This document shows, in pieces, positions 1 to 64,000 of a stretch of 64,000 bases of DNA. The position numbers were made by a program, and so were the translations under genes. The stretch is taken from the NCBI RefSeq assembly GCF_026000375.1, contig NZ_AP026708.1:1552501-1616500 (forward strand), in the 5' to 3' direction. The notes beneath the pieces were generated by a model that worked only from the letters and a program-made list of their open reading frames with translations, ran no database searches and was not told where the DNA came from. Source of the stretch: Pseudodesulfovibrio portus. GTDB lineage: Bacteria > Desulfobacterota > Desulfovibrionia > Desulfovibrionales > Desulfovibrionaceae. Every line of letters begins with the position of its first letter. Within the stretch, counting starts at the first letter, position 1.

Positions 1-53
1 AGCCAGGAAGGCGGAGTCCCCATGTGGGTATCCGAAATGACGGCGATTTTCAT
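1..53 (-). CDS. metallophosphoesterase (YfcE-like), 5' fragment only
   Basis: Only the first 17 codons lie in the window. They read MKIAVISDTHMGTPPSW, and the gene runs off the left edge. The opening beta strand followed by SDTH is the first metal-binding motif (D-x-H) of calcineurin-like phosphoesterases of the YfcE/MJ0936 type. It starts 16 bases after the mlaA stop on the same strand, so it may be the last gene of the mla transcript. No convincing ribosome-binding site is visible. The family call rests on one motif, so the substrate cannot be inferred. Confidence 0.6.
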   Translation of the reverse strand, partial: MKIAVISDTHMGTPPSW

Positions 54-68
54 TGCGGGGAAAGACCG

Positions 69-887
69 CTACTCGGTGACCTTCTTGGCCCGGTAGCGGA
101 TATATGCGTCGCGAACGGCCGCGTACTTGTCCACAGCACCCTCGGTCAAGGTCTCGTACTCGTTGCCATCGAGCTCCAGGGAGAGCGCGTTGACGTTCTT
201 GTAGGACTTGACGGCGATCATCTCCACGAGGGTCAGGTCGGCGTAGGTCAGGGGATCACAGAAGTAGTCGCCCACGAAACCGACGGTCTCGCGGATGGAA
301 CTGGGTCCCAGCAGGGGCCAGACCAGGTAAATGCCGTGACCGAACCCGGCCTTGCCCAGCGTCTGACCGAAGCCGTCGGCGGTGGGCCGTTCCGGTTCCC
401 AGTTATGGGGCATGTCGGCGGTGACGTCGCCCAGCCCGCCGAAGCCGAAAGCGGTGTTGGCAATGAACTTGGACACTTCCATGTAGGCGGCGTCGAACTT
501 GCCGGTCAGCACGTTGTTGACGAAGCGGACAGGGAAAAGCAGGTTGGTGAAGAAGTTGTTGACCCAGGTGCGGGGCTGTTCCGGAATGATCCAGGCATAC
601 CCGGAAGCCAGGGGCTTGAACAGGCCGTGGTACAGGCCGTCGTTGAAGAAGAACCAGGTCTTGTTCCAGTAGTACAGGGGATCGGCAATGGTCTCGATCT
701 CGCCGTACTCGTCGTCGAAATTGTCAAAATCCGCCTCGCCGCCAATCTGGCCGGAAGAGAACTGGGCGACCTGCACGGGCTCCGCCTGGGCGTTGGCCGC
801 AAAACAGGAACCCGCCGCTCCCAAAAGGAGAAAGACGGTCACCGCCACTGCTGCCAAACCACCGGACTTCTTATGTCTGATTCTCAC
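69..887 (-). CDS. mlaA: MlaA family outer-membrane phospholipid-transport protein
   Basis: This 272-aa protein matches the MlaA/VacJ family, which removes mislaid phospholipids from the outer leaflet of the outer membrane and passes them to periplasmic MlaC. The N-terminus is a basic stretch followed by a hydrophobic signal segment with a weak lipobox-like end (AAGSC). The body contains the family features DPLYYWNK near residue 68, a long WVNNFFTNLLFPVRFVNN segment, FGFGGLGDVT and the distal YLVWPLLGPSSIRETVG block. Its ATG overlaps the mlaC stop by 4 bases, so translation is probably coupled. MlaA is unlinked from the other mla genes in E. coli, but here it is the last mla gene of the operon. 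Confidence 0.92.
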   Translation of the reverse strand: MRIRHKKSGGLAAVAVTVFLLLGAAGSCFAANAQAEPVQVAQFSSGQIGGEADFDNFDDEYGEIETIADPLYYWNKTWFFFNDGLYHGLFKPLASGYAWIIPEQPRTWVNNFFTNLLFPVRFVNNVLTGKFDAAYMEVSKFIANTAFGFGGLGDVTADMPHNWEPERPTADGFGQTLGKAGFGHGIYLVWPLLGPSSIRETVGFVGDYFCDPLTYADLTLVEMIAVKSYKNVNALSLELDGNEYETLTEGAVDKYAAVRDAYIRYRAKKVTE

Positions 888-1519
888 GACGCCTGCTCTT
901 CTTCCTGCTGTTGTCGGTCGATAATTTCTATCCGCTCACGTATAAGCTGCAACAAATCCTCGGGAGTGCCCTTGCTCAGCACCTCCGAAAACTGACTGCG
1001 ATAATTCATCACCAGGCTGACGCCCTCGGCGACGATATCATAGATCATCCACTTATCCTGGATGATCCTCAAACGGAATTCAACTACAATTTTCTTGTCT
1101 TTGTCAATGATTTCCGTGAGAACTTTCGCTTTATCGTCCTGAACAGCCTCTTTCTTGTACAGGACTTCCTGTCCTTCGTAGGCGGGAATGCGCTTCAGGT
1201 AGGACCGTTCGAGCAGCTTGATGAAGGCCTCTGTCAGGTCGGTCCGCATCTGCGGAGTCATGGACAGCCAGGGTCTGCCCACTGCGTATTTGGTGACCAG
1301 GCCGAAATCGATGTACTGCTCGGCCACGGCCCGGAGCCGGGCGATGGCATCCTCGTGGTTCTCCGGACTCAGGATGTCCGGATCGGAAAGCATGGCGATC
1401 AGCTTCTCCGTCCCTTCCTGAACCCTCTCCATGGGAGATTGATCCGCCAGGACCGGCGATGCAGCGCTGGAAAAAATGCAGACCAGCAACAGGGATAACA
1501 GTACTCTTCTCACCAACAT
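884..1519 (-). CDS. mlaC: MlaC family periplasmic phospholipid-binding protein
   Basis: This 211-aa protein has a clear signal peptide (hydrophobic run to about residue 25, ending ASPVLA) followed by an MlaC/Ttg2D domain. MlaC shuttles phospholipid through the periplasm between MlaA and the inner-membrane MlaFED complex. The family pattern is visible: an N-terminal helix (VQEGTEKLIAML), the DFGLVTKYAVG segment and the C-terminal WMIYDIVAEGVSLVMNYRSQF block that lines the lipid pocket. It follows mlaD by 30 bases and overlaps mlaA by 4 bases. Gene order and size agree with an ordinary functional copy. Confidence 0.93.
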   Translation of the reverse strand: MLVRRVLLSLLLVCIFSSAASPVLADQSPMERVQEGTEKLIAMLSDPDILSPENHEDAIARLRAVAEQYIDFGLVTKYAVGRPWLSMTPQMRTDLTEAFIKLLERSYLKRIPAYEGQEVLYKKEAVQDDKAKVLTEIIDKDKKIVVEFRLRIIQDKWMIYDIVAEGVSLVMNYRSQFSEVLSKGTPEDLLQLIRERIEIIDRQQQEEEQAS

Positions 1520-1549
1520 ATCGGCCCCTCAACCAACGTATAGCCTTTA

Positions 1550-1996
1550 TTACACTTCGCCGAAGGCGAACTTGCTTATCAAATCTTCCAGGTCAATGGC
1601 AGGCTGGGTGTCGAACAAAGTGTCGCCCGGCTTGACCGGCTCTCCCAGGCCGCCCGGAATGATCTTCACATACTTGTCTCCGATCAATCCATTAGTTTTT
1701 ACGGCCGCGATGGCGTCGTCGGTAAGCTTCACCTTCTTGAGGAGCATCATGGACACTTCCGCCACGCCCCGCTCCTGATTCAGGTCGACCTCGCTGACAA
1801 AACCTATTTCCACGCCGAACATCTGGACAGGAGCGTTCGCCTTGAGGCCGGATATATCAGAAAAGTTGGCTTTGACAAGATAATATTTATCCGAAAACAA
1901 CTGGACGTTTCCCAGCTTGACGCTCATGTAGACCACAGCCAGCAGCCCCATGATGACAAAAATCCCCACAGCGGTCTCTTTCTTCATCTTCAGCAT
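1550..1996 (-). CDS. mlaD: MlaD family MCE-domain protein
   Basis: This 148-aa inner-membrane protein has one N-terminal transmembrane helix (about residues 9-27) and a single MCE domain. MlaD hexamers form the periplasmic ring of the MlaFEDB transporter and receive lipid from MlaC. The MCE signature is readable: YYLVKANFSDISGL, then a V..GV.IG.V segment and a GDKYVKI block. The C-terminal PGDTLFDTQPAIDLEDLI tail is typical of MlaD. It begins 3 bases after the mlaF stop. An in-frame ATG three codons downstream (1987) is an alternative start with little effect on the product. Confidence 0.93.
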   Translation of the reverse strand: MLKMKKETAVGIFVIMGLLAVVYMSVKLGNVQLFSDKYYLVKANFSDISGLKANAPVQMFGVEIGFVSEVDLNQERGVAEVSMMLLKKVKLTDDAIAAVKTNGLIGDKYVKIIPGGLGEPVKPGDTLFDTQPAIDLEDLISKFAFGEV

Positions 1997-1999
1997 CGC

Positions 2000-2845
2000 T
2001 TATCCTTTTCGGATCGTTGTTGTATCGCCGAGCATCGCCTTGCAGTCGATCTTGAACATGGACGGGTCCAGCGGCGGGAGGGTCAGCCTGGGGGCGTCCC
2101 TCTCCTCGGCCTTCCTGTCCAGGAAACGACGCAGGTACGGGTCTTCGGTCTTCTCCAACTCTTCGATGGTCCCCTGGTAGAGACACTTGCTCTCGCCCAG
2201 GATGACCACGTGGTCCGCCAGCCCGCGCATGCTCGCCAGGTCGTGGGTAACCACCACCATGGTCATATCGAAATGCCCCATCATCTCCAGGAGGAGCTGG
2301 TCCAGTTCGGCGGACAGGATCGGGTCCAGCCCGGATGTGGGCTCGTCGCAGAAAAGCACCTGCGGGTCCATGACCAGCGCCCGGGCCAACCCGGCGCGCT
2401 TGCGCATGCCGCCCGACAGTTCGTTGGGGTACAGTTCCAGGGCATGGCCCAGCCCCACCAACTCCAGCCGGTCCTGCACGATCTCCATGACCTGCGCCTC
2501 TTTCAGGCGGGTGTGCTCCCGCAACGGCAGGGCCACGTTGTCCTTGAGCCTGAGCGACCCGAGCAGCGCGCCGTCCTGGAAGAGCACGCCGGTGCGCTGC
2601 CGGATGCAGCGGGCATGGCGCTTGGGCATGGAGCTGATGTCGTGGCCGCCGATGAAAATCCTGCCTCCGATGGGGGCGTGCAGCTGGAGGATGTGCTTGA
2701 TCAGGGTGGACTTGCCGCAACCCGAACCGCCCACGACCATGGACAGCTTGCCGCTGGGAAACTCGATGTTCAGGCCTCTGACCACGGGCGTCCCGCCGTA
2801 TCCCACGGACAGGTTTTCCAGTCGTATGCTCGGCGCGGTGCTCAT
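2000..2845 (-). CDS. mlaF: MlaF, ATP-binding subunit of phospholipid ABC transporter
   Basis: This is a 281-aa ABC ATPase. The Walker A motif is GGSGCGKST near residue 37-45, the signature motif is LSGGMRKRAGLARAL, and Walker B is QVLFCDEPTSGLDP. The signature with MRKR rather than QRQR is characteristic of MlaF/Ttg2A. The protein energises lipid movement through MlaE. It sits between mlaE (10-base gap) and mlaD (3-base gap). The C-terminal extension after the ATPase core, about residues 235-281, is a little longer than in E. coli MlaF. No mlaB-like STAS gene is seen in this operon. Confidence 0.95.
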   Translation of the reverse strand: MSTAPSIRLENLSVGYGGTPVVRGLNIEFPSGKLSMVVGGSGCGKSTLIKHILQLHAPIGGRIFIGGHDISSMPKRHARCIRQRTGVLFQDGALLGSLRLKDNVALPLREHTRLKEAQVMEIVQDRLELVGLGHALELYPNELSGGMRKRAGLARALVMDPQVLFCDEPTSGLDPILSAELDQLLLEMMGHFDMTMVVVTHDLASMRGLADHVVILGESKCLYQGTIEELEKTEDPYLRRFLDRKAEERDAPRLTLPPLDPSMFKIDCKAMLGDTTTIRKG

Positions 2846-2855
2846 GAACTCTCCC

Positions 2856-3662
2856 CTACCACAAGAGCGACGTCAGGATGTAGTCCGCCGCCAGGATGAC
2901 CACGCAGGACTTGACCACCGCGTTGGTGGTGGACTGGCTCACGCCCTCCGGGCCCGCGTGGCCGGAACGGGTGTGGGTGTAATACCCTTCGAAACAGCAG
3001 ATGGTGCAGACCAGGAGGCCGAAGAAGATGGACTTGATGAAGCCGCCCTCGATATCGGCCCAATCCAGGGAGCTCTGCACCCGCGACCAGTACACGCCCG
3101 CGTTGGCCCCGAGGAGCTTGACGCCGGTCAGCCAGCCGCCCCACATGGCGATCAGGTCGAAAAAGGCGGTCAGGATGGGGAAGCTGATCAGGCTGGCGGC
3201 CAACTTGGGGGAAACCAGGTAACGGACGGGGTTGATGTCCATTATGGACAGGGCGTCGATCTGCTCGGAGATGCGCATGACCCCGATCTCGGCGGTCATG
3301 GCCGAACCCGCCCGGCCCGTAAGCATGATGGCCGTCAGCACGGGCCCCAGCTCGCGGACCATCGACAGCGCCACGCCGGTTCCCAGAAATCCGTCGGCAC
3401 CGAATATGGACAGGGCGAAATAGAGCTGCATGCCCATGACCATGCCCGTGAACAGGCCGATCAGGGCTATGACCGTCACCGACTGGACGCCGATGAAATA
3501 GACCTGTCGGATAATCTTGGGAAACTGCCCCCACCCGGCGAACACCAGGCGCGCAGCGTTGAGCAAAAAGAGTGCTTGGGCACCCAGTTCGTCTACGATT
3601 TCCCTGCACAGGCTGCAGGGAATGAGAACAGATGCCATCATCCCGCGTGTTTTATCCGCCAT
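2856..3662 (-). CDS. mlaE: MlaE, permease subunit of phospholipid ABC transporter
   Basis: This permease has the MlaE/YrbE fold: about five hydrophobic segments with conserved GMVMGMQLYFAL, MVRELGPVLTAIMLTGRAGSAMTAEIG and DALSIMDINPVRYLVSPK blocks. It forms the membrane core of the Mla transporter. I place the start at 3662 (268 aa, MADKTRG...) because GGAG lies six bases upstream. The longest reading frame begins at 3716, and 3641 or 3638 are also possible. It is the first gene of the mlaEFDCA operon, and a short perfect palindrome lies just upstream (3709-3731). Confidence 0.93.
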   Translation of the reverse strand: MADKTRGMMASVLIPCSLCREIVDELGAQALFLLNAARLVFAGWGQFPKIIRQVYFIGVQSVTVIALIGLFTGMVMGMQLYFALSIFGADGFLGTGVALSMVRELGPVLTAIMLTGRAGSAMTAEIGVMRISEQIDALSIMDINPVRYLVSPKLAASLISFPILTAFFDLIAMWGGWLTGVKLLGANAGVYWSRVQSSLDWADIEGGFIKSIFFGLLVCTICCFEGYYTHTRSGHAGPEGVSQSTTNAVVKSCVVILAADYILTSLLW

Positions 3663-3708
3663 CCGTGGCTCCGCGCCCGTCGGGCGCAGTTGTGGTGAGT
3701 CCAATGAA

Positions 3709-3731
3709 CGGTTCACATGTCCCGTGAACCG
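3709..3731. promoter_or_regulatory. 8-bp inverted repeat upstream of mlaE
   Basis: CGGTTCAC and GTGAACCG form a perfect inverted repeat with a 7-base spacer, about 50 bases upstream of the proposed mlaE start. Such a site could be an operator for a dimeric regulator or a small RNA hairpin. No regulator gene lies beside it, so the role is open. Confidence 0.35.
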
Positions 3732-3847
3732 GAATCTGCAAATCTGTAATGTCTACCCCTATCGAAGATACGCGAAAACGGCAAGACCATTACCCTTTTA
3801 CCGGTTAAAAACGTGACTTTTTCCTGCCGGATGCAGTCAGGTTCCCC

Positions 3848-4459
3848 TTATTTTTTGCCCTTTCCGTTCTTGCGAGTCCACCAATCCGGGTCCGGCCCCA
3901 GAAACCACCAATCCTTGTGATCGGTATTCTCTATAGCGTCGGCCAATTCACGGCCCCACTCCGTGCGCACCCGCTGCACCGCCGATTCCAGCCACTGGCC
4001 CGCATACTTGTTGCCCAGGTCGAACTCCTCCTTGAGGTTCAGGATGAAGTCCAGCTGGTCCGCGTCCTGTGCCAGCCGGGCCTCCAGGGTGGCGGTCTCC
4101 TCGAGTTCCGCCCAGTAGCCGAGGACGTCCTCCTCCAGGCCGGTGCCGCCGGTGGCGTGCTCAAGCGCCCGGGTGCGCTCGGACTTGTTGTAGATGCGGT
4201 TCACGTAGTTGAAATCCGAGGTCCGCGCCTCGTGCAGGTCGTGAAACAGGCACATGTAGGTGGTCCGGGCCACGTCCGCCCCGGCCATCAGGGCCAGCAC
4301 GTGCCCGATGACCGCCGTGCGGAAGGAGTGCTCGGCCACGTTCTCGCTGCCCGTGCCCAGGAACTGGTACCCGGTCCTCGGCGTCTTGCGCAGCATGCCG
4401 CACTCATTGAAAAAATCCACAATACGGGTCAGCCTGTCCCGCCCCTTCATGTCAGCCAT
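3848..4459 (-). CDS. HD domain hydrolase (YfbR/HDDC2-like nucleotidase)
   Basis: This 203-aa protein has the HD-phosphohydrolase motif set: NVAEHSFRTAVIGH supplies the first His, MCLFHDLHEARTSD the HD pair, and AQDADQLDFILN the distal Asp. The fold and spacing match the HD_3/YfbR-HDDC2 group, whose studied members are 5'-nucleotidases acting on deoxyribonucleoside monophosphates. The C-terminal DWWFLGPDPDWWT tail is unusual in its tryptophan content. I chose the ATG at 4459 because GGGGGAGG lies nine bases upstream. The longest frame would start at 4486. It stands alone, separated from mlaE by about 185 bases. Confidence 0.75.
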   Translation of the reverse strand: MADMKGRDRLTRIVDFFNECGMLRKTPRTGYQFLGTGSENVAEHSFRTAVIGHVLALMAGADVARTTYMCLFHDLHEARTSDFNYVNRIYNKSERTRALEHATGGTGLEEDVLGYWAELEETATLEARLAQDADQLDFILNLKEEFDLGNKYAGQWLESAVQRVRTEWGRELADAIENTDHKDWWFLGPDPDWWTRKNGKGKK

Positions 4460-4469
4460 GGATGAATGC

Positions 4470-4530
4470 CTCCCCCGGACCCCCATCCCCTCCTTTTCCT
4501 AAACTTTTTGTCGCCGCTTTGCGGAGGCTG
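4470..4530. repeat. partial copy of GC-rich intergenic repeat (family 2 flank)
   Basis: This stretch contains CCCCCATCCCCTCC, TTTTCCTAAACTTTTT and then a GCCGCTTTGCGG mini-hairpin. The same order of blocks, in reverse complement, flanks the long hairpin at 12545-12596 (AAATTTAGGAAAAGGAGG, then GGGGATGGGGGTCTGG) and the one at 20653-20713. Here only the flank is present and the long hairpin is missing, so this looks like a truncated copy. Confidence 0.55.
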
Positions 4531-4565
4531 TGCCAGCTTGGAGAGGGGGTCTACTTATTGGTGAA

Positions 4566-4763
4566 TTATTTGTCGGGGAAACGCTCGGTGCAGAGTTCTC
4601 CGGCAGCGCCCCAGTTTTCCTTGGGTATCTCGTCTATGAGGACCGTCACCGCCTCGGGGGCGCAGTCCAGGATGCGCACGGCCTCGCGAGTCAGGGTTTC
4701 CACGAAGTCGCGCTTCTTCTCCTTGCTGATGCCGGCCCAGGTCTGGACCTTGAGTATGGGCAT
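4566..4763 (-). CDS. 4-oxalocrotonate tautomerase-like protein
   Basis: This 65-aa protein begins MPILKVQTW, giving the N-terminal Pro (after Met removal) that is the catalytic base of the tautomerase superfamily. Its length is typical of the short 4-oxalocrotonate tautomerase group, which works as hexamers. An arginine is present in the first helix region (TREAVRIL) and the tail ends ERFPDK. It starts nine bases after the argJ stop and is probably co-transcribed with it. The substrate is unknown. A longer tautomerase at 56613 shares the PxENWG segment. Confidence 0.85.
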   Translation of the reverse strand: MPILKVQTWAGISKEKKRDFVETLTREAVRILDCAPEAVTVLIDEIPKENWGAAGELCTERFPDK

Positions 4764-4772
4764 GGCTCCCCC

Positions 4773-5954
4773 CTATGAGCGGTAATCCGCGTTGATGGAT
4801 ATGTATTCCCGGGTCAGGTCGCTGGCCAGGAGCATGGTGGAACCCGGCCCGTCGCCGACGTCCAGGTGGATGACGATGTCCCGCTCCTTCATGATCGGCC
4901 CCAGCAGGCCGTCCATGTCGCCCGGTTCCGGGGTGCCGTTCCTGAAGACCAGGACCCCGCCGATCTTGAGGACCAGGTCCTCGGCCTTGAAATCCGCACC
5001 CGAGTAGCCCGCCGCGCAGATGATCCGGCCCCAGTTGGGGTCCGAGCCGAAGAGCGCGGTCTTGACCAGGGGCGAATTGCCCACGGCCCGGGCCACCAGC
5101 TCGGCGTCCGCGTCGGTCCTGGCCCCGGACACCTGGATGAAGGCCACCTTGGTGCCGCCCTCGGCGTCCATGACGATCATGTAGGCCAGCTCCTCGAGCA
5201 CGGACAGCAGGTGCTTGCGCAGCAGCACGTAGTCCTCCTCGGTCTCGATGGCCACGCCGGACGCGCCGTTGGCCAGGGCCATGACGCAGTCGTTGGTGGA
5301 CATGTCGCCGTCCACGGTGACGCGGTTGATGGTCAGGTTCACGCAGTCGGCCAGCATGGTCTGCCACGCCTCGGCGGAGATGTCCGCGTCGCAGACGATG
5401 AAGGAGAGCATGGTGGCCATGTTCGGGGAGATCATGCCCGCGCCCTTGCACATGCCGAGCAGCCGCACCTCGCCGCCCTTGAGGGCGAAGGAGGCATCGG
5501 CCAGCTTGTGCACGGTGTCCGTGGTCATGATCGCCCTGGCCGTGTCCTCGGGACCGGCCTTGCCGAGGGACTCGCCCAGGCCGGGCATGGCCGCTTCCCA
5601 TTTGGCCATGTCGAACTGCGCGCCGATGACGCCCGTGGACGCCGGGAGCAGTTCGTCGGCCGGGACGCCCAGCGTCTTGGCGGCCAGGTTCAGGGTCTCC
5701 CGGCAGTTGGCGCGGCCCTGGTCGCCGGTGCAGGCGTTGGCCTGTCCCGAGTTGACCAGAAAACCGGACATCTTCCTGCCGTCGGCCAGCATCTCCCGGC
5801 ACTGGAGCACGGGCGCGGCCTGAAACTTGTTGGTGGTGAACACTCCGGCGGCCACGGCCGGGGTCTTGCTCACGATGGCCCCCAGGTCCAGCTTGCCGGG
5901 CTTCTTGAACGACGCGGCGACCGCGCCGAAGGCGTATCCTTTGGGTATATTCAT
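4773..5954 (-). CDS. argJ: bifunctional ornithine acetyltransferase / N-acetylglutamate synthase
   Basis: This 393-aa protein is ArgJ, which transfers the acetyl group from N-acetylornithine to glutamate in the cyclic arginine pathway, with or without an acetyl-CoA-dependent first step. It is self-cleaved before a Thr within the conserved SPNMATML segment (about residue 180), and that motif is intact. Other family blocks are VNSGQANACTG, ASTGVIG, MTTDT, VDGDMSTND and the SDPNWGRI segment in the C-terminal half. A good GGAGAAGG site precedes the ATG. Other arginine genes are not nearby. Confidence 0.95.
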   Translation of the reverse strand: MNIPKGYAFGAVAASFKKPGKLDLGAIVSKTPAVAAGVFTTNKFQAAPVLQCREMLADGRKMSGFLVNSGQANACTGDQGRANCRETLNLAAKTLGVPADELLPASTGVIGAQFDMAKWEAAMPGLGESLGKAGPEDTARAIMTTDTVHKLADASFALKGGEVRLLGMCKGAGMISPNMATMLSFIVCDADISAEAWQTMLADCVNLTINRVTVDGDMSTNDCVMALANGASGVAIETEEDYVLLRKHLLSVLEELAYMIVMDAEGGTKVAFIQVSGARTDADAELVARAVGNSPLVKTALFGSDPNWGRIICAAGYSGADFKAEDLVLKIGGVLVFRNGTPEPGDMDGLLGPIMKERDIVIHLDVGDGPGSTMLLASDLTREYISINADYRS

Positions 5955-6057
5955 GGTCCTTCTCCGAACAGGTTATTTCAATCGGGCTCTCTGCATACCC
6001 CAGAGTCGGCGCGGTGAAAAGGGGGAATCGGGTTGCCTCGCAAAGCCGCAAGGCGTA

Positions 6058-6804
6058 ATGGACACCCGAATGGAACCGCTCATCATCGCATTCGTTCTCG
6101 CCACGTTCCTGTTCTCGGCGTTCCTCAAGGGCACCGCAGGCCTCGGTTTCGCCACCACCTGCCTCGGCGTCATGGCCGGCTACCTCGACCTCAGGGTGGC
6201 CATTCCCCTGGTCATCATCCCGTCGCTCATGTCCAACGCCCTGGTCATGATCGAGGCGGGCGACTTCTTCCGCGTCCTCAAGATGTTCAGGGTCATGCTC
6301 GCGGCCACCATCCCCGGCCTGCTGCTCGGGCTGTGGATCCTGAGCGACGCCCACTCGGACATCCCCCGGGGGGTGCTCGGCATCGCCATGGTCATGTACG
6401 GGCTGTGGGGGCTGTGGGGGAAAACCGTCAGCATCGGGCACAACCCGCTCATCGCCACGGGCACCGGCTTCGTCACCGGCGTGGTCAACGGGTTGACCGG
6501 CTCCCAGATCATGCCGGTCCTGCCCTATCTCATGTCCCTGCCCATCACCAAGGACGAGCTCGTCCAGGCCATCAACACCTCGTTCACCTTCTCGAGCATC
6601 ATCATGCTCGCGGGCATGGGCAAGTTCGGCCTGCTGTCCGTGGACGTGGTGATCCTGTCCGTCGCGGGGATCATTCCGGTGGGGGTGGGCATCTGGCTCG
6701 GGGGCAAAGTCCGGCGCAGGCTGCCCGAAGCCGTCTTCCGGCGCGTGGTGCTCGTCCTGCTCTGCCTGCTCGGCCTGAGCCTGACAGGCCGGGCCTTCTT
6801 CTAG
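6058..6804 (+). CDS. TauE/SafE family membrane permease
   Basis: This 248-aa protein has about eight hydrophobic segments and the TauE/SafE (DUF81) repeat pattern, with the entry motif FLKGTAGLGFATTCLG and the second-half motif GFVTGVVNGLTGSQ. Family members are proposed exporters or importers of sulfonates, sulfite and related organic anions. In a sulfate reducer a sulfur oxyanion is plausible but unproven. The longest frame starts at 5827, but the upstream part overlaps argJ and its promoter, so I start at 6058. 6070 is an alternative. It is divergent from argJ. Confidence 0.8.
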   Translation: MDTRMEPLIIAFVLATFLFSAFLKGTAGLGFATTCLGVMAGYLDLRVAIPLVIIPSLMSNALVMIEAGDFFRVLKMFRVMLAATIPGLLLGLWILSDAHSDIPRGVLGIAMVMYGLWGLWGKTVSIGHNPLIATGTGFVTGVVNGLTGSQIMPVLPYLMSLPITKDELVQAINTSFTFSSIIMLAGMGKFGLLSVDVVILSVAGIIPVGVGIWLGGKVRRRLPEAVFRRVVLVLLCLLGLSLTGRAFF

Positions 6805-6885
6805 ACGATCCGTTCCCTATTTCTTGCAATCCGCCTGCCGCACGGGCATAGTTTGAAGAGAAAATCCGAAAACAAGGAGCCCCTC

Positions 6886-7362
6886 ATGCGCATACCGTGC
6901 CTTCGCCATATCATCGCGGCGCTGTTCGTCCTTACCATCGCCTGTCCGGCCGGAGCCGACGAGACCATGTGGACCGCCAAGGGCCAGAGGCTCTACGTGC
7001 CCGCGTACTCTCACGTCTACCAGGGAGCAAAGGGACGGCCCTACCAACTGGCCATCATGCTCTCCATCCGGAACGTGGACGAGGCCAATCCCATCACGAT
7101 CACGACGATCAAGTACTACGACGACCACGGTGCGCTGGTGAAGGACCACCTGACCGAGCCCATGGTCATCGCGCCCATGGCCACCCGCGAGGTCTACATC
7201 CGGGAACGCGACTCGTCGGGCGGGTCCGGGGCCAACTTCATCGTCAGCTGGGAGAGCCCCAAAGAGGTCCATGTCCCGGTCGTCCAGACGGTCATGATCG
7301 GCACCGCCTCCACCCAGGGCATCTCGTTCGTCTGCGACGGGGTGATCCTGGAAGAGAAATAG
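6886..7362 (+). CDS. DUF3124 family secreted protein
   Basis: This 158-aa protein has an N-terminal signal peptide (hydrophobic segment to about residue 20, ending CPAGADE). It is followed by a beta-rich domain matching DUF3124, with the blocks VPAYSHVY, LSIRN, KYYDDHGALV, MATREVYI, GSGANFIVSW and MIGT. AAGGAG lies six bases before the ATG at 6886, which sets the start over an upstream TTG. It probably acts in the periplasm, and no function is established. It converges with the amidase gene, with only 17 bases between the stops. Confidence 0.75.
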   Translation: MRIPCLRHIIAALFVLTIACPAGADETMWTAKGQRLYVPAYSHVYQGAKGRPYQLAIMLSIRNVDEANPITITTIKYYDDHGALVKDHLTEPMVIAPMATREVYIRERDSSGGSGANFIVSWESPKEVHVPVVQTVMIGTASTQGISFVCDGVILEEK

Positions 7363-7379
7363 CCGGACGCCGATCCGCC

Positions 7380-7865
7380 CTACCGCACCACGCCGAGCAG
7401 TCCGTTGATGGCCGCCATCACGGACTGCGCCTTGACCTCCGAACGCGAGCCCGAAAAGTTGTAGCGCCGCGCCCTGGTCTTGCCGGGCCATGCCCAGGCC
7501 ATCCAGACCGTGCCCACAGGTTTTTCCGGGGTGCCGCCGGTCGGACCGGCGATGCCGGAGATGGCAACGGAAACATGCGCGCCCGTGGCCTTGAGCACCC
7601 CCTCGGCCATGGCCAGGACAACGGGCTCGGACACCGCGCCGTGCTCGTCCAGCACCTCGGGCGGCACGCCCAGCAGCCGGGCCTTGACCTCGTTGGAATA
7701 GGCGACCACGGACCCGGCGAACCACTCGGAGCTGCCGGGGGTGTCGGTCAGGGTGGAGGCCAGCAGCCCGCCGGTGCAGGACTCGGCGGTTGCCAGCAGA
7801 TTTTCTTCCACGCGCAGGCACTCGCCCAGTTCGGCTACGGCCCGCGAAATAAGATGCATATCCAT
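7380..7865 (-). CDS. pncC: nicotinamide-nucleotide amidase (CinA C-terminal domain)
   Basis: This 161-aa protein is the stand-alone CinA C-terminal domain. It deamidates nicotinamide mononucleotide to nicotinate mononucleotide in NAD recycling. The signature LATAESCTGG (catalytic Ser region), GSVVAYSNEVK, VSVAISGIAGPTGG and KPVGTVWMA are all present. I start at the ATG at 7865 because GGAGG lies five bases upstream. The longer frame from 7913 adds 16 unconserved residues. The N-terminal MoaB-like half of full CinA is absent, as in E. coli PncC. Confidence 0.88.
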   Translation of the reverse strand: MDMHLISRAVAELGECLRVEENLLATAESCTGGLLASTLTDTPGSSEWFAGSVVAYSNEVKARLLGVPPEVLDEHGAVSEPVVLAMAEGVLKATGAHVSVAISGIAGPTGGTPEKPVGTVWMAWAWPGKTRARRYNFSGSRSEVKAQSVMAAINGLLGVVR

Positions 7866-7935
7866 ATGGTCCTCCAAAGGCATATCTACATGAACCCGGC
7901 GCGCTTTGTACACCCGCCGGGCGTCCTTAAACAGG

Positions 7936-9333
7936 CTAGGGCTCGACGCTTTTCCGGGCCGCCCGCCGCTTGCGTCGCGACGCCGCCAGGGAAAGGAGCA
8001 TGCCCAGTGCGCCGACCACGCAGCCGCCGCCGAGGACGACCTTCACAACCCGGTTGAACAGGTCGAATACGTCCGTGTCCAGGACCCGGTCGCCGATGAT
8101 GACAGATATGACCATGGAGATGGCCACCATGGAAAACGTCATGCCGATGATGCGCATCTGCCCGGTTATGGCCGTGGCCACCCCGTAGGACTTGGGCGGC
8201 ACGGAGCCCATGATCGTCTTCATGTTCGGCGAGACGAACAGGGCGATGCCCACGCCCATCACGGCCAGCATGACGATGACCGAGGCCATGGAGGTGGCTG
8301 CGTCAAAGGTCGACGCCCAGCCGAGACCGGCCATGGACAGCAGCATGCCTGCGGTCACCAGGGGTTCGGGCGGGTAACGGTCGGCCAGCCGCCCGCACAG
8401 GGGGGAGAGCACGGACTGGACCAGGGGCTGGACCACCAGGATGGTCCCGGCGTGAAGCGGGGTCATGCCGTGGCCCAGCTGCAGGAACAGGCTCATCAGG
8501 AAGGTCAGTCCGAAGGTGGCCGAGTAGTTCAGGAACTGCAGCAAATTGCCGAAGCTGAAGTCCACGTTGCCCTTGAACAGGCCGAGGTCGAGCAGCGGAT
8601 TCTCGCGCCGGGACTCGATGCGCAGGAACACGGCCAGGGCGGCCAGGGAGCCGCCCAGAAGCGGGAACCCGTAGTCCGTGTCCATGTTCGCCCCGCCGGA
8701 CAGGAGCAGCCCGATACAGACCATGGACGCCAGGGCCCCGGCGTAGTCGAAGGGCACCTCCAGACGGCGAAAGTCCCATTTCAGGGCCCTGAACGCCTGA
8801 ACCAGGGCCGCCAGGCACGGGACCACACAGAGGAAGAACAGCCAGCGCCAGCCCAGGATGTCGGCCAGGTACCCGCCCATGAAGGGCCCGGTGGACAACC
8901 CCAGGTAGATGCAGGCCAGGGAAATGCCCAGGACCCGACCCCGCTCTTCGGACGGGTAGACGTCCATGAGGATGGCCAGGCCCGTGGATACCTGCATGGC
9001 CCCGCCCAGCGCCTGGAGCGCCCGGATGGCGATCATGGCATGGATGGTCGGCGAAAACCCGAGGGCGACGGTGGACAGGCAGAAGATGATCAGGCCGAGG
9101 GTAAAGATCCAGTTGCGCCCCATGAGGTCCGAGGCCCGCCCGAAGGCGAGCAGGAACATGGCGTTGACGCCCAGGAATACGGACTCGACCATGGACAGGG
9201 CCACGCCGCTGGCCTGGAAGTCCCGGCCTATGGCGGGCAGTACGATGCCCACCGAGGAAATCATGAACGGCGCGGCGAACTGGGTCGCGGCCACCGCAAA
9301 AAGCACGCCTCTTCGGCGGGATGGAGTATTCAT
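7936..9333 (-). CDS. MFS multidrug efflux transporter (DHA2-like)
   Basis: This 465-aa polytopic protein has around 14 hydrophobic helices and the drug:H+ antiporter patterns: FGRASDLMGRNWIF as motif A in loop 2-3, and GPFMGGYLADILGWRWLFFL as the motif C region near helix 5. A second motif A-like segment, CGRLADRYPP, is in the second half. Its start overlaps the stop of the upstream MarR regulator by 4 bases, so the two form an operon. The likely role is export of a toxic lipophilic compound. The substrate is not predictable. Confidence 0.88.
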   Translation of the reverse strand: MNTPSRRRGVLFAVAATQFAAPFMISSVGIVLPAIGRDFQASGVALSMVESVFLGVNAMFLLAFGRASDLMGRNWIFTLGLIIFCLSTVALGFSPTIHAMIAIRALQALGGAMQVSTGLAILMDVYPSEERGRVLGISLACIYLGLSTGPFMGGYLADILGWRWLFFLCVVPCLAALVQAFRALKWDFRRLEVPFDYAGALASMVCIGLLLSGGANMDTDYGFPLLGGSLAALAVFLRIESRRENPLLDLGLFKGNVDFSFGNLLQFLNYSATFGLTFLMSLFLQLGHGMTPLHAGTILVVQPLVQSVLSPLCGRLADRYPPEPLVTAGMLLSMAGLGWASTFDAATSMASVIVMLAVMGVGIALFVSPNMKTIMGSVPPKSYGVATAITGQMRIIGMTFSMVAISMVISVIIGDRVLDTDVFDLFNRVVKVVLGGGCVVGALGMLLSLAASRRKRRAARKSVEP

Positions 9334-9794
9334 CGGCTCCCCCCCTCGACGGCGACGCGCAGGTTGTCCACCAGCCGGTCCAGCATATCGAGGAACTGGT
9401 CCTGCTCGGACCGGGTCAGCCCGGAGAACAGGGCCTCGTTATGCCGGGTCAGCATTTCCATGAGCTTCGGCTGCAGGGCCCGCGCCTTGTCGGTGGAGAA
9501 CACCCGCTTCTTGCGCCGGTCTTCCCTGTCCTCTTCACGCCGGACCAGGCCCTGGTCTTCCAGGGCCTGCAGGGCCCTGGCCGTGGCCGCCCGGTCGATG
9601 CACAGCCGGTTCGTCAACTCCTCCTGAACGATGCCCTCGAATTGCAGCACGCTCAAGAGAAAGCCGATTTTCCCGCGGCCAATGCCCATTTCCGCCAGCG
9701 GACCGGCCATGTAGGCCATGCTCAGGCGGCTCAGCATGGCCAGCCTTCTTCCGGGCGACCGCTGATGAAATGTTTCCAATTGTTCTTTCTTCAT
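9330..9794 (-). CDS. MarR family transcriptional regulator
   Basis: This 154-aa protein has a MarR winged helix: LQFEGIVQEELTNRLCIDRAATARALQALEDQGLVRREEDREDRR contains the recognition helix and the beta wing. MarR proteins bind DNA as dimers and are released by small ligands. The gene heads an operon with the MFS exporter (4-base overlap), and a strong palindrome lies 26 bases upstream of its ATG (9820-9848), the classic arrangement for self-repression. The inducer is presumably a substrate of the pump. Confidence 0.9.
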   Translation of the reverse strand: MKKEQLETFHQRSPGRRLAMLSRLSMAYMAGPLAEMGIGRGKIGFLLSVLQFEGIVQEELTNRLCIDRAATARALQALEDQGLVRREEDREDRRKKRVFSTDKARALQPKLMEMLTRHNEALFSGLTRSEQDQFLDMLDRLVDNLRVAVEGGSR

Positions 9795-9819
9795 ATGTAT
9801 AAAACCTCTGATTTATATC

Positions 9820-9848
9820 GTTGACTTGTCAATAATTGACCACTCAAC
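9820..9848. promoter_or_regulatory. probable MarR operator
   Basis: This is a 29-bp near-perfect palindrome with 14-bp arms GTTGACTTGTCAAT and ATTGACCACTCAAC around one central A. Twelve of 14 positions match, and the inner GTCAAT-A-ATTGAC is perfect. TTGAC/GTCAA half-sites are typical of MarR operators. A TATAAA-like box lies between it and the marR start on the minus strand, so binding would block the promoter. Confidence 0.75.
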
Positions 9849-9954
9849 TAATCTCCTCGTGTCCATCTGTCAATGCGTTTCAGAAAAGATATTTCGCATT
9901 GTTCCCCGCGAACAATTTGTTGCATCCGGGACGCACTCGTCTGTACCATGCCTC

Positions 9955-10377
9955 ATGATCGTCACCCCGTCCGAACTTGTCGCGCTGGCACTCGCCCGCC
10001 ACCGGGAGCCGTGGAACTGGACCTTCCATTTCGCCGCCCTCACCCTGCTCTGCCCCACCCTCCTGTTCCACAGCTACCTGTTCCTGGCCGCCGCGCTGAT
10101 CCTTTTCGGTGCCGGTTTCTTCCGCCTGGACCTCGACGATCCGCCGGATAACCGGTGGTTCCGTTTCGTGCACCGCGGGCTGGAATGGGAGAAGAACTGG
10201 ATCGCCGCCCCCTGGAACCGGCACAAGACGGGCCGCTTCGCCTTTGCGCTCGCTACCGCCGCCATCACCATCTGGGCCCTCTGGACGCGCGAACCGGCAG
10301 CACTTGCCCTGATCGTCGGCTTCACGGTCCTGGCCTTCGTGGTGGCCGAAAACAAAAAAAAGGGAATCGATCCGTAA
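9955..10377 (+). CDS. small membrane protein, unknown function
   Basis: This 140-aa protein has hydrophobic segments at about residues 25-45 (two closely spaced helices) and again near 95-130, with a basic amphipathic loop WEKNWIAAPWNRHKTGR between. It ends KKKGIDP on the cytoplasmic side. I do not recognise a family. The start at 9955 (MIVTPSEL) is preferred because the longer frame from 9826 crosses the MarR operator. It is divergent from marR. It could be a lineage-restricted membrane protein. Confidence 0.6.
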   Translation: MIVTPSELVALALARHREPWNWTFHFAALTLLCPTLLFHSYLFLAAALILFGAGFFRLDLDDPPDNRWFRFVHRGLEWEKNWIAAPWNRHKTGRFAFALATAAITIWALWTREPAALALIVGFTVLAFVVAENKKKGIDP

Positions 10378-10449
10378 TTTCAGACTGGACAAAGTTGCAA
10401 ACAGTAGCTATTATCATTTACAACACGACCCTGAATGGGAGGATAGCAT

Positions 10450-10803
10450 ATGAGCAACGATTTCCAAGCCTGCAAGCAATGGATCAACGAGGTGAACTGG
10501 GACATGATCCACGAGGACGCCGTCACCCTGTACCTGGAGTGGGGCAACAACAACTATCGTGACGACATGCGTTCGCCCGTGACCCGCAGCGGCGAGTATT
10601 CGGTCTATTTCGCCATCGACACCTGGGACGCGCCCAAGGCGGTTCTCATGAAGATGGACAACTACGGTTCCCAGGTCCTGTGTTCCAAGGAGGTTCCCGA
10701 GAACCTGGCCAAGGAACTCAAGGACGACATCAAGAACATCAAGGGAATCCTGGAGCTGACGCCGCCCATCAAGGAGTGGCTTCGCCAAGAAGTGAACGCA
10801 TAA
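10450..10803 (+). CDS. small acidic cytoplasmic protein (DVU0772-like)
   Basis: This 117-aa soluble protein opens MSNDFQACKQWINEVNWDMI and contains TLYLEWGNNNYRDDMRSPV, with a C-terminal amphipathic helical region ending IKEWLRQEVNA. It resembles a conserved Desulfovibrio family of unknown function that I recall as DVU0772. That recollection is not verified here. GGGAGG precedes the ATG. The 122-bp palindromic repeat begins only four bases after its stop codon, followed by hairpins and a terminator at 11103. Confidence 0.7.
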   Translation: MSNDFQACKQWINEVNWDMIHEDAVTLYLEWGNNNYRDDMRSPVTRSGEYSVYFAIDTWDAPKAVLMKMDNYGSQVLCSKEVPENLAKELKDDIKNIKGILELTPPIKEWLRQEVNA

Positions 10804-10807
10804 CGTC

Positions 10808-10929
10808 GGCTGGCGATAGCGGCACATCTGCACATTTTTCGGGCACCCGGCGGTCCTCACCGTAGCGCTGCTACGCCTCCGGCCGCCGGGCACCCGAGAA
10901 AATGCACAGCTGCACCACTCTCCCCAGCC
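10808..10929 (+). repeat. 122-bp palindromic repeat, copy 1
   Basis: The arms start GGCTGGCGATAGCGG at the left and end CCACTCTCCCCAGCC at the right, with CGTAGCGCTGCTACG at the centre. Inner arm blocks are CATCTGCACATTTTTCGGG and CCCGAGAAAATGCACAGCTG. The same element occurs at 27004, 43500 and 59315. It begins four bases after the preceding stop codon. The strand given is that of the preceding gene. The opposite strand folds better because the arm mismatches become G-U pairs there. Confidence 0.85.
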
Positions 10930-10998
10930 TCGAGGCAGGGAGTTTAAGGGATGTTTTCTTTAGGTAAAATTTCAGGACACGGCAGGGGTTGAAGAGAT

Positions 10999-11102
10999 GG
11001 TTCCTTTTTGGGGAACTTGGCGGATTGACCCGCTGCCGGGTAACGACACCCGGATCGCTCGCCAAGGGTTTGAGGGCGAGCGGCTGAACTGATAGCGTAA
11101 AA
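10999..11102 (+). ncRNA. candidate structured RNA or 3' UTR hairpin cluster
   Basis: Successive hairpins can be drawn. GTTCC pairs with GGAAC (11000-11016), CCGGGT with ACCCGG (11056-11073), and CGCTCGCC with GGCGAGCG (11076-11102), just before the strong terminator at 11103. No reading frame with coding character covers it. It may be a small RNA or a structured 3' UTR of the preceding gene. It matches no RNA family I recognise. Confidence 0.35.
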
Positions 11103-11141
11103 AACCGGCCCATCGCGTTTGCGGTGGGCCGGTTCTTTTTT
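11103..11141. terminator. bidirectional intrinsic terminator
   Basis: A 14-bp stem (AACCGGCCCATCGC / GCGGTGGGCCGGTT, one wobble) with a GTTT loop is followed by six T on the plus strand and preceded by six A, so it can stop transcripts from both sides. It ends the plus-strand unit from 10450 and the minus-strand rnhA unit. Confidence 0.88.
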
Positions 11142-11159
11142 GGGATCGGGAAGGAATGG

Positions 11160-11645
11160 TTATTCCATGCCCTCGTCTTCAAGGAGGTCGCGACCCGAGG
11201 CGGCGTTGCGGGCCAGGTCGTCCACGCGCTCGTTGAGCAGATGGCCGGAGTGGCCCTTGACCCAGTGGAAATTCACGTCGTGGGTCTCCACGAGCGGCAT
11301 GAGCCTGCGCCACAGGTCCTGATTCTTGACCGGCTTCTTGGCCGCAGTCCTCCAGCCGTTCTTCTGCCAGTTCCTGAGCCAGCCCTTGGTGATGGCCTGC
11401 TGCACGTACTTGGAGTCGGTCCAGAGGTCCACGGAACAGGGCCGCTTCAGCGCGCCCAGGGCCACGATGACGGCCAAAAGTTCCATTCGGTTGTTGGTGG
11501 TCCGGCGGTATCCTTGGGAAAATTCCTTGTAATTGTCGTTGTTCCCGCCCTTGTATTCGCCATGGATGAGGACCGCGCCGTATCCGCCGGGACCGGGATT
11601 GCCCAGGCAGGAACCGTCCGTGTACATGGTCACCTTGTCAGCCAT
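11160..11645 (-). CDS. rnhA: ribonuclease HI
   Basis: This 161-aa protein degrades the RNA strand of RNA-DNA hybrids. The four acidic active-site residues are visible: the Asp of [17 protein letters not shown], the Glu of [10 protein letters not shown], the Asp of [14 protein letters not shown] and the distal Asp of [12 protein letters not shown]. The His loop ([17 protein letters not shown]) is also present. Length and motifs are standard. Its start overlaps the end of the upstream membrane-protein gene by 8 bases. Confidence 0.97.
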
Positions 11646-12150
11646 TATCTCTCTCTTTGCCCAACGATTCGAGCTTGTTGTAAATTTCCACCAGCACCTC
11701 CTGGATAGCCGTGGGCCAGTCGCCCTGCTTGAAGGACGGCAGGAGGAAGGTGCTTTTGAGGGACTCGATGAACTCGGGCCCCAGGGCCTGGCGCATCATG
11801 GGCGGGAACCGCATCTCAACCACGTCGATGGACGGGGCCAGGCCGATGTACAGGGTCTTGGCGTCCAGTTCCGGGACTACGAAATCCCCGCCGTAAATCT
11901 GGATCTTGCAGTCCAGCCCGTAGTCGTCGCGCAGGGAGCGGGTGAAGGAGACGATGAACTTCTGCTGTTCCTTGTCCAGGGTCCCGGTCTCGTCGTAGAC
12001 CGCCCCGTCCAGATTCAGCCGGTCGATGACCCGCTTGTTGTTCTCGGTGAACGCCCAGATCACGGCCGCAAAGACCAGGATCAGCAGAATGGAGCGGATC
12101 ACCTTCTCTTTAGGGGTTTCACCGTGCACTCGGGGGATGTTGATGCGCAT
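11638..12150 (-). CDS. membrane-anchored TPM-like domain protein
   Basis: This 170-aa protein has one hydrophobic helix at about residues 18-34, followed by an extracytoplasmic domain. It opens [25 protein letters not shown], resembling the start of TPM domains (V-D-x-a-g-x-L-s-x-x-x). The downstream [31 protein letters not shown] also fits that fold, although the usual GIGKKG-like stretch is not obvious. The role is unknown. TPM proteins are often linked to envelope maintenance. It overlaps rnhA by 8 bases and is preceded by a 460-base repeat-rich spacer. Confidence 0.6.
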
Positions 12151-12327
12151 GAAAGACTACCTACCGCGTGGCGGGTTTTCGTGCAAGCCCGGCAAGGCCC
12201 CGGGCAGCCCTCCGGGGGGCGGGCTCCGCCCAGCACCCGCCAGGGAGCGAGGCCCCCTGGACCCCCTTGTCGCCTTCGGCGAGAGGTGCGCGGAAGCGGG
12301 AGAACGCGGCTTGGGGCTGCACGGAAT

Positions 12328-12394
12328 GTCCCGAAGGATTCGCGCGGACCAGCTTCGGCGCGCGGAAAGCTGGCCCGCGCGAATCCTTCGGGAC
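12328..12394. repeat. 67-nt hairpin with 28-bp arms
   Basis: The arms open GTCCCGAAGGATTCGCGCGG and close CCGCGCGAATCCTTCGGGAC, extending inward to CCAGCTT / AAGCTGG with an 11-base loop. The single mismatch (A against C on the plus strand) becomes a G-U pair on the minus strand, the strand of the flanking genes. No T-run follows, so it is not a standard terminator. Confidence 0.75.
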
Positions 12395-12544
12395 GGTGCC
12401 CACGCCACAACCGCCGCTCTTCGTTGTCGGAAGCTCCATGTGGTGGCGTTTGGAACAGCGTGTCAAAAAAATGCACGTGTTCTCCAACCACACCCGCGCG
12501 GATGCGCATGGAAAAAATTTAGGAAAAGGAGGGGATGGGGGTCT

Positions 12545-12596
12545 GGGGGAAGGGGAGGAAAAACCCTTTATAAAGGGTTTTTCCTCCCCTTCCCCC
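12545..12596. repeat. perfect 26-bp-arm hairpin, family 2 repeat
   Basis: GGGGGAAGGGGAGG...AAACCCTTTA is followed directly by its exact reverse complement. It lies 17 bases beyond the stop of the ABC permease (12614). The GGGGGAAGGGG arm with a CCCTTT/AAAGGG tip recurs at 20653-20713, and the tip alone at 24081-24110. A T6 run follows on the minus strand only after the CCTAAA module, about 40 bases on. Confidence 0.8.
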
Positions 12597-12613
12597 GGCC
12601 GCCGGAGGCATCC

Positions 12614-13849
12614 CTACCCCTCGCCGCGCAGGGCCTGGATGGGGTCGAGGTCGGCGGCCTGTTTGGCCGGTTTGAGGCCGAAGACGAGGCCCACGGCCTG
12701 TGACCCGGCCAGGGCCATGAAGAACGCCTTCCAGGAGAATTGGATGGTCAGGATATCCAGGCGCGACAGGAACTGGCCCAGGCCGAGGCCGAGGAACAGG
12801 CCGAACACGCCGCCCAGGGCGGTCAGGGCACACGCCTCCACCAGGAACTGGCCGAGGATGGCCGAACTGCGCGCGCCCATGGCCTTCTTGAGCCCGATCT
12901 CCTCGGCCCGCTCGGACACGGACAGGGAGAAGAGGTTGGCCAGGACGAACCCGCCCACGAGCACGGCGATGCCTGCGGTCACGCCCAGGAAGATGGTCAG
13001 CCCGCCCTTGAACATGGACAGAAACTTGAGCACCTCGTCGGCGGTGATGATCGAGAAGTCGTCGTCCTCCCCCGGCCCTATGTGGTGCAGGTGGCGCAAC
13101 AGCAAACGCAGGTTCTCCACATGGGCGGACATGTAGTCCGGCTCGAGGAACTTGATGCGCAGGGCGCGGAAGTATTTGCGGTCCATGTTGAAACGCTGGA
13201 CCAGGGTGGACAGGGGAACGATGATCCGGCTGTCGATGTCGCCTCCCCCGCCGCCGGACACACCGCGCAGGGTGAGCCGCCCTACCACCTGGAAGGGGAT
13301 GCCCGCGATATAGATGACCCGGCCCACGGGCGACTCCTGGCCGAAAATCTCCTTGGACACCTTGTCGCCCAGGATGGCGATCCGGGCGCCCAGCCGCTGG
13401 TCCTCGGCGGAGATGTCGCGGCCCTCGGCCAGGGGCCAGTTCCAGGCCAGGGCGTAGTCCTCGGTGGCCCCGATGATGCGCACGTCCTGGAAGTTTTCGT
13501 TGCCCGACTTGACGGTCTGGCCGAACTTGGCCCGCATGGGGATGACCTGGGACACGCCGGGCAGGGAATCCCTGATCCGCTTGGCGTCCTCGTTGCTCAG
13601 GGTGAGGGTGCGCATGCCCACGGCCCGCTTCTGGATGTTGCCGCCGAAGACCAGGGCCGCGTCCGGCCCGAACATGTCCACGATCTCCACGGCCATGCGG
13701 TTGGCCCCGTCCACGGCGGTCACGATGAGCGTCAGCGAGGCAATGCCGAAAGCCACTCCCAACACCACGAAAAAAGACCTGAGCTTGAAGGCCCAGACGG
13801 CCTCCAACCCCATACTCACTATTCTCGCAGTCTGCCGTATCACATTCAA
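12614..13849 (-). CDS. MacB-like ABC transporter permease
   Basis: This 411-aa permease belongs to the MacB/FtsX type: one N-terminal helix (FFVVLGVAFGIASLTLIV), a large periplasmic MacB_PCD-like domain of about 230 residues, then three C-terminal helices. The conserved SVSERAEEIGLKKAMGAR loop couples to the ATPase. Such permeases use mechanotransmission to drive export of substrates captured in the periplasm. It is the last gene of a four-gene unit (YkgJ-like, HlyD-like adaptor, ATPase, permease). The substrate is unknown. Confidence 0.9.
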   Translation of the reverse strand: MNVIRQTARIVSMGLEAVWAFKLRSFFVVLGVAFGIASLTLIVTAVDGANRMAVEIVDMFGPDAALVFGGNIQKRAVGMRTLTLSNEDAKRIRDSLPGVSQVIPMRAKFGQTVKSGNENFQDVRIIGATEDYALAWNWPLAEGRDISAEDQRLGARIAILGDKVSKEIFGQESPVGRVIYIAGIPFQVVGRLTLRGVSGGGGGDIDSRIIVPLSTLVQRFNMDRKYFRALRIKFLEPDYMSAHVENLRLLLRHLHHIGPGEDDDFSIITADEVLKFLSMFKGGLTIFLGVTAGIAVLVGGFVLANLFSLSVSERAEEIGLKKAMGARSSAILGQFLVEACALTALGGVFGLFLGLGLGQFLSRLDILTIQFSWKAFFMALAGSQAVGLVFGLKPAKQAADLDPIQALRGEG

Positions 13850-13892
13850 CCCCTGTGCTTGATGGCCAACCTGTGCCTGAGGCGATTCCCGC

Positions 13893-14603
13893 CTATCCGG
13901 CCGTAATGTCCTCGACGATGCGTCCGTCGTGCAGCCGGATGACGCGGTCGGCCTCCCGGGCCACCTCCTCGTCGTGGGTCACGAGCACGATGGTGGTGCC
14001 GGCCTCGTGCACCGTGTGAAAGAGCTTGATCAGTTCGCGGGAGGTGGTGGAGTCGAGCTGGCCGGTGGGCTCGTCGGCCAGGATGACCTTGGGCTCGTTG
14101 AGCAGGGCGCGGGCCATGGCCACCCGCTGCTGCTGGCCGCCGGACAGCCGGGACGGCTTGAAGTTCATGCGGTCGGACAGCCCCACCTGCTCCATGAGGG
14201 ACTCGGCCCGGGCCACCAGCTCGGAGCGCGGCCTGCCGGAATACAGGCCGGGCAGGATGACGTTTTCCAGCGCCGTGGCGTAGGGGATGAGATAAAAGGA
14301 CTGGAACACGAACCCCAGCGCCAGGTTGCGCAGGTCGGACTGATGGTCGTCGTCCAGGGTGGACACGTCCTGCCCGAGCAGGTGGTAGGTGCCGGACGTG
14401 GCCCTGTCGAGCAGGCCTATGATATGCAGCAGCGTGGACTTGCCGGACCCGGACGTGCCCTGCAGGGCCACGAACGAACCGGTGGGCACGTCGAGGGTGA
14501 TGGATTTGAGCACCCGGATGCCGGAATCCTCGTCCGCGCCGTCCCCGGCCTGTCGGGTAAAGGTCCGGGTGACGTCGTTCAGGGCGATGGCCGCCTGGGT
14601 CAT
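13893..14603 (-). CDS. MacB/LolD-like ABC transporter ATP-binding protein
   Basis: This 236-aa ATPase has Walker [10 protein letters not shown], signature [15 protein letters not shown], Walker [13 protein letters not shown] and the switch His in [10 protein letters not shown]. The SGGQQQR and DEPTGxLD patterns are typical of the LolD/MacB/FtsE group. The start is one base after the adaptor stop, and the permease follows after 43 bases. In E. coli MacB the ATPase and permease are one chain. Here they are separate genes. The insert [16 protein letters not shown] near the N-terminus is longer than usual. Confidence 0.92.
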
Positions 14604-14604
14604 G

Positions 14605-15696
14605 CTACTTCCCCTTCTTGGAGACCTTGTCCCCGGGCAGCACCAGTTGGGTGGCGACCACGTCGCCCTCGGACAGCCCTTCCAGGACCTCGGAGGTCTC
14701 CAGGCCGACCAGGCCGAGCTTGGGCGAGACCTCGCGCGGCTCGGCCTCGGGGTTGTCGCCCATCACGAAACAGACCTGCCGGTCCCGGACCCACTTGAGG
14801 GCGGTGTTGGGCACGATCACCACGTCGTTTCGGGTCTCCACGATGATCTTGCACTGGGTGGTCATCTCCGGGCGCAGGAACGCGGCCTGCTCCCTGGTGA
14901 CCGTGACCAGGGTCTGGTAGTAGACGATGTTGTCCCGGACCTCAGGCTCGGGATAGATGCGGTTGACCACGCCCTCGAAGACCTTGTCGCGATAGGAGTC
15001 CACGGTATAGCGCACGGACAGCCCTTCCCTGACGCGGCCCACGTCGGTCTCGTCCACGTATATCCACATCTCGAGCTTGTCCGGGTCGAGCACGGTGATC
15101 AGATTGGACACGGACAGGCCTGAAACGATGGTCTCGCCCTCCTGCGCCGCCACCTGTGAGACAACGCCGTCGATGGGCGAATAGATGCGCGTGTAGGAAA
15201 GCTGGACCTCCAGGGTGCGCAGCTTGGCCCGACTTGATGCCACGGTGTGCCGGGCCACCGCCGCGTCCTGCACGGCCGTGTCCAGGGAATCCTGAGCCGC
15301 GAGTTTCTTCTGCACCAGGGTCCGCTGCCGGGGAAGATTCTTTTCCATGTAGGCGAGCTTGGCCTGGGCCAGTTGCAGATTGGCCCGGGCCTCGGCGATG
15401 CGGGCCTCGAGCTCGCGGGCGTCGATTTTGGCCACCAGATCGCCCTTCTTGACCCTGTCGCCCACCTTGACCGGGACCGATTCGAGCACGCCCGTGGCCT
15501 GGGCGCCGATCTTGACCTGCGCGCCCACCTGGGCCTGGACGATGCCCGTGGCCTCCAACACGCGGGAAACGCTGCCCCGCTCGACCTTGGCCGTCTGGAG
15601 GACCTTGATCTTCCCGGCCTTCTGCCCGGCGGTGAAAAACCAGATGCCTCCACCGGTGACAAGCACTGCCACGAGAATGAATATGAGTTTCTTCAT
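14605..15696 (-). CDS. periplasmic adaptor (MacA/HlyD family)
   Basis: This 363-aa adaptor has an N-terminal membrane anchor (MKKLIFILVAVLVTGGGIWF), a split biotinyl-lipoyl domain (SRVLEATGIVQAQVGAQVKIG ... YSPIDGVVSQVAAQEGETIV) and a helical hairpin between (about residues 95-160). Beta-barrel and membrane-proximal domains follow. It would link the ABC pump to an outer-membrane channel, which is not encoded here. The start at 15696 is set by a 4-base ATGA overlap with the upstream gene. The longer frame from 15852 is a frame-shadow extension. The C-terminus ends in Lys/Gly. Confidence 0.9.
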   Translation of the reverse strand: MKKLIFILVAVLVTGGGIWFFTAGQKAGKIKVLQTAKVERGSVSRVLEATGIVQAQVGAQVKIGAQATGVLESVPVKVGDRVKKGDLVAKIDARELEARIAEARANLQLAQAKLAYMEKNLPRQRTLVQKKLAAQDSLDTAVQDAAVARHTVASSRAKLRTLEVQLSYTRIYSPIDGVVSQVAAQEGETIVSGLSVSNLITVLDPDKLEMWIYVDETDVGRVREGLSVRYTVDSYRDKVFEGVVNRIYPEPEVRDNIVYYQTLVTVTREQAAFLRPEMTTQCKIIVETRNDVVIVPNTALKWVRDRQVCFVMGDNPEAEPREVSPKLGLVGLETSEVLEGLSEGDVVATQLVLPGDKVSKKGK

Positions 15697-16193
15697 GATT
15701 CCGTATCTTTTTTTGAGGGTTCCTTGTCCCCGCCCTTGCGCAGCTGCTCCTCGAGCACCTTTGAAAAATCGTCCCTCCCGGTCAGCAGCCGCCTGATGGC
15801 CTGGCGAAACGTCTCGGCCCTGAACGAATAGCCGCAGTCGGGCCGCAGCCATCCTCCCTGGTAATATAGCGACTTGGAAGGGTAATTTCTACACAAAGAA
15901 GGACGCTCTTCATATGATGTGCAAAACTTGTCCTCGCCCAGGCTCCTGCAGGTGAAGGTCAGAAACCCGTCCGGGTTGCGCCCCACGCACTCGAACCGGG
16001 AATAGCCGGGCAGTTCCCTGACCATGGCCTCGCAATCCCTTTTCCTGCGCAACCACTTGCCCTTGTAGAGAATCAGGATGTCCGCGCAGCATGAACCGCA
16101 CATCCTGCACTGGCCGACCACCCGCACCGGACTGCCGAGAACCTTGGCCCGGAATCGACGGAACAGGCCGGTGAAAAGCTGCAGACTGGTCAT
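15693..16193 (-). CDS. YkgJ-type cysteine cluster protein
   Basis: This 166-aa protein has the zinc/iron-chelating cysteine cluster of the YkgJ (UPF0153) family: CRMCGSCC near residue 30, then single Cys positions in RDCEAMV and FECVG, then FTCRSLGEDKFCTSYEERPSLCRNYP. The CxxCGxCC and RPxxCRxYP motifs define the family, whose function is unproven. It is the first gene of the efflux operon and overlaps the adaptor by 4 bases. A link to cofactor or metal handling of the pump is possible but inferred only from position. Confidence 0.85.
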   Translation of the reverse strand: MTSLQLFTGLFRRFRAKVLGSPVRVVGQCRMCGSCCADILILYKGKWLRRKRDCEAMVRELPGYSRFECVGRNPDGFLTFTCRSLGEDKFCTSYEERPSLCRNYPSKSLYYQGGWLRPDCGYSFRAETFRQAIRRLLTGRDDFSKVLEEQLRKGGDKEPSKKDTES

Positions 16194-16303
16194 GCCGGAG
16201 CTCCCGGCTTTGTCGGTCCCCGATGGGCACGTCGATCATTATACCACTTTTTCATCCAACTATCCTTGACCTGCCCTCGCAATGTGCCTACTTGTGTCTC
16301 ATT

Positions 16304-17383
16304 ATGAATTGGGACTGGGAAAAATTACAAAAGCAGCAACAGGGGCGCCCCGGCGGCAAGCCGCCGAGCTTTGACGACTTCCAGGAGCAGTTGGAGAAAT
16401 TCAAGAATTTCAAACTGCCTGGCTGGAAGTTCATCGTACCGATCATCATCCTCCTCTGGATAGCCAGCGGATTCTACATCGTGGAACCCGACGAAGTCGG
16501 TGTGGTGAAACAATTCGGGCAATTCAACCGTGTTACCACGGCGGGTCCGAATTACCACATTCCCTTCCCCGTGGAAAGCGTACTGACCCCCAAGGTGACG
16601 CAGATCAGGCGCGTGGAATTCGGTTTCCGGTCCTCGGGCCTGGCGCGCAACCTGAGCTTCCAGCAGGGCGTCAGCCGCGAGGTCAAGGAAGAATCCCTGA
16701 TGCTCACGGGCGACGAAAACATCGTCTCCGTCCAGTTCATCGTCCAGTACATGATCAAGGACGCCAAGAACTACCTGTTCAACGTCAACGATCCCGAAAT
16801 GACCCTGGCCCACGCCGGCGAGGCCGCCATGCGCGAAGTCATCGGCTACGGCAAGATCGATGACGCCCTGACAACCGGCAAGCAGGAAATCCAGGTCTCG
16901 ACCCGGACACTGATGCAGGAAATCCTGGACATGTACGACACCGGCCTGTCCGTGGTGGCCGTGCAGATGCAGAACGTGCATCCGCCGGACGAGGTCATCG
17001 ACGCCTTCAAGGACGTGGCCAGCGCACGCGAGGACAAGTCCCGCTTCATCAACGAGGCCGAGGCGTACCAGCGCGACATCCTGCCCAAGGCGCGCGGCGA
17101 GGCTTCCCACATCACCAACAACGCCCTGGCATACAAGGAAGCGAAAATCCGCAAGGCCGAGGGTGACGCGGCCCGGTTCCTGTCCGTGCTGGCCGAGTAC
17201 AACAAGGCCAAGGACATCACCCGCCAGCGTTTGTACCTGGAGACCATGGAAGCCATCCTGGCCAACCCGGAAATCGAAAAGGTCATCATGTCCGACGACG
17301 CCCTCAGGAAATCAGTCCCGTACCTGCCCCTGGAAAAGCTTCCCGCGGCCAAACAGCAACCGGCTCCCCAGCCCACGCAGTAA
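16304..17383 (+). CDS. hflK: HflK, modulator of FtsH protease
   Basis: This 359-aa protein is HflK. It has a polar Gly/Pro-rich N-terminus (QQQGRPGGKPPSFDD), one membrane helix (about residues 47-65, FIVPIIILLWIASGFYIV), then an SPFH/band-7 domain opening VEPDEVGVVKQFGQFNRVTTAGPNYHIPFP. A coiled coil ending in a QP-rich tail follows. With HflC it forms a large periplasmic cage around FtsH. I start at 16304 (MNWDWEKLQ), which matches the family. The 16223 frame adds an unconserved stretch. hflC follows after 12 bases. Confidence 0.95.
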   Translation: MNWDWEKLQKQQQGRPGGKPPSFDDFQEQLEKFKNFKLPGWKFIVPIIILLWIASGFYIVEPDEVGVVKQFGQFNRVTTAGPNYHIPFPVESVLTPKVTQIRRVEFGFRSSGLARNLSFQQGVSREVKEESLMLTGDENIVSVQFIVQYMIKDAKNYLFNVNDPEMTLAHAGEAAMREVIGYGKIDDALTTGKQEIQVSTRTLMQEILDMYDTGLSVVAVQMQNVHPPDEVIDAFKDVASAREDKSRFINEAEAYQRDILPKARGEASHITNNALAYKEAKIRKAEGDAARFLSVLAEYNKAKDITRQRLYLETMEAILANPEIEKVIMSDDALRKSVPYLPLEKLPAAKQQPAPQPTQ

Positions 17384-17395
17384 GGCGGGTTCACC

Positions 17396-18247
17396 ATGAA
17401 AAAAACAACCATTTTATTACTCATAGCCCTTGTCGTGGGCGGGTTCGTGCTGTCGTCCGCCGCCTTCACCGTCGACGAGACCCAAACCGCCATCGTCATC
17501 CAGCTCGGTCGCCCGGTAGGCGATGAAGCGCTCGGCCCCGGCCTGCACTTCAAGCTGCCCCTGGTCCAGAACGTGGTCTTCTTCGATGCGCGCATCCTGG
17601 ACTTCGACGCCAAGCCCGAAGAGATCACCACCACGGACAAGAAATACATGAACGTGGATTCCTACACCAAATGGAAGATAGTGAACCCGTTGACCTTCTA
17701 CACCAAGGTCCGCACCATCCAGGGCGCGCGCGCCCGGCTGGACGACATCGTCCGCTCGCAGCTGCGCGTGGCGCTGGGCCGGTACACGCTGATCGAGGTC
17801 GTGTCCCACAAACGCCAGGAGATCATGGCCGCCGTCACCAAGCGGAGCAAGGAACTGCTCGAGCCCTACGGCATCGACGTCCTGGACGTCCGCATCAAGC
17901 GCACCGACCTGCCTGCGGAAAACGCGCGCTCCATCTTCGGTCGCATGAAGGCAGAACGCGAGCGCCAGGCCAAGCAGTACCGCTCCGAGGGTCGCGAGGC
18001 ATCGGCCAGGATCAAGGCCGCCGCCGACAAGGAACGGACCATCATCCTGGCCGACGCGGACAAGCAGGCCGAAATCCTGCGCGGCGAGGGCGACGCCCTG
18101 GCCACCAAGACCTACGCCGACGCATTGGGTCAATCCCCCGACTTCTATGCCTTCACCCGAAGCCTGGAAGCCTATCGCAAGGGGTTCGACAAGAACTCGA
18201 AGTTCATCATCACACCCAAGAGCCCGTTCCTGAAATACATGCAGTAG
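17396..18247 (+). CDS. hflC: HflC, modulator of FtsH protease
   Basis: This 283-aa partner of HflK has an N-terminal helix (TTILLLIALVVGGFVLSSAAF). Its SPFH domain opens VDETQTAIVIQLGRPVGDEALGPGLHFKLP, and the helical region contains RIKRTDLPAENARSIFGRMKAERERQAKQYRSEG, the most conserved HflC block. The C-terminus FIITPKSPFLKYMQ is also typical. It is co-directional with hflK and followed by an intrinsic terminator at 18271. Confidence 0.96.
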   Translation: MKKTTILLLIALVVGGFVLSSAAFTVDETQTAIVIQLGRPVGDEALGPGLHFKLPLVQNVVFFDARILDFDAKPEEITTTDKKYMNVDSYTKWKIVNPLTFYTKVRTIQGARARLDDIVRSQLRVALGRYTLIEVVSHKRQEIMAAVTKRSKELLEPYGIDVLDVRIKRTDLPAENARSIFGRMKAERERQAKQYRSEGREASARIKAAADKERTIILADADKQAEILRGEGDALATKTYADALGQSPDFYAFTRSLEAYRKGFDKNSKFIITPKSPFLKYMQ

Positions 18248-18270
18248 CGGCCTTGACGCATGAACATCTG

Positions 18271-18308
18271 AAAGGATGCGCCGATGAAAATCAGCGCATC
18301 CTTTTCCT
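18271..18308 (+). terminator. intrinsic terminator after hflC
   Basis: AAAGGATGCGC pairs perfectly with GCGCATCCTTT around a 12-base loop, followed by TTCCTTT. It lies 24 bases after the hflC stop. Confidence 0.8.
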
Positions 18309-18452
18309 TTGAAATATGTTATAGGAAAGGGTAGACTGTCGCCCGTTGGGAATTTTTCCTTACTCAATCAGGATTTTTTCCCGCATGATAAAAAAGCAAT
18401 GGCGGAACCTGCACTCAGGTCATGGGGGATACCCCCGTTAAAAAACGAATTG

Positions 18453-18489
18453 CATATGGGCCAAGGGCGACGATTCGTCCGGCCATATG
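18453..18489. promoter_or_regulatory. inverted repeat upstream of S24 repressor gene
   Basis: CATATGGGCC and GGCCATATG flank an 18-base spacer that itself holds GACGA-T-TCGTC. The centre lies about 55 bases before the repressor start at 18525. Nested palindromes in front of a repressor gene suggest an operator for self-control. The region between the hflC terminator and 18525 holds no gene. Confidence 0.4.
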
Positions 18490-18524
18490 GTTTACTTCAA
18501 AGTTTTTTGCAGAAGGAGCAATAG

Positions 18525-19247
18525 ATGCCCAAGAAGAAACAGAGATGTGATGAAGCGCAGCTCAAATGGTTTGAGGAAGCGCTTGAGCGGATCAAAAAGG
18601 CTACCGGCGCGCGGACCCAGGTTCAACTCGCCGAAGTCCTTGACGTTCGTCAATCCAGCATCTCGGACGCCAAACGCCGTTGTTCCATACCGGCGGACTG
18701 GTTCCTCAAGCTTTACCGCAGCCACGGCTTGGACCCGGACTGGCTGGCCGAAGGCGTCGAGCCCGTCTACATCAACGCAGACAAGGGCAAGATCCCGGCG
18801 GACACCCTGCTCCGCGAAACCCCGGCTCCCTACGGGCGCATGAACTCCCGGGGCCGCGTGGTTCCCGTGTCCACCATGGCCGGCGCGGACAAGGAAGCCG
18901 CCGAATGGGAACCCAGGGCCATCGAGGAACTGTCCGTTCCCGAGTCCTTCTGCCGCCCCAAGCTGACCGTGGTCAAGATCGATTCCGCCTCCATGGAGCC
19001 GGTCATCACGCGCGGCGCCTTTGTCGGCATCGACCGCGACCAGAAGGAGCACCCGGACGGCGACCTGTGCGCGGTCCACTTCCCGCACCAGGGATTGACC
19101 ATCCGCCGCGTCTTCCATCAGGGGGACTCGTTCCTGCTCAAGGCGGACAACGATCAATACACCGACCTGACCATCCCGGCCGCCGAGATGGATGCCCGCA
19201 CCGTGGGCCGGGTCATCTGGGTGCTGCAGAGTTTCGCCACCCTCTAG
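18525..19247 (+). CDS. HTH/S24-fold transcriptional repressor, probably not self-cleaving
   Basis: This 240-aa protein has an N-terminal phage CI-type helix-turn-helix (TQVQLAEVLDVRQSSISDAKRR, about residues 29-50) and a C-terminal S24/LexA-like domain from about residue 120. The Ser of the SASMEP box (about residue 155) is present. The segment aligned with the catalytic-lysine motif (TVKRL in LexA) reads LTIRRVF, so the lysine seems replaced by Arg. It would then be controlled by a ligand or partner rather than by self-cleavage. AGAAGGAG precedes the ATG. No phage genes surround it, so it is more likely a domesticated regulator than part of a prophage. Confidence 0.82.
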   Translation: MPKKKQRCDEAQLKWFEEALERIKKATGARTQVQLAEVLDVRQSSISDAKRRCSIPADWFLKLYRSHGLDPDWLAEGVEPVYINADKGKIPADTLLRETPAPYGRMNSRGRVVPVSTMAGADKEAAEWEPRAIEELSVPESFCRPKLTVVKIDSASMEPVITRGAFVGIDRDQKEHPDGDLCAVHFPHQGLTIRRVFHQGDSFLLKADNDQYTDLTIPAAEMDARTVGRVIWVLQSFATL

Positions 19248-19269
19248 ATTCGAATACCGAAGGGATATG

Positions 19270-19312
19270 ACAAGGCCGGGGCGTATCGCGATACGCCCCG
19301 GCCTTGTTTTTT
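19270..19312 (+). terminator. intrinsic terminator after S24 repressor gene
   Basis: This is a perfect palindrome of 18-bp arms (CAAGGCCGGGGCGTATCG and its complement) with virtually no loop, followed by TTTTTT on the plus strand. It may also reduce read-through from the converging AI-2E family gene. Confidence 0.88.
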
Positions 19313-19329
19313 GAAAATACGCGCCCCGG

Positions 19330-20433
19330 TCAGGCGGGTTCACGCGTGGCCAGAAGCCGTCGATACCAGGACAGGCACAGGCAGGTCATGGGCAGAGCGA
19401 TGAGCAGGCCGAGGAAGCCGAGCATCTTGCCCCAGACCGACAGGGAAAGCAGGATGAGCCAGGGGGACAAGCCCAGGCTCTCCCCTTGGATTCTCGGCAC
19501 CAGGATCACGTCCTGGATGACCTGGACCACGGCCATGACCGCCACGACCAGACCGATGCCGATCCAGACCGACTCCCCGGCCTCCAGGGAATCCAGCGCG
19601 GCCAGGAGGACAGCCGGGACAGCGCCCAGCACCCCAAGGTAGGGGGCGATGTTCAGGATGCCGATGAGCAGGCCGAGCACGATGCCCAACGGCAGGCCTA
19701 TGATCGCGAAACCCACGGCCATGAGCACGCCCACGATGAGACAGACCACGACCTGCCCCCGGAAATACAGCCCCATGGTCTTCTCGAACTCTGCCAGGAA
19801 CCCGGTCACGCTCTCCCGGTACTTTCCCGGCAGGTAGTTCTGCCAGTTGTTCCTGATCCTGCCGAAGTCGGCCAGCAGAAAGATCATGTACAGCAGGATG
19901 ACGAACAGCCCGGCCACCCCGGCCACCACGTTCCAGGCTCCCACGGCCACGCCCTTGAGCCCCGGCAGGGCGGCTGTCAGGGCGGACTTGACCGCACCCA
20001 TGGCCCCATCAGAGGTAAAGATATCCCGCACCTCCGGGGCCTGCACGGCCTCGCGGACCCACGCCCAGATGTCCGGGGGCAGATGGCCCGCCACCTTGTC
20101 TCCGAAATCCGAGTCCGAAGCCAGCCTTGAGAGCACGTCGCCCATGTGCGCGAACTCGCTTGCCATAAGCGGCACCACGATCAGGAACACCCCGCCCGCC
20201 GCAACCACCACCCCGAGCAGGGTCAGGGTAACGGCCACGCCACGGCTCTTCACGTACTTCTGGATAAAACTGGCAACCGGGTTGAGCAGGTAGGCCAGGA
20301 GCAACGCGGCCACGAACGGCACCAGCACGCTGGACAGGTAGCCCAGCAGCCAGACCATGCCGATGATGAAGCCCACCGCCAGGACCATGCGGACCACTGA
20401 ATCGAGCGTATAGGGCTTGTCGGACTGGAACAT
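19330..20433 (-). CDS. AI-2E family (PerM-like) membrane transporter
   Basis: This 367-aa polytopic protein has about eight hydrophobic helices and the UPF0118/AI-2E pattern: an N-terminal pair of helices, the PFVAALLLAYLLNPV segment, a long cytoplasmic helical stretch, and the distal GLPLGIVLGLLIGILNIAPYLG and VQVIQDVILVPRIQG blocks. Studied relatives act as autoinducer exporters or Na+/H+ antiporters, so the name does not fix the substrate. I start at 20433 (MFQSDKP). 20445 is the longest frame. Confidence 0.85.
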   Translation of the reverse strand: MFQSDKPYTLDSVVRMVLAVGFIIGMVWLLGYLSSVLVPFVAALLLAYLLNPVASFIQKYVKSRGVAVTLTLLGVVVAAGGVFLIVVPLMASEFAHMGDVLSRLASDSDFGDKVAGHLPPDIWAWVREAVQAPEVRDIFTSDGAMGAVKSALTAALPGLKGVAVGAWNVVAGVAGLFVILLYMIFLLADFGRIRNNWQNYLPGKYRESVTGFLAEFEKTMGLYFRGQVVVCLIVGVLMAVGFAIIGLPLGIVLGLLIGILNIAPYLGVLGAVPAVLLAALDSLEAGESVWIGIGLVVAVMAVVQVIQDVILVPRIQGESLGLSPWLILLSLSVWGKMLGFLGLLIALPMTCLCLSWYRRLLATREPA

Positions 20434-20652
20434 GCGGCCTCCCAAGATGGAATGTTTTCCCGTGTTTAACAGGCTGGGGGAGTTTGTTCAATCATGGAGA
20501 GGAGGAGCGCGGCACGGGTACCGGGTGTGCGGGGCGGTACGCAGAGACCCGCTGTCGGACGCCTGCTGCATCCAATTCGCTCACTGTGAATTGGCCGGAA
20601 CATGCGCCGAAGGCGATATAAAAAATTTAGGAGGGAGAGAGGGGATAGGGGT

Positions 20653-20713
20653 CTGGGGGAAGGGGAGAGAGGGAAGCCCTTTGCAAAGGGTTCCCTCTCT
20701 CCCCTTCCCCCAG
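20653..20713. repeat. 30-bp-arm hairpin, family 2 repeat
   Basis: CTGGGGGAAGGGGAGAGAGG...CCCTTTG is followed by its reverse complement, with a single bulged G. It lies 22 bases beyond the serB stop, in the 300-base spacer before the AI-2E gene. The right flank at 20620-20650 carries the AAATTTAGGAGGGAG module also seen at 12515 and 4490. Nothing else is recognisable between 20434 and 20734. Confidence 0.8.
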
Positions 20714-20734
20714 CCGCCGGAGGCTGCCTTGCCC

Positions 20735-21943
20735 CTACAGCACTTCGCGGTCGCGGAAGCCGAGGAGGTAGAGGATGGTGTCCAGGCCGAGGGTGGAGAT
20801 GGCCTGGCGGGCGCCCTTCTTGACCTTGGGCTTGGCGTGGAAGGCGATGCCGAGGCCGGCGAGATTGAGCATGGGCAGGTCGTTGGCCCCGTCGCCCACG
20901 GCGATGACCTGCTGCAGGGAGATGTTTTCCTTCTCGGCGATGGACTGGAGCAACTCGGCCTTTTTCTCGGCGTCCACGATGTCGCCGAGCGCCTTGCCGG
21001 TGAGCTTGCCGTCCACGATCTCCAGTTCGTTGGCGTAGACGTAGTCGATGCCGAACTTCTGCTTGAGGATGTCGCCGAAATAGGTGAACCCGCCGGACAG
21101 GATGGCGATCTTGTAGCCCACGTTCTTGAGGTTGGCGATGAGCTTTTCCGCGCCCTCGGACATGGGCAGCCGGTCCGCGACCTTCTTGAGAACGTTCTCG
21201 TCCAACCCTTCGAGCAGGGACAACCGCTTGCGCAGGGACTGCTTGAAGTCCAGCTCGCCGCGCATGGCGGACTCGGTGATGGCCGCCACCTGGTCGCCCA
21301 CGCCCGCCTCCTTGGCCAACTCGTCAATGACCTCGGCCTGGATGAGCGTGGAGTCCATGTCAAAGGCCACGAGGCGACGATTGCGGCGAAAGATGTTGTC
21401 CTCCTGAAAGGCGATGTCCACCATCAACTCGGAGGAGATGTCCAGGAACTCGGACCGGATGGCAGCGATGTCCTTGGGCGTGCCGCGCACGGTGAATTCC
21501 ACGCAGCCGCGTGAGCATTCATAGTCGTTGCAATCGAGCGGCACGCGCCCGGACAACCTGTGAATGGTGTCGATATTCAGTCCGTTGGCGGTGATGATGC
21601 GGGTGATGGCCGCCACCTGGCTGCTTGTCACGGACCGGGCCAGCAGCGTGATGATGTAGCGCGGCTTGTGCGCCTCGCCCACCCAGGAGGAATATTCCTC
21701 CTCGGCCAGGGGATGCAGCTTCATGTTCACGCCCAGCTCGTGTGCCTTGAACAGCAGGTCCTTGAGCACAGGCTGTGAATTGGCGGGCAACCGGATGAGG
21801 ATGCCGAGGGTCAGGAAGTTGTGGATGACCACCTGGCCGATGTCCAAAACATCCACGTCGAACCCGGCCAGAACGGCCGACAGCTCCGCAGTCAGCCCGG
21901 GCCGGTCGCCGCCCGTCACGTGAACCAGAATTATCTTTTCCAT
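20735..21943 (-). CDS. serB: phosphoserine phosphatase with ACT domains
   Basis: This 402-aa enzyme makes serine from phosphoserine. The N-terminal half (about 1-185) contains ACT-type regulatory domains, opening IILVHVTGGDRPGLTAELSAVL. The HAD domain starts at about residue 190 with FDMDSTLIQAEVIDELA (nucleophile DxD), then SGGFTYF for the second motif and VGDGANDLPML for the metal-binding acids. The architecture matches the long SerB of Desulfovibrio and mycobacteria, where serine binding to the ACT part gives feedback control. It is a single gene with no serA or serC nearby. Confidence 0.95.
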   Translation of the reverse strand: MEKIILVHVTGGDRPGLTAELSAVLAGFDVDVLDIGQVVIHNFLTLGILIRLPANSQPVLKDLLFKAHELGVNMKLHPLAEEEYSSWVGEAHKPRYIITLLARSVTSSQVAAITRIITANGLNIDTIHRLSGRVPLDCNDYECSRGCVEFTVRGTPKDIAAIRSEFLDISSELMVDIAFQEDNIFRRNRRLVAFDMDSTLIQAEVIDELAKEAGVGDQVAAITESAMRGELDFKQSLRKRLSLLEGLDENVLKKVADRLPMSEGAEKLIANLKNVGYKIAILSGGFTYFGDILKQKFGIDYVYANELEIVDGKLTGKALGDIVDAEKKAELLQSIAEKENISLQQVIAVGDGANDLPMLNLAGLGIAFHAKPKVKKGARQAISTLGLDTILYLLGFRDREVL

Positions 21944-22045
21944 GAAACGTGTCTCCCGTGTGATCTCCGGCGGACTTTCTCACATATCGCGGCGACAGTA
22001 AATGGCGGCGCCCCTCCCAAGGGCGACGGGCCGGAAATTGGGCGC

Positions 22046-22098
22046 AAAAAAAGATCAATCCCTGCGGCGGGTGTCCGCGCGCGGGGGGTCGATCTTTT
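22046..22098 (-). terminator. intrinsic terminator after the bactofilin unit
   Basis: Read on the minus strand, GAAAAGATCGACCCC pairs with GGGATTGATCTTTTTTT around a GC-rich inner hairpin, ending in seven T. It closes the minus-strand unit of the 53-aa gene and the bactofilin gene. Confidence 0.75.
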
Positions 22099-22119
22099 CA
22101 GGATGCTTGGGAAAGCCGG

Positions 22120-22281
22120 TTATTTCTTGGCTTTCTTGGCGGGCTTGGCTTCGCGGATGGAGGCCAGGCCTTCGGTCAGGGAGCGGACGTGGCGCTGCCG
22201 GATGAGTTCGACCTCGCGCTCCTTCTCCGCTTTGAAGGCGACGTATTCCCCGCCCCTGTCTTCGATGACCAGCTCAAACAT
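22120..22281 (-). CDS. 53-aa basic-tailed protein next to bactofilin
   Basis: This short gene has a clear GAGAGG ribosome-binding site nine bases before its ATG. It encodes MFELVIEDRGGEYVAFKAEK followed by a charged helix (EREVELIRQRHVRSL) and a Lys/Ala tail (AKPAKKAKK). It starts 13 bases after the bactofilin stop and is followed by an intrinsic terminator, so it is almost certainly the second gene of that transcript. I recognise no family. The strongly charged helix and basic tail could bind nucleic acid or the acidic cytoskeletal polymer. Confidence 0.72.
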   Translation of the reverse strand: MFELVIEDRGGEYVAFKAEKEREVELIRQRHVRSLTEGLASIREAKPAKKAKK

Positions 22282-22294
22282 GACTTACCTCTCT

Positions 22295-22753
22295 TTACTT
22301 GCCTGTATCGGAACCGGTCTTGGCGACCGGAGTTGTCCCATTGGCTGCAGGCTTGCCGCCGAAATCGGCTGCCACGATCTTGGGCTTGGCGGCCGGAACG
22401 GCCGCGCCCGTCATGGTGATGGTCCCCTCCACGATGGCGCCCTTCTCCACCACCAGTGAGGGAGAATTGAGGCTGCCGTTGAGAGTGGACGTCTTTTCGA
22501 AAACCGCCTGCTCCTTGACGTATACGTCGCCCCGTATCTCCCCGCAGGAAGTGAGGCGGCCCACCCGGACCGTGCCGCAGATGCAGGCCTTGCGGCCCAG
22601 GATCAGGTCTCCGTCGGTGGAAATTTCACCATCGAAACGGCCGTCGATGCGGACCGTGCCGACGAAATCGAGTTTGCCCCTGTATTCGGTGCCCACGCCC
22701 AGAAAGGCGTTGAGTTCGGTATTGTCTTTGGTCTTCTTTGAGAACATGCCCAT
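22295..22753 (-). CDS. bactofilin family cytoskeletal protein
   Basis: This 152-aa protein has a central bactofilin (DUF583) beta-helix domain, with repeated short strands: FLGVGTEYRGKLDF, GTVRIDGRFDGEI, GDLILGRKACICGTV, GRLTSCGEIRGDVYV, TSTLNGSLNSPSLVVEKGAIVEG. Bactofilins polymerise without nucleotides and scaffold cell-wall or polar processes. The C-terminus is a flexible Ala/Pro/Lys tail. GAGGTG precedes the ATG at 22753. A longer frame reading in from 23173 is a shadow of the acetyltransferase gene. Confidence 0.9.
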   Translation of the reverse strand: MGMFSKKTKDNTELNAFLGVGTEYRGKLDFVGTVRIDGRFDGEISTDGDLILGRKACICGTVRVGRLTSCGEIRGDVYVKEQAVFEKTSTLNGSLNSPSLVVEKGAIVEGTITMTGAAVPAAKPKIVAADFGGKPAANGTTPVAKTGSDTGK

Positions 22754-22883
22754 GAAAGCACCTCGTAAGTTTGTCGGGGCTTCATCGCCCCCCGAAAAGC
22801 CGGAGCAGGATTTTCCTATACCCGCCCCCGAAAGCAAAGGCCACTTTTTTTTCTCAGCATATTGCCTTCGCCGGGGGAATGCA

Positions 22884-23309
22884 TCAGGCCAGTTTTTTGC
22901 CCATGCTGATCCGCGCCTCCACACCGTAGCCGTTGGCCTCGTAAAAGCGGCAAGCCCCGGCGTTGCTGTCGAGGATCTGGAGATTGACCTTGATGCAGCC
23001 CTGCCCCGCCAGCGCCTGTTCCGCGGCAGCGAGAAGCATGGAGCCGATACCCCGGGAGCGGCTGTCCGTGCGCACGGCCAGGGAATAGATCCACCCCCGA
23101 TGGCCGTCATACCCGGCCATGACCGTGCCGACGACCGCACCGCCTTCCACGGCCACGAACAGCAGATCGTCAACGGCGATCTTGCGGTCGATGACCACTT
23201 CCGGGGCGTTGTAGTCGGCGGGATAGCCGAAGACGTTCTCCCAAAGATCCGTCACCTGATTCCGGTGGACGGCATCGTCGTACAAAATGATCGTGATTTC
23301 GTTTTCCAT
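22884..23309 (-). CDS. GNAT family N-acetyltransferase
   Basis: This 141-aa protein has the GNAT fold. The acetyl-CoA-binding motif A reads VRTDSRSRGIGSMLLAAAEQAL (the R-x-x-G-I-G-x-x-L pattern). It is preceded by the AGYDGHRGWIYSLAV strand and followed by INLQIL-like KVNLQILDSNAGACRFYEANGYG. It most resembles small YpeA/RimI-like acetyltransferases. The substrate is unknown. I take the ATG at 23309 (MENEITI). 23321 is possible, and neither has a strong ribosome-binding site. Confidence 0.85.
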   Translation of the reverse strand: MENEITIILYDDAVHRNQVTDLWENVFGYPADYNAPEVVIDRKIAVDDLLFVAVEGGAVVGTVMAGYDGHRGWIYSLAVRTDSRSRGIGSMLLAAAEQALAGQGCIKVNLQILDSNAGACRFYEANGYGVEARISMGKKLA

Positions 23310-23393
23310 GGCAGGCAGCATGCACCGGACCCAGCGGCCATGTCCAGTCGATCCGCGCTTGACGGCGCCCCACCCCTCTCATAGATTCGGGCC

Positions 23394-24065
23394 ATGAAAC
23401 GATCCGAAATCAACGCGCTCATCAGCGATGCCAAGGCCTTTTTCGAGTCCTTCCAGTTCAGGCTCCCGCCCTGGGCCTTCTGGGGCCCGGATGACTGGAA
23501 GGGCAAGGGGAACTCCGAAGTGGTGGCAAACCAGCTCGGCTGGGACCTGACAGACTACGGCGCGGGCGACTTCGAGAAACGCGGCCTGATCCTGTTCACC
23601 ATCCGCAACGGCAACCTGGCCGCAGGCCATCCGAAGACGTATGCGGAAAAGATCATGATCGTGCGCGAAAACCAGATCTGTCCCATGCATTTCCACTGGG
23701 CCAAGACCGAAGACATCATCAACCGCGGCGGCGGCAACCTGGTGGTCGAATTGTACGGCTCCACGCCGGGAGAAGAGCTGGGCACGGACCCGCTCACCGT
23801 GTCCGTGGACGGCTTTGAGCGCACGGTCGCCCCCGGCGGCACCGTGGTGCTCACGCCCGGCGAATCCATCTTCCTCGAGCAGGGCATGTACCACCGCTTC
23901 TACGGCGAACCCGGCAAGGGCAAGGTCCTGGTGGGCGAGGTGTCGTCCGTCAACGACGACAACACCGACAACCGGTTCCACGAACCCCAGGCCCGGTTCC
24001 CGAAAATCGAAGAGGACGAACCGCCCCTGCACCTCTTGTGCACGGACTATCCGAATTACGTGTGA
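23394..24065 (+). CDS. D-lyxose isomerase family protein
   Basis: This 223-aa cupin-fold protein matches the D-lyxose ketol-isomerase (former DUF1498) family. The metal-binding cupin residues are in CPMHFHWAKTEDIINRGGGNLVVELYG (two His and a Glu) and in EQGMYHRFYGEPGKG (third His). The substrate region LPPWAFWGPDDW is also conserved. The biochemical reaction in relatives is D-lyxose to D-xylulose or D-mannose to D-fructose. No sugar transport or kinase genes adjoin it, so its role here is uncertain. Confidence 0.87.
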   Translation: MKRSEINALISDAKAFFESFQFRLPPWAFWGPDDWKGKGNSEVVANQLGWDLTDYGAGDFEKRGLILFTIRNGNLAAGHPKTYAEKIMIVRENQICPMHFHWAKTEDIINRGGGNLVVELYGSTPGEELGTDPLTVSVDGFERTVAPGGTVVLTPGESIFLEQGMYHRFYGEPGKGKVLVGEVSSVNDDNTDNRFHEPQARFPKIEEDEPPLHLLCTDYPNYV

Positions 24066-24080
24066 CAATGTCTCCGGCGG

Positions 24081-24110
24081 CTCAAGAACCCTTTGGAAAG
24101 GGTTCTTGAG
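24081..24110 (+). terminator. hairpin after the isomerase gene
   Basis: CTCAAGAACCCTTT-GG-AAAGGGTTCTTGAG is a perfect 14-bp stem, with a T6 run 13 bases later. The CCCTTT/AAAGGG tip and the following CCCAAACTTTTTTATGCCGCC module link it to the family 2 repeats at 12545 and 20653. It probably ends the isomerase transcript. Confidence 0.6.
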
Positions 24111-24229
24111 AATCTCCCAAACTTTTTTATGCCGCCTGACGGCGAAAGCTGCGCGGAAGCGGAATTACGCGATTTGAATGAGAGCAGATAGGCGTGCAGA
24201 ATTGAAAATCCCATAAATAAAACTACCCG

Positions 24230-24304
24230 CGATTCGGGCAAGATAAAACGCCGTACCATGTTTGCAACATGGCACGGCGTTTCTCGTTTTTCTTGCCCGA
24301 ATCG
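24230..24304. repeat. 75-nt nested palindrome
   Basis: The outer arms CGATTCGGGCAAGA and TCTTGCCCGAATCG (14 bp, perfect) enclose an inner hairpin whose arms are AAACGCCGT.CCATGTT and AACATGG.ACGGCGTTT with a 3-base loop. The internal loop between the two stems is asymmetric and T-rich on one side. It stands between converging genes, 165 bases after the isomerase stop. Confidence 0.75.
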
Positions 24305-24455
24305 TCACCCGGCACGGAGGCCTTGTCCGAGGCCTCCGCCGAAGGCGGCTATGGGATTCCAAAGGGGCTCGCCCTTTGGCGGGTGCAGGGCAGCGCCCTG
24401 CTCTCTCCGAAGGAGCGCCCCTGCGAGGCCGCCGGAGGCGCTTCCCGCCTCCCCT
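24305..24455. other. GC-rich array of small hairpins
   Basis: No gene is visible. Blocks include CCAAAGGGGCTCGCCCTTTGG (24359-24379) and GCAGGGCAGCGCCCTGC (24386-24402), each a near-perfect short hairpin, in the 3' spacer of the ABC ATPase gene. Similar blocks stand in 12180-12262. Confidence 0.55.
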
Positions 24456-25118
<663 letters not shown>

Positions 25119-25126
25119 GGCGGCTC

Positions 25127-26290
25127 CTAGAGGGATATGAGGGCTTCGGACGGTTCCACTGACGACGCCTTCCAGGCCGGGAAGAGCGCGGACAGCACGG
25201 ACACGGACACGATGAGCAGGCCGGTGAGCCCCATGTGCGCCGGGTCGAAGGACACGGTGGCGCCTTCGGCCATGTCGAGCATGGCCAGCACCTTGAGGCT
25301 CAGCCCGTAGCCGCCCAGATAGCCGATGATCCCGGCCAGCACGCCGATGAGCGCGGCCTCGAAGCAGAAGATGGAGAATATGGACGCGCGACCGAAGCCG
25401 ATGGAGCGCATGAGGCCGATTTCCTTGATGCGCTCGTTGACCGAGGAGAGCATGGTCACGCCGACCATGCAGCAGGCGATGAACAGGATGACCAGGCTGA
25501 CGGTCAGGATGAGCCGCTTGACGAACTCCACCGAGTACATGCGCTGCTTGACGATGGACTGCAGGGCCTGGATGTCCGCGTCGGGCACGGCCGCCTGGAT
25601 CTGGTTGACGATGTCCTCGATGGGGCAGCCCGCGCACAGGGCGGCCACCTCGATGAAGCTGACGTGGCCGGGCGTGCCGAAGTTCGACTGGACAAAATCC
25701 ATGGGCGCGAAGATGACCGAGTCGTCGTCGCTGCCCGTGGGCATGAGTATGCCGGAGACCGTCGCATCCACGCCTTCCAGGTCGATGGCGTCGCCGACCT
25801 TGAGGTCGAGCTTGGCGGCGGCCTTGCCTCCGACGAGCACGTCGTCATCGCGCACGGGATACGTGCCGTTCACAGCCCAGTATCCCTTGAGCACCTTTTC
25901 CTTGTCGAAACGCACGCCCACCAGGCCAACGCCGGTGTTGGCGATCTTGACCATGGTCACCAGCTTGGGCGCGATGACCGAGATACGGTCGTTGAGCTCG
26001 ATGGAGCCGATCCTGTCGCTCACGGAGGTCTCGTCCAGGTCGGCCTGCCCGAGCACCATGTCGCCCATGGAGAAACCGCCGTAACTGACGGTCAGCTTCT
26101 CGCGGTGGGGCTGGACCAGGATGTTGGCGCCGAAAGCCGTGAGTTTCTTTTCCAGGGAGTCGCCCACCACGCTGGACACGTAGTTGAGCGACACGATGGA
26201 TGTGACCCCGAGGGTGAAGACGACCAGCAGGAGCAGGGTCTTCATCCACTTTCGGCGCGTATTGCGCAACGGGATGGTCAGAATGTTCAT
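25127..26290 (-). CDS. FtsX/MacB-type ABC permease of the DUF2318 operon
   Basis: This 387-aa permease has an N-terminal helix (LLLLVVFTLGVTSIVSL), a periplasmic domain of about 210 residues containing a CAGC pair (AALCAGCPIED), and three C-terminal helices. The SSVNERIKEIGLMRSIGFGR loop is the ATPase contact seen in FtsX-like permeases. Its ATG directly abuts the stop of the DUF2318 gene. The CxGC pair in the periplasmic domain could be redox-active or metal-binding. The operon resembles part of the Campylobacter p19 iron-uptake cluster (Cj1660-Cj1663), where DUF2318 and such ABC genes occur together. Confidence 0.88.
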   Translation of the reverse strand: MNILTIPLRNTRRKWMKTLLLLVVFTLGVTSIVSLNYVSSVVGDSLEKKLTAFGANILVQPHREKLTVSYGGFSMGDMVLGQADLDETSVSDRIGSIELNDRISVIAPKLVTMVKIANTGVGLVGVRFDKEKVLKGYWAVNGTYPVRDDDVLVGGKAAAKLDLKVGDAIDLEGVDATVSGILMPTGSDDDSVIFAPMDFVQSNFGTPGHVSFIEVAALCAGCPIEDIVNQIQAAVPDADIQALQSIVKQRMYSVEFVKRLILTVSLVILFIACCMVGVTMLSSVNERIKEIGLMRSIGFGRASIFSIFCFEAALIGVLAGIIGYLGGYGLSLKVLAMLDMAEGATVSFDPAHMGLTGLLIVSVSVLSALFPAWKASSVEPSEALISL

Positions 26291-26743
26291 TTAGAAATAC
26301 CTGCTGCCCGCCGCGATATCCCGGGCCTTGAGAACCACGTCGTTCCCTTCGACGGCACGGTCGAGCGGGGACGGGTTGCAACCGCCCTTGACCACGTTGA
26401 TACGCGCGGAATGGAAGCGCTGGCCGCAGTTGTTGCAGATCATGAAATCCCCATCCTGGGAGTAGCCCTTCTTCTCGCCGAAACACACGTCGCAGGCGTC
26501 GAACGCCGCCCGGATGACGCCGTCCGAACTCTTGAGCAGGAAGAACTTCACTTCCCGGCCGTCGTGATCATATGAAAAATAATGCGCCCGGCCGTCGCTC
26601 ACGTCGCCCACAGGAATGGTCACCACCCCGTTCACCGGCTCCACGCGATCATACTGGCCAAACCCCCAAAAGGCCTGCCCGTTGACGGCAACGCCCACAA
26701 CCAACAGCACTGCCAGACCGATATGAATTCCAACTTTCTTCAT
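26291..26743 (-). CDS. DUF2318 family Fe-S/metal-binding membrane-associated protein
   Basis: This 150-aa protein has an N-terminal signal or anchor helix (about 6-26) followed by the DUF2318 domain: DGREVKFFLLKSSDGVIRAAFDACDVCFGEKKGYSQDGDFMICNNCGQRFHSARINVVKGGCNPSPL. Paired CDVC and CNNC motifs plus a further Cys make a probable metal or heme site facing the periplasm. DUF2318 proteins occur with FTR1 or P19-like iron transporters and ABC genes. I start at 26743, where GAGGAAAA precedes the ATG. It is the first gene of the operon, behind the sigma-54-type promoter at 26832. Confidence 0.85.
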   Translation of the reverse strand: MKKVGIHIGLAVLLVVGVAVNGQAFWGFGQYDRVEPVNGVVTIPVGDVSDGRAHYFSYDHDGREVKFFLLKSSDGVIRAAFDACDVCFGEKKGYSQDGDFMICNNCGQRFHSARINVVKGGCNPSPLDRAVEGNDVVLKARDIAAGSRYF

Positions 26744-26831
26744 GTTTTCCTCACTGTTATTTATTATTCCAGACTTCAACGGTGTGAAATCATCATAGGT
26801 TTTTCCAAACAGTAATCAAAGCTATTTGTTA

Positions 26832-26848
26832 TGCACCTTCCATACCAA
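26832..26848 (-). promoter_or_regulatory. sigma-54 (RpoN) type promoter
   Basis: On the minus strand TTGGTATGGAAGGTGCA has the invariant GG at -24 and GC at -12 separated by exactly 10 bases. It lies about 90 bases upstream of the DUF2318 start, with no sigma-70-like hexamer pair of comparable quality. The palindrome at 26920 sits at the distance expected for an enhancer-binding activator. Confidence 0.7.
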
Positions 26849-26911
26849 GCAAAAAAGCACGCCTTCTCAGCCGGTTGGCAAAACCCCGGGGCGACAAACC
26901 GGGCAAAGGCC

Positions 26912-26936
26912 TGTGCACCTGCACATCGGATGTGCA
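26912..26936. promoter_or_regulatory. probable activator (UAS) site
   Basis: TGCACAT-CGG-ATGTGCA is a perfect 7-3-7 palindrome (26920-26936), overlapped by TGTGCA-CC-TGCACA (26912-26925). The cluster of TGCACA half-sites lies about 70-100 bases upstream of the sigma-54 promoter and is a candidate site for a bacterial enhancer-binding protein. Confidence 0.6.
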
Positions 26937-26955
26937 ATCCGCCGCACACAACCCT

Positions 26956-26990
26956 ACACAAAAAAGGCCATCCGCAACGCGGATGGCCTT
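26956..26990 (-). terminator. intrinsic terminator of the FmdE-MoeA gene
   Basis: Read on the minus strand, AAGGCCATCCGC-GTT-GCGGATGGCCTT is a perfect 12-bp stem followed by a T run. It lies 138 bases past the stop at 27128. Copy 2 of the 122-bp repeat fills the space between. Confidence 0.88.
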
Positions 26991-27003
26991 CTTACAATCT
27001 CAA

Positions 27004-27125
27004 GGCTTGGGAGAGTGGGTCAGCTGTGCATTTTCTCGGATGCAGTTTAACCGGAGGCGTAGCAGCGCTACGGTGAGGATTAAACTGGGTCCGAAAAATG
27101 TGCAGATGGCCCGCTATCGCAAGCC
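27004..27125 (-). repeat. 122-bp palindromic repeat, copy 2
   Basis: Read with the adjoining gene (minus strand), it starts GGCTTGCGATAGCGGGCCAT, has CGTAGCGCTGCTACG at the centre and ends CCCACTCTCCCAAGCC. It begins two bases after the stop codon of the FmdE-MoeA gene and precedes that gene's terminator. It has the same length and polarity as copies 1, 3 and 4. Confidence 0.85.
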
Positions 27126-27127
27126 GC

Positions 27128-28753
27128 TTACTTCCCAAACGGGCACTTGGGAAACGAACAGGTCTTGCAGGTCATGCAGAACCCGCCCTCGCCCAGGCGC
27201 GCCAGGTCCTTGCGGGTGAGTTTCTGCCCGGCCAGGATGCGCGGCAGGATCAGGTCGAAGGCGGTGGTCTTGTAGAAGAGCGCACAGGCCGGGACGCCCA
27301 TGACGTCGGCGGACCGCATGCGGCCCACGAGGGACATGGTGCCGGGCAGCACGGGCACGCCGTAGAGGTCGTCGTGCAGGCCCGCGTCCACCAGGCCGGC
27401 GCGGGTCACGTCGTCCGGGTCAACGGACATGCCCGCAGTGGTCACGATCAGGTCACAGCCCGCGTCGAGCATGGCTGTGGCGGACTTGGTGATCATGTCC
27501 TTTTCGTCGGGCACGATGTCGGATTTGACCACCTCGCAGCCGAGCTTGATGACCTTGGACGAGATGATGGGGATGAACTTGTCCTCGATGAGCCCCTGGA
27601 AGACCTCGGTGCCGGTGACCAGGATGCCGACCTTGGCCGCCCTGAGCGGCAGCACGGACAGCACCGGGCCTTCGCCGAGGGCGGTCAGCGCGCGGCTGAA
27701 CCGGTCGCGGGAGATGTAGAGCGGGATGGCCCGGGTCCCGGCAACGCCCTTGCCCTTGGGCATGAGCGAGCCGTCGTGGCGGGTGGCCAGCATGACGTCC
27801 GGGGACAGGTTGAACCGGGAAAGCGCGTCCAGGTCGATGGACAGCATGCCGGGTTCATCGGCGAAGAAATTGATCTTGCCCTCTTCCGGGTTCGGGTCGT
27901 AGGAGACGCCCGGCCCGGCCATGCGCTTGGCGAACGCCTTGACCGCTTCGTTCTCGTGCACCCACTCGTCGCCGGGCAGGTCCGAGCCGTCAAAGACGTT
28001 GAACTTGCCGATGCGCTGCAACCGGCACACGTCGCCTGCGGCGAGGGTATCGCCCGCCTTGGTGATCGGCCCCTTGGACTCGCCGGGCACGATGCCGGTC
28101 ATGTCGTGGACCACCTTGGTGCCCACCGCGTCCTCCACGGACACGACCCTGAGGCCGGGCGCATCGTCGGCGCAGACCACGCCCTCGATGCTTTCATAGG
28201 GGGCCTCGCCCTGGCAGCCTCGGCAGATGGACCCGTCCGAGCCGGGGTAGGCCTCGTTGCAGACCGGGCAGACGTCGATGGTGGTCATGTGGCCGTGACC
28301 GAGATACCGCTTGGAAATCTTGACGGGCCGGATGGAACAGATGGTGTCCCCGGCCTGCTCTATCTCGGCGAACAGCTTGTCCGTGTCCTGCTCGGCCTTG
28401 GGCTTCTCCTTCATGAACCAGGCTTTGATTTCGGGCCATTTGGCGAGCTTTTCCTGATCCACCGCCACCCTGAACCCTTCGCCCGTGAACTTGTCGTACA
28501 GGGAGACCGCGTATCGGCCGAGAAGCTTGACCTTCATCCAGTTGTTGCCCGTGGAACAGAGCGTCAACAGCTGGACCGCGTCCGGCAGACACTTGCCCGA
28601 CTCGACCATGGCCTCGAACAACGTCCCTTCGGGCAGCCGCGCCTTGGCCGCCTCCACCATGTAGCCGCCGATGAGCAGCCCCGGTGCCGGATAACCGTGA
28701 AATTCCTTGGCCTTCTGCTTGAATTCTTCAAAGGTGTACTGACCGATGTTCAT
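27128..28753 (-). CDS. FmdE - zinc ribbon - molybdopterin-binding (MoeA-like) fusion
   Basis: This 541-aa protein joins an N-terminal FmdE domain (about 1-140; HGYPAPGLLIGGYM and LCSTGNNWMK motifs) to a four-Cys ribbon (C162, C165, C177, C180). A molybdopterin-binding domain related to MoeA/MogA follows, with ILVTGTEVF and LIVTTAGMSVDPDDVT as the MPT-binding blocks. The tail carries a second cluster, CMTCKTCSFPKC (C526, C529, C532, C537). FmdE is associated with formylmethanofuran dehydrogenase and related molybdenum enzymes. The fusion suggests a role in inserting or sensing Mo/W cofactor, for example for formate dehydrogenase. That is inference, since no such enzyme adjoins. Confidence 0.83.
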   Translation of the reverse strand: MNIGQYTFEEFKQKAKEFHGYPAPGLLIGGYMVEAAKARLPEGTLFEAMVESGKCLPDAVQLLTLCSTGNNWMKVKLLGRYAVSLYDKFTGEGFRVAVDQEKLAKWPEIKAWFMKEKPKAEQDTDKLFAEIEQAGDTICSIRPVKISKRYLGHGHMTTIDVCPVCNEAYPGSDGSICRGCQGEAPYESIEGVVCADDAPGLRVVSVEDAVGTKVVHDMTGIVPGESKGPITKAGDTLAAGDVCRLQRIGKFNVFDGSDLPGDEWVHENEAVKAFAKRMAGPGVSYDPNPEEGKINFFADEPGMLSIDLDALSRFNLSPDVMLATRHDGSLMPKGKGVAGTRAIPLYISRDRFSRALTALGEGPVLSVLPLRAAKVGILVTGTEVFQGLIEDKFIPIISSKVIKLGCEVVKSDIVPDEKDMITKSATAMLDAGCDLIVTTAGMSVDPDDVTRAGLVDAGLHDDLYGVPVLPGTMSLVGRMRSADVMGVPACALFYKTTAFDLILPRILAGQKLTRKDLARLGEGGFCMTCKTCSFPKCPFGK

Positions 28754-28828
28754 AGCTTCCTCGCGTTGACTTGCTGATTTCCACTGGGGGTATATCGTGA
28801 TCCCGGCCGCGTCAAGAACGGCCCCGGA

Positions 28829-29680
28829 TCAGTTCATTTCCAGAAACTTGCCGTACAACTCACCGTATTCCCTGCGTGAGTTTTCATCAAGGTCCCTGGC
28901 CGGGGTCTCGAACAGCTCGCGGTGCGCCGGAGTCCCCTTGGCAGCCCGCAATTCCTCATTGATCCGCTCGATGACCCGCTTGCCGAAGTCGGTCTTGGTG
29001 CAGACCACGTAGGACAGGACATAGGGATCATGCTCCGCAATCCCGAGCGGAACAAGATCCTGCCTCTTGCCTGCGGTTTTGACGTAGTGCTGCAGCACGA
29101 ACGGATACTCGATGAAGAAATCCACCCGGTTGTTGTGAACCATCTCGAACTTTTGCGCAACGTCCGGGCAGACCTGCAGCAGCACCGACGACTTGTGCTT
29201 CTCGAATATCCGGCGCACGTCCGGCCCGAAAGAGCGGCCCGTCTCGGCCACCCCGGCGTACCTGCCGGAGTCCAGCAGCGACTCCAGGCTGACGGTGCCG
29301 TGTTCGGCCATGTCGAGAATGGGGCTGCCCTTCCTGACGTACAGACGCGGCCCCAGGGTCACGGCCGTCACGTCGGAGTAATGGAAGAGCTCCTCGCGCT
29401 CCGGAGTCCTGCGCAGGTTGCAATAGCAGTAATCCTCGCCGTTGCGGGCGTTCTCCATGAGCCGGGCCAGGGTCATCTTGACCTTCCGGTGGTCGTATTC
29501 CGTCAGGCGGTCGGCAAAAAAGATTCGGACGATATCGGAATACCCCGTGTCGGCACCGGGCCCGGAAAATATATGATACGGCGGATTGTCGGCCCCGCCC
29601 CACCGGATCGTGTCCCCGGCCCGAACAGGCTCCGCAGCCAGGGCGGCGACGAAAACCAGAAAAAACAAAACGGATTTCAT
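28829..29680 (-). CDS. periplasmic solute-binding protein (TIGR02285-like)
   Basis: This 283-aa protein has a signal peptide (to about residue 21, ending EPVRAGD) and a type 3 substrate-binding fold: IRWGGADNPPYHIFSG at the start and the FFIEYPFVLQHYVK hinge region, with two Cys in EDYCYCN. The pattern resembles the TIGR02285 family of orphan binding proteins. No ABC permease or sensor adjoins it, so it may feed a signal-transduction partner elsewhere. Similar orphan proteins are at 38863 and 45641. It lies 190 bases beyond the dsr operon terminator, on the same strand. Confidence 0.75.
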   Translation of the reverse strand: MKSVLFFLVFVAALAAEPVRAGDTIRWGGADNPPYHIFSGPGADTGYSDIVRIFFADRLTEYDHRKVKMTLARLMENARNGEDYCYCNLRRTPEREELFHYSDVTAVTLGPRLYVRKGSPILDMAEHGTVSLESLLDSGRYAGVAETGRSFGPDVRRIFEKHKSSVLLQVCPDVAQKFEMVHNNRVDFFIEYPFVLQHYVKTAGKRQDLVPLGIAEHDPYVLSYVVCTKTDFGKRVIERINEELRAAKGTPAHRELFETPARDLDENSRREYGELYGKFLEMN

Positions 29681-29817
29681 AAAATGTATTTCCTTTCAAA
29701 ACATCGGCATGGGAACTGTGCGCATGGCCGGAGCATAGCGGTTTCCCCATGGCGGGAAAACCCGCAAAATCGTGTTCCCGGGGTTTCCCGCAGGAGGACT
29801 CCCCGGTCGGCCTCCCA

Positions 29818-29851
29818 TGAAAAGGGCCGCCCCATAGTAGGGGCGGCCCTT
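29818..29851 (-). terminator. terminator of the dsr operon
   Basis: AAGGGCCGCCCC and GGGGCGGCCCTT form a perfect 12-bp stem with a 6-base loop, and the minus-strand product ends in four T. It lies about 60 bases after the dsrP stop. Confidence 0.8.
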
Positions 29852-29913
29852 GAATCAGCCTTGGAACCTAGCGAGGTGACGTTACGTGGCTAGGCTGTCA
29901 GCGGGTGCCGGTT

Positions 29914-31149
29914 TTAGGCCTCGGCAGGGGCTTCTTCGACTTCCTCGGGGGCGCATTCGCATGTGTCCTCGGTGGAGCATCCGCAGGGCAATCCCTGGGA
30001 GTGTCCCATCTCTTCCTTCACGCTCGTGGCGATCTTGAAGAGCACGGTCACGATCAGCGCGCCGATGGCATAGACCATCATGGACACCAGCAGTTCCTTG
30101 CCGGTGGGCCAGTAAGGCGTGATGGCGTGGAACGGGTTGGGCGTGAAACCGCCGATGACCAGACCCAGACCCTTGTCGAGCCAGGTGGCGACGACCAGGA
30201 TGATCAGGGTATAGGGCAGCAGCTTCAGGTTGTTGCGGAACTTCGGCGTCACCAGCAGGATGATGGAGATCGCCGCACACGCCAGGAAGGTCCACATCAG
30301 GGTCACCAGAGTGGGGTCTGCATGCGCAAACAGGAAGGTGATCGGATGCATGTGACCGGGCATGTTCGAGTAGAACGCGGTGAAGATTTCCAGGGCGAAG
30401 AAGAACATGTTTATGCACATTGCATAAGCGATGATCTTGACCAGCGTGGAAAGAGCGTTCTTGGCCATCTTGAAGGTCGTGAACTTCTCCGTGACCATCA
30501 TCACCAACAGGAGGATGGCGGGACCGGAGCAGAACGCGCTTGCCAGGAAGCGGGCGGCCAGGATGGCGGTCAGCCAGTAGTGGCGGCCGGGCAGACCCTG
30601 GTACAGGAACGCGGTCACGGTGTGGATGGAGAAGGCCCAGATGATGGACACGTAGATGAACGGCTTCAGCCACTTCGGATGCGGCAGGTTGGCGCGGTCC
30701 GCCTGCAGGCAGGTCCAGCCGACCAACAGGTTGAGGGACAGGTAGCCGACGAGAACGGTCATATCCCAGAACAGGATGGAGTTCGGGGTGGGATGCAGCA
30801 TGACGTTCAGCATGCGGGTCGGCTGCCCGACGTCCACGGCGATGAACAGCATGCACATGATACATGCGGCGATTGCCATGAATTCGCCGAAGATGACCAT
30901 GTGCTTGTTGGTCTTGTAGGAGTGGAAGTAGTTGGGCAGCACGATCATGACGCCGGATGCGGCCAGGCCGACCAGGTAGGTGAACTGGGAGATATAGAAT
31001 CCCCAGGACACGTCGCGATTCATGCCGGTGGTCTCCAGACCCACCATGAGCTGGTTGACATAAGCAAGGGAGCCGATGCCGATCAGCACAAGGAGGAAGG
31101 CGATCCAGCCGTAGTATCTCTTGGAACCTTTGAGTGCGAGTTCAAGCAT
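29914..31149 (-). CDS. dsrP: DsrP, NrfD-like membrane subunit of the DsrMKJOP complex
   Basis: This 411-aa polytopic protein has about ten hydrophobic helices of the NrfD/PsrC family. DsrP is thought to oxidise menaquinol and pass electrons with DsrO and DsrJ toward the dissimilatory sulfite reductase/DsrC cycle. Recognisable parts are YYGWIAFLLVLIGIGSLAYVNQLMVGLETTGMNRDVSWGFYISQFTYLVG at the N-terminus and a Cys-rich acidic tail (GCSTEDTCECAPEEVEE). It is the last gene of dsrMKJOP and starts 11 bases after dsrO. The C-terminal cluster of Cys and Glu is worth noting. Confidence 0.95.
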   Translation of the reverse strand: MLELALKGSKRYYGWIAFLLVLIGIGSLAYVNQLMVGLETTGMNRDVSWGFYISQFTYLVGLAASGVMIVLPNYFHSYKTNKHMVIFGEFMAIAACIMCMLFIAVDVGQPTRMLNVMLHPTPNSILFWDMTVLVGYLSLNLLVGWTCLQADRANLPHPKWLKPFIYVSIIWAFSIHTVTAFLYQGLPGRHYWLTAILAARFLASAFCSGPAILLLVMMVTEKFTTFKMAKNALSTLVKIIAYAMCINMFFFALEIFTAFYSNMPGHMHPITFLFAHADPTLVTLMWTFLACAAISIILLVTPKFRNNLKLLPYTLIILVVATWLDKGLGLVIGGFTPNPFHAITPYWPTGKELLVSMMVYAIGALIVTVLFKIATSVKEEMGHSQGLPCGCSTEDTCECAPEEVEEAPAEA

Positions 31150-31160
31150 TCTGATTCCTC

Positions 31161-31931
31161 CTAAATGACGTAGTACACACAGGGCTCGGTGCCTGCGGTC
31201 GGTTTGCGGCGGATGGTGAACTTCTCACGCAGTACCTGGCGGACCTCGGAATCGGGATCGTTGAGATCGCCGAACACCATGGCCCCTTCGGACGCTTCGA
31301 CGCAGGCGGGCATCTTGCCGACGGCCAGGCGCTCGACGCAGAAGTTGCACTTTTCGACCACGCCGCGCATGCGGGTGGGGAACTCGGGATTGAGCTTGCT
31401 CAAATCCAGGTTCTTCCTGGGCTCGCCCCAGTTGAAGGAGCGGGAACCGTAGGGGCAACCCGCCATGCAGTACCGGCAGCCGATGCAGCGGTGGTAGTCC
31501 ATGGCCACGATGCCGTCCGGACGCTTGTAGGTCGCCTTGGTCGGGCAGACGCGCACGCAGGGCGGGTTCTCGCAGTGGTTGCACAGGAGCGGGAAATCAC
31601 GATGATGGACTTCTTCCGCCAGATGCGGGTTTTCCTGCTCCGGGAAGGTATGGGCGTAGGTATCGGACCACAGCCACTTCACTTCCTTGTGCCCCTCGAT
31701 CTTGGGGACGTTGTGGATGGCGTGGCAGGCCTCGGCCAGCTTGGCGATCTCTTCCTCGGTGTGCAGCTTGGTGGTGTCGATGACCATGGCCCACTGCGTG
31801 GCGTGCAACCCCTTGGGGTTGGCCTTGACCGGAGAATGCCCGCCGCTGGAAGCCAGCGCCTTGGGCGCCACGGCCAACCCGGCTGCGGCGATACCGGCAA
31901 GCTTGATGAAGGTTCTTCTGTTGTTCTTCAT
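31161..31931 (-). CDS. dsrO: DsrO, periplasmic iron-sulfur subunit
   Basis: This 256-aa ferredoxin-like protein has a Tat signal (NNRRTFIKLAGIAAAGLAV) that sends it folded to the periplasm. Cys groups for several [4Fe-4S] clusters are present: CNHCENPPCVRVCP, CIGCRYCMAGCPYG and CNFCVERLAVGKMPACVEAS. It pairs with DsrP as in polysulfide-reductase-like modules. I start at 31931, where the ATG shares one base with the dsrJ stop. The longer frame from 31961 runs into dsrJ. Confidence 0.95.
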   Translation of the reverse strand: MKNNRRTFIKLAGIAAAGLAVAPKALASSGGHSPVKANPKGLHATQWAMVIDTTKLHTEEEIAKLAEACHAIHNVPKIEGHKEVKWLWSDTYAHTFPEQENPHLAEEVHHRDFPLLCNHCENPPCVRVCPTKATYKRPDGIVAMDYHRCIGCRYCMAGCPYGSRSFNWGEPRKNLDLSKLNPEFPTRMRGVVEKCNFCVERLAVGKMPACVEASEGAMVFGDLNDPDSEVRQVLREKFTIRRKPTAGTEPCVYYVI

Positions 31932-32317
31932 TATTTCAAACCCTCCGGCTGAATGTGGCAATCCCAGCAGTAGGGAGAGACACCGGCATCAGTGTGACAC
32001 TTGTCGCAGAAGTCGGCCTTGTTGTTGTGGCACTTCATGCACGTGTTCTGCAGGCTGATGACGAACTCTTTGCCAGCGTGGTTGGTATAGATCCTCTTGC
32101 CGTCACGCAGAGCCCAGTCGCGCCAGTCGTTGAGAAGCTGCATGTGCTGCTCGCGCATGAACTCCTTGGACTCGATGCACTCTTTCTCTCCTACCGGCAT
32201 TTTCAGCTCGGGCTGCTTGTATACCTTGGTCATGGTGCCGACCGCAAAGGGCGCGGTCAGCATGCCGATGAAGATGACCAGGCCGATGATGATCGGGAAT
32301 CCGTAGTGCATTTTCAT
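31931..32317 (-). CDS. dsrJ: DsrJ, triheme cytochrome c
   Basis: This 128-aa protein has an uncleaved N-terminal helix (FPIIIGLVIFIGMLTAPFAVG) and three CxxCH heme sites close to the C-terminus: CMKCH, CDKCH and CWDCH. DsrJ is the small periplasmic cytochrome of the Dsr complex, known in relatives for an unusual His/Cys heme ligation. The gene lies directly after dsrK (adjacent bases) and overlaps dsrO by one base, so the chain is translationally coupled. Confidence 0.96.
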   Translation of the reverse strand: MKMHYGFPIIIGLVIFIGMLTAPFAVGTMTKVYKQPELKMPVGEKECIESKEFMREQHMQLLNDWRDWALRDGKRIYTNHAGKEFVISLQNTCMKCHNNKADFCDKCHTDAGVSPYCWDCHIQPEGLK

Positions 32318-33988
32318 TTATGCATCCTCCATGTTCGGGGGCGTCCAGTCGTCTTCCTCGTCCTCGAAACCGGGGAGGTATTCCTGACGCATGTCCATCT
32401 TGCGCACTTCGCCCTCTTCGAGGACCAACGCGTTGGCGACCAGTTCGTGGGTACCGGTGATGCCCACGCCGGGCGCCCAGTAGTCGGCCAGCGGAATCAG
32501 GGTGGCGCGGTCGATGGCGCAGATGCAGGCCATGGTGTTGACGCCGTGCTTTTCCTGCACGTAGCGCAGGGCGTTGCCGCGAGGCAGGCCGCCACGCAGG
32601 CGGATTTCCATGATCTCGTCGGTGTTCAGGCCGGAACCGCCGGCGCAGCAGAAGGTCTGCTCGCGGGTGGTGCCTTCCGGCATCTCGAAGTAGTTGTTGC
32701 ACACGTTCTTGAGCACGTAGCGCGGTTCGTCCAGGAGGCCCATGCCGCGCGCCGGGTTGCAGGAATCGTGGAAGGTGACCCGCAGGTGGTCGTTGCGGCT
32801 CGGGTCGAGGTTCAGCTTGCCGTGCTTGATCAGGTCGGCGGTGAACTCGGTGATGTGCAGCATCTTGGTGGCCGCAGAGGTGTCGAACACGGTTCCGGTG
32901 ATGGGCGACCGGGGGGTCGTCATGCCGGAGTGCTGCAGCTCGGCGTTCATGGTGTCCATGTACTGATGGACGACGCGCCACATGTGGCCGCACTCGCCGC
33001 CCAGAATCCACTTGCAGCCGAGGCGCTCGGCTTCGGCGTACATCTTGGCGTTGAGCTTCTTCATGGTCTCGTTGTTGGTGAACGAGCCGAAGTTGCCGCC
33101 CTCGGATGCGTAGGTGGACAGGGTGTAGTCCAGGTCGAGGTAGTCGAACAGGAGCAGGTAGCCCATGAACGTATAGATGCCCGGGTCGGCGAACACGTCG
33201 CCGGACGGGGTGATGAACAGGATCTCATGGCCCTTTTCGTTGAGCGGGGCCTTGACCCGGCGACCGGTCACTTCCTCGATGTCGTCGACCATGAAGTCCA
33301 CGATATCCTTGAAGGCGTGGGGCTGGATGCCCAGGTGGTTGCCGGTGATGTTGCAGTTGGAGACGGGCTCCATGATCCAGTTGGTGTTCAGGCCGACCAG
33401 ATGCATCAGTTCGCGGGCCATCATGGTCATTTCCGCAGTGTCGATGCCGTAGGGGCAGAACAGGGAACAGCGACGGCACTGGGTGCACTGGTAGAAGTAG
33501 ATGAACCATTCTTTCAGGACATCTTCTTCCATGACCCGGGAGCCGGTCAGCTTGGACAGGATCTTGCCCGCCACGGTGAACTCGCCTCGGTACACGGAAC
33601 GCATCAGTTCGGCGCGGAGCACGGGCATGTTCTTGGGGTCGCCGGAACCGATGAAGTAGTGACACTTGTCGGCGCAGGCGCCGCAGCGCACGCAGATGTC
33701 CATGAACAGCTGCAGGGTGCGGAACTTCTTCAGCCTCTCGCGGAATCCGTTGACCACGATCTCCTTCCAGTTGGAAGGCAGCTTCCAGTCCTCGTCGGAC
33801 GGCAGCCACTCGCGGGCGGGGCCCCACAGACCGGGGAGCTTGGACTCCATGTACTCCATCTTCTCGGGCTTGGCGGGGTAACACCAGCGGCCCGGGGAGA
33901 AGTCCACCGGGGTTTCCATCCACCCGGTGGTCGGCGGATTGTAATCTATGCTCTTGAAGAGCTCATCAGCTTTGGGGATGTCGGACAT
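32318..33988 (-). CDS. dsrK: DsrK, HdrD-like catalytic iron-sulfur subunit
   Basis: This 556-aa cytoplasmic subunit carries two ferredoxin-type motifs (CVRCGACADKCHYF and CTQCRRCSLFCP) and CCG-type cysteine segments in the C-terminal half (DSCNPARGM, TFCCAGGSGLN) that build the noncubane cluster seen in heterodisulfide reductase. DsrK is proposed to reduce the DsrC trisulfide using menaquinol electrons from DsrM. It follows dsrM by 46 bases. Size and motifs match functional homologues in Desulfovibrio. Confidence 0.96.
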   Translation of the reverse strand: MSDIPKADELFKSIDYNPPTTGWMETPVDFSPGRWCYPAKPEKMEYMESKLPGLWGPAREWLPSDEDWKLPSNWKEIVVNGFRERLKKFRTLQLFMDICVRCGACADKCHYFIGSGDPKNMPVLRAELMRSVYRGEFTVAGKILSKLTGSRVMEEDVLKEWFIYFYQCTQCRRCSLFCPYGIDTAEMTMMARELMHLVGLNTNWIMEPVSNCNITGNHLGIQPHAFKDIVDFMVDDIEEVTGRRVKAPLNEKGHEILFITPSGDVFADPGIYTFMGYLLLFDYLDLDYTLSTYASEGGNFGSFTNNETMKKLNAKMYAEAERLGCKWILGGECGHMWRVVHQYMDTMNAELQHSGMTTPRSPITGTVFDTSAATKMLHITEFTADLIKHGKLNLDPSRNDHLRVTFHDSCNPARGMGLLDEPRYVLKNVCNNYFEMPEGTTREQTFCCAGGSGLNTDEIMEIRLRGGLPRGNALRYVQEKHGVNTMACICAIDRATLIPLADYWAPGVGITGTHELVANALVLEEGEVRKMDMRQEYLPGFEDEEDDWTPPNMEDA

Positions 33989-34034
33989 ATTCTTATCTCC
34001 TCAGATAAAGATATCACCAGAGAGAACCCTGGAC

Positions 34035-35075
34035 TTAAGCCTTTTCCTCGGGGGCGACGCCGTTCTCGGGATTGTCGAGGGGCAGGCCCGCCTCGGCCAT
34101 GGGGACGCCGAATTGCTTTTCGTAGTCCGCGTAGGCGTGGGGCTTGATGTTGGGATCGTTCCAGGGGTTCACGTGGTGCTTTGCGCGCGTGTCGTTCGGC
34201 AGGTTCCTTGTCGGAGACAGGAAGACGCCCGGCATGTGCATGAGCTTGCTGAACGGGAAGTACGCCATGAGGCAACTGACCAGGAAGACATGGACGAAGA
34301 AGGAAACGCCGATGGCGTCGGGGACGACGTAGTTGAACGTCACCAGACCCATGGTCAGTTCCTTGATCGCGATCACGTCGACCTTGGCGTAGTAGCGCAT
34401 GTAGATGCCCGACAGGGCGACGGCCAGGAGCAGGAACAGCGGGAAGTAGTCAGAGGCGTAGCTGATGTAGTTGATCCTGGGGTTGGTCAGCCTGCGGCCC
34501 AGAAGCAGGAGCACGCCGAGCACCAGACCGACGTTGGTCAGGTACAGGGTCGGTGCGCCGATCTGCAGGAGGCCGTCCACGAACTCGAGCCCGTTCACGA
34601 AGAAGGGAATCGGCTCGAGGAAGAGGCGCAGGTGCCGCAGGGCGATCAGGAAAAAGGAATAGTGGAAAGTGATGGCGAAGAGCCACAGCCACTTGGAGGA
34701 CTTGTAGGCTACTACCGGGTGATCCTTTCCTTGGTGCAGGGACACGGCCGTGTTCCTGAACAGGGACCGGAACGCAAAGACTTCGAGAACCATGCGGAAG
34801 AAGGTCTGCGCGCCGGTCTGGGGACAGTCGAGCTTGTTCTGGGGGAACAACTTCGGATCGAAGGACTTGAACTGGCCGCCGGTTGTGGGGATGCGGAACG
34901 GCACTGCGCTCCGGCCCCAGGTGATGACTTTGTAAACAAAGCCGAGCAAAAAGATGATGAACGCCGTTGTCGGGATACAGACACCGAAGAAGGTCCTCAT
35001 GTGCGCTGCATCAACCCCGAACAACGGGATCAACACCAGGAGAAAGACGAACAGAAGTGAGTAAAGAGCATTCAT
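34035..35075 (-). CDS. dsrM: DsrM, cytochrome b subunit
   Basis: This 346-aa membrane protein has about six helices and is related to the gamma subunit of nitrate reductase (NarI) and to HdrE. His residues in the helices (for example FHYSFFLIALRHLRLFLEP) are the likely heme b ligands. It oxidises menaquinol and works with DsrK. GAGGTGACGGTAG precedes the ATG. It is the first gene of the five-gene dsr block and lies 195 bases after the RsbRD-type gene. Confidence 0.95.
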   Translation of the reverse strand: MNALYSLLFVFLLVLIPLFGVDAAHMRTFFGVCIPTTAFIIFLLGFVYKVITWGRSAVPFRIPTTGGQFKSFDPKLFPQNKLDCPQTGAQTFFRMVLEVFAFRSLFRNTAVSLHQGKDHPVVAYKSSKWLWLFAITFHYSFFLIALRHLRLFLEPIPFFVNGLEFVDGLLQIGAPTLYLTNVGLVLGVLLLLGRRLTNPRINYISYASDYFPLFLLLAVALSGIYMRYYAKVDVIAIKELTMGLVTFNYVVPDAIGVSFFVHVFLVSCLMAYFPFSKLMHMPGVFLSPTRNLPNDTRAKHHVNPWNDPNIKPHAYADYEKQFGVPMAEAGLPLDNPENGVAPEEKA

Positions 35076-35195
35076 CTACCGTCACCTCGCTTGAAGGTTG
35101 GACCCGCCGGGACTCACTCCGGAAGGCCTGCCACTTTTGGTGCGCGCTTGACGGTTGACCGATGCAAAGACGGCGGTGTGTACGAAAAATGAATC

Positions 35196-35293
35196 CGTGG
35201 CCGTGCCACGCATCCTACCCCTCAACAGACCATGCCCGGCTCAACACCGAAGCCAACCCCAATCACGCCCCTAATCGGTCGAGTTATCGACCG
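35196..35293 (-). promoter_or_regulatory. hairpins between the RsbRD gene and dsrM
   Basis: On the minus strand, CGGTCGA-TAAC-TCGACCG sits at the end of the RsbRD gene. CGTGGC-ACG-GCCACG follows in the spacer, with ATTTTT a few bases beyond. The second hairpin could act as a weak attenuator that lowers dsr read-through, or a separate promoter may serve dsrM. Neither has been tested. Confidence 0.35.
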
Positions 35294-35798
35294 TAACGTC
35301 CACTGTCATTCCGGCGCGCCTGAGCAGACTGCGCTGGGAGCGCTTGACCTCGTCAACGCGCATCCGGAATACTTGTTCGCGACTTTTGGTATAGATGTCG
35401 AAAGACATCATGGCCAGGTTGTCGATCCTGGCCTCGAAACGCAGCAGGTCCGCCAGGGTTCCGTCCTTTTCCATTTCCTTGAAGAACTCGTCGCGAATGA
35501 GCTTCTTCAACAGGAAGACGAAACCGATGGCCTGGGACGGGCTGAAATCCTGCACCGCCCTGATCCGAATGAGCTTGTCCAGGGAGACGGCGATTTCTTC
35601 CGCATCCTTCCAGTCGATCAGTAGTTCGAACAGTTCCCCGGTCGCCTCGAGTATGGCGGCCCCCACGGGGTTCTGAAAACGATCCTTCTGACGGGTCCAG
35701 ACTTTCTGCGTTTCCTTGGGATAGGTCCGGAGCACCAGCTCCGCCCACCCCTTGGACAAATCGGCCTTGCGTTCGGCCAACACTGTATCAAATGTCAT
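35271..35798 (-). CDS. RsbRD N-terminal domain protein heading the dsr cluster
   Basis: This 175-aa soluble helical protein matches the RsbRD_N (RsbT co-antagonist N-terminal) domain: LSKGWAELVLRTYP, QNPVGAAILEATGELFELLI, LDKLIRIRAVQDFSPSQAIGFVFLLK, and a final helix with SREQVFRMRVDEVKR. In stressosome proteins this domain is a globin-like sensor. Here it stands alone, without a STAS domain. It is found upstream of dsrMKJOP in sulfate reducers and may sense a signal relevant to sulfate respiration. The strong promoter at 35918-35946 lies 120 bases upstream. Confidence 0.85.
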   Translation of the reverse strand: MTFDTVLAERKADLSKGWAELVLRTYPKETQKVWTRQKDRFQNPVGAAILEATGELFELLIDWKDAEEIAVSLDKLIRIRAVQDFSPSQAIGFVFLLKKLIRDEFFKEMEKDGTLADLLRFEARIDNLAMMSFDIYTKSREQVFRMRVDEVKRSQRSLLRRAGMTVDVTVDNSTD

Positions 35799-35887
35799 TA
35801 ATTACTCGTAATTGTTCGATAAAAATGAAAGCCGAAAAGCTCCTTGAAACCTGGCGGCCGCCTTTTCCCGAACGTAGATAGACCAAA

Positions 35888-35905
35888 TTGTGAAAATCGT
35901 CACGT
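35888..35905. promoter_or_regulatory. CRP/FNR-like palindrome near the dsr-cluster promoter
   Basis: TTGTGA-AAATCG-TCACGT resembles the TGTGA-N6-TCACA site of CRP/FNR-family regulators. It overlaps or lies just downstream of the predicted transcription start, a place where binding would repress. In Desulfovibrio a CRP/FNR-type regulator (HcpR) controls sulfur and nitrosative-stress genes. The link here is inference. Confidence 0.45.
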
Positions 35906-35917
35906 AAGACTCAGAAC

Positions 35918-35946
35918 CATATCCCAAACCCCATGCAAAACGTCAA
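35918..35946 (-). promoter_or_regulatory. sigma-70-type promoter of the RsbRD-dsr cluster
   Basis: On the minus strand TTGACG (-35) is followed by a 17-base spacer and GATATG (-10). A small palindrome (GGTTTTTC-CTT-GAAAAACC) lies just upstream of the -35 box. It would start a transcript about 115 bases before the RsbRD start codon. Confidence 0.5.
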
Positions 35947-36051
35947 GGGTTTTTCAAGGAAAAACCGGCTACTGAGAAGGGGTAAAAGGTGTTTTTTCCG
36001 GAGGGGAAACGGGCCGGGAAAGGCAGGAGTGACGGGCCCGGACGAGGCGGC

Positions 36052-38550
36052 TTATGCCCGGTCCACCCGGTTGCGGCCCATGCGCTTGGCCTTGTAGAGG
36101 GCCTCGTCGGCGCGCTTGATGACGTCCTCGATGGCCTTGTCGCTTCGGCGGGCCAGGGTGGCGCCGATGGAAACCGTAAAGGTTATTTTCTTTCCCTCGA
36201 AATCCACCCTGACTTCGGACAACCGCTTGCGCAGCCGCTCGGCGACCTCCATGCCGAGCCTGAGCCCGGTCTCCGGCAGGACCACGGCAAACTCCTCGCC
36301 GCCCAGCCTGCCGAAAATGTCGCTCTCGCGGAGCAGGGAGGACGACGCCTGGGCCAGTTGGCGCAGGACCTCGTCCCCGGCCTGATGGCCGTAGGTGTCG
36401 TTGATGGACTTGAAGTAGTCGATGTCGAGCATGAGCAGGGTGAGCGGCTTCTTGTACCGCAACGCCCGCCTGAGCTCCTGGGAGCCCTTGGAAAAGAACT
36501 GGTGCCGGTTGTCCACCCCGGTCAGGGCGTCGGTGGTGGCCAGGGTCTTCATCTCGCTTTCCAGCCTGATCCGGTTGGTCACGTCATGGATGACCGAATA
36601 CAGCAACTGGCGGCCCTGGACCATTATCGGACCGGAGTAGACCTCCACGTCCCGGATGGAACTGTCGGCCAGTTTGTGCTGGAGGATGAAGTAGGCACGC
36701 TTTTCCGCGCGGGCCATGTCCATTTCCCGGAATATCTCTTCCTCGTCCTGGGCATTGATCTGGCTCATGTTCATGGACCGCATCGCCTCCTGGGAATACC
36801 CGTAGAAGTCGCCGGCCGCCGGGTTGGCGTCCACCACGTTCCCGGTCTTGGGATCGGTCAGGATCATGATGGCGTGGTTGTTCTCGAAAAAGGCCCGGTA
36901 CTGCTGCTCCCGCTCCATGAGCACCTTTTCCGCCTCGATCTGCCTGGTGATGTCGCGGAAGGTCCCCTCCATGCCCACGGGGTCGCCGTTGTCGTCCGTG
37001 ACCACATGGGCGTTGCCGTCCACCGTGATGACGGCCCCGTCCTTCCTGACGACCTGTATCTTCAGGCCGCGGACGGGGTCTCCGCCGGCAAGGGCCTTGT
37101 GCAGGAACAGCTGCTCCTTCCTGTAGAGGTACAGCTCGTCCATGGTCCGGCCGACCAGTTCCTCGCGGGGATAGCCGAACAGCCGGCACGTGGCCGGGTT
37201 GACCATCTGGATTCGCCCGCCCAGGTCGGTGACGATGTACCCTTCCTCGATGGATTCGAAAATGCGCCGGAACTTTTCCTCGCTTTCCCGCAGGACCCGT
37301 TCGGCCCGCTTGCGGGAGGAGATGTCCCTGATGGTGTTGACGATGCCCAGGGGGTGGCCGTCGTCGCCGATGATCAGCGACACCGACTGCTCGGACGGAA
37401 ACACCGCCCCGCTTTGCCTGCGCATGGGGAACTCGAACATGACCCGTTTCCGCTCGTCGAATGCGGCCCGGCACCGGACCTTGAACTCCGCGTTGTGGAC
37501 GGCGTCCACGTGCAGCGTTTCCGCCGGGGTGTCCACCAGTTCCTCGTTGGTCATGCCGAATATGATCTCCGCCGCCGGGTTGGCATCGATGATCTTCCAT
37601 TCCGGGGTCAGGATGAGCACCGCCTCGCCCAGGGCGACGAACGTCGAACGGAGCCAGAGCTCCTTTTCGGCCAGGGCCTCCTCCGAGGCCCGCTGCTCGG
37701 TGACGTCCATGCCCGAGCAGAGGGCGCCGATGGGCATGTCGCCCTCGTTGGTCAGCAGCTTGTGCTGCCACTGGACGAGCCGGTCCTCGCCGTCCTTGGT
37801 GGTGACGTAGTAGAAAAATTCATCCGCCGACTCCGTCTGGCCGGAAAACACGAGATAGAGGTAGTCCAGCACCTCGTCGCGCTGCTCCTCCGGGACCACG
37901 GCCTCCACCCAATTCCGGCCGATCAATTCGTGCACCCCGTACCCAAGGGTCCGGCAGGTGGTCTGGTTGGCCATGGTCACGGCGCCCGAGGCGTCCAGGG
38001 CCACGACCATCGCCCCGACAACGTCCAGGTACAGCGCCGACTGGTTTCGTTCCCGTGTCAGCTGCTGCTCGGCCTTGACCTTGTGCGTGATGTCGTTGAG
38101 CACCAGCACACAACCCTCCGCCCATGCCGACAGGATGACGGAAAAATGGGTTTCCCGCTCCCCGTCAGGCCGGACGACCTCGACGCGGATACCCGACTCA
38201 ACGCCCTTTCGGGAGCACTCCTTCTCAAGCTCCGCGACAAGCCAGGGGGCCGCGTCACGAAGCAATATCCCCTCCTGCGCGCCGAGCAGGTCCGCTGCGA
38301 CCCGGTTCTGCCACACGATGGCATGGGATTTATCGAGGACCAACAGCGGCTGGTCGGCCGCATCAAGCGCGACCGCAGAAGGCGGCATCCGACCGTCGGA
38401 TTCCGGTGCCGACGCCATCAGCCGTTCATAAAAATCAGGCCAACGGGACTCCGCATCAGGGGACCCCGCAAATTCGAGAACCAGTTCTTTAAACCACCTC
38501 TCGTTATCGGCAAACATTTGTTTCAATTGATTCATTGGATCGGATGACAT
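36052..38550 (-). CDS. multi-PAS diguanylate cyclase
   Basis: This 832-aa soluble sensor has about five PAS units in tandem (roughly residues 50-160, 170-290, 300-410, 420-540 and 545-665), with linkers such as GMDVTEQRASEEAL and IRDISSRKRAE. They lead into a C-terminal GGDEF domain with an intact GGEEF active-site motif (FGRLGGEEFAVVL) and the LTGVDNRHQFF entry block. No EAL domain is present, so it should make c-di-GMP. No transmembrane helix is evident. I start at 38550 (MSSDPMNQ). A GTG at 38571 is possible. It is divergent from a periplasmic binding protein gene. Confidence 0.92.
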   Translation of the reverse strand: MSSDPMNQLKQMFADNERWFKELVLEFAGSPDAESRWPDFYERLMASAPESDGRMPPSAVALDAADQPLLVLDKSHAIVWQNRVAADLLGAQEGILLRDAAPWLVAELEKECSRKGVESGIRVEVVRPDGERETHFSVILSAWAEGCVLVLNDITHKVKAEQQLTRERNQSALYLDVVGAMVVALDASGAVTMANQTTCRTLGYGVHELIGRNWVEAVVPEEQRDEVLDYLYLVFSGQTESADEFFYYVTTKDGEDRLVQWQHKLLTNEGDMPIGALCSGMDVTEQRASEEALAEKELWLRSTFVALGEAVLILTPEWKIIDANPAAEIIFGMTNEELVDTPAETLHVDAVHNAEFKVRCRAAFDERKRVMFEFPMRRQSGAVFPSEQSVSLIIGDDGHPLGIVNTIRDISSRKRAERVLRESEEKFRRIFESIEEGYIVTDLGGRIQMVNPATCRLFGYPREELVGRTMDELYLYRKEQLFLHKALAGGDPVRGLKIQVVRKDGAVITVDGNAHVVTDDNGDPVGMEGTFRDITRQIEAEKVLMEREQQYRAFFENNHAIMILTDPKTGNVVDANPAAGDFYGYSQEAMRSMNMSQINAQDEEEIFREMDMARAEKRAYFILQHKLADSSIRDVEVYSGPIMVQGRQLLYSVIHDVTNRIRLESEMKTLATTDALTGVDNRHQFFSKGSQELRRALRYKKPLTLLMLDIDYFKSINDTYGHQAGDEVLRQLAQASSSLLRESDIFGRLGGEEFAVVLPETGLRLGMEVAERLRKRLSEVRVDFEGKKITFTVSIGATLARRSDKAIEDVIKRADEALYKAKRMGRNRVDRA

Positions 38551-38862
38551 CCTGAGTTCTTTCCGCTTCACATACCAAATTCAAGGACTTTGGGGTAGTA
38601 AAATTCATATTTACCCCCTTTTCCACAGAAACATGACGGGTAAAACCGATCAAGTCGCGATTTACCGAGAGAAACCAAGGAATCCGCAGCAATCATCGCC
38701 TGCCACCAACGGCCAATTCAACAAATATTCATATAGATCAACCCTATGGGCAAACCGGGTGTCGAGAGACGGTGCCCTTGAACAACCCGATCAAAATATA
38801 ATAGCAATTCCCCCTACCCGTCCCTAGGTTGATATGACACCTGATTTCATCTGGAGGCCCAC
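38551..38862. other. 312-base divergent intergenic region
   Basis: No gene is visible. It must hold promoters for both flanking genes. A TATAAT hexamer lies at 38797-38802 on the plus strand, 60 bases before the TTG start, but the best -35-like sequence (TTGAAC, 38778) is only 13 bases away, so the call is weak. The region is less GC-rich than its neighbours. Confidence 0.4.
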
Positions 38863-39585
38863 TTGATTCGCCAATATCTGCTTGCCGTCTGTTTTCTGCT
38901 GTTGCTCGGGCAGCCCTCTGCCGCAGGCGGGAAACTGGTCATCAGCACCCAGGCGATTCCCCCCTACTCCACCGAAAACGGCACCGGTTTTTATGACACC
39001 CTCTATCCGGAAATCGGGCGAAGAACGGGCTTGGAAATCACGGTCGTCCAGCAGCCCGACAGACGTTCACTGCAACTGACCAACAGCGGCATCAATGACG
39101 GCGACGGCCCCAGGCTGCCGGGACTCGAACAACAATTTCCCGACCTGATCCGGGTGGAAGAACCCATCCTGCATGCCGAACTCGTCGCATTCACCAGGAA
39201 AGGCACCCGCGTGAAGTCATGGGGCGATCTGGCCAACAGGTTCGCCGCCGTTCCCAAGGGCTGGCGGCTGCCCAGGGGCAAGATACCCGTTTCGATGCGC
39301 CTGACCACGGTCATCTCGACCCACAGCAGCATGGCCATGCTCTCCACGGGCAGGATCGACGCCGCCCTGACCCTCCCGGCGATGGGACGGCACGAAATAG
39401 ACAAGCATGGGTACCGGAACATCAACCTGGAACCGGCCATCCTGGATGAACGGCTTCTCTACCTGTACATGCACAAGAAACACGCACCCCTTGTCCCGGC
39501 CATCGATGAGGCCATCAAGGCCATCAAGGCTGACGGCACGTGGGATCGGCTCTTCAAACAGGCCATCGCCCAAACCGACAAGTGA
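38863..39585 (+). CDS. periplasmic amino-acid-type binding protein (orphan)
   Basis: This 240-aa protein starts at TTG, which is supported by GGAGG six bases upstream. It has a signal peptide ending PSAAGG and the SBP_bac_3 type fold: VISTQAIPPYSTENGTGFYDTLYPEIGRRTG at the start, and STHSSMAMLSTGRIDAALTLPAMG in the second lobe. The family motif IDAxxxxP-like segment is weakened. No transporter adjoins. Divergence from the PAS-GGDEF gene suggests it could belong to a signalling path rather than uptake. Confidence 0.72.
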   Translation: MIRQYLLAVCFLLLLGQPSAAGGKLVISTQAIPPYSTENGTGFYDTLYPEIGRRTGLEITVVQQPDRRSLQLTNSGINDGDGPRLPGLEQQFPDLIRVEEPILHAELVAFTRKGTRVKSWGDLANRFAAVPKGWRLPRGKIPVSMRLTTVISTHSSMAMLSTGRIDAALTLPAMGRHEIDKHGYRNINLEPAILDERLLYLYMHKKHAPLVPAIDEAIKAIKADGTWDRLFKQAIAQTDK

Positions 39586-39770
39586 CGGGCCCGCCGGAGA
39601 GGCGGTCCTCCGCGAGACGACGGCTGTCGCAGACGGCGCGAGTCAAAACACAGAAATTTCAAGGCCGGCGGGTACAGGGTGTACCCGCCGGCCTTGAAAT
39701 CTTTTTGCGGCAATGCAGCAATCGGGGCTTTATCTTCAGCATGAGGCCCGCCGGGAGACGGGCCTGTTCA

Positions 39771-40649
39771 TTATTCCTGATGATCGGAGTCCGTCTCGTC
39801 GGTCTCCGTTTGCGGGGCGTGTTCGACGAGGTCCGCGGATTCAACGGCGGTCTCTGCCGGGGGCTCCGCCCTGGGAGCAGCCACGGGCGGCTCCATGTAA
39901 CGGGCAAAGACCAGGAAGCCGGTGTGGGCCACCATGCGGTCCTCGGGCCGCAGCCTGTCGGCCACGGGCTTCCAGCGGCGGACCAGGATTTCCAGGACCT
40001 CCAGGTCGGCGAACGGACCGTCCTCAAGCCCGCGCAGCAGGTCGGACACCTGGTTCACCGTGGGCAGCAGGAAGCCGCACATGGCACCGGGGATGACCGC
40101 CGCAGGGATGCTCTGCAGGTATTCCCACGGGGTGCGCACGTCCAGGAACAGGGCGTCCGCGCCGGAGTGCAGGAAGCCGTCCTCGATGTTCTGGTTGACC
40201 TGCTCAACGCGGTCGGCCAGGCCGACGCGCTCCAGGTTCTTGCCCGCCAGCTTGAAAAAGTCGGCACGGCGCTCGTAGGTGATGACCTTGCCCGTGTCGC
40301 CCACGAACCAGGCCAGGGCCGTGGTCAGGCCGCCGGAGCCGGTGCCGGATTCGATGACCGTGGAGCCCGGGCCGATGCCGAGCTTCATCATCAGGTACCC
40401 GATCTCCTTGGGGTACATGATCTGGGTCTGGCGCTTCACGCCCTTGATCAGGTCGTGCAGGGTCGGCTTGAGCACGAGGTACGCCCTGCCGAGGTGGGTT
40501 TTGACGTACTGGCCGAAACCGGCCTCGGCCACTTCGTCCATGAGCAGCTTGCCGTCGTGGGTGTGAACCTCGCCGCCGGTTTCGAGCTTGCGCAGGTATC
40601 GTTTGCCTTTGTGGCTGATGAGCAGTATGAGCTGTCCGGGTTCGATCAT
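39771..40649 (-). CDS. trmI: tRNA (adenine-58-N1) methyltransferase TrmI family
   Basis: This 292-aa enzyme has an N-terminal beta domain (about 1-70, GQLILLISHKGKRYLRKL) and a Rossmann methyltransferase domain. Its SAM-binding motif I is TVIESGTGSGGLTTALAWFVG, motif II is VITYERRADFFKLAGKNLERVGL, and motif IV is ALFLDVRTPWEYL. Preceding YPKEIGYLMMKLGI fits the TrmI signature. It methylates A58 in the T-loop of tRNA in relatives. A Pro/Ala/Glu-rich tail of about 45 residues (PPVAAPRAEPPAE...) is extra. AGGAGG precedes the ATG at 40649. Confidence 0.88.
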   Translation of the reverse strand: MIEPGQLILLISHKGKRYLRKLETGGEVHTHDGKLLMDEVAEAGFGQYVKTHLGRAYLVLKPTLHDLIKGVKRQTQIMYPKEIGYLMMKLGIGPGSTVIESGTGSGGLTTALAWFVGDTGKVITYERRADFFKLAGKNLERVGLADRVEQVNQNIEDGFLHSGADALFLDVRTPWEYLQSIPAAVIPGAMCGFLLPTVNQVSDLLRGLEDGPFADLEVLEILVRRWKPVADRLRPEDRMVAHTGFLVFARYMEPPVAAPRAEPPAETAVESADLVEHAPQTETDETDSDHQE

Positions 40650-40858
40650 TGATCCGGCCTCCTGAAAAATGTTGCGCCTCTGCCTACGGCGGGAGGGCGT
40701 CGAAGTCAAGGGAAAGGGACCGGACGCATCGGAATGCGCCTCCCGTTTCCCCTGCCCGGCAAGCTAACATATTTTTCCTTCTCCTTGACAGCCGTTCACC
40801 AGTCCTTAATAACTTCCATAGATTTTCCCGCTTTTCGCATCGAGGTACGCGGCACGAC

Positions 40859-41821
40859 ATGGGCTATAAATATGTATTCGGACCCGTCATGAGCGGTCGG
40901 CTGGGCCGCTCCCTCGGACTCGACCTGCTCGGCGGCCGGATCTGCTCCATGGATTGCGTGTACTGCGAGGTGGGAGCGACCAGGACGCTGACGACGGAGC
41001 GGGGCCCCTACGTCCCGGCGGCCGACATCCTCAAGGAGTTGGCGGCCTGGAAGGCGGAAGGGTTCGAAATGCCCGACATGGTCACCCTGGGAGGGCTGGG
41101 CGAACCCTGTCTCAATTCGGAGATGGCCGAGGTCATCATTGGGGCCAGGAAGCTCTTCCCGGACACGGACATCGCGGTGCTGACCAACGCCACCCTGATG
41201 ACCGACCCGGCGGTACGCCGGGAGCTTTGCCTGGCGGACGTGGTCCTGCCCAGCCTGGATTCATTGGTCACCGATGAATTCCTGGCCGTGAACCGCCCCT
41301 TTGGGGGCGTGACGCCCGAGGCGGTGGCCGAAGGGCTCCTTGAATTCAGGAGAGAATTCAAGGGAAAGATATTTTTGGAAATTTTGCTTGCCGAAGGAAT
41401 CAACGACAGCGACGAGAACCTCGGCAGGTTGAAGGATTTTTGCAAGCGGCTTGCCCCTGATCGGGTGGATGTGGTCACGCTGACCCGTCCCGGAACCGTG
41501 AAGAGGGTCCGCCCCGTGGACGGGGCGGTTCTAAGCCGCTGGCGCATGGCGCTCGAAAGCGGGGAACGCCGCGTTGAAACGCGGACCGCGCACGGCGGGA
41601 AGGCGATACGCACGGACCAGGTCATGGACCACGTCCGGGCGTCCCTGGCCCGCAGGCCGCAGACCGCTTCCCAGCTGGCACAGGCCCTGAACGCGGACCC
41701 GAAACAGGTCCGCTCTGCCGTGGAAGCCCTCCTGAAAGAGGGTGCAATCGTCGCCCGGGATGACCGGGACGAGACTTACTACCACGGAACCGGGCATGTC
41801 CTGGAAGACGGGACCGCCTGA
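40859..41821 (+). CDS. radical SAM protein with C-terminal winged-helix-like region
   Basis: This 320-aa protein carries the radical SAM cluster motif CSMDCVYCEVG (CxxxCxxC, about residues 30-37) and the glycine-rich GGLGEPCLN block. A TIM-barrel-like core follows to about residue 235. The C-terminal part (VMDHVRASLARRPQTASQLAQALNADPKQVRSAVEALLKEGAIVARDD) reads as a DNA-binding-like winged helix. It belongs to the small radical SAM group with an MoaA-like core found in many anaerobes, with unknown reaction. The start at 40859 (MGYKYVFGPVMSGRLGRSLG) is the conserved family start. The longer frame is not. Confidence 0.83.
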   Translation: MGYKYVFGPVMSGRLGRSLGLDLLGGRICSMDCVYCEVGATRTLTTERGPYVPAADILKELAAWKAEGFEMPDMVTLGGLGEPCLNSEMAEVIIGARKLFPDTDIAVLTNATLMTDPAVRRELCLADVVLPSLDSLVTDEFLAVNRPFGGVTPEAVAEGLLEFRREFKGKIFLEILLAEGINDSDENLGRLKDFCKRLAPDRVDVVTLTRPGTVKRVRPVDGAVLSRWRMALESGERRVETRTAHGGKAIRTDQVMDHVRASLARRPQTASQLAQALNADPKQVRSAVEALLKEGAIVARDDRDETYYHGTGHVLEDGTA

Positions 41822-41867
41822 AGCCGCGCCATGATCGTACACACTTTTTTCTCGTCCAGAGGTTTTC

Positions 41868-43337
41868 ATGACCGCAAAAAAGAAACGGCAGAAGATGTTC
41901 ATCTCCGTACTGCCGGGAGAACAGGTAGAGGTCGTCATTGCCGAAGAAGGCAAGGTTAACGAGTACTACGTCGAGATGGTGCACCAGGCCAAGACCAAGG
42001 GCAACATCTACAAGGGCTACATCCACAACATCGACAACGGGCTCCAGGCCGCGTTCATCAACTACGGGGCCGAGCGCAACGGGTTCCTCCAGATCGACGA
42101 GGTCCATCCGGAATACTACATGGGCAGCCCGGCCACCAAGAAGGGCCAGCGCTACCCGCTCATGCAGAAGGTGCTCAAGCCCGGCCAGGAAGTCCTGGTC
42201 CAGGTGGTCAAGGAACCCACCGGCAAGAAGGGCGCGTTCCTGACCTCCTATCTTTCTCTGCCCGGACGCAGCTTCGTCTACACCGTTGGCCGCTCCCAGA
42301 TGGGCGTGTCCCGCAAGATCGAGGACGAGAAGGAGCGCGTCCGCCTCAAGAAGGTGCTCGAAGCCTTCGAGACCACCGAGGGCGTGGGCCTCATCGCCCG
42401 CACCGCCGCCGTGGGCCAGTCCAAGGCGGCCCTCGAGCGCGACTACAAATACCTGAACCGGCTGTGGACCGACATCCGGGCCAACGCCCAGAAGGAAAAG
42501 GCCCCGTCCATCGTCTACAAGGAGCTGGGCCTGGCCGCGCGGGCCGTGCGCGACTACCTGACCGCCGACGTCACCGAGGTCTGGGTGGACGACAAGGAAA
42601 CCTTCGAGCAGATCCGCAAGTTCGTGAAGCTCGCCTTCCCGCGCAAGAACAACTTCGTCCGGCTGCACGAGGACCCCGACCTGTCGCTGCTGGAGCGCTT
42701 CAACCTGGTTCGCCAGGTGGAGGAGATATACTCCCGCGAGGCCACCATGCCCTCCGGCGGCAGGCTGGTCTTCGACGCCACCGAGGCCCTGACCGCCGTG
42801 GACATCAACTCCGGCAAGATCGGCGGGGAACGCAATTTCCAGAAGATGGCGCTCAAGACCAACGTGGAAGCCGCCCGCGAGATCGCCCGCCAGCTCAGGC
42901 TGCGGGACATCGGCGGCCAGGTGGTCATCGACTTCATCGAGATGAAGAACCCCAAGGACTGCCGCGAGGTGGAAAAGGTCATGCGCGCCGAGATGAAGAA
43001 CGACCGCGCCCGCACCGACGTGTCGCGCATCTCCTCCTTCGGCCTCATGGAGCTGGTCCGCCAGCGCCTCGGGTCCTCGGCCATCGCCATCTCCACCGAG
43101 CCCTGCCCCTGCTGCAGGGGCACCGGCATCCGCCGCAACATGGAATGGCAGGCCATGCAGGCCCTGAAGACCATCCACCGCGAAATCCGCAAACCCGGCG
43201 AAGACCGCGTGGAGCACCTGTGCGAAGAAGAGCTGGCCATCTACCTCCTCAACAACAAGCGCGGCATCCTGGCCGACCTGGAAACCCGCTACGGCAAGGA
43301 AATCCACGTGGACATCGACTACGAGTACGAAGACTAG
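41868..43337 (+). CDS. rng: ribonuclease G/E family endoribonuclease
   Basis: This 489-aa enzyme has an N-terminal S1-like RNA-binding domain (NIYKGYIHNIDNGLQAAFINYGAERNGFLQ, about 45-135), an RNase H-like core, and the DNase I-like catalytic region with the metal-binding acids in FDATEALTAVDINSGK and VIDFIEM. The zinc-link CPCCRGTG follows near residue 415, where two protomers share Zn. The length corresponds to RNase G rather than RNase E, since the long disordered C-terminal scaffold is missing. GAGG precedes the ATG. A strong terminator follows at 43360. Confidence 0.95.
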   Translation: MTAKKKRQKMFISVLPGEQVEVVIAEEGKVNEYYVEMVHQAKTKGNIYKGYIHNIDNGLQAAFINYGAERNGFLQIDEVHPEYYMGSPATKKGQRYPLMQKVLKPGQEVLVQVVKEPTGKKGAFLTSYLSLPGRSFVYTVGRSQMGVSRKIEDEKERVRLKKVLEAFETTEGVGLIARTAAVGQSKAALERDYKYLNRLWTDIRANAQKEKAPSIVYKELGLAARAVRDYLTADVTEVWVDDKETFEQIRKFVKLAFPRKNNFVRLHEDPDLSLLERFNLVRQVEEIYSREATMPSGGRLVFDATEALTAVDINSGKIGGERNFQKMALKTNVEAAREIARQLRLRDIGGQVVIDFIEMKNPKDCREVEKVMRAEMKNDRARTDVSRISSFGLMELVRQRLGSSAIAISTEPCPCCRGTGIRRNMEWQAMQALKTIHREIRKPGEDRVEHLCEEELAIYLLNNKRGILADLETRYGKEIHVDIDYEYED

Positions 43338-43359
43338 CTGATTCGCAGAATATCAAATC

Positions 43360-43398
43360 AAAAGCCCCCGCCCGGCACACTCCGGGCCGGGGGCTTTT
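43360..43398. terminator. intrinsic terminator after rng
   Basis: AAAAGCCCCCGCCCGG pairs with CCGGGCCGGGGGCTTTT with one bulged base and a 6-base loop. A and T runs on both sides allow bidirectional action, so it may also stop transcription of the converging histidine kinase gene beyond the repeat at 43500. Confidence 0.85.
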
Positions 43399-43499
43399 CA
43401 CTTCCCAAACATTTTGCCTTTCATCTTCCCTCCCTCTCCACCCCACCTTCCCTAGGAGCGGAAGCGAAGCGACCCCGCTCCCCGCACCAACAGCCTCAA

Positions 43500-43620
43500 G
43501 GCTTTCGAGAGTGGTGCAGATGTGCATTTTCTCGGGCGCAGCCGACCCGCAGTCGTAGCCTGGCTACGGCGAGGACTCGGCAAGACCGAAAAATGTGCAG
43601 ATGCGCCGCTATCGCAAGCC
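43500..43620 (-). repeat. 121-bp palindromic repeat, copy 3
   Basis: Read with the adjoining histidine kinase gene (minus strand), it opens GGCTTGCGATAGCGGCGCAT, has CGTAGCCAGGCTACG near the centre and ends CACCACTCTCGAAAGCC. It begins eight bases after the kinase stop codon. Beyond its far end (43456-43495) stands GGAGCGG...CCGCTCC and a GGGGTCGCTTCGCTTCC block (minus strand) that is also found beyond copy 4 at 59510. Confidence 0.85.
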
Positions 43621-43628
43621 GCGCGCTA

Positions 43629-45557
43629 CTAAACAGCAGGGAGCGTGAAAATAAAAGTCGAGCCCTTCCCAACCTCGGACTCGACCCAGATGCGGCCGCC
43701 GTAGTGCTCGATGATCTCGCGGCAGATGGTCAGGCCCAGGCCGGTGCCCTTGGGCTTGTCGACCATGGTGTTGTCGGCGACGGTCTGGTGGAACTTCTCG
43801 AAAATATCGGACTGGTCCTCGGCGTGGATGCCGGTGCCGGTGTCCACCACCTCCACGCGGAGCTGGCCGAAACGCGGGAAGGCGCGCAGGGTGACGCTGC
43901 CCTGTTCGGTGAACTTGACCGCGTTGTTGAGCAGGTTGATGAGCACCTGCTGCATGCGGTCCGGGTCGGCCTCGATGGTCGGCAGCTCGGGCTCGATCTC
44001 GGTGAGCAGCCTGACGTCCGTCTGGGAGAACATGCCGCTGACCGAATTGGCGGCCACGGAGATGACGTCGTTCATGTTCAGCGGTTCGTCGCGCCAGCCC
44101 ATGCGCCCGGACTCGATCTTGTTCAGGTCGAGCACGTCGTTGATCAGGCGGGTCAGCCGCTCTCCCTCGTGACTGATGATGGCCAGGTTCTCGCGGATGC
44201 GCACGCCCTTGCCGACGAGGTGCTGGTTATCCCCGGCCAGGGGCAGGAAGTTCTTCCCGAACTCCTTGGAAAGCAGCTTGGCAAAACCCAGGATGGAAGT
44301 CAGCGGCGTCCGCAGTTCGTGGGAGACCGAAGACAGGAAGGCGGACTTCATCTCGTCCAGTTCGCGCAGCCGCTGGTTGGCCTCTTCCAGTTCCCGCGCC
44401 TTGTTGACCAGGTCCTCGGTGCGCTCGCGCACGAGCTGCTCCAGGTGGCGGTTGAGGTCGGCCAGGTCCTGCTCCGCCTTCTTGCGGTCGGAAATATCCT
44501 CGAGGATGCCTTCCACGAAAATGAAACGCCCCTCGTCGTCGTAGATGGCGCGCGCGTTCAGGGACCCCCAGATGGTCATGCCGTCCCGGCGATAGTATTC
44601 GGCCTCGAACCGCTTCACCTCGCCCTCGGTGCGCACCTTCTCGTAGAAGCCGAGCATGTGGTCCGGGTTGACCATGATCCGGGAGTTGAGGGAACGCACG
44701 TTGGACAGGAACTCGTCCAGGGAGTCGTAGCCGAAGATGCGGGCCATGGCCGGGTTGGCGCGCCGGAGCACACCGTCGGGCGTAGCCTGGAAAATGCCCT
44801 CGATGGCGTTCTCGAAGATGCCGCGATATTTTTCCTCGGCCTCCTGCAGGGTCTTGTTCATGGCCTGGAGCTTGTTCTCGCGGCCCTCGATCTCGATGGA
44901 CATGCGGCGGAAACGCTTGGCGATCTCAAGCAACTCGGCGTGGTAGACTTCCCCGAAATCGTAGGAGAAATCGCCCTTGGCCACCCGGGCGATACCCGAC
45001 TGCAGGACCATGAGCGGCTTGTTCAGGAAGACGCGCAGGAGCAGGCCGGTGAGGGCCAGGATGACGGATATGGAGACGACGATGATGATGATGGAGACGA
45101 GCATCTGCTCATCCAGCCGCTTCTTTTCCCGGACCAGGGTGAAATCGATCTCGGCCCGGCCGATGGTGCGGCCCTCGAAGACGATGGAGCGGACCTTGCT
45201 GAAATCGGCCTGGGTGCCGGAGAACTTCTCGTGGGCAAAGACGACCTCGTTGCGCGAGCCGTAGATGCGGATGCCCTGGACCATGTCGTCATGGGTGTAG
45301 ACCGAACCGATGAGCCGGGCGTTGTCGTAGTCCAGGTTCCAGATGGGAACGGCCAGGATTTCGGCCACCGAGGTGATGGTGTCCTCGGCCTTTTCCTCGG
45401 AAGTCTCCCATGTCTCCTCGGATTGCTGCCAATAGATGTAACCGCCCATGGCCGTGGCGATGATCATGACGATGGCCACCAGGCTGAAGGTCAAATCCCG
45501 GGAGATGGACCGACTGGTGAAGAACGGGCGGGGGCTCTTGATTTTGGCTTCACTCAT
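43629..45557 (-). CDS. membrane PAS-domain sensor histidine kinase
   Basis: This 642-aa kinase has an N-terminal helix (about 21-41), an extracytoplasmic segment of about 110 residues, a second helix (IIIIVVSISVILALTGLLL) and a HAMP linker. A PAS domain (IFENAIEGIFQATPDGVLRR) follows, then a coiled coil and the HisKA domain with the phospho-acceptor His in VSHELRTPL (about residue 413). The HATPase contains NLLNNAVKFTEQG, VVDTGTGI and GTGLGLTICREI. No receiver domain is attached and no response regulator adjoins. The periplasmic binding protein gene at 45641 lies 83 bases upstream on the same strand and may supply its ligand sensor. I start at 45557 (MSEAKIKS). Confidence 0.93.
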   Translation of the reverse strand: MSEAKIKSPRPFFTSRSISRDLTFSLVAIVMIIATAMGGYIYWQQSEETWETSEEKAEDTITSVAEILAVPIWNLDYDNARLIGSVYTHDDMVQGIRIYGSRNEVVFAHEKFSGTQADFSKVRSIVFEGRTIGRAEIDFTLVREKKRLDEQMLVSIIIIVVSISVILALTGLLLRVFLNKPLMVLQSGIARVAKGDFSYDFGEVYHAELLEIAKRFRRMSIEIEGRENKLQAMNKTLQEAEEKYRGIFENAIEGIFQATPDGVLRRANPAMARIFGYDSLDEFLSNVRSLNSRIMVNPDHMLGFYEKVRTEGEVKRFEAEYYRRDGMTIWGSLNARAIYDDEGRFIFVEGILEDISDRKKAEQDLADLNRHLEQLVRERTEDLVNKARELEEANQRLRELDEMKSAFLSSVSHELRTPLTSILGFAKLLSKEFGKNFLPLAGDNQHLVGKGVRIRENLAIISHEGERLTRLINDVLDLNKIESGRMGWRDEPLNMNDVISVAANSVSGMFSQTDVRLLTEIEPELPTIEADPDRMQQVLINLLNNAVKFTEQGSVTLRAFPRFGQLRVEVVDTGTGIHAEDQSDIFEKFHQTVADNTMVDKPKGTGLGLTICREIIEHYGGRIWVESEVGKGSTFIFTLPAV

Positions 45558-45640
45558 CTGAGGTTCCGGAGGCAAACGGGACGGCCGTGCCGAAGGAGTT
45601 TCCAATCATCATTCAAGACTACACAAAGACGCGCAAACTG

Positions 45641-46366
45641 TCATCTGTATTGTGGATCGTAGCTGAAACAGAGCCTTTCCGCCTTGCCTTCCCGCACCAT
45701 CCGCACCATGGCCGCCCGCAGCCGCCGGGCCACTTCCGGGTCAACCCTCTTCGACAGAAACACGCAGGCCTGGGTGACGTTGAGTACAAGGGGTTCGCCG
45801 AACCGCTCCGGGGGGAGGCCGTTCTCCCGGATAGTGTGCATCAGGCCGAACCGGGGTCCGACCACTGCGTCCACCCGGTTGCCGAGGAGCAGCTTGAGGC
45901 TGTGGAGGTAGTTGGTCGTCTGGTAGATGGTGATGCCGTTCTCCGGCGAGATGCGTTCATCGTACCGAGTACCGCGGACCGAGGCCACGGTTCTGCCCCT
46001 CAACCCCTCGACGGAGCGGTAGTCCGCTCCGCGGCGTCCCAGGGCGATGGTCTCCAAGGAAAGTATCGGCCCCAGATTGTCGGCCACCTTCTCGATGGCC
46101 GAGGTGGGAAGCATGAGGACCATGTCCGCCCTCCCCAGGGCGATCTCCTCGACGGCCCGCAGCACTCGGACCTGCCGATTTTGCGCCGTCAGACCGGCTT
46201 CCTCGGCCAGGGCGTTGCCCAAATCGTAGACCAAGCCCGTCAACTTGCCGTCCTGTTCATAGGAATACGGCGACAAGGCCAGGCTCACGATATGCAGCTC
46301 CGTCCTGCCTGCAATCGCGGCGACAAGAAATAGCGTCAACAAAAAACAAACGGCAAGTCTGAGCAT
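45641..46366 (-). CDS. periplasmic binding protein upstream of the histidine kinase
   Basis: This 241-aa protein has a signal peptide (LAVCFLLTLFLVAAIAG) and a type 3 binding fold with LSPYSYEQDGKLTGLVYDLGNALAEEAG in the first lobe, then VASVRGTRYDERI and VDAVVGPRFGL in the second. It lacks an adjoining ABC transporter. It lies directly upstream of, and in line with, the kinase gene, so the two may form a ligand-sensing pair. The ligand is unknown. The nearest comparison inside the window is the orphan at 38863. Confidence 0.75.
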   Translation of the reverse strand: MLRLAVCFLLTLFLVAAIAGRTELHIVSLALSPYSYEQDGKLTGLVYDLGNALAEEAGLTAQNRQVRVLRAVEEIALGRADMVLMLPTSAIEKVADNLGPILSLETIALGRRGADYRSVEGLRGRTVASVRGTRYDERISPENGITIYQTTNYLHSLKLLLGNRVDAVVGPRFGLMHTIRENGLPPERFGEPLVLNVTQACVFLSKRVDPEVARRLRAAMVRMVREGKAERLCFSYDPQYR

Positions 46367-46506
46367 AGGGTCTTCCGGGATCCACCTTCATGTTTGGGCA
46401 AACCATACAGGACCAAGAGGCATGATGCCATTAGAATGCGCAGTTTGCTCACGCGGAATCACCCTTGCCATGCGCCCCGCCCTCCTTTATCACTCTGCCT
46501 GTGCCC

Positions 46507-47946
46507 ATGAGAAAATCCCTGTGCATCCTCATCCTGGCCGTCTGCCTGTGGCCCGCCCTGCGGACCGGCCCTGCGGCGGCCCATCCCCACGTCTTCGTGG
46601 ACACGTCCCTGACCTTCGTGTTCGACGACACCGGACTTGCGGCCATCCGCCAGAACTGGCTGTTCGACGAGATATTCAGCCGGGCCATCCTGAGCGATAT
46701 AGGGCTGACCCCGGAAGCGCTGTCCACGCCCGAGGGACAGGAGGCCATCCGTGAAGGGGCCTTTGCCTACCTCAAGAACTACGGCTGGTTCACCTTCGTG
46801 GAATCCGGCGGCAAACGGATTCCGGTCACCGAGACCCGCGACTTCCGGGCATCCGTCCGGGACGGTCGCCTGGTTTACGACTTCACCGTTCCCCTCATCC
46901 TGCCCTATGCGGAGTTCAAGGATTTCCGCATGGGCGTGTTCGATCCCGAGTACTACTCGGACATCGTGCTGGTGGACGGCGGCATTGCCTTCGAGATGGG
47001 CGGCATGGCCCAGGTGAGCCACACCATCAGGCCCGGCAAGGACCACACCTACTGGCAGTTCATCGTGCCCAGCATGATCCACGTCGCCGTCTCCGGCACC
47101 CCCGGCGAAGCGCCGCAACCGGTCGCCGCCGAAATGCGGGAAGTGGATTCCCCGGGCCCGGTGGAACGGCTCATGGCCTTTGTCCGCTCAGCCCAGAAGG
47201 AACTCACCCAGCGCCTCAACACCTTCGGCATGGAGCTTGCGGGCAACCCGTTCGGGTCCGCCCTGTGGCTCTTCCTGGGGCTGTCCTTCATCTACGGCGT
47301 GGTCCACGCCGTGGGGCCGGGGCACGGCAAGGCCGTGGTCTGCTCCTATTTCATGGCCAATCCCGGCTCCCTGGCCGCCGGAGCGATCATGGGCAACGCC
47401 ATCACCTTCGTGCACATGGGGTCCGCCGCCGTGGCCGTTGGCGCGGCATACATGCTCTTCTCCTCGGGCATGGGCGGGTTCGCCGAGGCCAGCCGCGCCA
47501 TCCAGCCCGCCAGCTACGGACTGCTCGCGCTCATGGGGCTGTTCCTGGTCTTCAAGTCCGTCCGCGACATCCTCAAGGGCGGCCTGCTCTCGCCCGGTTG
47601 CGACTGCGCGCGCGAGAACGAGCCGGACGACCTCCGGTCCATACTCACGGTCTCCTTTGTCACCGGCCTGATCCCCTGCCCCGGCGCGGCGGTCATCCTG
47701 GCCTTTGCCATCGGTCTGAACATCTTCTGGACCGGCGTGCTGGCCCTCGTCTGCATGGCGCTGGGCATGGGGCTGACCACCACCCTGTTCGCCTGGTTCG
47801 CGGTCACGGCCCGCAACGTCACGCTCCAACTCTCCGGCTCCAACAAGGCCGTGTTCAACCGGATCTACGCCGGTCTCTCCATCTGCGGCGCCTCCGCCAT
47901 CGCCCTGTTCGGCGGGGCGCTCTTCCTCGGCTCCATCAGCGGCTAG
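46507..47946 (+). CDS. DUF1007 - NicO/RcnA metal transporter fusion
   Basis: This 479-aa protein has a signal sequence ending AAAHPHVFVD. The HPHVFVDTSLTFVFD start is the DUF1007 domain (about 25-225), thought to be a periplasmic metal-binding part. It continues into a six-helix NicO/RcnA-type nickel/cobalt permease: GVVHAVGPGHGKAVVCSYFM supplies the HxxGPGHGK motif, and VTGLIPCPGAAVILAFA the second signature. A Cys-containing cytoplasmic loop (SPGCDCARENEPDD) separates the helices. The permease could export or import Ni/Co, both needed for hydrogenase and cobamide. I start at 46507 (MRKSLCILIL). Confidence 0.85.
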   Translation: MRKSLCILILAVCLWPALRTGPAAAHPHVFVDTSLTFVFDDTGLAAIRQNWLFDEIFSRAILSDIGLTPEALSTPEGQEAIREGAFAYLKNYGWFTFVESGGKRIPVTETRDFRASVRDGRLVYDFTVPLILPYAEFKDFRMGVFDPEYYSDIVLVDGGIAFEMGGMAQVSHTIRPGKDHTYWQFIVPSMIHVAVSGTPGEAPQPVAAEMREVDSPGPVERLMAFVRSAQKELTQRLNTFGMELAGNPFGSALWLFLGLSFIYGVVHAVGPGHGKAVVCSYFMANPGSLAAGAIMGNAITFVHMGSAAVAVGAAYMLFSSGMGGFAEASRAIQPASYGLLALMGLFLVFKSVRDILKGGLLSPGCDCARENEPDDLRSILTVSFVTGLIPCPGAAVILAFAIGLNIFWTGVLALVCMALGMGLTTTLFAWFAVTARNVTLQLSGSNKAVFNRIYAGLSICGASAIALFGGALFLGSISG

Positions 47947-48091
47947 GTCCCGCGCCCCGCAAGACACCGCCTCCCGGCATCATGCGCCCCTCCCCGCAGA
48001 GGGCTGCGCCCCGACCCGCCCGGACAGCCCGGCCCCTCCGCTGCCCGGCTCCCCCGGCCGTTGCCCGCACCCTTGAGACTGCAAAAAATCA

Positions 48092-48120
48092 TTGACATCT
48101 TTTTTTGCTATTTGATAAAA
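48092..48120 (+). promoter_or_regulatory. sigma-70-type promoter of the lrp-ald unit
   Basis: TTGACA (48092-48097), a 17-base spacer and ATAAAA (48115-48120) lie 50 bases upstream of the regulator start, in an A/T-rich patch that contrasts with the flanks. Confidence 0.65.
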
Positions 48121-48170
48121 AATTTCCATCAGGTTTTCACATTTGAAAAAACCAGACAGGAAGAACCGCG

Positions 48171-48650
48171 ATGAACACTTTGGACTCACAAGACAAGCGG
48201 CTGGTGGCCGAACTGACCCGCGACGGGCAGTTGTCGCCGGGCAGGATCGGCGAAGCCATGGGCGTGACCGCGCCCACGGTCCGTTCGCGCATGAAGAACC
48301 TGATCGCTGCGGGCGCGCTCAAGGTGGCCGGGCTGGTCAATCCCATGAAGGCCAAGGGGCTGACCGTGGCCCTGGTGGGCGTTTCCCTGGCCAGCCACGA
48401 GCAGTTGGGCGAAAAGCTGGACCAGATCGGCGGGCTGCCGCGCGTCAACTGGTGCGCCGTGGTCACGGGCCGCTACGACATCATCGTGGAGATCGTGTGC
48501 ACGGACGGGACCACCGACCTGTACGACTTCCTGGACAAGGACCTGACCACCGTGGGCGGCATCACCGCCTCGGAATCTTTCGTCGTCATGAAATCCCGGC
48601 GCAAGTGGCTGCTTTTGCCCGACGCCGTGGCCGACCAGTTCATCAAATAG
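48171..48650 (+). CDS. Lrp/AsnC family transcriptional regulator
   Basis: This 159-aa protein has an N-terminal helix-turn-helix ([46 protein letters not shown]) and an RAM/ActD-type ligand domain ([21 protein letters not shown] ... [35 protein letters not shown]). It is 47 bases upstream of alanine dehydrogenase in the same direction, so it probably senses alanine or another amino acid and controls ald. The ligand-binding GRYDIIVE strand is typical. It has its own promoter at 48092. Confidence 0.9.
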
Positions 48651-48697
48651 CCCACCGCTGGAATGCGGCGGAACCCTTTTTACAGGAGAGAGAGAAA

Positions 48698-49810
48698 ATG
48701 ATCATCGGTATCCCGAAGGAAATCAAGACGTTGGAGAACCGCGTTGCCATGACCCCCGGCGCGGTCGAGTCCCTGGTCCGTTTCGGCCATGAAGTTGTCG
48801 TCGAGGCCGGAGCCGGCCTGGGCAGCGGCCTGACCGACGAGGAGTATATCTCCGCCGGTGCCAAGATGGTGTCCGCCGCCGACGCCTGGGGCGCGCAGAT
48901 GGTCATCAAGGTCAAGGAGCCGCTGGAATCCGAGTACAAGTACCTGCGCAAGGGCCTGCTCCTGTTCACCTACCTCCACCTGGCGGCCGCCGAGTCCCTG
49001 ACAGCCGCCCTGCTCGAGTCCGGCACCAACTCCGTGGCCTACGAGACCGTCAAGTCCGCCGACGGCACCCTGCCCCTGCTCACCCCCATGAGCGAGGTCG
49101 CGGGCCGCATGGCCACCCAGGTCGGCGCGCACTACCTGGAAAAGACCCAGGGCGGCCAGGGCATCCTGCTGGGCGGCGTGCCCGGCGTGTCCCCGGCCGA
49201 AGTCCTGGTCCTTGGCGGCGGCGTGGTCGGCACCAACGCGGCCCGCATCGCCATGGGCATGGGTGCCCGCGTGACCATCCTCGACCTTTCCCACCAGCGG
49301 CTGCAGTACCTGGACGACGTATTCCAGGGCCGCATCACCACCATGATGTCCACCGAGCCGAACATCCGCCAGATGATCCAGCAGGCCGACCTGGTCATCG
49401 GCGCGGTCCTGCTGCCCGGCGCCAAGGCCCCCAACCTCATCACCCGCGACATGCTGCCCATGATGAAAAAGGGCTCGGTCATCGTGGACGTGGCCGTTGA
49501 TCAGGGCGGCTGCATCGAGACCACCCACGCCACCACCCACGACAACCCGGTCTACGAGATCGACGGCGTGGTCCACTACGGCGTGGCCAACATGCCCGGC
49601 GCAGTGCCCCGCACCTCCACCTTCGCCCTGGTCAACCAGACCGCGCCCTACGCCCTGCGCCTCGCCGCCAAGGGACTGGACGCCCTCAAGGACGATCCGG
49701 GCCTGGCCCTGGGCCTGAACACCTGGAACGGCAAACTGACCTGCCCGGCCGTGGGCGAGGCCTTCGGCATCGACTCCCTGACCCCCGAGGAAGCGCTGGC
49801 GCAGATGTAG
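48698..49810 (+). CDS. ald: alanine dehydrogenase
   Basis: This 370-aa enzyme interconverts alanine and pyruvate plus ammonia with NAD. Motifs are [24 protein letters not shown] at the N-terminus (Arg in ENRVAMTP), [15 protein letters not shown] with the catalytic Lys, LFTYLHLAA, and the NAD-binding [23 protein letters not shown] distal Asp/His set lies in [20 protein letters not shown]. In sulfate reducers it supports alanine use as carbon and electron source. AGGAGAGAG precedes the ATG. The terminator at 49834 follows. Confidence 0.96.
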
Positions 49811-49833
49811 AGCCGACTTCCAATCACGCATTC

Positions 49834-49866
49834 AAGGCCCCGGTCGTTTGACCGGGGCCTTTTTTT
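49834..49866 (+). terminator. intrinsic terminator after ald
   Basis: AAGGCCCCGGTC-GTTT-GACCGGGGCCTT is a perfect 12-bp stem followed by six T. From here to 50112 no further gene is visible. The spacer must hold the promoter of the GAF-GAPDH gene, but no clear hexamer pair was found. Confidence 0.92.
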
Positions 49867-50112
49867 GGGTCCGTTTCCCCACTGCGGCGACGCAGCGGCA
49901 ACCAGTTCCGCCTGCTCCCCGAAAGCAATGCATGCCCTCCTCGACACCGTTTGCCCCGGCACAATTATGTCTTTCTCGGCATAATGTGCTTTTGTTTTGA
50001 CGGCTTGTGCTCTAATCTTGTCTGCATCGGCATCAAACAAACGATGGGGCCGCCCGCAGCGGCCTTCCCGGTTCGGGGCCTTCCGTGAAACCGCAAACAA
50101 GGCAGGTTCGAT

Positions 50113-51732
50113 ATGAGTCAACGGTTATACAAAACGATCTACGATCTCGCCCGGACAGTGAACTCCAGCCTTGAACCCTCCGAAGTGATGGCCGCCATAA
50201 CCAAAAAGGTGGCACAGGCAATGGATGCCATGGGGTGCTTCATCCGTGTTCTCGATAGCCATGAAACCATGCTCGAACCCGGCGGACACTACGGACTCAG
50301 CGACCGCTACGCCCGGAAGGGGCCTGTGGAGGTGGACAAGAGCCGCCTGGACCAGGAGGTCCTGAAGGGCCATGTGGTGGTGATCGACGACGTGTGTGAG
50401 GACAGCCGCTTCCAGTACCCCAAGGAAGCGCAGGCCGAGGGAATCGTCTCACTGGCAGTGGTGCCGCTCAATGCTCGCGACAAGATACTCGGCGTGCTGC
50501 GCGTCTATTCCGGCGAGCGCCGCGAGTTCAACGAAGAAGAACTGGATTTTCTCCGGTGCATCGCCAACCTCTCCGGGCTCGCTCTGGAAAATGCGCGCAT
50601 GTACAAGGCCCTCAAGCGCACCAGTGAGCTGGCCGACGATTTCAATTACCGCGTGTTTGAAGACCAACAACAAAAACCGGCTTCGGGACCGAGGTCCTCC
50701 GGGAGGAAAATAATGGCCAAAATAAGAGTCGGCATAAACGGATTCGGTCGCATCGGCCGCCAGGTACTTAAAACCATTTGGGAACGCCACCGCGACACCC
50801 TGGAGGTCGTCGCGGTCAATGACCTGTTCGACATAGAAACCAACGCACACCTGCTGCGCCATGACACCTGCTACAAATCATTGCCTGTCCCCATCGCCGT
50901 GGACGGGGACGTCTTCCGGGTGAGCGACGACTTCACCGTCCGCAACTTCGCCGAGCGGGACCCCCGCAATATTCCGTGGGGCAGACTGGGCGTGGACGTG
51001 GTGGTGGAGTCCACCGGCATTTTCCGGACCGGCCCCGCTGCGGCCCAGCACATCCAGGCCGGGGCCAAAAAAGTCGTCATTTCCGCACCGGGCAAGGACG
51101 AGGACATCACCCTGGTCATGGGTGTGAACCACCACCTGTACGATCCGGTCAAGCACCACATCGTGTCCAACGCGTCCTGCACCACCAACTGCCTCGCCCC
51201 CATAGTCAAGGTCATTCATGAGGCCTTCGGCATCAGCAAGGGCGTGTTGACCACGGTGCACGCATACACCAACGACCAGCGCATCCTGGACATGCCGCAC
51301 AAGGATCTGCGCCGGGCCAGGGCTGCGGCGTGCAACATGATCCCCACATCCACCGGCGCGGCCAAGGCCGTCGGCCTGGTCATTCCCGAAATGCAGGGCC
51401 GTTTCGACGGCTTCTCCGTCCGCGTGCCGACCCCCACGGTTTCCCTTGTGGACTTCGTCGCCGTGCTTGAAGGGGACACCGACACCGAATCACTCAAGCA
51501 CGTGCTGCGCGAGGCGGCCCAAGGCTCCCTGAAGGGCATCATGGCCTACAGCGAGGAGCCGATGGTCTCCTCCGATTACGTGGGCAACCCGAATTCGGGC
51601 ATTGTGGAAGCCGACTTCACCATGGTCCAAAGCGGCAACTTGGCCAAAGTCTATGCATGGTACGACAACGAGTGGGGCTATTCCTGCCGGGTGGCGGACC
51701 TCATCGACTACATGGCGGGAAAAGGATTGTAA
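50113..51732 (+). CDS. gap: GAF domain - glyceraldehyde-3-phosphate dehydrogenase fusion
   Basis: One uninterrupted frame of 539 aa. Residues 1-180 form a GAF sensor domain (LARTVNSSLEPSEVMAAIT, GCFIRVLD, GHVVVIDDVCEDSRFQYP, GIVSLAVVPLNARDKILGVLRVYS), followed by a polar linker (DQQQKPASGPRSSGRK). From Met201 it is a full-length type I GAPDH of 339 aa: GINGFGRIGR NAD-binding motif, NDLFD (Asp favouring NAD), SNASCTTN with catalytic Cys356, and TTVHAYT with His383. Ordinary GAPDHs lack a GAF domain. GGGAGG stands seven bases before the GAPDH ATG at 50713, so an independent 339-aa product is also possible. The GAF part may sense redox state or a metabolite. It lies after ald and before a terminator at 51788. 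Confidence 0.88.
   Translation: MSQRLYKTIYDLARTVNSSLEPSEVMAAITKKVAQAMDAMGCFIRVLDSHETMLEPGGHYGLSDRYARKGPVEVDKSRLDQEVLKGHVVVIDDVCEDSRFQYPKEAQAEGIVSLAVVPLNARDKILGVLRVYSGERREFNEEELDFLRCIANLSGLALENARMYKALKRTSELADDFNYRVFEDQQQKPASGPRSSGRKIMAKIRVGINGFGRIGRQVLKTIWERHRDTLEVVAVNDLFDIETNAHLLRHDTCYKSLPVPIAVDGDVFRVSDDFTVRNFAERDPRNIPWGRLGVDVVVESTGIFRTGPAAAQHIQAGAKKVVISAPGKDEDITLVMGVNHHLYDPVKHHIVSNASCTTNCLAPIVKVIHEAFGISKGVLTTVHAYTNDQRILDMPHKDLRRARAAACNMIPTSTGAAKAVGLVIPEMQGRFDGFSVRVPTPTVSLVDFVAVLEGDTDTESLKHVLREAAQGSLKGIMAYSEEPMVSSDYVGNPNSGIVEADFTMVQSGNLAKVYAWYDNEWGYSCRVADLIDYMAGKGL
50701..50715 (+). promoter_or_regulatory. internal ribosome-binding site and start for GAPDH
   Basis: GGGAGGAAAATAATG lies inside the long frame, where it encodes the end of the linker and Met201. 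The spacing and purine content are as good as at ordinary starts in this window, which suggests that GAPDH can be made without the GAF domain. Confidence 0.65.
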
Positions 51733-51787
51733 CCGGCCCGGATGTCCCGGTTCAGGGGCCGCGTCGGTTTCAGTCGAACGCACCATC

Positions 51788-51817
51788 AAATCCCCGGTCA
51801 TGCGATCGGGGATTTTT
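51788..51817. terminator. intrinsic terminator between gap and the acyltransferase
   Basis: AAATCCCCG and CGGGGATTT pair around a 10-base loop, followed by TT on the plus strand. It overlaps the last codon of the converging acyltransferase gene by a base, so it probably serves both directions. Confidence 0.8.
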
Positions 51818-52791
51818 CATTGCCTATGCCGACGGAACCGGGAAAACGGCGAGACCAGTCCGAGGGAGGCCCGGACCACGATCGGGGTGGACAGGAGCCA
51901 GGCCAGGAGGACGGCCGCCGGGACCAGGAGCCAGGGGGTGGAGCCGATGACGTCGTGGGCAGCGGGGATGGCCCGGTACGGGATGAGCAACGCGGAGTGC
52001 AGCAGGTATACGTGCAGCGAATGGCTGCCGATGCGGGTCAGCATGCTCTTGGCTCGCGGCACCAGGGCGAGCGCCGCCAGCCCCGAGCCGAAGGCCACGC
52101 CGTACATCACGACCCGGCCCACCAGCCCGACCGGTATGGCCGGTCCCAGGCCCGCGTAGGAGTTGTTGCCGTACAGCATGGGCTGGATGTTCCACCGGGC
52201 CAGGAAAAACGCGGCCGGGAGGGCAAGGGCGATCACCACACCGGCGGCGGGCCTGGACAGGACGGCAACGGGGCTCGTGCCCCTCTCCCGCATCAGGCGC
52301 CCGGCCAGGAAGAACGGCAGGAGCACGATGGTCCGGGACAGGCTCAGTTCCAGCCCCACAAAGGGGATGAAGCCGACCCCCACCGCGACGCCGATGGTCA
52401 CCGGCAGGGCGTGGGGCAGGCGCACCACATGGGGCAGCAGGACCCGCCAACAGAAAAGGCTGAGCAGGAACCAGAGGCCGTAATGTCCCTCGTACACGGG
52501 ATAGGGCTCGACCCCCACCGCTGTCTGGAGCACCCAATGGATGCCGAAGAAGACCACGTACGGAGCCAGGAGCAGCTTCGCCCCCTTGATCACCGGCTCC
52601 CATCCGCCCACGGCGCGCGACAGGTAGCCTGAAATCAGGGCGAACATGGGCATGTGAAAAAAGTATATCGCGATGTAGAGGGCGTCGGCCCCCCGGTCGC
52701 CGCTGGGCACGGGCCAGACCAGATGGCCGAGCACCACCAGGGTGATGAGCACGCCCTTGGCGTTGTCGATGCTGGTGTCGCGGCCGGTCAT
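51817..52791 (-). CDS. acyltransferase family 3 membrane protein
   Basis: This 324-aa polytopic protein has about nine hydrophobic helices and the acyltransferase-3 pattern: RDTSIDNAKGVLITLVVLGHLVWP contains the entry helix with the catalytic-type His. The AIYFFHMPMFALISGYLS block is the second family signature. Such proteins move acyl or succinyl groups onto sugars or envelope polymers. No polysaccharide cluster adjoins. I start at 52791 (MTGRDTSI), with AGAGGG just upstream. The longer frame from 52872 would overlap the diguanylate cyclase gene. Confidence 0.85.
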   Translation of the reverse strand: MTGRDTSIDNAKGVLITLVVLGHLVWPVPSGDRGADALYIAIYFFHMPMFALISGYLSRAVGGWEPVIKGAKLLLAPYVVFFGIHWVLQTAVGVEPYPVYEGHYGLWFLLSLFCWRVLLPHVVRLPHALPVTIGVAVGVGFIPFVGLELSLSRTIVLLPFFLAGRLMRERGTSPVAVLSRPAAGVVIALALPAAFFLARWNIQPMLYGNNSYAGLGPAIPVGLVGRVVMYGVAFGSGLAALALVPRAKSMLTRIGSHSLHVYLLHSALLIPYRAIPAAHDVIGSTPWLLVPAAVLLAWLLSTPIVVRASLGLVSPFSRFRRHRQ

Positions 52792-52831
52792 GCCCTCTTC
52801 TAGCAGGATCAACGCCGCCAGGGAAGCGGCG

Positions 52832-53764
52832 CTAATTGGGTATTGCCTGACCGGAGGAGGTCTTGCTGTCACCTATATGAACACAATTGCGTCCTGATTC
52901 TTTGCTGAGGTACATCTGGTGGTCCGCCCTGCCGACAACGGATTCGGTTGTCTCGCCGTCTTTGGAAACCGCTCCTCCCAAAGATATTGTGACCCGAATC
53001 AGTTCGCCTTCATGCTCAACCCAGGAATGCTCGGCAAGGGAGCGAAGACGCTCGGCGGTAACGGCGAGCCCCTTCTCTGTAGCGTTCGAAATGAAAACAA
53101 CGAGTTCTTCCCCACCCCACCTGCAGACGACATCCAGAGGCCTGAGAGCTCCTTCAATGGTCTTGGCAACCATTTGGAGTACCCGGTCACCAATTGGATG
53201 GCCCCATGTGTCATTGACTTTCTTGAAAAAATCGACATCCACGAACAACACGCCATAGGGGACGCGGCTCTCCTTCAGCGTTGCTTCCAGCCGATCAAGT
53301 GTGATGTCGGCATAGCGACGATTCCCTATTCCCGTCAGCGGATCCGTGAGAACCTCCTTCCTCAGATTCTCCATTTCCTGCAGGATATTGACGTTCTTGC
53401 TGTTGTCGGAAAAAACTTCAACGGCCCCGATAATGGCGCCTTGCTCATCCCTCATCGGGGAAGCACGGACAAAAACGGGGATTCGGTGCCCGAACTTGTG
53501 GTGCATGTATACGCTGGCTTCTCTGGACTTCCCGTCTCCCATCGTTCCTTCAAGGGGACAGCCTGCCAGACATAATTCGTTGCCGTCTTCATCTATATGG
53601 CGAAGCAAATTGTCGGCGCAACTGTTGCCCACAACCTCTTGTGCAGTATAACCGCTCAATCTTTCGGCAGCCTTGTTCCAGTAAACCACCTTACGATCCA
53701 AATCCACGAAGTAAACTCCCTCAAGGAGCGAGTCGAGCAAGCCTTTATAAAACTCCTGATCCAT
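52832..53764 (-). CDS. PAS-GGDEF diguanylate cyclase
   Basis: This 310-aa cytoplasmic protein has one PAS domain (LLDSLLEGVYFVDLDRKVVYWNKAAERLSGY, about 8-130) and a GGDEF domain (LTDPLTGIGNRRYADITL to the end) with the active-site motif GGEEL in VCRWGGEELVVFIS. GGEEL is within the accepted range for active cyclases. A Cys pair in the PAS part (NSCADNLL and LCLAGCP) might bind heme, Fe-S or sense redox. AGGGAGAA precedes the ATG at 53764. No EAL domain. It lies just upstream of, and in line with, the acyltransferase gene. Confidence 0.9.
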   Translation of the reverse strand: MDQEFYKGLLDSLLEGVYFVDLDRKVVYWNKAAERLSGYTAQEVVGNSCADNLLRHIDEDGNELCLAGCPLEGTMGDGKSREASVYMHHKFGHRIPVFVRASPMRDEQGAIIGAVEVFSDNSKNVNILQEMENLRKEVLTDPLTGIGNRRYADITLDRLEATLKESRVPYGVLFVDVDFFKKVNDTWGHPIGDRVLQMVAKTIEGALRPLDVVCRWGGEELVVFISNATEKGLAVTAERLRSLAEHSWVEHEGELIRVTISLGGAVSKDGETTESVVGRADHQMYLSKESGRNCVHIGDSKTSSGQAIPN

Positions 53765-53953
53765 AACGTTTTCTCCCTGCGTAATATAACTCACACTACA
53801 GCCCTGGCTGCAAGAAAAAACTCGCAATTGCTCTCAATCTCTTGAGAATACAGGCAACTGCGATCTGGCAGGGGCTGACCATCTCATTTCCCTTGCACAC
53901 GGGGAAAAGACGGCAGCACAATAAGCCTAGGAACCGAAGGCCCCGGATGCGCC

Positions 53954-55078
53954 TTATTTCGACAGATACAGCTTCTGGCCGGGACGGATGGTGGACCGGG
54001 TGGTGAGCTTGTTCAGCTTGCACAGCTGCCACAGGGTCATGTTGTGTTTGCGGGCGATGGCGGTCAGGGAATCGCCGCTTTGCACCACGTAGGTGTCGGG
54101 CCGGAGGTTCTTGCGGTAGCTGGTGATGAGGGGATGGTACTTGTCCGCGAACTCCTCGGACGCGCCCTCGGGCAGGAACAGGATGTGCTCGCCCTTGGGG
54201 ATGACGTCGCCGAGCAGTTGCGGGTTCAGGTCGCGGATGGTCTTGTAATAGGTCCCCGCGGCCTTGGCCACGATGGTTACGGGCGTGGGGTACTTGGCCT
54301 TGAGCTTGATGCGGTCGAACCGGGTGGGCGCATAATAGTCGCCGGGCCGCAGGTCGAAGCCGTACCGGGCCGGGTCGGACATGATCAGCTTGGCCGCGAT
54401 GGCCCGCAGCACGTACCGCTCGGTCTCTGTGGGCAGGTGCAGGCGGTAGTAGTCCTTGACCTCCTGCTTGCCGACCTGCTTATCCAGCCCGTTCTCGCCC
54501 ATGTTGTAGGCGGCGCAGGCCAGGGTCCAGGACCCGAACTGGTCGTGCAGGTCGCGCAGATACCGGGCCGCCGCCCTGGTGGAAAGATAGAAGTTGCGCC
54601 GGTCGTCGATGGCCCGGTCCACGGTCAGGCCGTACTTGCGGCCCGTGGAGGAAATGAACTGCCAGACCCCGCGCGCGCCCCGGTTGGACCCGGCATGGGG
54701 CTTGAGCGCGGACTCGATGACCGCCACGTACTTGAGGTCGTCGGGCATGTCCGCGCCCCTGAGCACGGTCTCGATATGCGAAAAGTAGCGGCCCGAACGC
54801 TTGAGCCAGAGGATGGCCTGGGCGCGGTCCCAGAGCATGAGCAGCAGCTCCTTCTCCAACCGTTCGCGCACCTCGGGCAGGTGCAGGGGCACGAACTCGC
54901 CGCAGAAATCCAGCGGCCCCTTGATGCGGATGGCCGACTCCAGGGACGGGAACCGCGCCTCCTGCATGGGCTCCATCATGGCGGGCTGTTGCGCACGGCC
55001 GAAGCTCGGGACGCAGACCGTCCAGACCAGGAAAAAGAGTCCCGCGAGGAGCGGGATGCGGTCATGCCTTTCGGGCAT
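53954..55078 (-). CDS. lytic transglycosylase with LysM domain (MltD-like)
   Basis: This 374-aa protein has a signal peptide (LLAGLFFLVWTVCVPSFGRA), an SLT domain with catalytic Glu in YVAVIESALKPHAGSNRGARGVWQF, and the AAYNMGENGLD block. A C-terminal LysM repeat (DTYVVQSGDSLTAIARKHNMTLWQLCKLNKL) would hold it to peptidoglycan. A degenerate LysM-like stretch (about 240-285) precedes it. It cleaves glycan strands with 1,6-anhydro product formation in relatives. The start at 55078 follows GGAG. The longer frame runs through the hairpin at 55093 into phoH. Confidence 0.9.
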   Translation of the reverse strand: MPERHDRIPLLAGLFFLVWTVCVPSFGRAQQPAMMEPMQEARFPSLESAIRIKGPLDFCGEFVPLHLPEVRERLEKELLLMLWDRAQAILWLKRSGRYFSHIETVLRGADMPDDLKYVAVIESALKPHAGSNRGARGVWQFISSTGRKYGLTVDRAIDDRRNFYLSTRAAARYLRDLHDQFGSWTLACAAYNMGENGLDKQVGKQEVKDYYRLHLPTETERYVLRAIAAKLIMSDPARYGFDLRPGDYYAPTRFDRIKLKAKYPTPVTIVAKAAGTYYKTIRDLNPQLLGDVIPKGEHILFLPEGASEEFADKYHPLITSYRKNLRPDTYVVQSGDSLTAIARKHNMTLWQLCKLNKLTTRSTIRPGQKLYLSK

Positions 55079-55092
55079 GCTGTAAACTCCGT

Positions 55093-55129
55093 GACGCCCG
55101 CGCCGGGCCCGGCCCGGCGCGGGGGTGTC
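55093..55129 (-). terminator. GC-rich hairpin between phoH and the transglycosylase gene
   Basis: CCCGCGCCGGG and CCCGGCGCGGG form a perfect 11-bp stem, extended by GACG/TGTC with a two-base bulge. It starts three bases beyond the phoH stop. No T-run follows, so partial termination or mRNA-end protection is more likely than full termination. Confidence 0.5.
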
Positions 55130-55131
55130 TG

Positions 55132-56322
55132 CTACAGTTTCGATTTCAGCACGATGTCCGTGATGGGCCCGCGGGAGCGGTCGCCCTTGAGAACCATGTG
55201 TGCATAGTTCTTGTACCCTTTGAGCTTGCGTACTGTCCAGTTCAGACCGTTGTTCGACTCGTTGAGGTACGGGTTGTCCACCTGCCGGGTGTCGCCCAGG
55301 CAGATGCACTTGACGCCCTCGCCCATGCGGGTCAGCAGGGCGCGGGTCTCGCCGCGCGACAGGTTCTGCATCTCGTCCACGATGACCACGGCGTTCTCGA
55401 TATTCATGCCCCGCAGGAAAGCCACGGGCTGGACCTCGAATTTCTTGGGGTTGAACTTGAACTGGTCGCTTTGGGGATCGAGCCAGATGCGGTTGCACGG
55501 GCGGATGTCGTGCAGCTTGATGAGCAGGTCCTGCACATACTTGATGTACGGCAGCATCTTCTCCTCGATGTCGCCGGGCAGGTAGCCCATCTTGGCCCCT
55601 ATCTCCACCACCGGCTTGACCAGGTAGATCTTGCGGTAGGGATTGTCCTTGCGCTCCAGCATCAGGTAGAGGGCGGCGGCGAGCGACAGGAAGGTCTTGC
55701 CGTAGCCCGCCTCGGACTGGATGGACACCAGGTCGATGCCCTCGCAGAGCATCAGTTCGAGGGCCAGGTTCTGGTAGACGCTTCGCGGCTTCACGCCCCA
55801 GATTTCATGGGTGTAGCCGATCTCCTTGGGCCCGTCCGGGCCGTGGAAGATCGGGGTCCCGTTCTCCCAGCGGAAACAGTTGCGGACCGGCTCCTCGCCC
55901 TCGTCCACGAACCCGGTGTAGCGCTGGGACTCGGACCGGAACGGGTCGGAGTCGCGGTACTCCTCGCTGGGGATGCCGTAGCACTTGGCCTTGATCTGGA
56001 GGATGCGGTCGTTGGTGATGAGCACCGGGTCCTGCGGACCCACGTGCAGGGTCTCCTTGAGAATGCGGTCGTCCAGGACCGGATCGGTCAGGGTCTCGGC
56101 GAAATCGGGCGGGAAGATGTTGACGTCGTCGTCATGAAGAATGGCGCGAACGGCCTGTGAAACGATGTGCCCGATGCGCGGGTCTTTTTTCAGGCCGTCC
56201 AGCTCGGCCAGCACAGTATACGGAATGTATATCTGGTTTTCCGCCCCGTTGCGCAGGGCGGTGATGCATTTCGGGTTTTCAATAAGGACGTTGGTGTCGA
56301 GGACAAAATGCTTCTGGGCCAT
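55132..56322 (-). CDS. PhoH family ATPase with N-terminal PIN domain
   Basis: This 396-aa protein joins a PIN nuclease-like domain (KHFVLDTNVLIENPKCITAL, about 1-135) to a PhoH ATPase domain with Walker A SEAGYGKT (about residue 205), Walker B AVVIVDEMQNLS and LGDTRQVDNPYLNESNNGLNW. This PIN-PhoH (PhoH2/YlaK) form is reported to act as an RNA helicase/ribonuclease in mycobacteria. Acidic PIN residues are intact (LDTN, LDDRIL, LITND). Co-directional with the transglycosylase gene downstream. Confidence 0.92.
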   Translation of the reverse strand: MAQKHFVLDTNVLIENPKCITALRNGAENQIYIPYTVLAELDGLKKDPRIGHIVSQAVRAILHDDDVNIFPPDFAETLTDPVLDDRILKETLHVGPQDPVLITNDRILQIKAKCYGIPSEEYRDSDPFRSESQRYTGFVDEGEEPVRNCFRWENGTPIFHGPDGPKEIGYTHEIWGVKPRSVYQNLALELMLCEGIDLVSIQSEAGYGKTFLSLAAALYLMLERKDNPYRKIYLVKPVVEIGAKMGYLPGDIEEKMLPYIKYVQDLLIKLHDIRPCNRIWLDPQSDQFKFNPKKFEVQPVAFLRGMNIENAVVIVDEMQNLSRGETRALLTRMGEGVKCICLGDTRQVDNPYLNESNNGLNWTVRKLKGYKNYAHMVLKGDRSRGPITDIVLKSKL

Positions 56323-56612
56323 AATCCCCCGTCCGGCGTTATATGTTGATTCCTGGGCTTCCGACAGCTGACAACCCGTACCCGGGAATCAGGAAATCAA
56401 TTTCATCGCCACCTCCATGACAGGTTCTGTTGGTGTAAAAACCATGACCACTTTTCGAGAAAATGTCTAGAAACAAAATGCCGTAAATCGGTCGGGAAAT
56501 CATGGCGGGCCGGTGACGAAATACGTCGTTCCCGTGTCCGCTGCATCTCGCTTTTTTCATTTGCAAAACCGCCCCCGCCCGGCTAGGCGTGGAGCATACC
56601 GGAGGGAATATC

Positions 56613-56996
56613 ATGCCGCTTACCACACTGACCATGCGCACCGGGCGGGACGCAGCGAGCAAGAAGGAGCTCCTCGACGGCGTGCACGACGCCCTGGTCC
56701 GGGCCTTCGGCATACCGAAGAACGACCGCTACCAGTACATCAACGAGGTCGGGCCGGAGAACTGGGACGAGAGCCGGAGGGACGGCGAAATTCTGGTGGA
56801 GATCAAGGCCTTTGCCGGGCGGAGCGTGGACGCCAAGCGCGCCCTGTACGCGCATATCGTGGACAACCTGTCGGCCTGCGGCGTGCCGCCCGAAGACGTG
56901 TTCATCGTGGTCCACGACCTGCCCATGGAGAACTGGGGGATTCGGGGCGGCAAGGCCGCCTGCGACGTGGACTTTTCGTTCAGGATCGACGTCTAG
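56613..56996 (+). CDS. tautomerase family protein
   Basis: This 127-aa protein begins MPLTTLTMRTGRDAASKKEL, giving the N-terminal Pro1 of the tautomerase superfamily, with the arginine-containing first helix. The length fits the fused two-unit tautomerase_2-like group. The second half holds the DLPMENWGIRGG segment, comparable with EIPKENWGAAG in the short tautomerase at 4566. GGAGGGAA precedes the ATG. Substrate is unknown. Its stop overlaps the converging glycosyltransferase gene by four bases. Confidence 0.82.
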   Translation: MPLTTLTMRTGRDAASKKELLDGVHDALVRAFGIPKNDRYQYINEVGPENWDESRRDGEILVEIKAFAGRSVDAKRALYAHIVDNLSACGVPPEDVFIVVHDLPMENWGIRGGKAACDVDFSFRIDV

Positions 56997-58648
56997 CCGC
57001 CGATGCCCAGCCTGGCCGCGATCCGCCCGGACGGGTCGCGCCCCTTGAGCACGCGGATGAACGCGGGCTCCTGCCCCGCCTTCACGGCCAGCTCCCGGGC
57101 CAGGTGCATCTCCTCCAGCCCGGACTCCAACCGGCAGGCCGCGAGGTCGGCCAGGGCGATCTCCAGGGCCAGCCGCCAGTCGTCGCGCTCGAACAGGGTC
57201 AGGATGGAGAGGTAGCCCACCCGGGTCTGGCCCGTGCCGAAAACGGGCCTGAGCACGGCGTCCATCAGGCGCAGCGTGGGCAGATCCTGCGGCGTGTCCT
57301 CCAGCACCATCATCAGGCACTCCATGGCCGTGGCCGGGAGGTGGCGGGCCGGGTCGAACCCGAATCCCGGACGCAGGGCCAGCCCCCGCCTCTGCAGGTC
57401 CCTGGCCCACAGGGTGTAGAGCGCGTTCGGGCTTTCCGGCGGGACCGGCTCGATTCCCCCGTCCTCAAGGTGCCTATACCAGAAGGTCTTGGCCCATTTG
57501 AAATCGTTGAGGCGCAAGGCGGCCATGGACGCGGCCAGGTTGAGGTCCGGCGCACCGGCTGTGGGCCGGGTCAACAACGCCTTGAGATTCTCTTCCAGCA
57601 GCTTCGGCGCGTCCACCAGGGCATGGAGGCGCAGGGTGGCGGCCATGATGTCCCCGTCCTGGTCCACGCCCCCCAGCAGATCGAGCACCGTCTTCAGCCC
57701 CACCTCGGAAACGCCCGCCTCCCACATGGCCCCGGCCGTGAGCGCGGTCCACTTGGCCGCCCCGCTTCCCGTGGCCCGGTTCCGACTCGCGGCGCGCGCG
57801 TATTCCACGATGCGCCGGGCGCGGTGGACCGGCAGGTGTTCGGCCCTGACGCGGGCGTGGGCCGCCCTGGACATGGTCCGGACCAGCTTGTCGTTGGCCA
57901 GGTACCCGGCCAGCTTGTCGTCCAGCTCCACCACGTGATCATAGGTGTCCATCTCCCGGCCGGGCTCGAACAGCTCGGCCTGCTCGTCGATGGCCTGACC
58001 CACGACCAGACAGCCGCAGCAGGCTCCCTCGAAGAGCCGGAAGTTGACCTCCCCGAAGATGGATTCGTTGGGAATGATCTTTGACCGGGAATAGAGGTCG
58101 AGCATGGCCGCCTTGGGCACGGAGTCGCGGATGGCCGGGTTGCAGGCCGCTCCCTTGTCCATGAGATATTCCACCAGCCACTTGCGTGCCGGGCGCTGAT
58201 CCGTGACGCGCCCCACAAAGGCCAGGCCGTGGACGCGCTCCTCCCACGGGTTGAACGGCCGGTCCAGGCCGAACCACGGCAGCCAGCGGACGTCCGGCGC
58301 ACCGCGCTCGGCGAGCCGGGGAATCCACGCCTTCTGGGTGGAGCAGACCACGTCGAACAGCCGCGCGTACGCGCTGTGCCAATGGGCGTTGAGATGGGGG
58401 TCCACGGCCCAGAACAGGAGGGGGCAATCAAGGGAATCCAGGCCGGTCAGCACGGACCGCACCCCCAGCCGCTCCACCTGCAGGACCAGGTCGGGCGTGA
58501 ACCCGGCCCCTGCCAGGGCGGCGGGCAGATCGAAAAACGGGGCGGGCGAGGCATGCAGGTCAAGGACCCGGTATCCCTCGCCTTCAAATGCCCGGCCGAG
58601 CTCCGGCGGCGCGTCAACGAGACAGATGGTGGTGATGTCGGCGGACAT
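56993..58648 (-). CDS. glycosyltransferase-like protein (CgeB type)
   Basis: This 551-aa cytoplasmic protein has an N-terminal Rossmann-like GT-B fold: ICLVDAPPELGRAFEGEG, DLHASPAPFFDLPAALA. The CgeB-type acceptor/donor core is at about 160-320: DVRWLPWFGLDRPFNPWEERVHGLAFVGRVTDQRPARK and FGEVNFRLFEGACCGCLVVGQ. A helical repeat-like C-terminal region (about 330-551) follows. In flagellated Desulfovibrio, CgeB-like enzymes are near flagellin glycosylation genes. FlgM lies upstream here, which is compatible but not proof. I start at 58648 (MSADITTI). Confidence 0.75.
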   Translation of the reverse strand: MSADITTICLVDAPPELGRAFEGEGYRVLDLHASPAPFFDLPAALAGAGFTPDLVLQVERLGVRSVLTGLDSLDCPLLFWAVDPHLNAHWHSAYARLFDVVCSTQKAWIPRLAERGAPDVRWLPWFGLDRPFNPWEERVHGLAFVGRVTDQRPARKWLVEYLMDKGAACNPAIRDSVPKAAMLDLYSRSKIIPNESIFGEVNFRLFEGACCGCLVVGQAIDEQAELFEPGREMDTYDHVVELDDKLAGYLANDKLVRTMSRAAHARVRAEHLPVHRARRIVEYARAASRNRATGSGAAKWTALTAGAMWEAGVSEVGLKTVLDLLGGVDQDGDIMAATLRLHALVDAPKLLEENLKALLTRPTAGAPDLNLAASMAALRLNDFKWAKTFWYRHLEDGGIEPVPPESPNALYTLWARDLQRRGLALRPGFGFDPARHLPATAMECLMMVLEDTPQDLPTLRLMDAVLRPVFGTGQTRVGYLSILTLFERDDWRLALEIALADLAACRLESGLEEMHLARELAVKAGQEPAFIRVLKGRDPSGRIAARLGIGG

Positions 58649-58817
58649 GCACGGTCCATACACTGTTTTGCCCCTGCTTGTCATTGGCGGAACCGACGCG
58701 GCAGCGGCTGGAATCCCCCCGGCAGCGGTCGTTTCCGGCTGTTTTCAACCATTTTTGAAAAACCTATCTATATGTTTTTAAAAGAAAAATTAATTCGGAA
58801 AAAACGGCTACGCACCC

Positions 58818-58845
58818 TAAGCCTCGGGCGCGGACCGTCCGATAA
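58818..58845 (+). promoter_or_regulatory. candidate sigma-28 (FliA) promoter for flgM
   Basis: TAAGCCTC, a 12-base spacer and TCCGATAA resemble TAAAGTTT-N11-GCCGATAA. The -10 part matches well and the -35 part poorly. It lies about 180 bases before the flgM start. FliA control of flgM is known in other bacteria. Confidence 0.45.
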
Positions 58846-58862
58846 GAGTTTCAACCGCGAAC

Positions 58863-58994
58863 GGGGACCACGAATACAGGTTCCCGCAGCAACCATCCTA
58901 CGGGTTGCGGGAGTAGCCTGATCGCAGGGACGTGATCAGAGGCTGTCGCAACGGGATGAGGGGAGAATCCGGGAAGGGAGTGAGACCCCTTCCC
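58863..58994 (+). promoter_or_regulatory. structured leader of flgM with mutually exclusive hairpins
   Basis: Four stems can be drawn: A, GGGGACC with GGTTCCC (58863-58885); B, CCCG..CAACC with GGTTGCGGG (58883-58911); C, GTTGCG with CGCAAC enclosing CTGATC/GATCAG (58904-58952); D, GGGAAGGG with CCCTTCCC (58971-58994), 29 bases before the start codon. B competes with both A and C for the same bases, the layout expected of a switching leader. Confidence 0.45.
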
Positions 58995-59023
58995 CTTGAC
59001 TTCAATAACCCAGGGAGGGGTTA

Positions 59024-59251
59024 ATGAAGGGTTATAAGGATAGCCGCGTCCAGTGCGCGGTCGATATGGAAACGGAACGCGTTTTCGACGAGTTCGACGC
59101 CACCGAGTCGGAGCGGCCCCATCGGGACCCGCCCGATGAACGGGCACGCAAGATCGCCCGCCTCAAGGCGGAGGTCGATGCAGGCACCTACAAGGCGGAC
59201 GTCATGGACATCGCGAGGCTCCTGACATCGGCCATGGACCCCACGCTGTAG
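59024..59251 (+). CDS. flgM: FlgM-like anti-sigma-28 factor
   Basis: This 75-aa protein matches the C-terminal FlgM domain: RARKIARLKAEVDAGTYKADVMDIARLLTSAMD is the helical segment that binds and inhibits FliA. The N-terminal half is polar and probably disordered, as in known FlgM, which is exported through the flagellar hook to free FliA. GGAGGGG precedes the ATG. Other flagellar genes are not in the window. The perfect 27-bp-arm hairpin terminator starts at the stop. Confidence 0.83.
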   Translation: MKGYKDSRVQCAVDMETERVFDEFDATESERPHRDPPDERARKIARLKAEVDAGTYKADVMDIARLLTSAMDPTL

Positions 59252-59309
59252 GGTCGCCCGCAAAAAAGGCGGGGCTGGTTTTCCAGCCCCGCCTTTTTTG
59301 CGGGCGACC
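59252..59309. terminator. perfect 27-bp-arm hairpin terminator
   Basis: The arms open GGTCGCCCGCAAAAAAGGCG and extend to GGGCTGG before a TTTT loop, and the second arm is the exact complement. The inner GGCGGGGCTGG/CCAGCCCCGCC stem is followed by T6 on both strands, so it is a bidirectional terminator whose outer arms also pair. It begins with the base after the flgM stop. Confidence 0.9.
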
Positions 59310-59314
59310 GTGCC

Positions 59315-59436
59315 GGTTGGGGATAGCGGGCCATCTGCACATTTTGCCGGGCTTGCCCCTGTCCTCGCCGTACGGGGGTACGGCTGCGGTAGGGCTGCGC
59401 CCGACAAAATGCACATCTGACCCACTCTACCCAACC
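59315..59436 (+). repeat. 122-bp palindromic repeat, copy 4
   Basis: It opens GGTTGGGGATAGCGGGCCAT, has CCGTACGGGGGTACGG at the centre and ends ACCCACTCTACCCAACC. It has the same length and polarity as the other copies but is separated from the flgM stop by the terminator. Downstream, to 59540, stand TTGGGTGCG-TGC-CGCACCCAA (59464-59484) and a GGGGTCGCTTTGCTTCC block shared with copy 3. No gene is visible between 59310 and 59626. Confidence 0.85.
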
Positions 59437-59626
59437 TCCATGCATCGGGGAGGAAAGCCGCTGTTGGGTGCGTGCCGCACCCAAATCGCTCCAAAGGGGA
59501 GAAAGAAGCGAGGGGTCGCTTTGCTTCCTCGCCGGGGGAAGTAAGGAGAGTGGGTGATTGACCCTTGGGGGAATATTTGGTCCAATTCGTCGGCTTGACG
59601 CAACCCCGAAACAGCACAGGTTTTTC

Positions 59627-60952
59627 ATGACGCAACGGATGGATTGGACGCGGCTTCTGGATGCTTCCCGGTATGGAAGCGAGAGCGGCGGGGACCGGGT
59701 GCGAAGCCCGTTTCAAAAAGACATCGACCGGATCACGTTCAGCGACCATTTTCGGCGGCTGGCGCGCAAGACGCAGGTCCACCCGCTCAACGAGAACGAC
59801 CACATCCATTCCCGGCTGACCCACAGCCTGGAGGTGGCGTCCGTGGGCAAGAGCCTGGGCGAGCTGGCGGGGCTGTTTCTGGAGGAGCGGGGCGAGCTGC
59901 CCCACGGGCTGCAGCCCCGCGACGTGGGAGAGGCGGTCCAGGGTGCGTGCCTGGCGCACGACATCGGCAACCCGCCCTTCGGGCACAGCGGGGAGGAGGC
60001 CATCAAGGCCTGGTTCAGGCAAAACCGGGACGGCCTCAACCACCTGCGGCCGGAACAGCGCTCCGACTTCATCAAATTCGACGGCAACGCCATGGCCGTG
60101 CGCGTCCTGCTGTCCACCGGATTCTACAAGACCGGCATGAGCCCGACCCACGCCGTGCTCGGCGCGCTGCTCAAGTACCCGTGGCCCTCGGACTTCGACG
60201 CCGGGAAGGACAAGTTCAGCTACTTCCAGACCGAAGCCGACGCCATGGCCGAGGTCGCCGAGACCCTGGGGCTCATCCCCATGGACGGGCGGTACTCGCG
60301 GCCGCCCCTGGCCTACCTGACCGAGGCCGCCGACGACATCTGCTACCGGATCATCGACATCGAGGACGGCACCGAGATGGGTATCCTCGACCCCATGTTC
60401 ATGTACGACCGCTTTGCCGCAGCCCTGGGCATGGACAAGGACGAAAAGTACGCAAAGCTGCCTGACGCCCACTTCCGGCAGCGCAACTCCCAGATACGGG
60501 CCAAGCTCATCCACCTGGCCACCGAGGAGATCGCCGGGCTCTTCGAGACCCATTACGAGGCCATCATGACCGGCACCTTCGACGTCAAGTCGAGCCTCAT
60601 GGAGCAATCCGAGGGCGGCATCTGCCGGACCATCCACGACGTGTACGGTTCCATCACCAGGACCCTGTTCCTGTCCCGGCGAAAAGCCATCCTGGAGCTG
60701 GGCGCGCAAAACGCCATCGGACGCCTCCTGGACCAGATCATGGGCGAGGCGCACCGGTTCTGTACCGAGGAGAAATCCGCCAACCGGGACAAGGTGAAAA
60801 TCCTCATCGGCGACGACATCATCGACGGTATCCCCACGGACCGCCCCGACTGCCACTACCGGGTCGTCATGGCCATCGTGGACTATGTCTCGGGCATGAC
60901 CGACCACTACGCCACGGAGCTGTGCCGCAAGCTGCTCGGCCTGGGCTACTGA
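59627..60952 (+). CDS. dgt: deoxyguanosinetriphosphate triphosphohydrolase family protein
   Basis: This 441-aa HD-domain enzyme hydrolyses dGTP (or other dNTPs) to the nucleoside and triphosphate. The motifs are RVRSPFQKDIDRITFSDHFRRLARKTQVHPLNENDHIHSRLTHSLEV (first His), ACLAHDIGNPPFGHSGE (HD pair with second His) and YLTEAADDICYRIIDIEDG (distal Asp). The length fits dGTPase-like proteins of the longer type. The start at 59627 (MTQRMDWTRLL) is the family start. A weak AGG lies upstream. A terminator follows at 60969. Confidence 0.93.
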   Translation: MTQRMDWTRLLDASRYGSESGGDRVRSPFQKDIDRITFSDHFRRLARKTQVHPLNENDHIHSRLTHSLEVASVGKSLGELAGLFLEERGELPHGLQPRDVGEAVQGACLAHDIGNPPFGHSGEEAIKAWFRQNRDGLNHLRPEQRSDFIKFDGNAMAVRVLLSTGFYKTGMSPTHAVLGALLKYPWPSDFDAGKDKFSYFQTEADAMAEVAETLGLIPMDGRYSRPPLAYLTEAADDICYRIIDIEDGTEMGILDPMFMYDRFAAALGMDKDEKYAKLPDAHFRQRNSQIRAKLIHLATEEIAGLFETHYEAIMTGTFDVKSSLMEQSEGGICRTIHDVYGSITRTLFLSRRKAILELGAQNAIGRLLDQIMGEAHRFCTEEKSANRDKVKILIGDDIIDGIPTDRPDCHYRVVMAIVDYVSGMTDHYATELCRKLLGLGY

Positions 60953-60968
60953 TCCCGACACAAAAACA

Positions 60969-60996
60969 AAAGCCCGGACTGGCCGGTCCGGGCTTT
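60969..60996. terminator. terminator between dgt and htpG
   Basis: AAAGCCCGGAC and GTCCGGGCTTT form a perfect 11-bp stem with a 6-base loop, A-rich on the left and T-ending on the right, between converging genes. Confidence 0.82.
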
Positions 60997-61027
60997 CTCA
61001 TATCTCCGCCGCTTGCGCGGCAGGGGG

Positions 61028-62917
61028 TTATTTGCTTGCGTCCACGTACCAGCCGCTGGACTTGGTGAGCAGGTCCTGAACGCGGCCCACCAGGGCGTGG
61101 GGGTCGGTCAGGTAGCCTTCGAGCAGCAGGGCGGATTCGAAGAGCTGGTTGGCGGCCTGGTCGATGAACGGGTCGTTCTCATCCCTTTCCATGATGGACA
61201 GCATGTTGCGGATGAGCGCGTGGTCCGGGTTGATCTCCAGCACCTTCTTGGGAATGGACGAGTCCTTATGCATGACGCGCATGATCTTGTCCATGGAGGA
61301 AGTGAACTGGCCGTCCGGGTTGGACAGGCAGACCGGGGAGTCGGACAGCCGGGTGGACGGCTTGACCTCGGTCACGGAGTCGCCGAGCGCGTCCTTGAAG
61401 CGGGCAACGAGCTTGTCCAGGGTGGATTTCTGCTCCTCGCTCAGGGCCTCGGGCTTGTCCTCCTTTTCCAGGGACTCGAACTTGTCGAGCTTGTCCATCT
61501 CCGCGTGCTCGGCGGCCACCAGCGCGTAGCCGTCGAATTCGCGCAGGGCGTCCATGACGAATTCGTCGATGGGCTCGTAGAGGTACAGGACCTCGATGGA
61601 CTTCCTGCGGAAAACCTCCAGGTGCGGGGACAGGCCGAGGGCCTCGCGGCTGGGGCCGTAGGCGTAGTAGATTTCCTTCTGCTCTTCCTTGGCCCGACCG
61701 ATGTAGTCGGCGAACGAGGTCAGCCCCTTTGCGTCCTCGGAGGCGGAAGAGTTGAAACGCACCAGGCCGCCGAACTTGTCCTTGTTCAGGAAGTCCATGT
61801 AGCCCGCCTTGAACAGCTCGCCGTGGGCGCGCCAGAACTCGTTGTACCGGTCCGCGTCGTCCTTGGCCATCTTCTCCAGATGGGTGAAGACCTGCTTGGT
61901 CAGGGTGGAGCTGATCTTGCGCATCAGGATGTTGTCCTGCAGGGTCTCGCGCGAAATGTTCAGGGGCAGGTCCTCGGTGTCCACCACGCCCTTGAGGAAG
62001 CCCAGGTATTCGGGCAGCAGGTCCTTGTTCTGCTTTTCGATGAGCACGCGGCGGACGTACAGGTCCAACCCCCGGTTCTCCCGGCCCAGGCCGAACGGGT
62101 CGTCGCCGGACTTGGGAATGAACATCAGGGCGTTGAACTGGACCGGCGCGTCAACGGACGTGTGCAGGGTGTCGAACGGGTCCTCGGCGTCGAACGTCAG
62201 GAACTTGTAGAACTCGGCGTACTGATCGGATGTGATCTGGAACTTGGGCTCGCGCCACAGGGCCTGGATGGTGTTGACGCGCTCCTCACCCACGAAGATG
62301 GGGAAATTGATGAAATTGGAGTGCTTGTTGATGATCTGCTTGAGGTGCGCCTCGTTGGTGAACCGGTCGGCCAGATCCTTCTTGAGGTGGACCACGATCT
62401 CGGTGCCGCGCGGTCGGTCCTCGTCCAGTTCCTGGAGCTTGTAGTCGGTCTTGCCGTCAGACGTCCAGGCGATGGGGGCGGCCCCTTCCTCGGCGGATCG
62501 GGTGGTCACGGTCACCTCGTCGGCCACCATGTACACGGAATAGAAGCCCACGCCGAACCGGCCGATCAGGGAGTCGAGGGACTCCTTGCCCTCCTCGGCC
62601 AGCCGGGTCAGCTCGGCGGTGCCGGAGTGGGCGATGGTGCCGATGTTTCGCATCAGCTCGTCGCGGGTCATGCCGATGCCGGTGTCGGTGATGGTCAGGG
62701 TCCCGGCGTCCTTGTCGACGGTGATGCGGATTTCCTGGGTCACGCCGTCGTCCTCGCCCTCGCTCTGGGACTTGAAGCGGACCTTCTCCAGGGCGTCGGA
62801 CGCGTTGGAGACGAGCTCGCGCAGGAAGATTTCCTTGTTGGTGTACAGCGAGTGGACCAGAATATCGAGCAACTGGCTGACTTCGGCCTTGAATTTGTGG
62901 CTGGTTTTTCTGCCCAT
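61028..62917 (-). CDS. htpG: molecular chaperone HtpG (Hsp90 family)
   Basis: This 629-aa protein has the GHKL ATPase N-terminal domain: FLRELVSNASDALEK, DTGIGMTRDEL and GRFGVGFYSVYMVAD (glycine loop). The middle domain opens LWREPKFQITSDQYAEFYKF and holds PLNISRETLQDN with the catalytic-loop Arg. The C-terminal dimer domain follows. It refolds or remodels client proteins with ATP. CCGGAGG precedes the ATG. A perfect 14-bp-arm hairpin stands 34 bases upstream. No CIRCE element was seen, so heat control, if any, is through another route. Confidence 0.97.
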   Translation of the reverse strand: MGRKTSHKFKAEVSQLLDILVHSLYTNKEIFLRELVSNASDALEKVRFKSQSEGEDDGVTQEIRITVDKDAGTLTITDTGIGMTRDELMRNIGTIAHSGTAELTRLAEEGKESLDSLIGRFGVGFYSVYMVADEVTVTTRSAEEGAAPIAWTSDGKTDYKLQELDEDRPRGTEIVVHLKKDLADRFTNEAHLKQIINKHSNFINFPIFVGEERVNTIQALWREPKFQITSDQYAEFYKFLTFDAEDPFDTLHTSVDAPVQFNALMFIPKSGDDPFGLGRENRGLDLYVRRVLIEKQNKDLLPEYLGFLKGVVDTEDLPLNISRETLQDNILMRKISSTLTKQVFTHLEKMAKDDADRYNEFWRAHGELFKAGYMDFLNKDKFGGLVRFNSSASEDAKGLTSFADYIGRAKEEQKEIYYAYGPSREALGLSPHLEVFRRKSIEVLYLYEPIDEFVMDALREFDGYALVAAEHAEMDKLDKFESLEKEDKPEALSEEQKSTLDKLVARFKDALGDSVTEVKPSTRLSDSPVCLSNPDGQFTSSMDKIMRVMHKDSSIPKKVLEINPDHALIRNMLSIMERDENDPFIDQAANQLFESALLLEGYLTDPHALVGRVQDLLTKSSGWYVDASK

Positions 62918-62950
62918 GTTAACTACCTCCGGAATCGAATGATATACGTG

Positions 62951-62981
62951 CCCGCCGGTCGAGCGGCGCTCGACCGGCGGG
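62951..62981 (-). terminator. hairpin between the MerR-like gene and htpG
   Basis: CCCGCCGGTCGAGC and GCTCGACCGGCGGG form a perfect 14-bp stem with a 3-base loop. It lacks a T-run and leaves the htpG ribosome-binding site free, so it may be a partial terminator of the upstream gene rather than a thermosensor. Confidence 0.5.
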
Positions 62982-63029
62982 ACTATGGTTAGGAGAGTGT
63001 GTTCGGGTGGTTAGTCCCCGGAACAGGGA

Positions 63030-63638
63030 CTAGGTAGATACTGATTTGATCTTGTCAAGGAGGTACTTTTCCATTTCGCGGCGGTCCTTCCTCAGCCGGA
63101 CCATCTCCGCTTCCATGACCGCCAGCTTCTGCTTGAGTTCCTTGTTCTCGCTCTTGAGGGCCTCGGTCTCCTCCATGGCGGCCGTGATGCGCCCGGCCGC
63201 GTCCTCAAGCCCCTGGCGCACGTCGGAAATATCCGCGCCTCCCGCGTTTTGGGAGTCGAGCACGGAGCGGATGCCGTCGCCCACGGACTTGGCGATCTCC
63301 ATGCCGATGGCCGCGGCCATCTTCATGACCGGCTCCATGGACGGGCCGTTCACGGCCATGGCCGCCGGGACGCCGACGGATTCGGGCATGGCGTCGGCCT
63401 GCAGGGGGTAGGAATGGGCCAGCTGGTCCATGACGTCGCGGGCCGTGTGCCCTTCCTTGAGCAATTTGGAGATGGTGGCAAAAACCTCAACGGCTTCGGG
63501 CCGAAACCGCTTCTGGCGACCGCGCCCCACCGAGGGCAGGTGCTGGGCGAACCGGTTCTTCCAGTAATGCACCGTGGACTCGGGCAGATCCAGTTCGCGG
63601 GCGATCTCAGCCACGGAAAGCACTTTTTTGCCGGTCAT
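63030..63638 (-). CDS. MerR-like HTH protein with coiled coil
   Basis: This 202-aa protein has a MerR-type HTH (LSVAEIARELDLPESTVHYWKNRFAQHLPSVGRGRQKRFRPEAVEVFATISKLLKEGHT, about 8-68). A hydrophobic/Gly-Ala region (about 90-125) and a C-terminal coiled coil (GRITAAMEETEALKSENKELKQKLAVMEAEMVRLRKDRREMEKYL) follow. The coiled coil is much longer than in effector-binding MerR proteins. No metal-binding Cys is present. The function is unknown. Its stop forms the base of a TAGTCCC/GGGACTA hairpin (63012-63032). GGAGGAGTG precedes the ATG at 63638. Confidence 0.78.
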   Translation of the reverse strand: MTGKKVLSVAEIARELDLPESTVHYWKNRFAQHLPSVGRGRQKRFRPEAVEVFATISKLLKEGHTARDVMDQLAHSYPLQADAMPESVGVPAAMAVNGPSMEPVMKMAAAIGMEIAKSVGDGIRSVLDSQNAGGADISDVRQGLEDAAGRITAAMEETEALKSENKELKQKLAVMEAEMVRLRKDRREMEKYLLDKIKSVST

Positions 63639-63653
63639 TGCACACTCCTCCAC

Positions 63654-63936
63654 TGCTTGTAGACCTTGTTGTTCTTCATTGGAGTACAGAAAAAACCGGC
63701 TTATCTCAAGAAAAAATAAACTTTATCCTATTTATTTTTAAGATTTTTTTCTGAAACACCCAATTTTCGACATGGTTGTGGTTGAAATTCTTGAATTTTT
63801 CTAGACTTTTGGTAGAGAAAACGATCGACAGCCTTCGGAACGGTGGCCCGGCATTGAAAAAGCCCATTTGCGCTCCGCCCGATATCCATTTATCGTCACG
63901 CAACAAAACGCGACCACAGCAAGGAAACCACAGCGC
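63654..63936. other. AT-rich divergent intergenic region
   Basis: No supported gene lies here. The stretch 63690-63830 is rich in A and T runs, in sharp contrast to its surroundings. It lies between the divergent MerR-like and DoxX/MauE-like genes, so it must hold their promoters. No clear hexamer pair was fixed. Confidence 0.5.
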
Positions 63937-64000
63937 ATGAAACCTCTCCTGTCCGGCAGCCCGGCCTATTTCATCCTCAGGCTCATCCTGGGCGGCCTGT
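63937..64000 (+). CDS. DoxX/MauE-like membrane protein, 5' fragment
   Basis: The window ends after 21 codons, which read MKPLLSGSPAYFILRLILGG and then Leu. A short polar lead followed at once by a hydrophobic helix of the YxLRLxLGG type is the start expected of MauE/DoxX-family redox-associated membrane proteins, common in Desulfovibrio. AAGGAAA lies upstream. The call is tentative because the gene runs off the right edge. Confidence 0.45.
   Translation, partial: MKPLLSGSPAYFILRLILGGL

Follow-up and report, generated by a model that had tools for sequence, protein, structure and literature searches.

Regulation of GAPDH by a dedicated partner has been described mainly in photosynthesis, with CP12 and GapB as the known cases (PMC4436894). 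In GapB the final glutamate, and in algal CP12 the penultimate one, is described there as pairing with a GAPDH arginine (R77, R82), which excludes the cofactor; the tail of Arabidopsis CP12 and fusions of CBS domains to CP12 are described in PMC10253348. So far, no literature on a pair of GAF protein and GAPDH was found among open-licence papers. In Desulfovibrio vulgaris, DVU0564 is presumably the GAF gene adjoining DVU0565. The GAPDH DVU_0565 itself is listed at 37.0 in PMC10920352 and serves as housekeeping control in PMC4847118.

In the window (the whole stretch of 64,000 nucleotides of Pseudodesulfovibrio portus DNA that was analysed), an earlier note had described a GAF domain fused in frame to a complete NAD-type GAPDH, and this description holds. 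Positions 50113-51732 of the forward strand form one open frame of 539 codons without any stop, in which matches to Pfam GAF_2 (residues 20-159; 6.7e-17), Gp_dh_N (204-306; 2.7e-31) and Gp_dh_C (361-517; 3.5e-62) follow one another, all above the gathering scores. The enzyme part further matches NCBIfam TIGR01534 (GAPDH-I) at residues 205-529 above the cut-off and PDB entry 1gd1 at 1.5e-126; the catalytic Cys356 and His383 lie in invariant columns of an alignment of 24 sequences, and the sequence VAVNDL, aligned to 1gd1, carries after VAVN the Asp that marks NAD preference, which we take to be Asp32 in the usual numbering. The ERDP segment is also kept, with a nearly invariant arginine (R282) that is presumably the counterpart of R77. 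Judged by these matches, the enzyme part is a type I NAD-dependent GAPDH. A fold search shows only GAPDHs among the 50 matches listed; that the first of them, 6ghr, stems from a CP12 complex reflects the similarity of the GAPDHs, not the tail discussed below. The GAF part has, besides its Pfam score, a GAF-like secondary structure in the AlphaFold model and corresponds, by alignment, to the entire standalone GAF protein of relatives (Table 1); its PDB relatives, with 3e0y (1.4e-9) as the best, are a mixed set of GAF proteins and name no ligand. Redox control by the GAF part, which had also been considered, was rejected for want of support, as 111 relatives share no conserved Cys pair (Cys42 is found in 84/111, Cys149 in 25/111, Cys39 and Cys95 in 14/111 each). 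Downstream of gap, a stem-loop followed by T residues (51790-51813) was seen by eye only and was not listed by the scan; it would end the unit.

Table 1. Features of the GAF-GAPDH locus, in positions of the window
Feature	Position	Strand	Basis
Terminator-like stem-loop between the upstream alanine dehydrogenase gene (named by eye) and the GAF-GAPDH unit	49834..49861	+	stem-loop scan
GAF part, residues 1-184	50113..50664	+	Pfam GAF_2/GAF; homologue of the gene that precedes gap in 111 distinct relatives
FNYRVFED tail, residues 177-184, C-terminus in relatives, CP12-like	50641..50664	+	comparison of 111 relatives
CAA codon aligned to the lost stop, residue 185	50665..50667	+	junction alignment, 7 congeners
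16-residue linker QQQKPASGPRSSGRKI, translated from what was the spacer	50665..50712	+	aligned to the intergenic spacer of congeners; pLDDT about 30
GGGAGG, ribosome-binding site of gap, retained within the linker	50701..50706	+	sequence; GGAGG or GGAGA there in 7 congeners
GAPDH (gap-1) part, residues 201-539, which has a separate ATG	50713..51732	+	Gp_dh_N, Gp_dh_C, PDB 1gd1

At the position of the CAA codon, seven congeners have stop codons (TAG, TAG, TAA, TAG, TGA, TGA and TAG). The spacer of the window differs from theirs at many bases and, compared with the congener G148 and with Salidesulfovibrio brasiliensis, the junction shows a net loss of three bases, with the frame kept. In these two the spacer after the stop is already open and in frame, so that loss of one stop was sufficient for fusion; and since G148 and G091, with which the window gene groups at 100/100 support, both keep the stop, its loss falls on the window's own branch. 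The earlier note had further proposed an internal start of GAPDH, and here too the sequence agrees: six bases separate GGGAGG from the ATG at 50713 (Met201), which is where gap begins in relatives. Because ribosome-binding site and ATG are both retained, free GAPDH is probably still made.

Relatives were collected by a pattern scan of genome_contigs for this kind of GAPDH, of which the best 80 of 592 were taken, and by whole-genome searches of the family (149 genomes), the genus (36, four of them below 90% completeness) and the phylum (297, best 30 loci); for the other family matches listed with this type of GAPDH, the DNA upstream was added. A GAF gene lies upstream of gap at no fewer than 127 loci, 112 of them distinct when the window is included, and the families of the phylum in which such pairs occur number at least nine (f1, f10, f16, f18, f33, f67, f85, f91 and f94). 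All of the 111 other pairs (8 from genome_contigs, 103 from whole genomes) have a stop between the two genes (TAG in 57, TAA in 39, TGA in 15), with spacers of 2 to 375 bases and with frame relations of 0 in 36, 1 in 31 and 2 in 44; since the stop is present across all three frame relations, the fusion is not ancestral. The same spread over the frames speaks against a selected stop-codon read-through in the relatives, which was rejected. A stop is also contained in each of a further 21 matches listed for the family that span the two parts in a single frame, and in eight such matches of the phylum search, one of which is shared with the family set. Alignment with related Desulfovibrionaceae, which the earlier note had called for, thus shows that in every relative examined a stop keeps the two genes apart, and on this comparison the fusion is derived from separate genes by loss of a stop codon, in a single genome so far among those examined. 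L029, a candidate for a second fusion with a match from residue 146, proved to be a gap gene preceded by a gene that resembles ArsR (named by eye), and no GAF is seen there. In the draft genome of S. brasiliensis (L007; L243 = G149:C9), one of the eight genomes of the genus that have gap-1, the GAF gene is broken by frame changes, either by draft error or by decay.

Within the genus, gap-1 is present in 8/36 genomes, all eight of which have the GAF gene, and the other 28 have neither (at E 1e-20); the pair is therefore dispensable. The GAPDHs of the congeners without gap-1 are only about 40-53% identical to it, and the window's own genome encodes a second GAPDH (G000:C1:97233-98195; L002, L247) that is 49% identical and has no GAF. 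A GAF gene was further absent upstream of 23 distinct gap-1-like genes with at least 55% identity and at least 1000 bases of upstream DNA, a count that leaves out loci with shorter upstream DNA or lower identity; two of the 23 (L012, L015) are from other phyla by their record titles. GAPDH columns that differ with and without GAF were also considered as pointers to a docking site; none stood out, and the GAF-less genes mostly cluster in the tree.

The locus has changed unusually fast on the lineage of the window. In the gene tree with the nearest congeners its branch measures 0.17 versus 0.046 and 0.051, and, relative to the average for its two nearest congeners, the non-synonymous branch is longer by a factor of 3.1 (GAF) and 2.6 (gap-1); the same ratio is 0.8 and 0.9 in the controls alanine dehydrogenase and PhoH-like gene (names by eye). 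Amino-acid changes unique to the window versus the two nearest congeners number 23:11 for GAF (23/34), 30:22 for gap-1 (30/52) and 94:201 (94/295) for four controls of our own choosing, namely these two genes, a membrane-protein gene (46630-47943) and the second gap, which by itself is a little high at 21:26; GAF and gap-1 against the controls give an odds ratio of 3.4 (Fisher p=1.2e-6), and counts polarised by an outgroup give 35:23 vs 44:113 (p=2.6e-5). The synonymous distance of the window is not raised, and pairwise dN/dS to the two nearest congeners is about 0.09-0.15. Of the columns conserved to at least 95%, the window has changed 1/35 in GAF and 2/114 in GAPDH, and no polarised change falls in the tail. 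As conserved positions and tail are kept despite the fast change, constraint at the locus has changed and is not absent; the faster change may be a matter of relaxed constraint rather than of new function. Simple degeneration was considered and is only partly supported, nearly all conserved residues being kept.

In relatives the GAF protein ends in a conserved acidic tail, 24 or 25 residues past the N of a NAR motif in 111/111 cases. Column 183 is E or D in all of them and the final residue is D in 68, N in 21, L in 13 and E in 9; R-x-[FY]-[DE]-[DN] stands at the end of only 32/111, the wider [RQ]-x-[FYD]-[DE]-[DN] of 73/111. The window keeps the tail, but internally and no longer as a free C-terminus. 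As a paralogue control, 20 standalone GAF frames were chosen by frame length. The tail is absent from 19/19 of those without gap in a stretch of roughly 2 kb, whereas the twentieth (L301), with the tail YKFRLDDN, adjoins a gap gene; one reason for sampling L301 had been that its match extended to residue 181, and the test was therefore not fully blind. Four of the 19 also end in two acidic residues (PSEE, PPEE, PPEE and PTED), but these ends are longer, different and contain proline. The paralogues away from gap (L282-L300) show recurring ends of their own, with several GYRRSL, GYRRSI or GYRRTI, LEHHPLRDW twice and PSEE or PPEE three times, as if tails were specific to partners. Four CP12s in three cyanobacterial genomes end in ECRVYDD (three) or NCLVYDD (one) and the closest GAF tails in NYRVFED; a match of this length, five to six residues, could be chance.

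AlphaFold was run on the monomer with 24 sequences and no tetramer (mean pLDDT 80.6, pTM 0.59). The model consists of the GAF part with a long helix (141-177) and the GAPDH part; residues 178 to 203 are without secondary structure and pLDDT is below 50 at 169-200 and 387-408. Neither docking of the tail nor an ordered tail is seen in this monomer model, which does not favour a CP12-like docking but is compatible with one; the run being of a monomer, the cofactor site of the tetramer is not formed in it.

How the fused frame is to be explained depends on whether it is real and whether it matters. If one codon was misread in sequencing or assembly, the strain would in truth have two genes; where the ancestral stop stood, exchange of one T for C (TAA to CAA) would be enough to produce the fused frame. 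The codon concerned, residue 185, lies within residues 165-201, where the earlier note had placed a possible error that hides a stop. Such an error is improbable, given that the genome is complete, in a single contig and 99.99% complete, that the spacer differs at many bases and, by a net three bases that leave the frame intact, from G148 and S. brasiliensis, and that both GAF and gap-1 have changed unusually fast on this lineage, which an error at one codon leaves unexplained. A larger share of our doubt goes to a fusion that is real but neutral, with the pair under relaxed constraint, internal initiation giving all useful GAPDH and the long form tolerated as a minor product; this would agree with the 28/36 congeners that lack the pair, with the second gap in the genome, with the faster protein change and with the strong internal Shine-Dalgarno sequence, but the low dN/dS and the retention of conserved residues and tail make it rather unlikely.

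The tail raises questions of its own, since it might serve something other than GAPDH. GAF proteins often act in signalling and paralogues carry other, similar C-terminal peptides, which would suit a signalling protein with another partner that is merely co-transcribed with gap and whose tail binds something else. We find this doubtful: in the sample the tail occurred beside gap (1/1) and nowhere else (0/19), genomes of the genus have both members of the pair or neither, and the tail is similar to one known to bind GAPDH. The acidic residues could, further, be a side effect of a purine-rich stretch in which the codons double as ribosome-binding site of gap, as in many pairs the stop lies only 2-16 bases before gap; yet the tail is kept in 16/16 pairs with spacers of 116-375 bases and is therefore not such a by-product, and the codons of its DDN form lack the GAGG core. 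This origin is so improbable that we consider it ruled out by the 16 long-spacer pairs.

On balance we lean towards a stop-loss fusion of a GAF-gap unit whose GAF protein would be a ligand-gated, CP12-like regulator of GAPDH that docks by its tail. The locus is a conserved unit of two genes, a small GAF protein followed by type I GAPDH. In relatives, the separate GAF protein most likely takes a small ligand in its GAF pocket and docks by its acidic tail on GAPDH near the cofactor site, as the tails of CP12 and GapB do. In the window, loss of the first gene's stop makes possible one chain of 539 residues, GAF-linker-GAPDH, with the GAF partner covalently attached and its tail no longer free; from the ribosome-binding site and ATG within the linker, internal initiation would probably supply free GAPDH too, and with free GAPDH alongside the fused chain, the likely outcome is mixed tetramers, in which some GAPDH chains carry GAF and others do not. 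Of the control of GAPDH by GAF that the earlier note had suggested, the control itself stands as an interpretation, but a built-in GAF as the normal state does not, since the fusion is derived and was seen in one genome.

A wider reading, which we offer as possible rather than probable, is that the small GAF proteins encoded next to gap, in nine or more families, represent a counterpart of CP12 outside photosynthesis, a ligand-gated sensor that plugs the cofactor groove by its acidic tail; the window would then be a step from trans to cis, in which the regulator was fused in front, the tail became internal and both halves changed fast to fit. If true, this suggests a second origin of the GAPDH plug, in sulfate reducers and relatives, and gives the GAF family a testable function. 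The window clearly exemplifies how an enzyme and a putative regulator become joined when a stop codon is lost, and such a natural fusion suggests that GAF and GAPDH proteins can function while in contact. More broadly, the fusion draws attention to a conserved pair of GAF protein and GAPDH in which the GAF protein has a CP12-like C-terminus, and the separate pair looks like a widespread, little-studied mode of GAPDH regulation.

One comparison is with the separate GAF-gap pairs, such as that of S. brasiliensis JCM 12178, which have the same two proteins in the same order and differ from the window by the stop codon between the genes; apart from that stop, this strain has a spacer that is open and in frame. 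With CP12 the GAF protein shares the acidic C-terminal peptide and, as partner, a type I GAPDH with the ERDP arginine; unlike CP12 it has a GAF domain, and it lacks the AWD_VEEL motif and the C-terminal Cys pair. The AWD_VEEL core is absent from the window protein and Pfam CP12 has no match in its genome (G000) at E 0.001; by these marks the GAF protein is not a CP12. The hosts of GAF-gap are, moreover, not known as photosynthetic, and binding of GAF to GAPDH is for now proposed by analogy. A further comparison is with CBS-CP12 of cyanobacteria (PMC10253348), where the CBS domain is N-terminal to CP12 and a domain of ligand-binding type likewise precedes a GAPDH-directed tail; there, however, GAF is replaced by CBS, the CP12 core that the GAF protein is missing is present, and adjoining gap is a feature of the GAF gene. 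Plant GapB (PMC4436894), finally, shares with the window that a regulator's tail has become a covalent part of GAPDH; the tail of GapB is a free C-terminus under redox control by two Cys, whereas that of the window precedes GAPDH, lies between GAF and linker and has no Cys.
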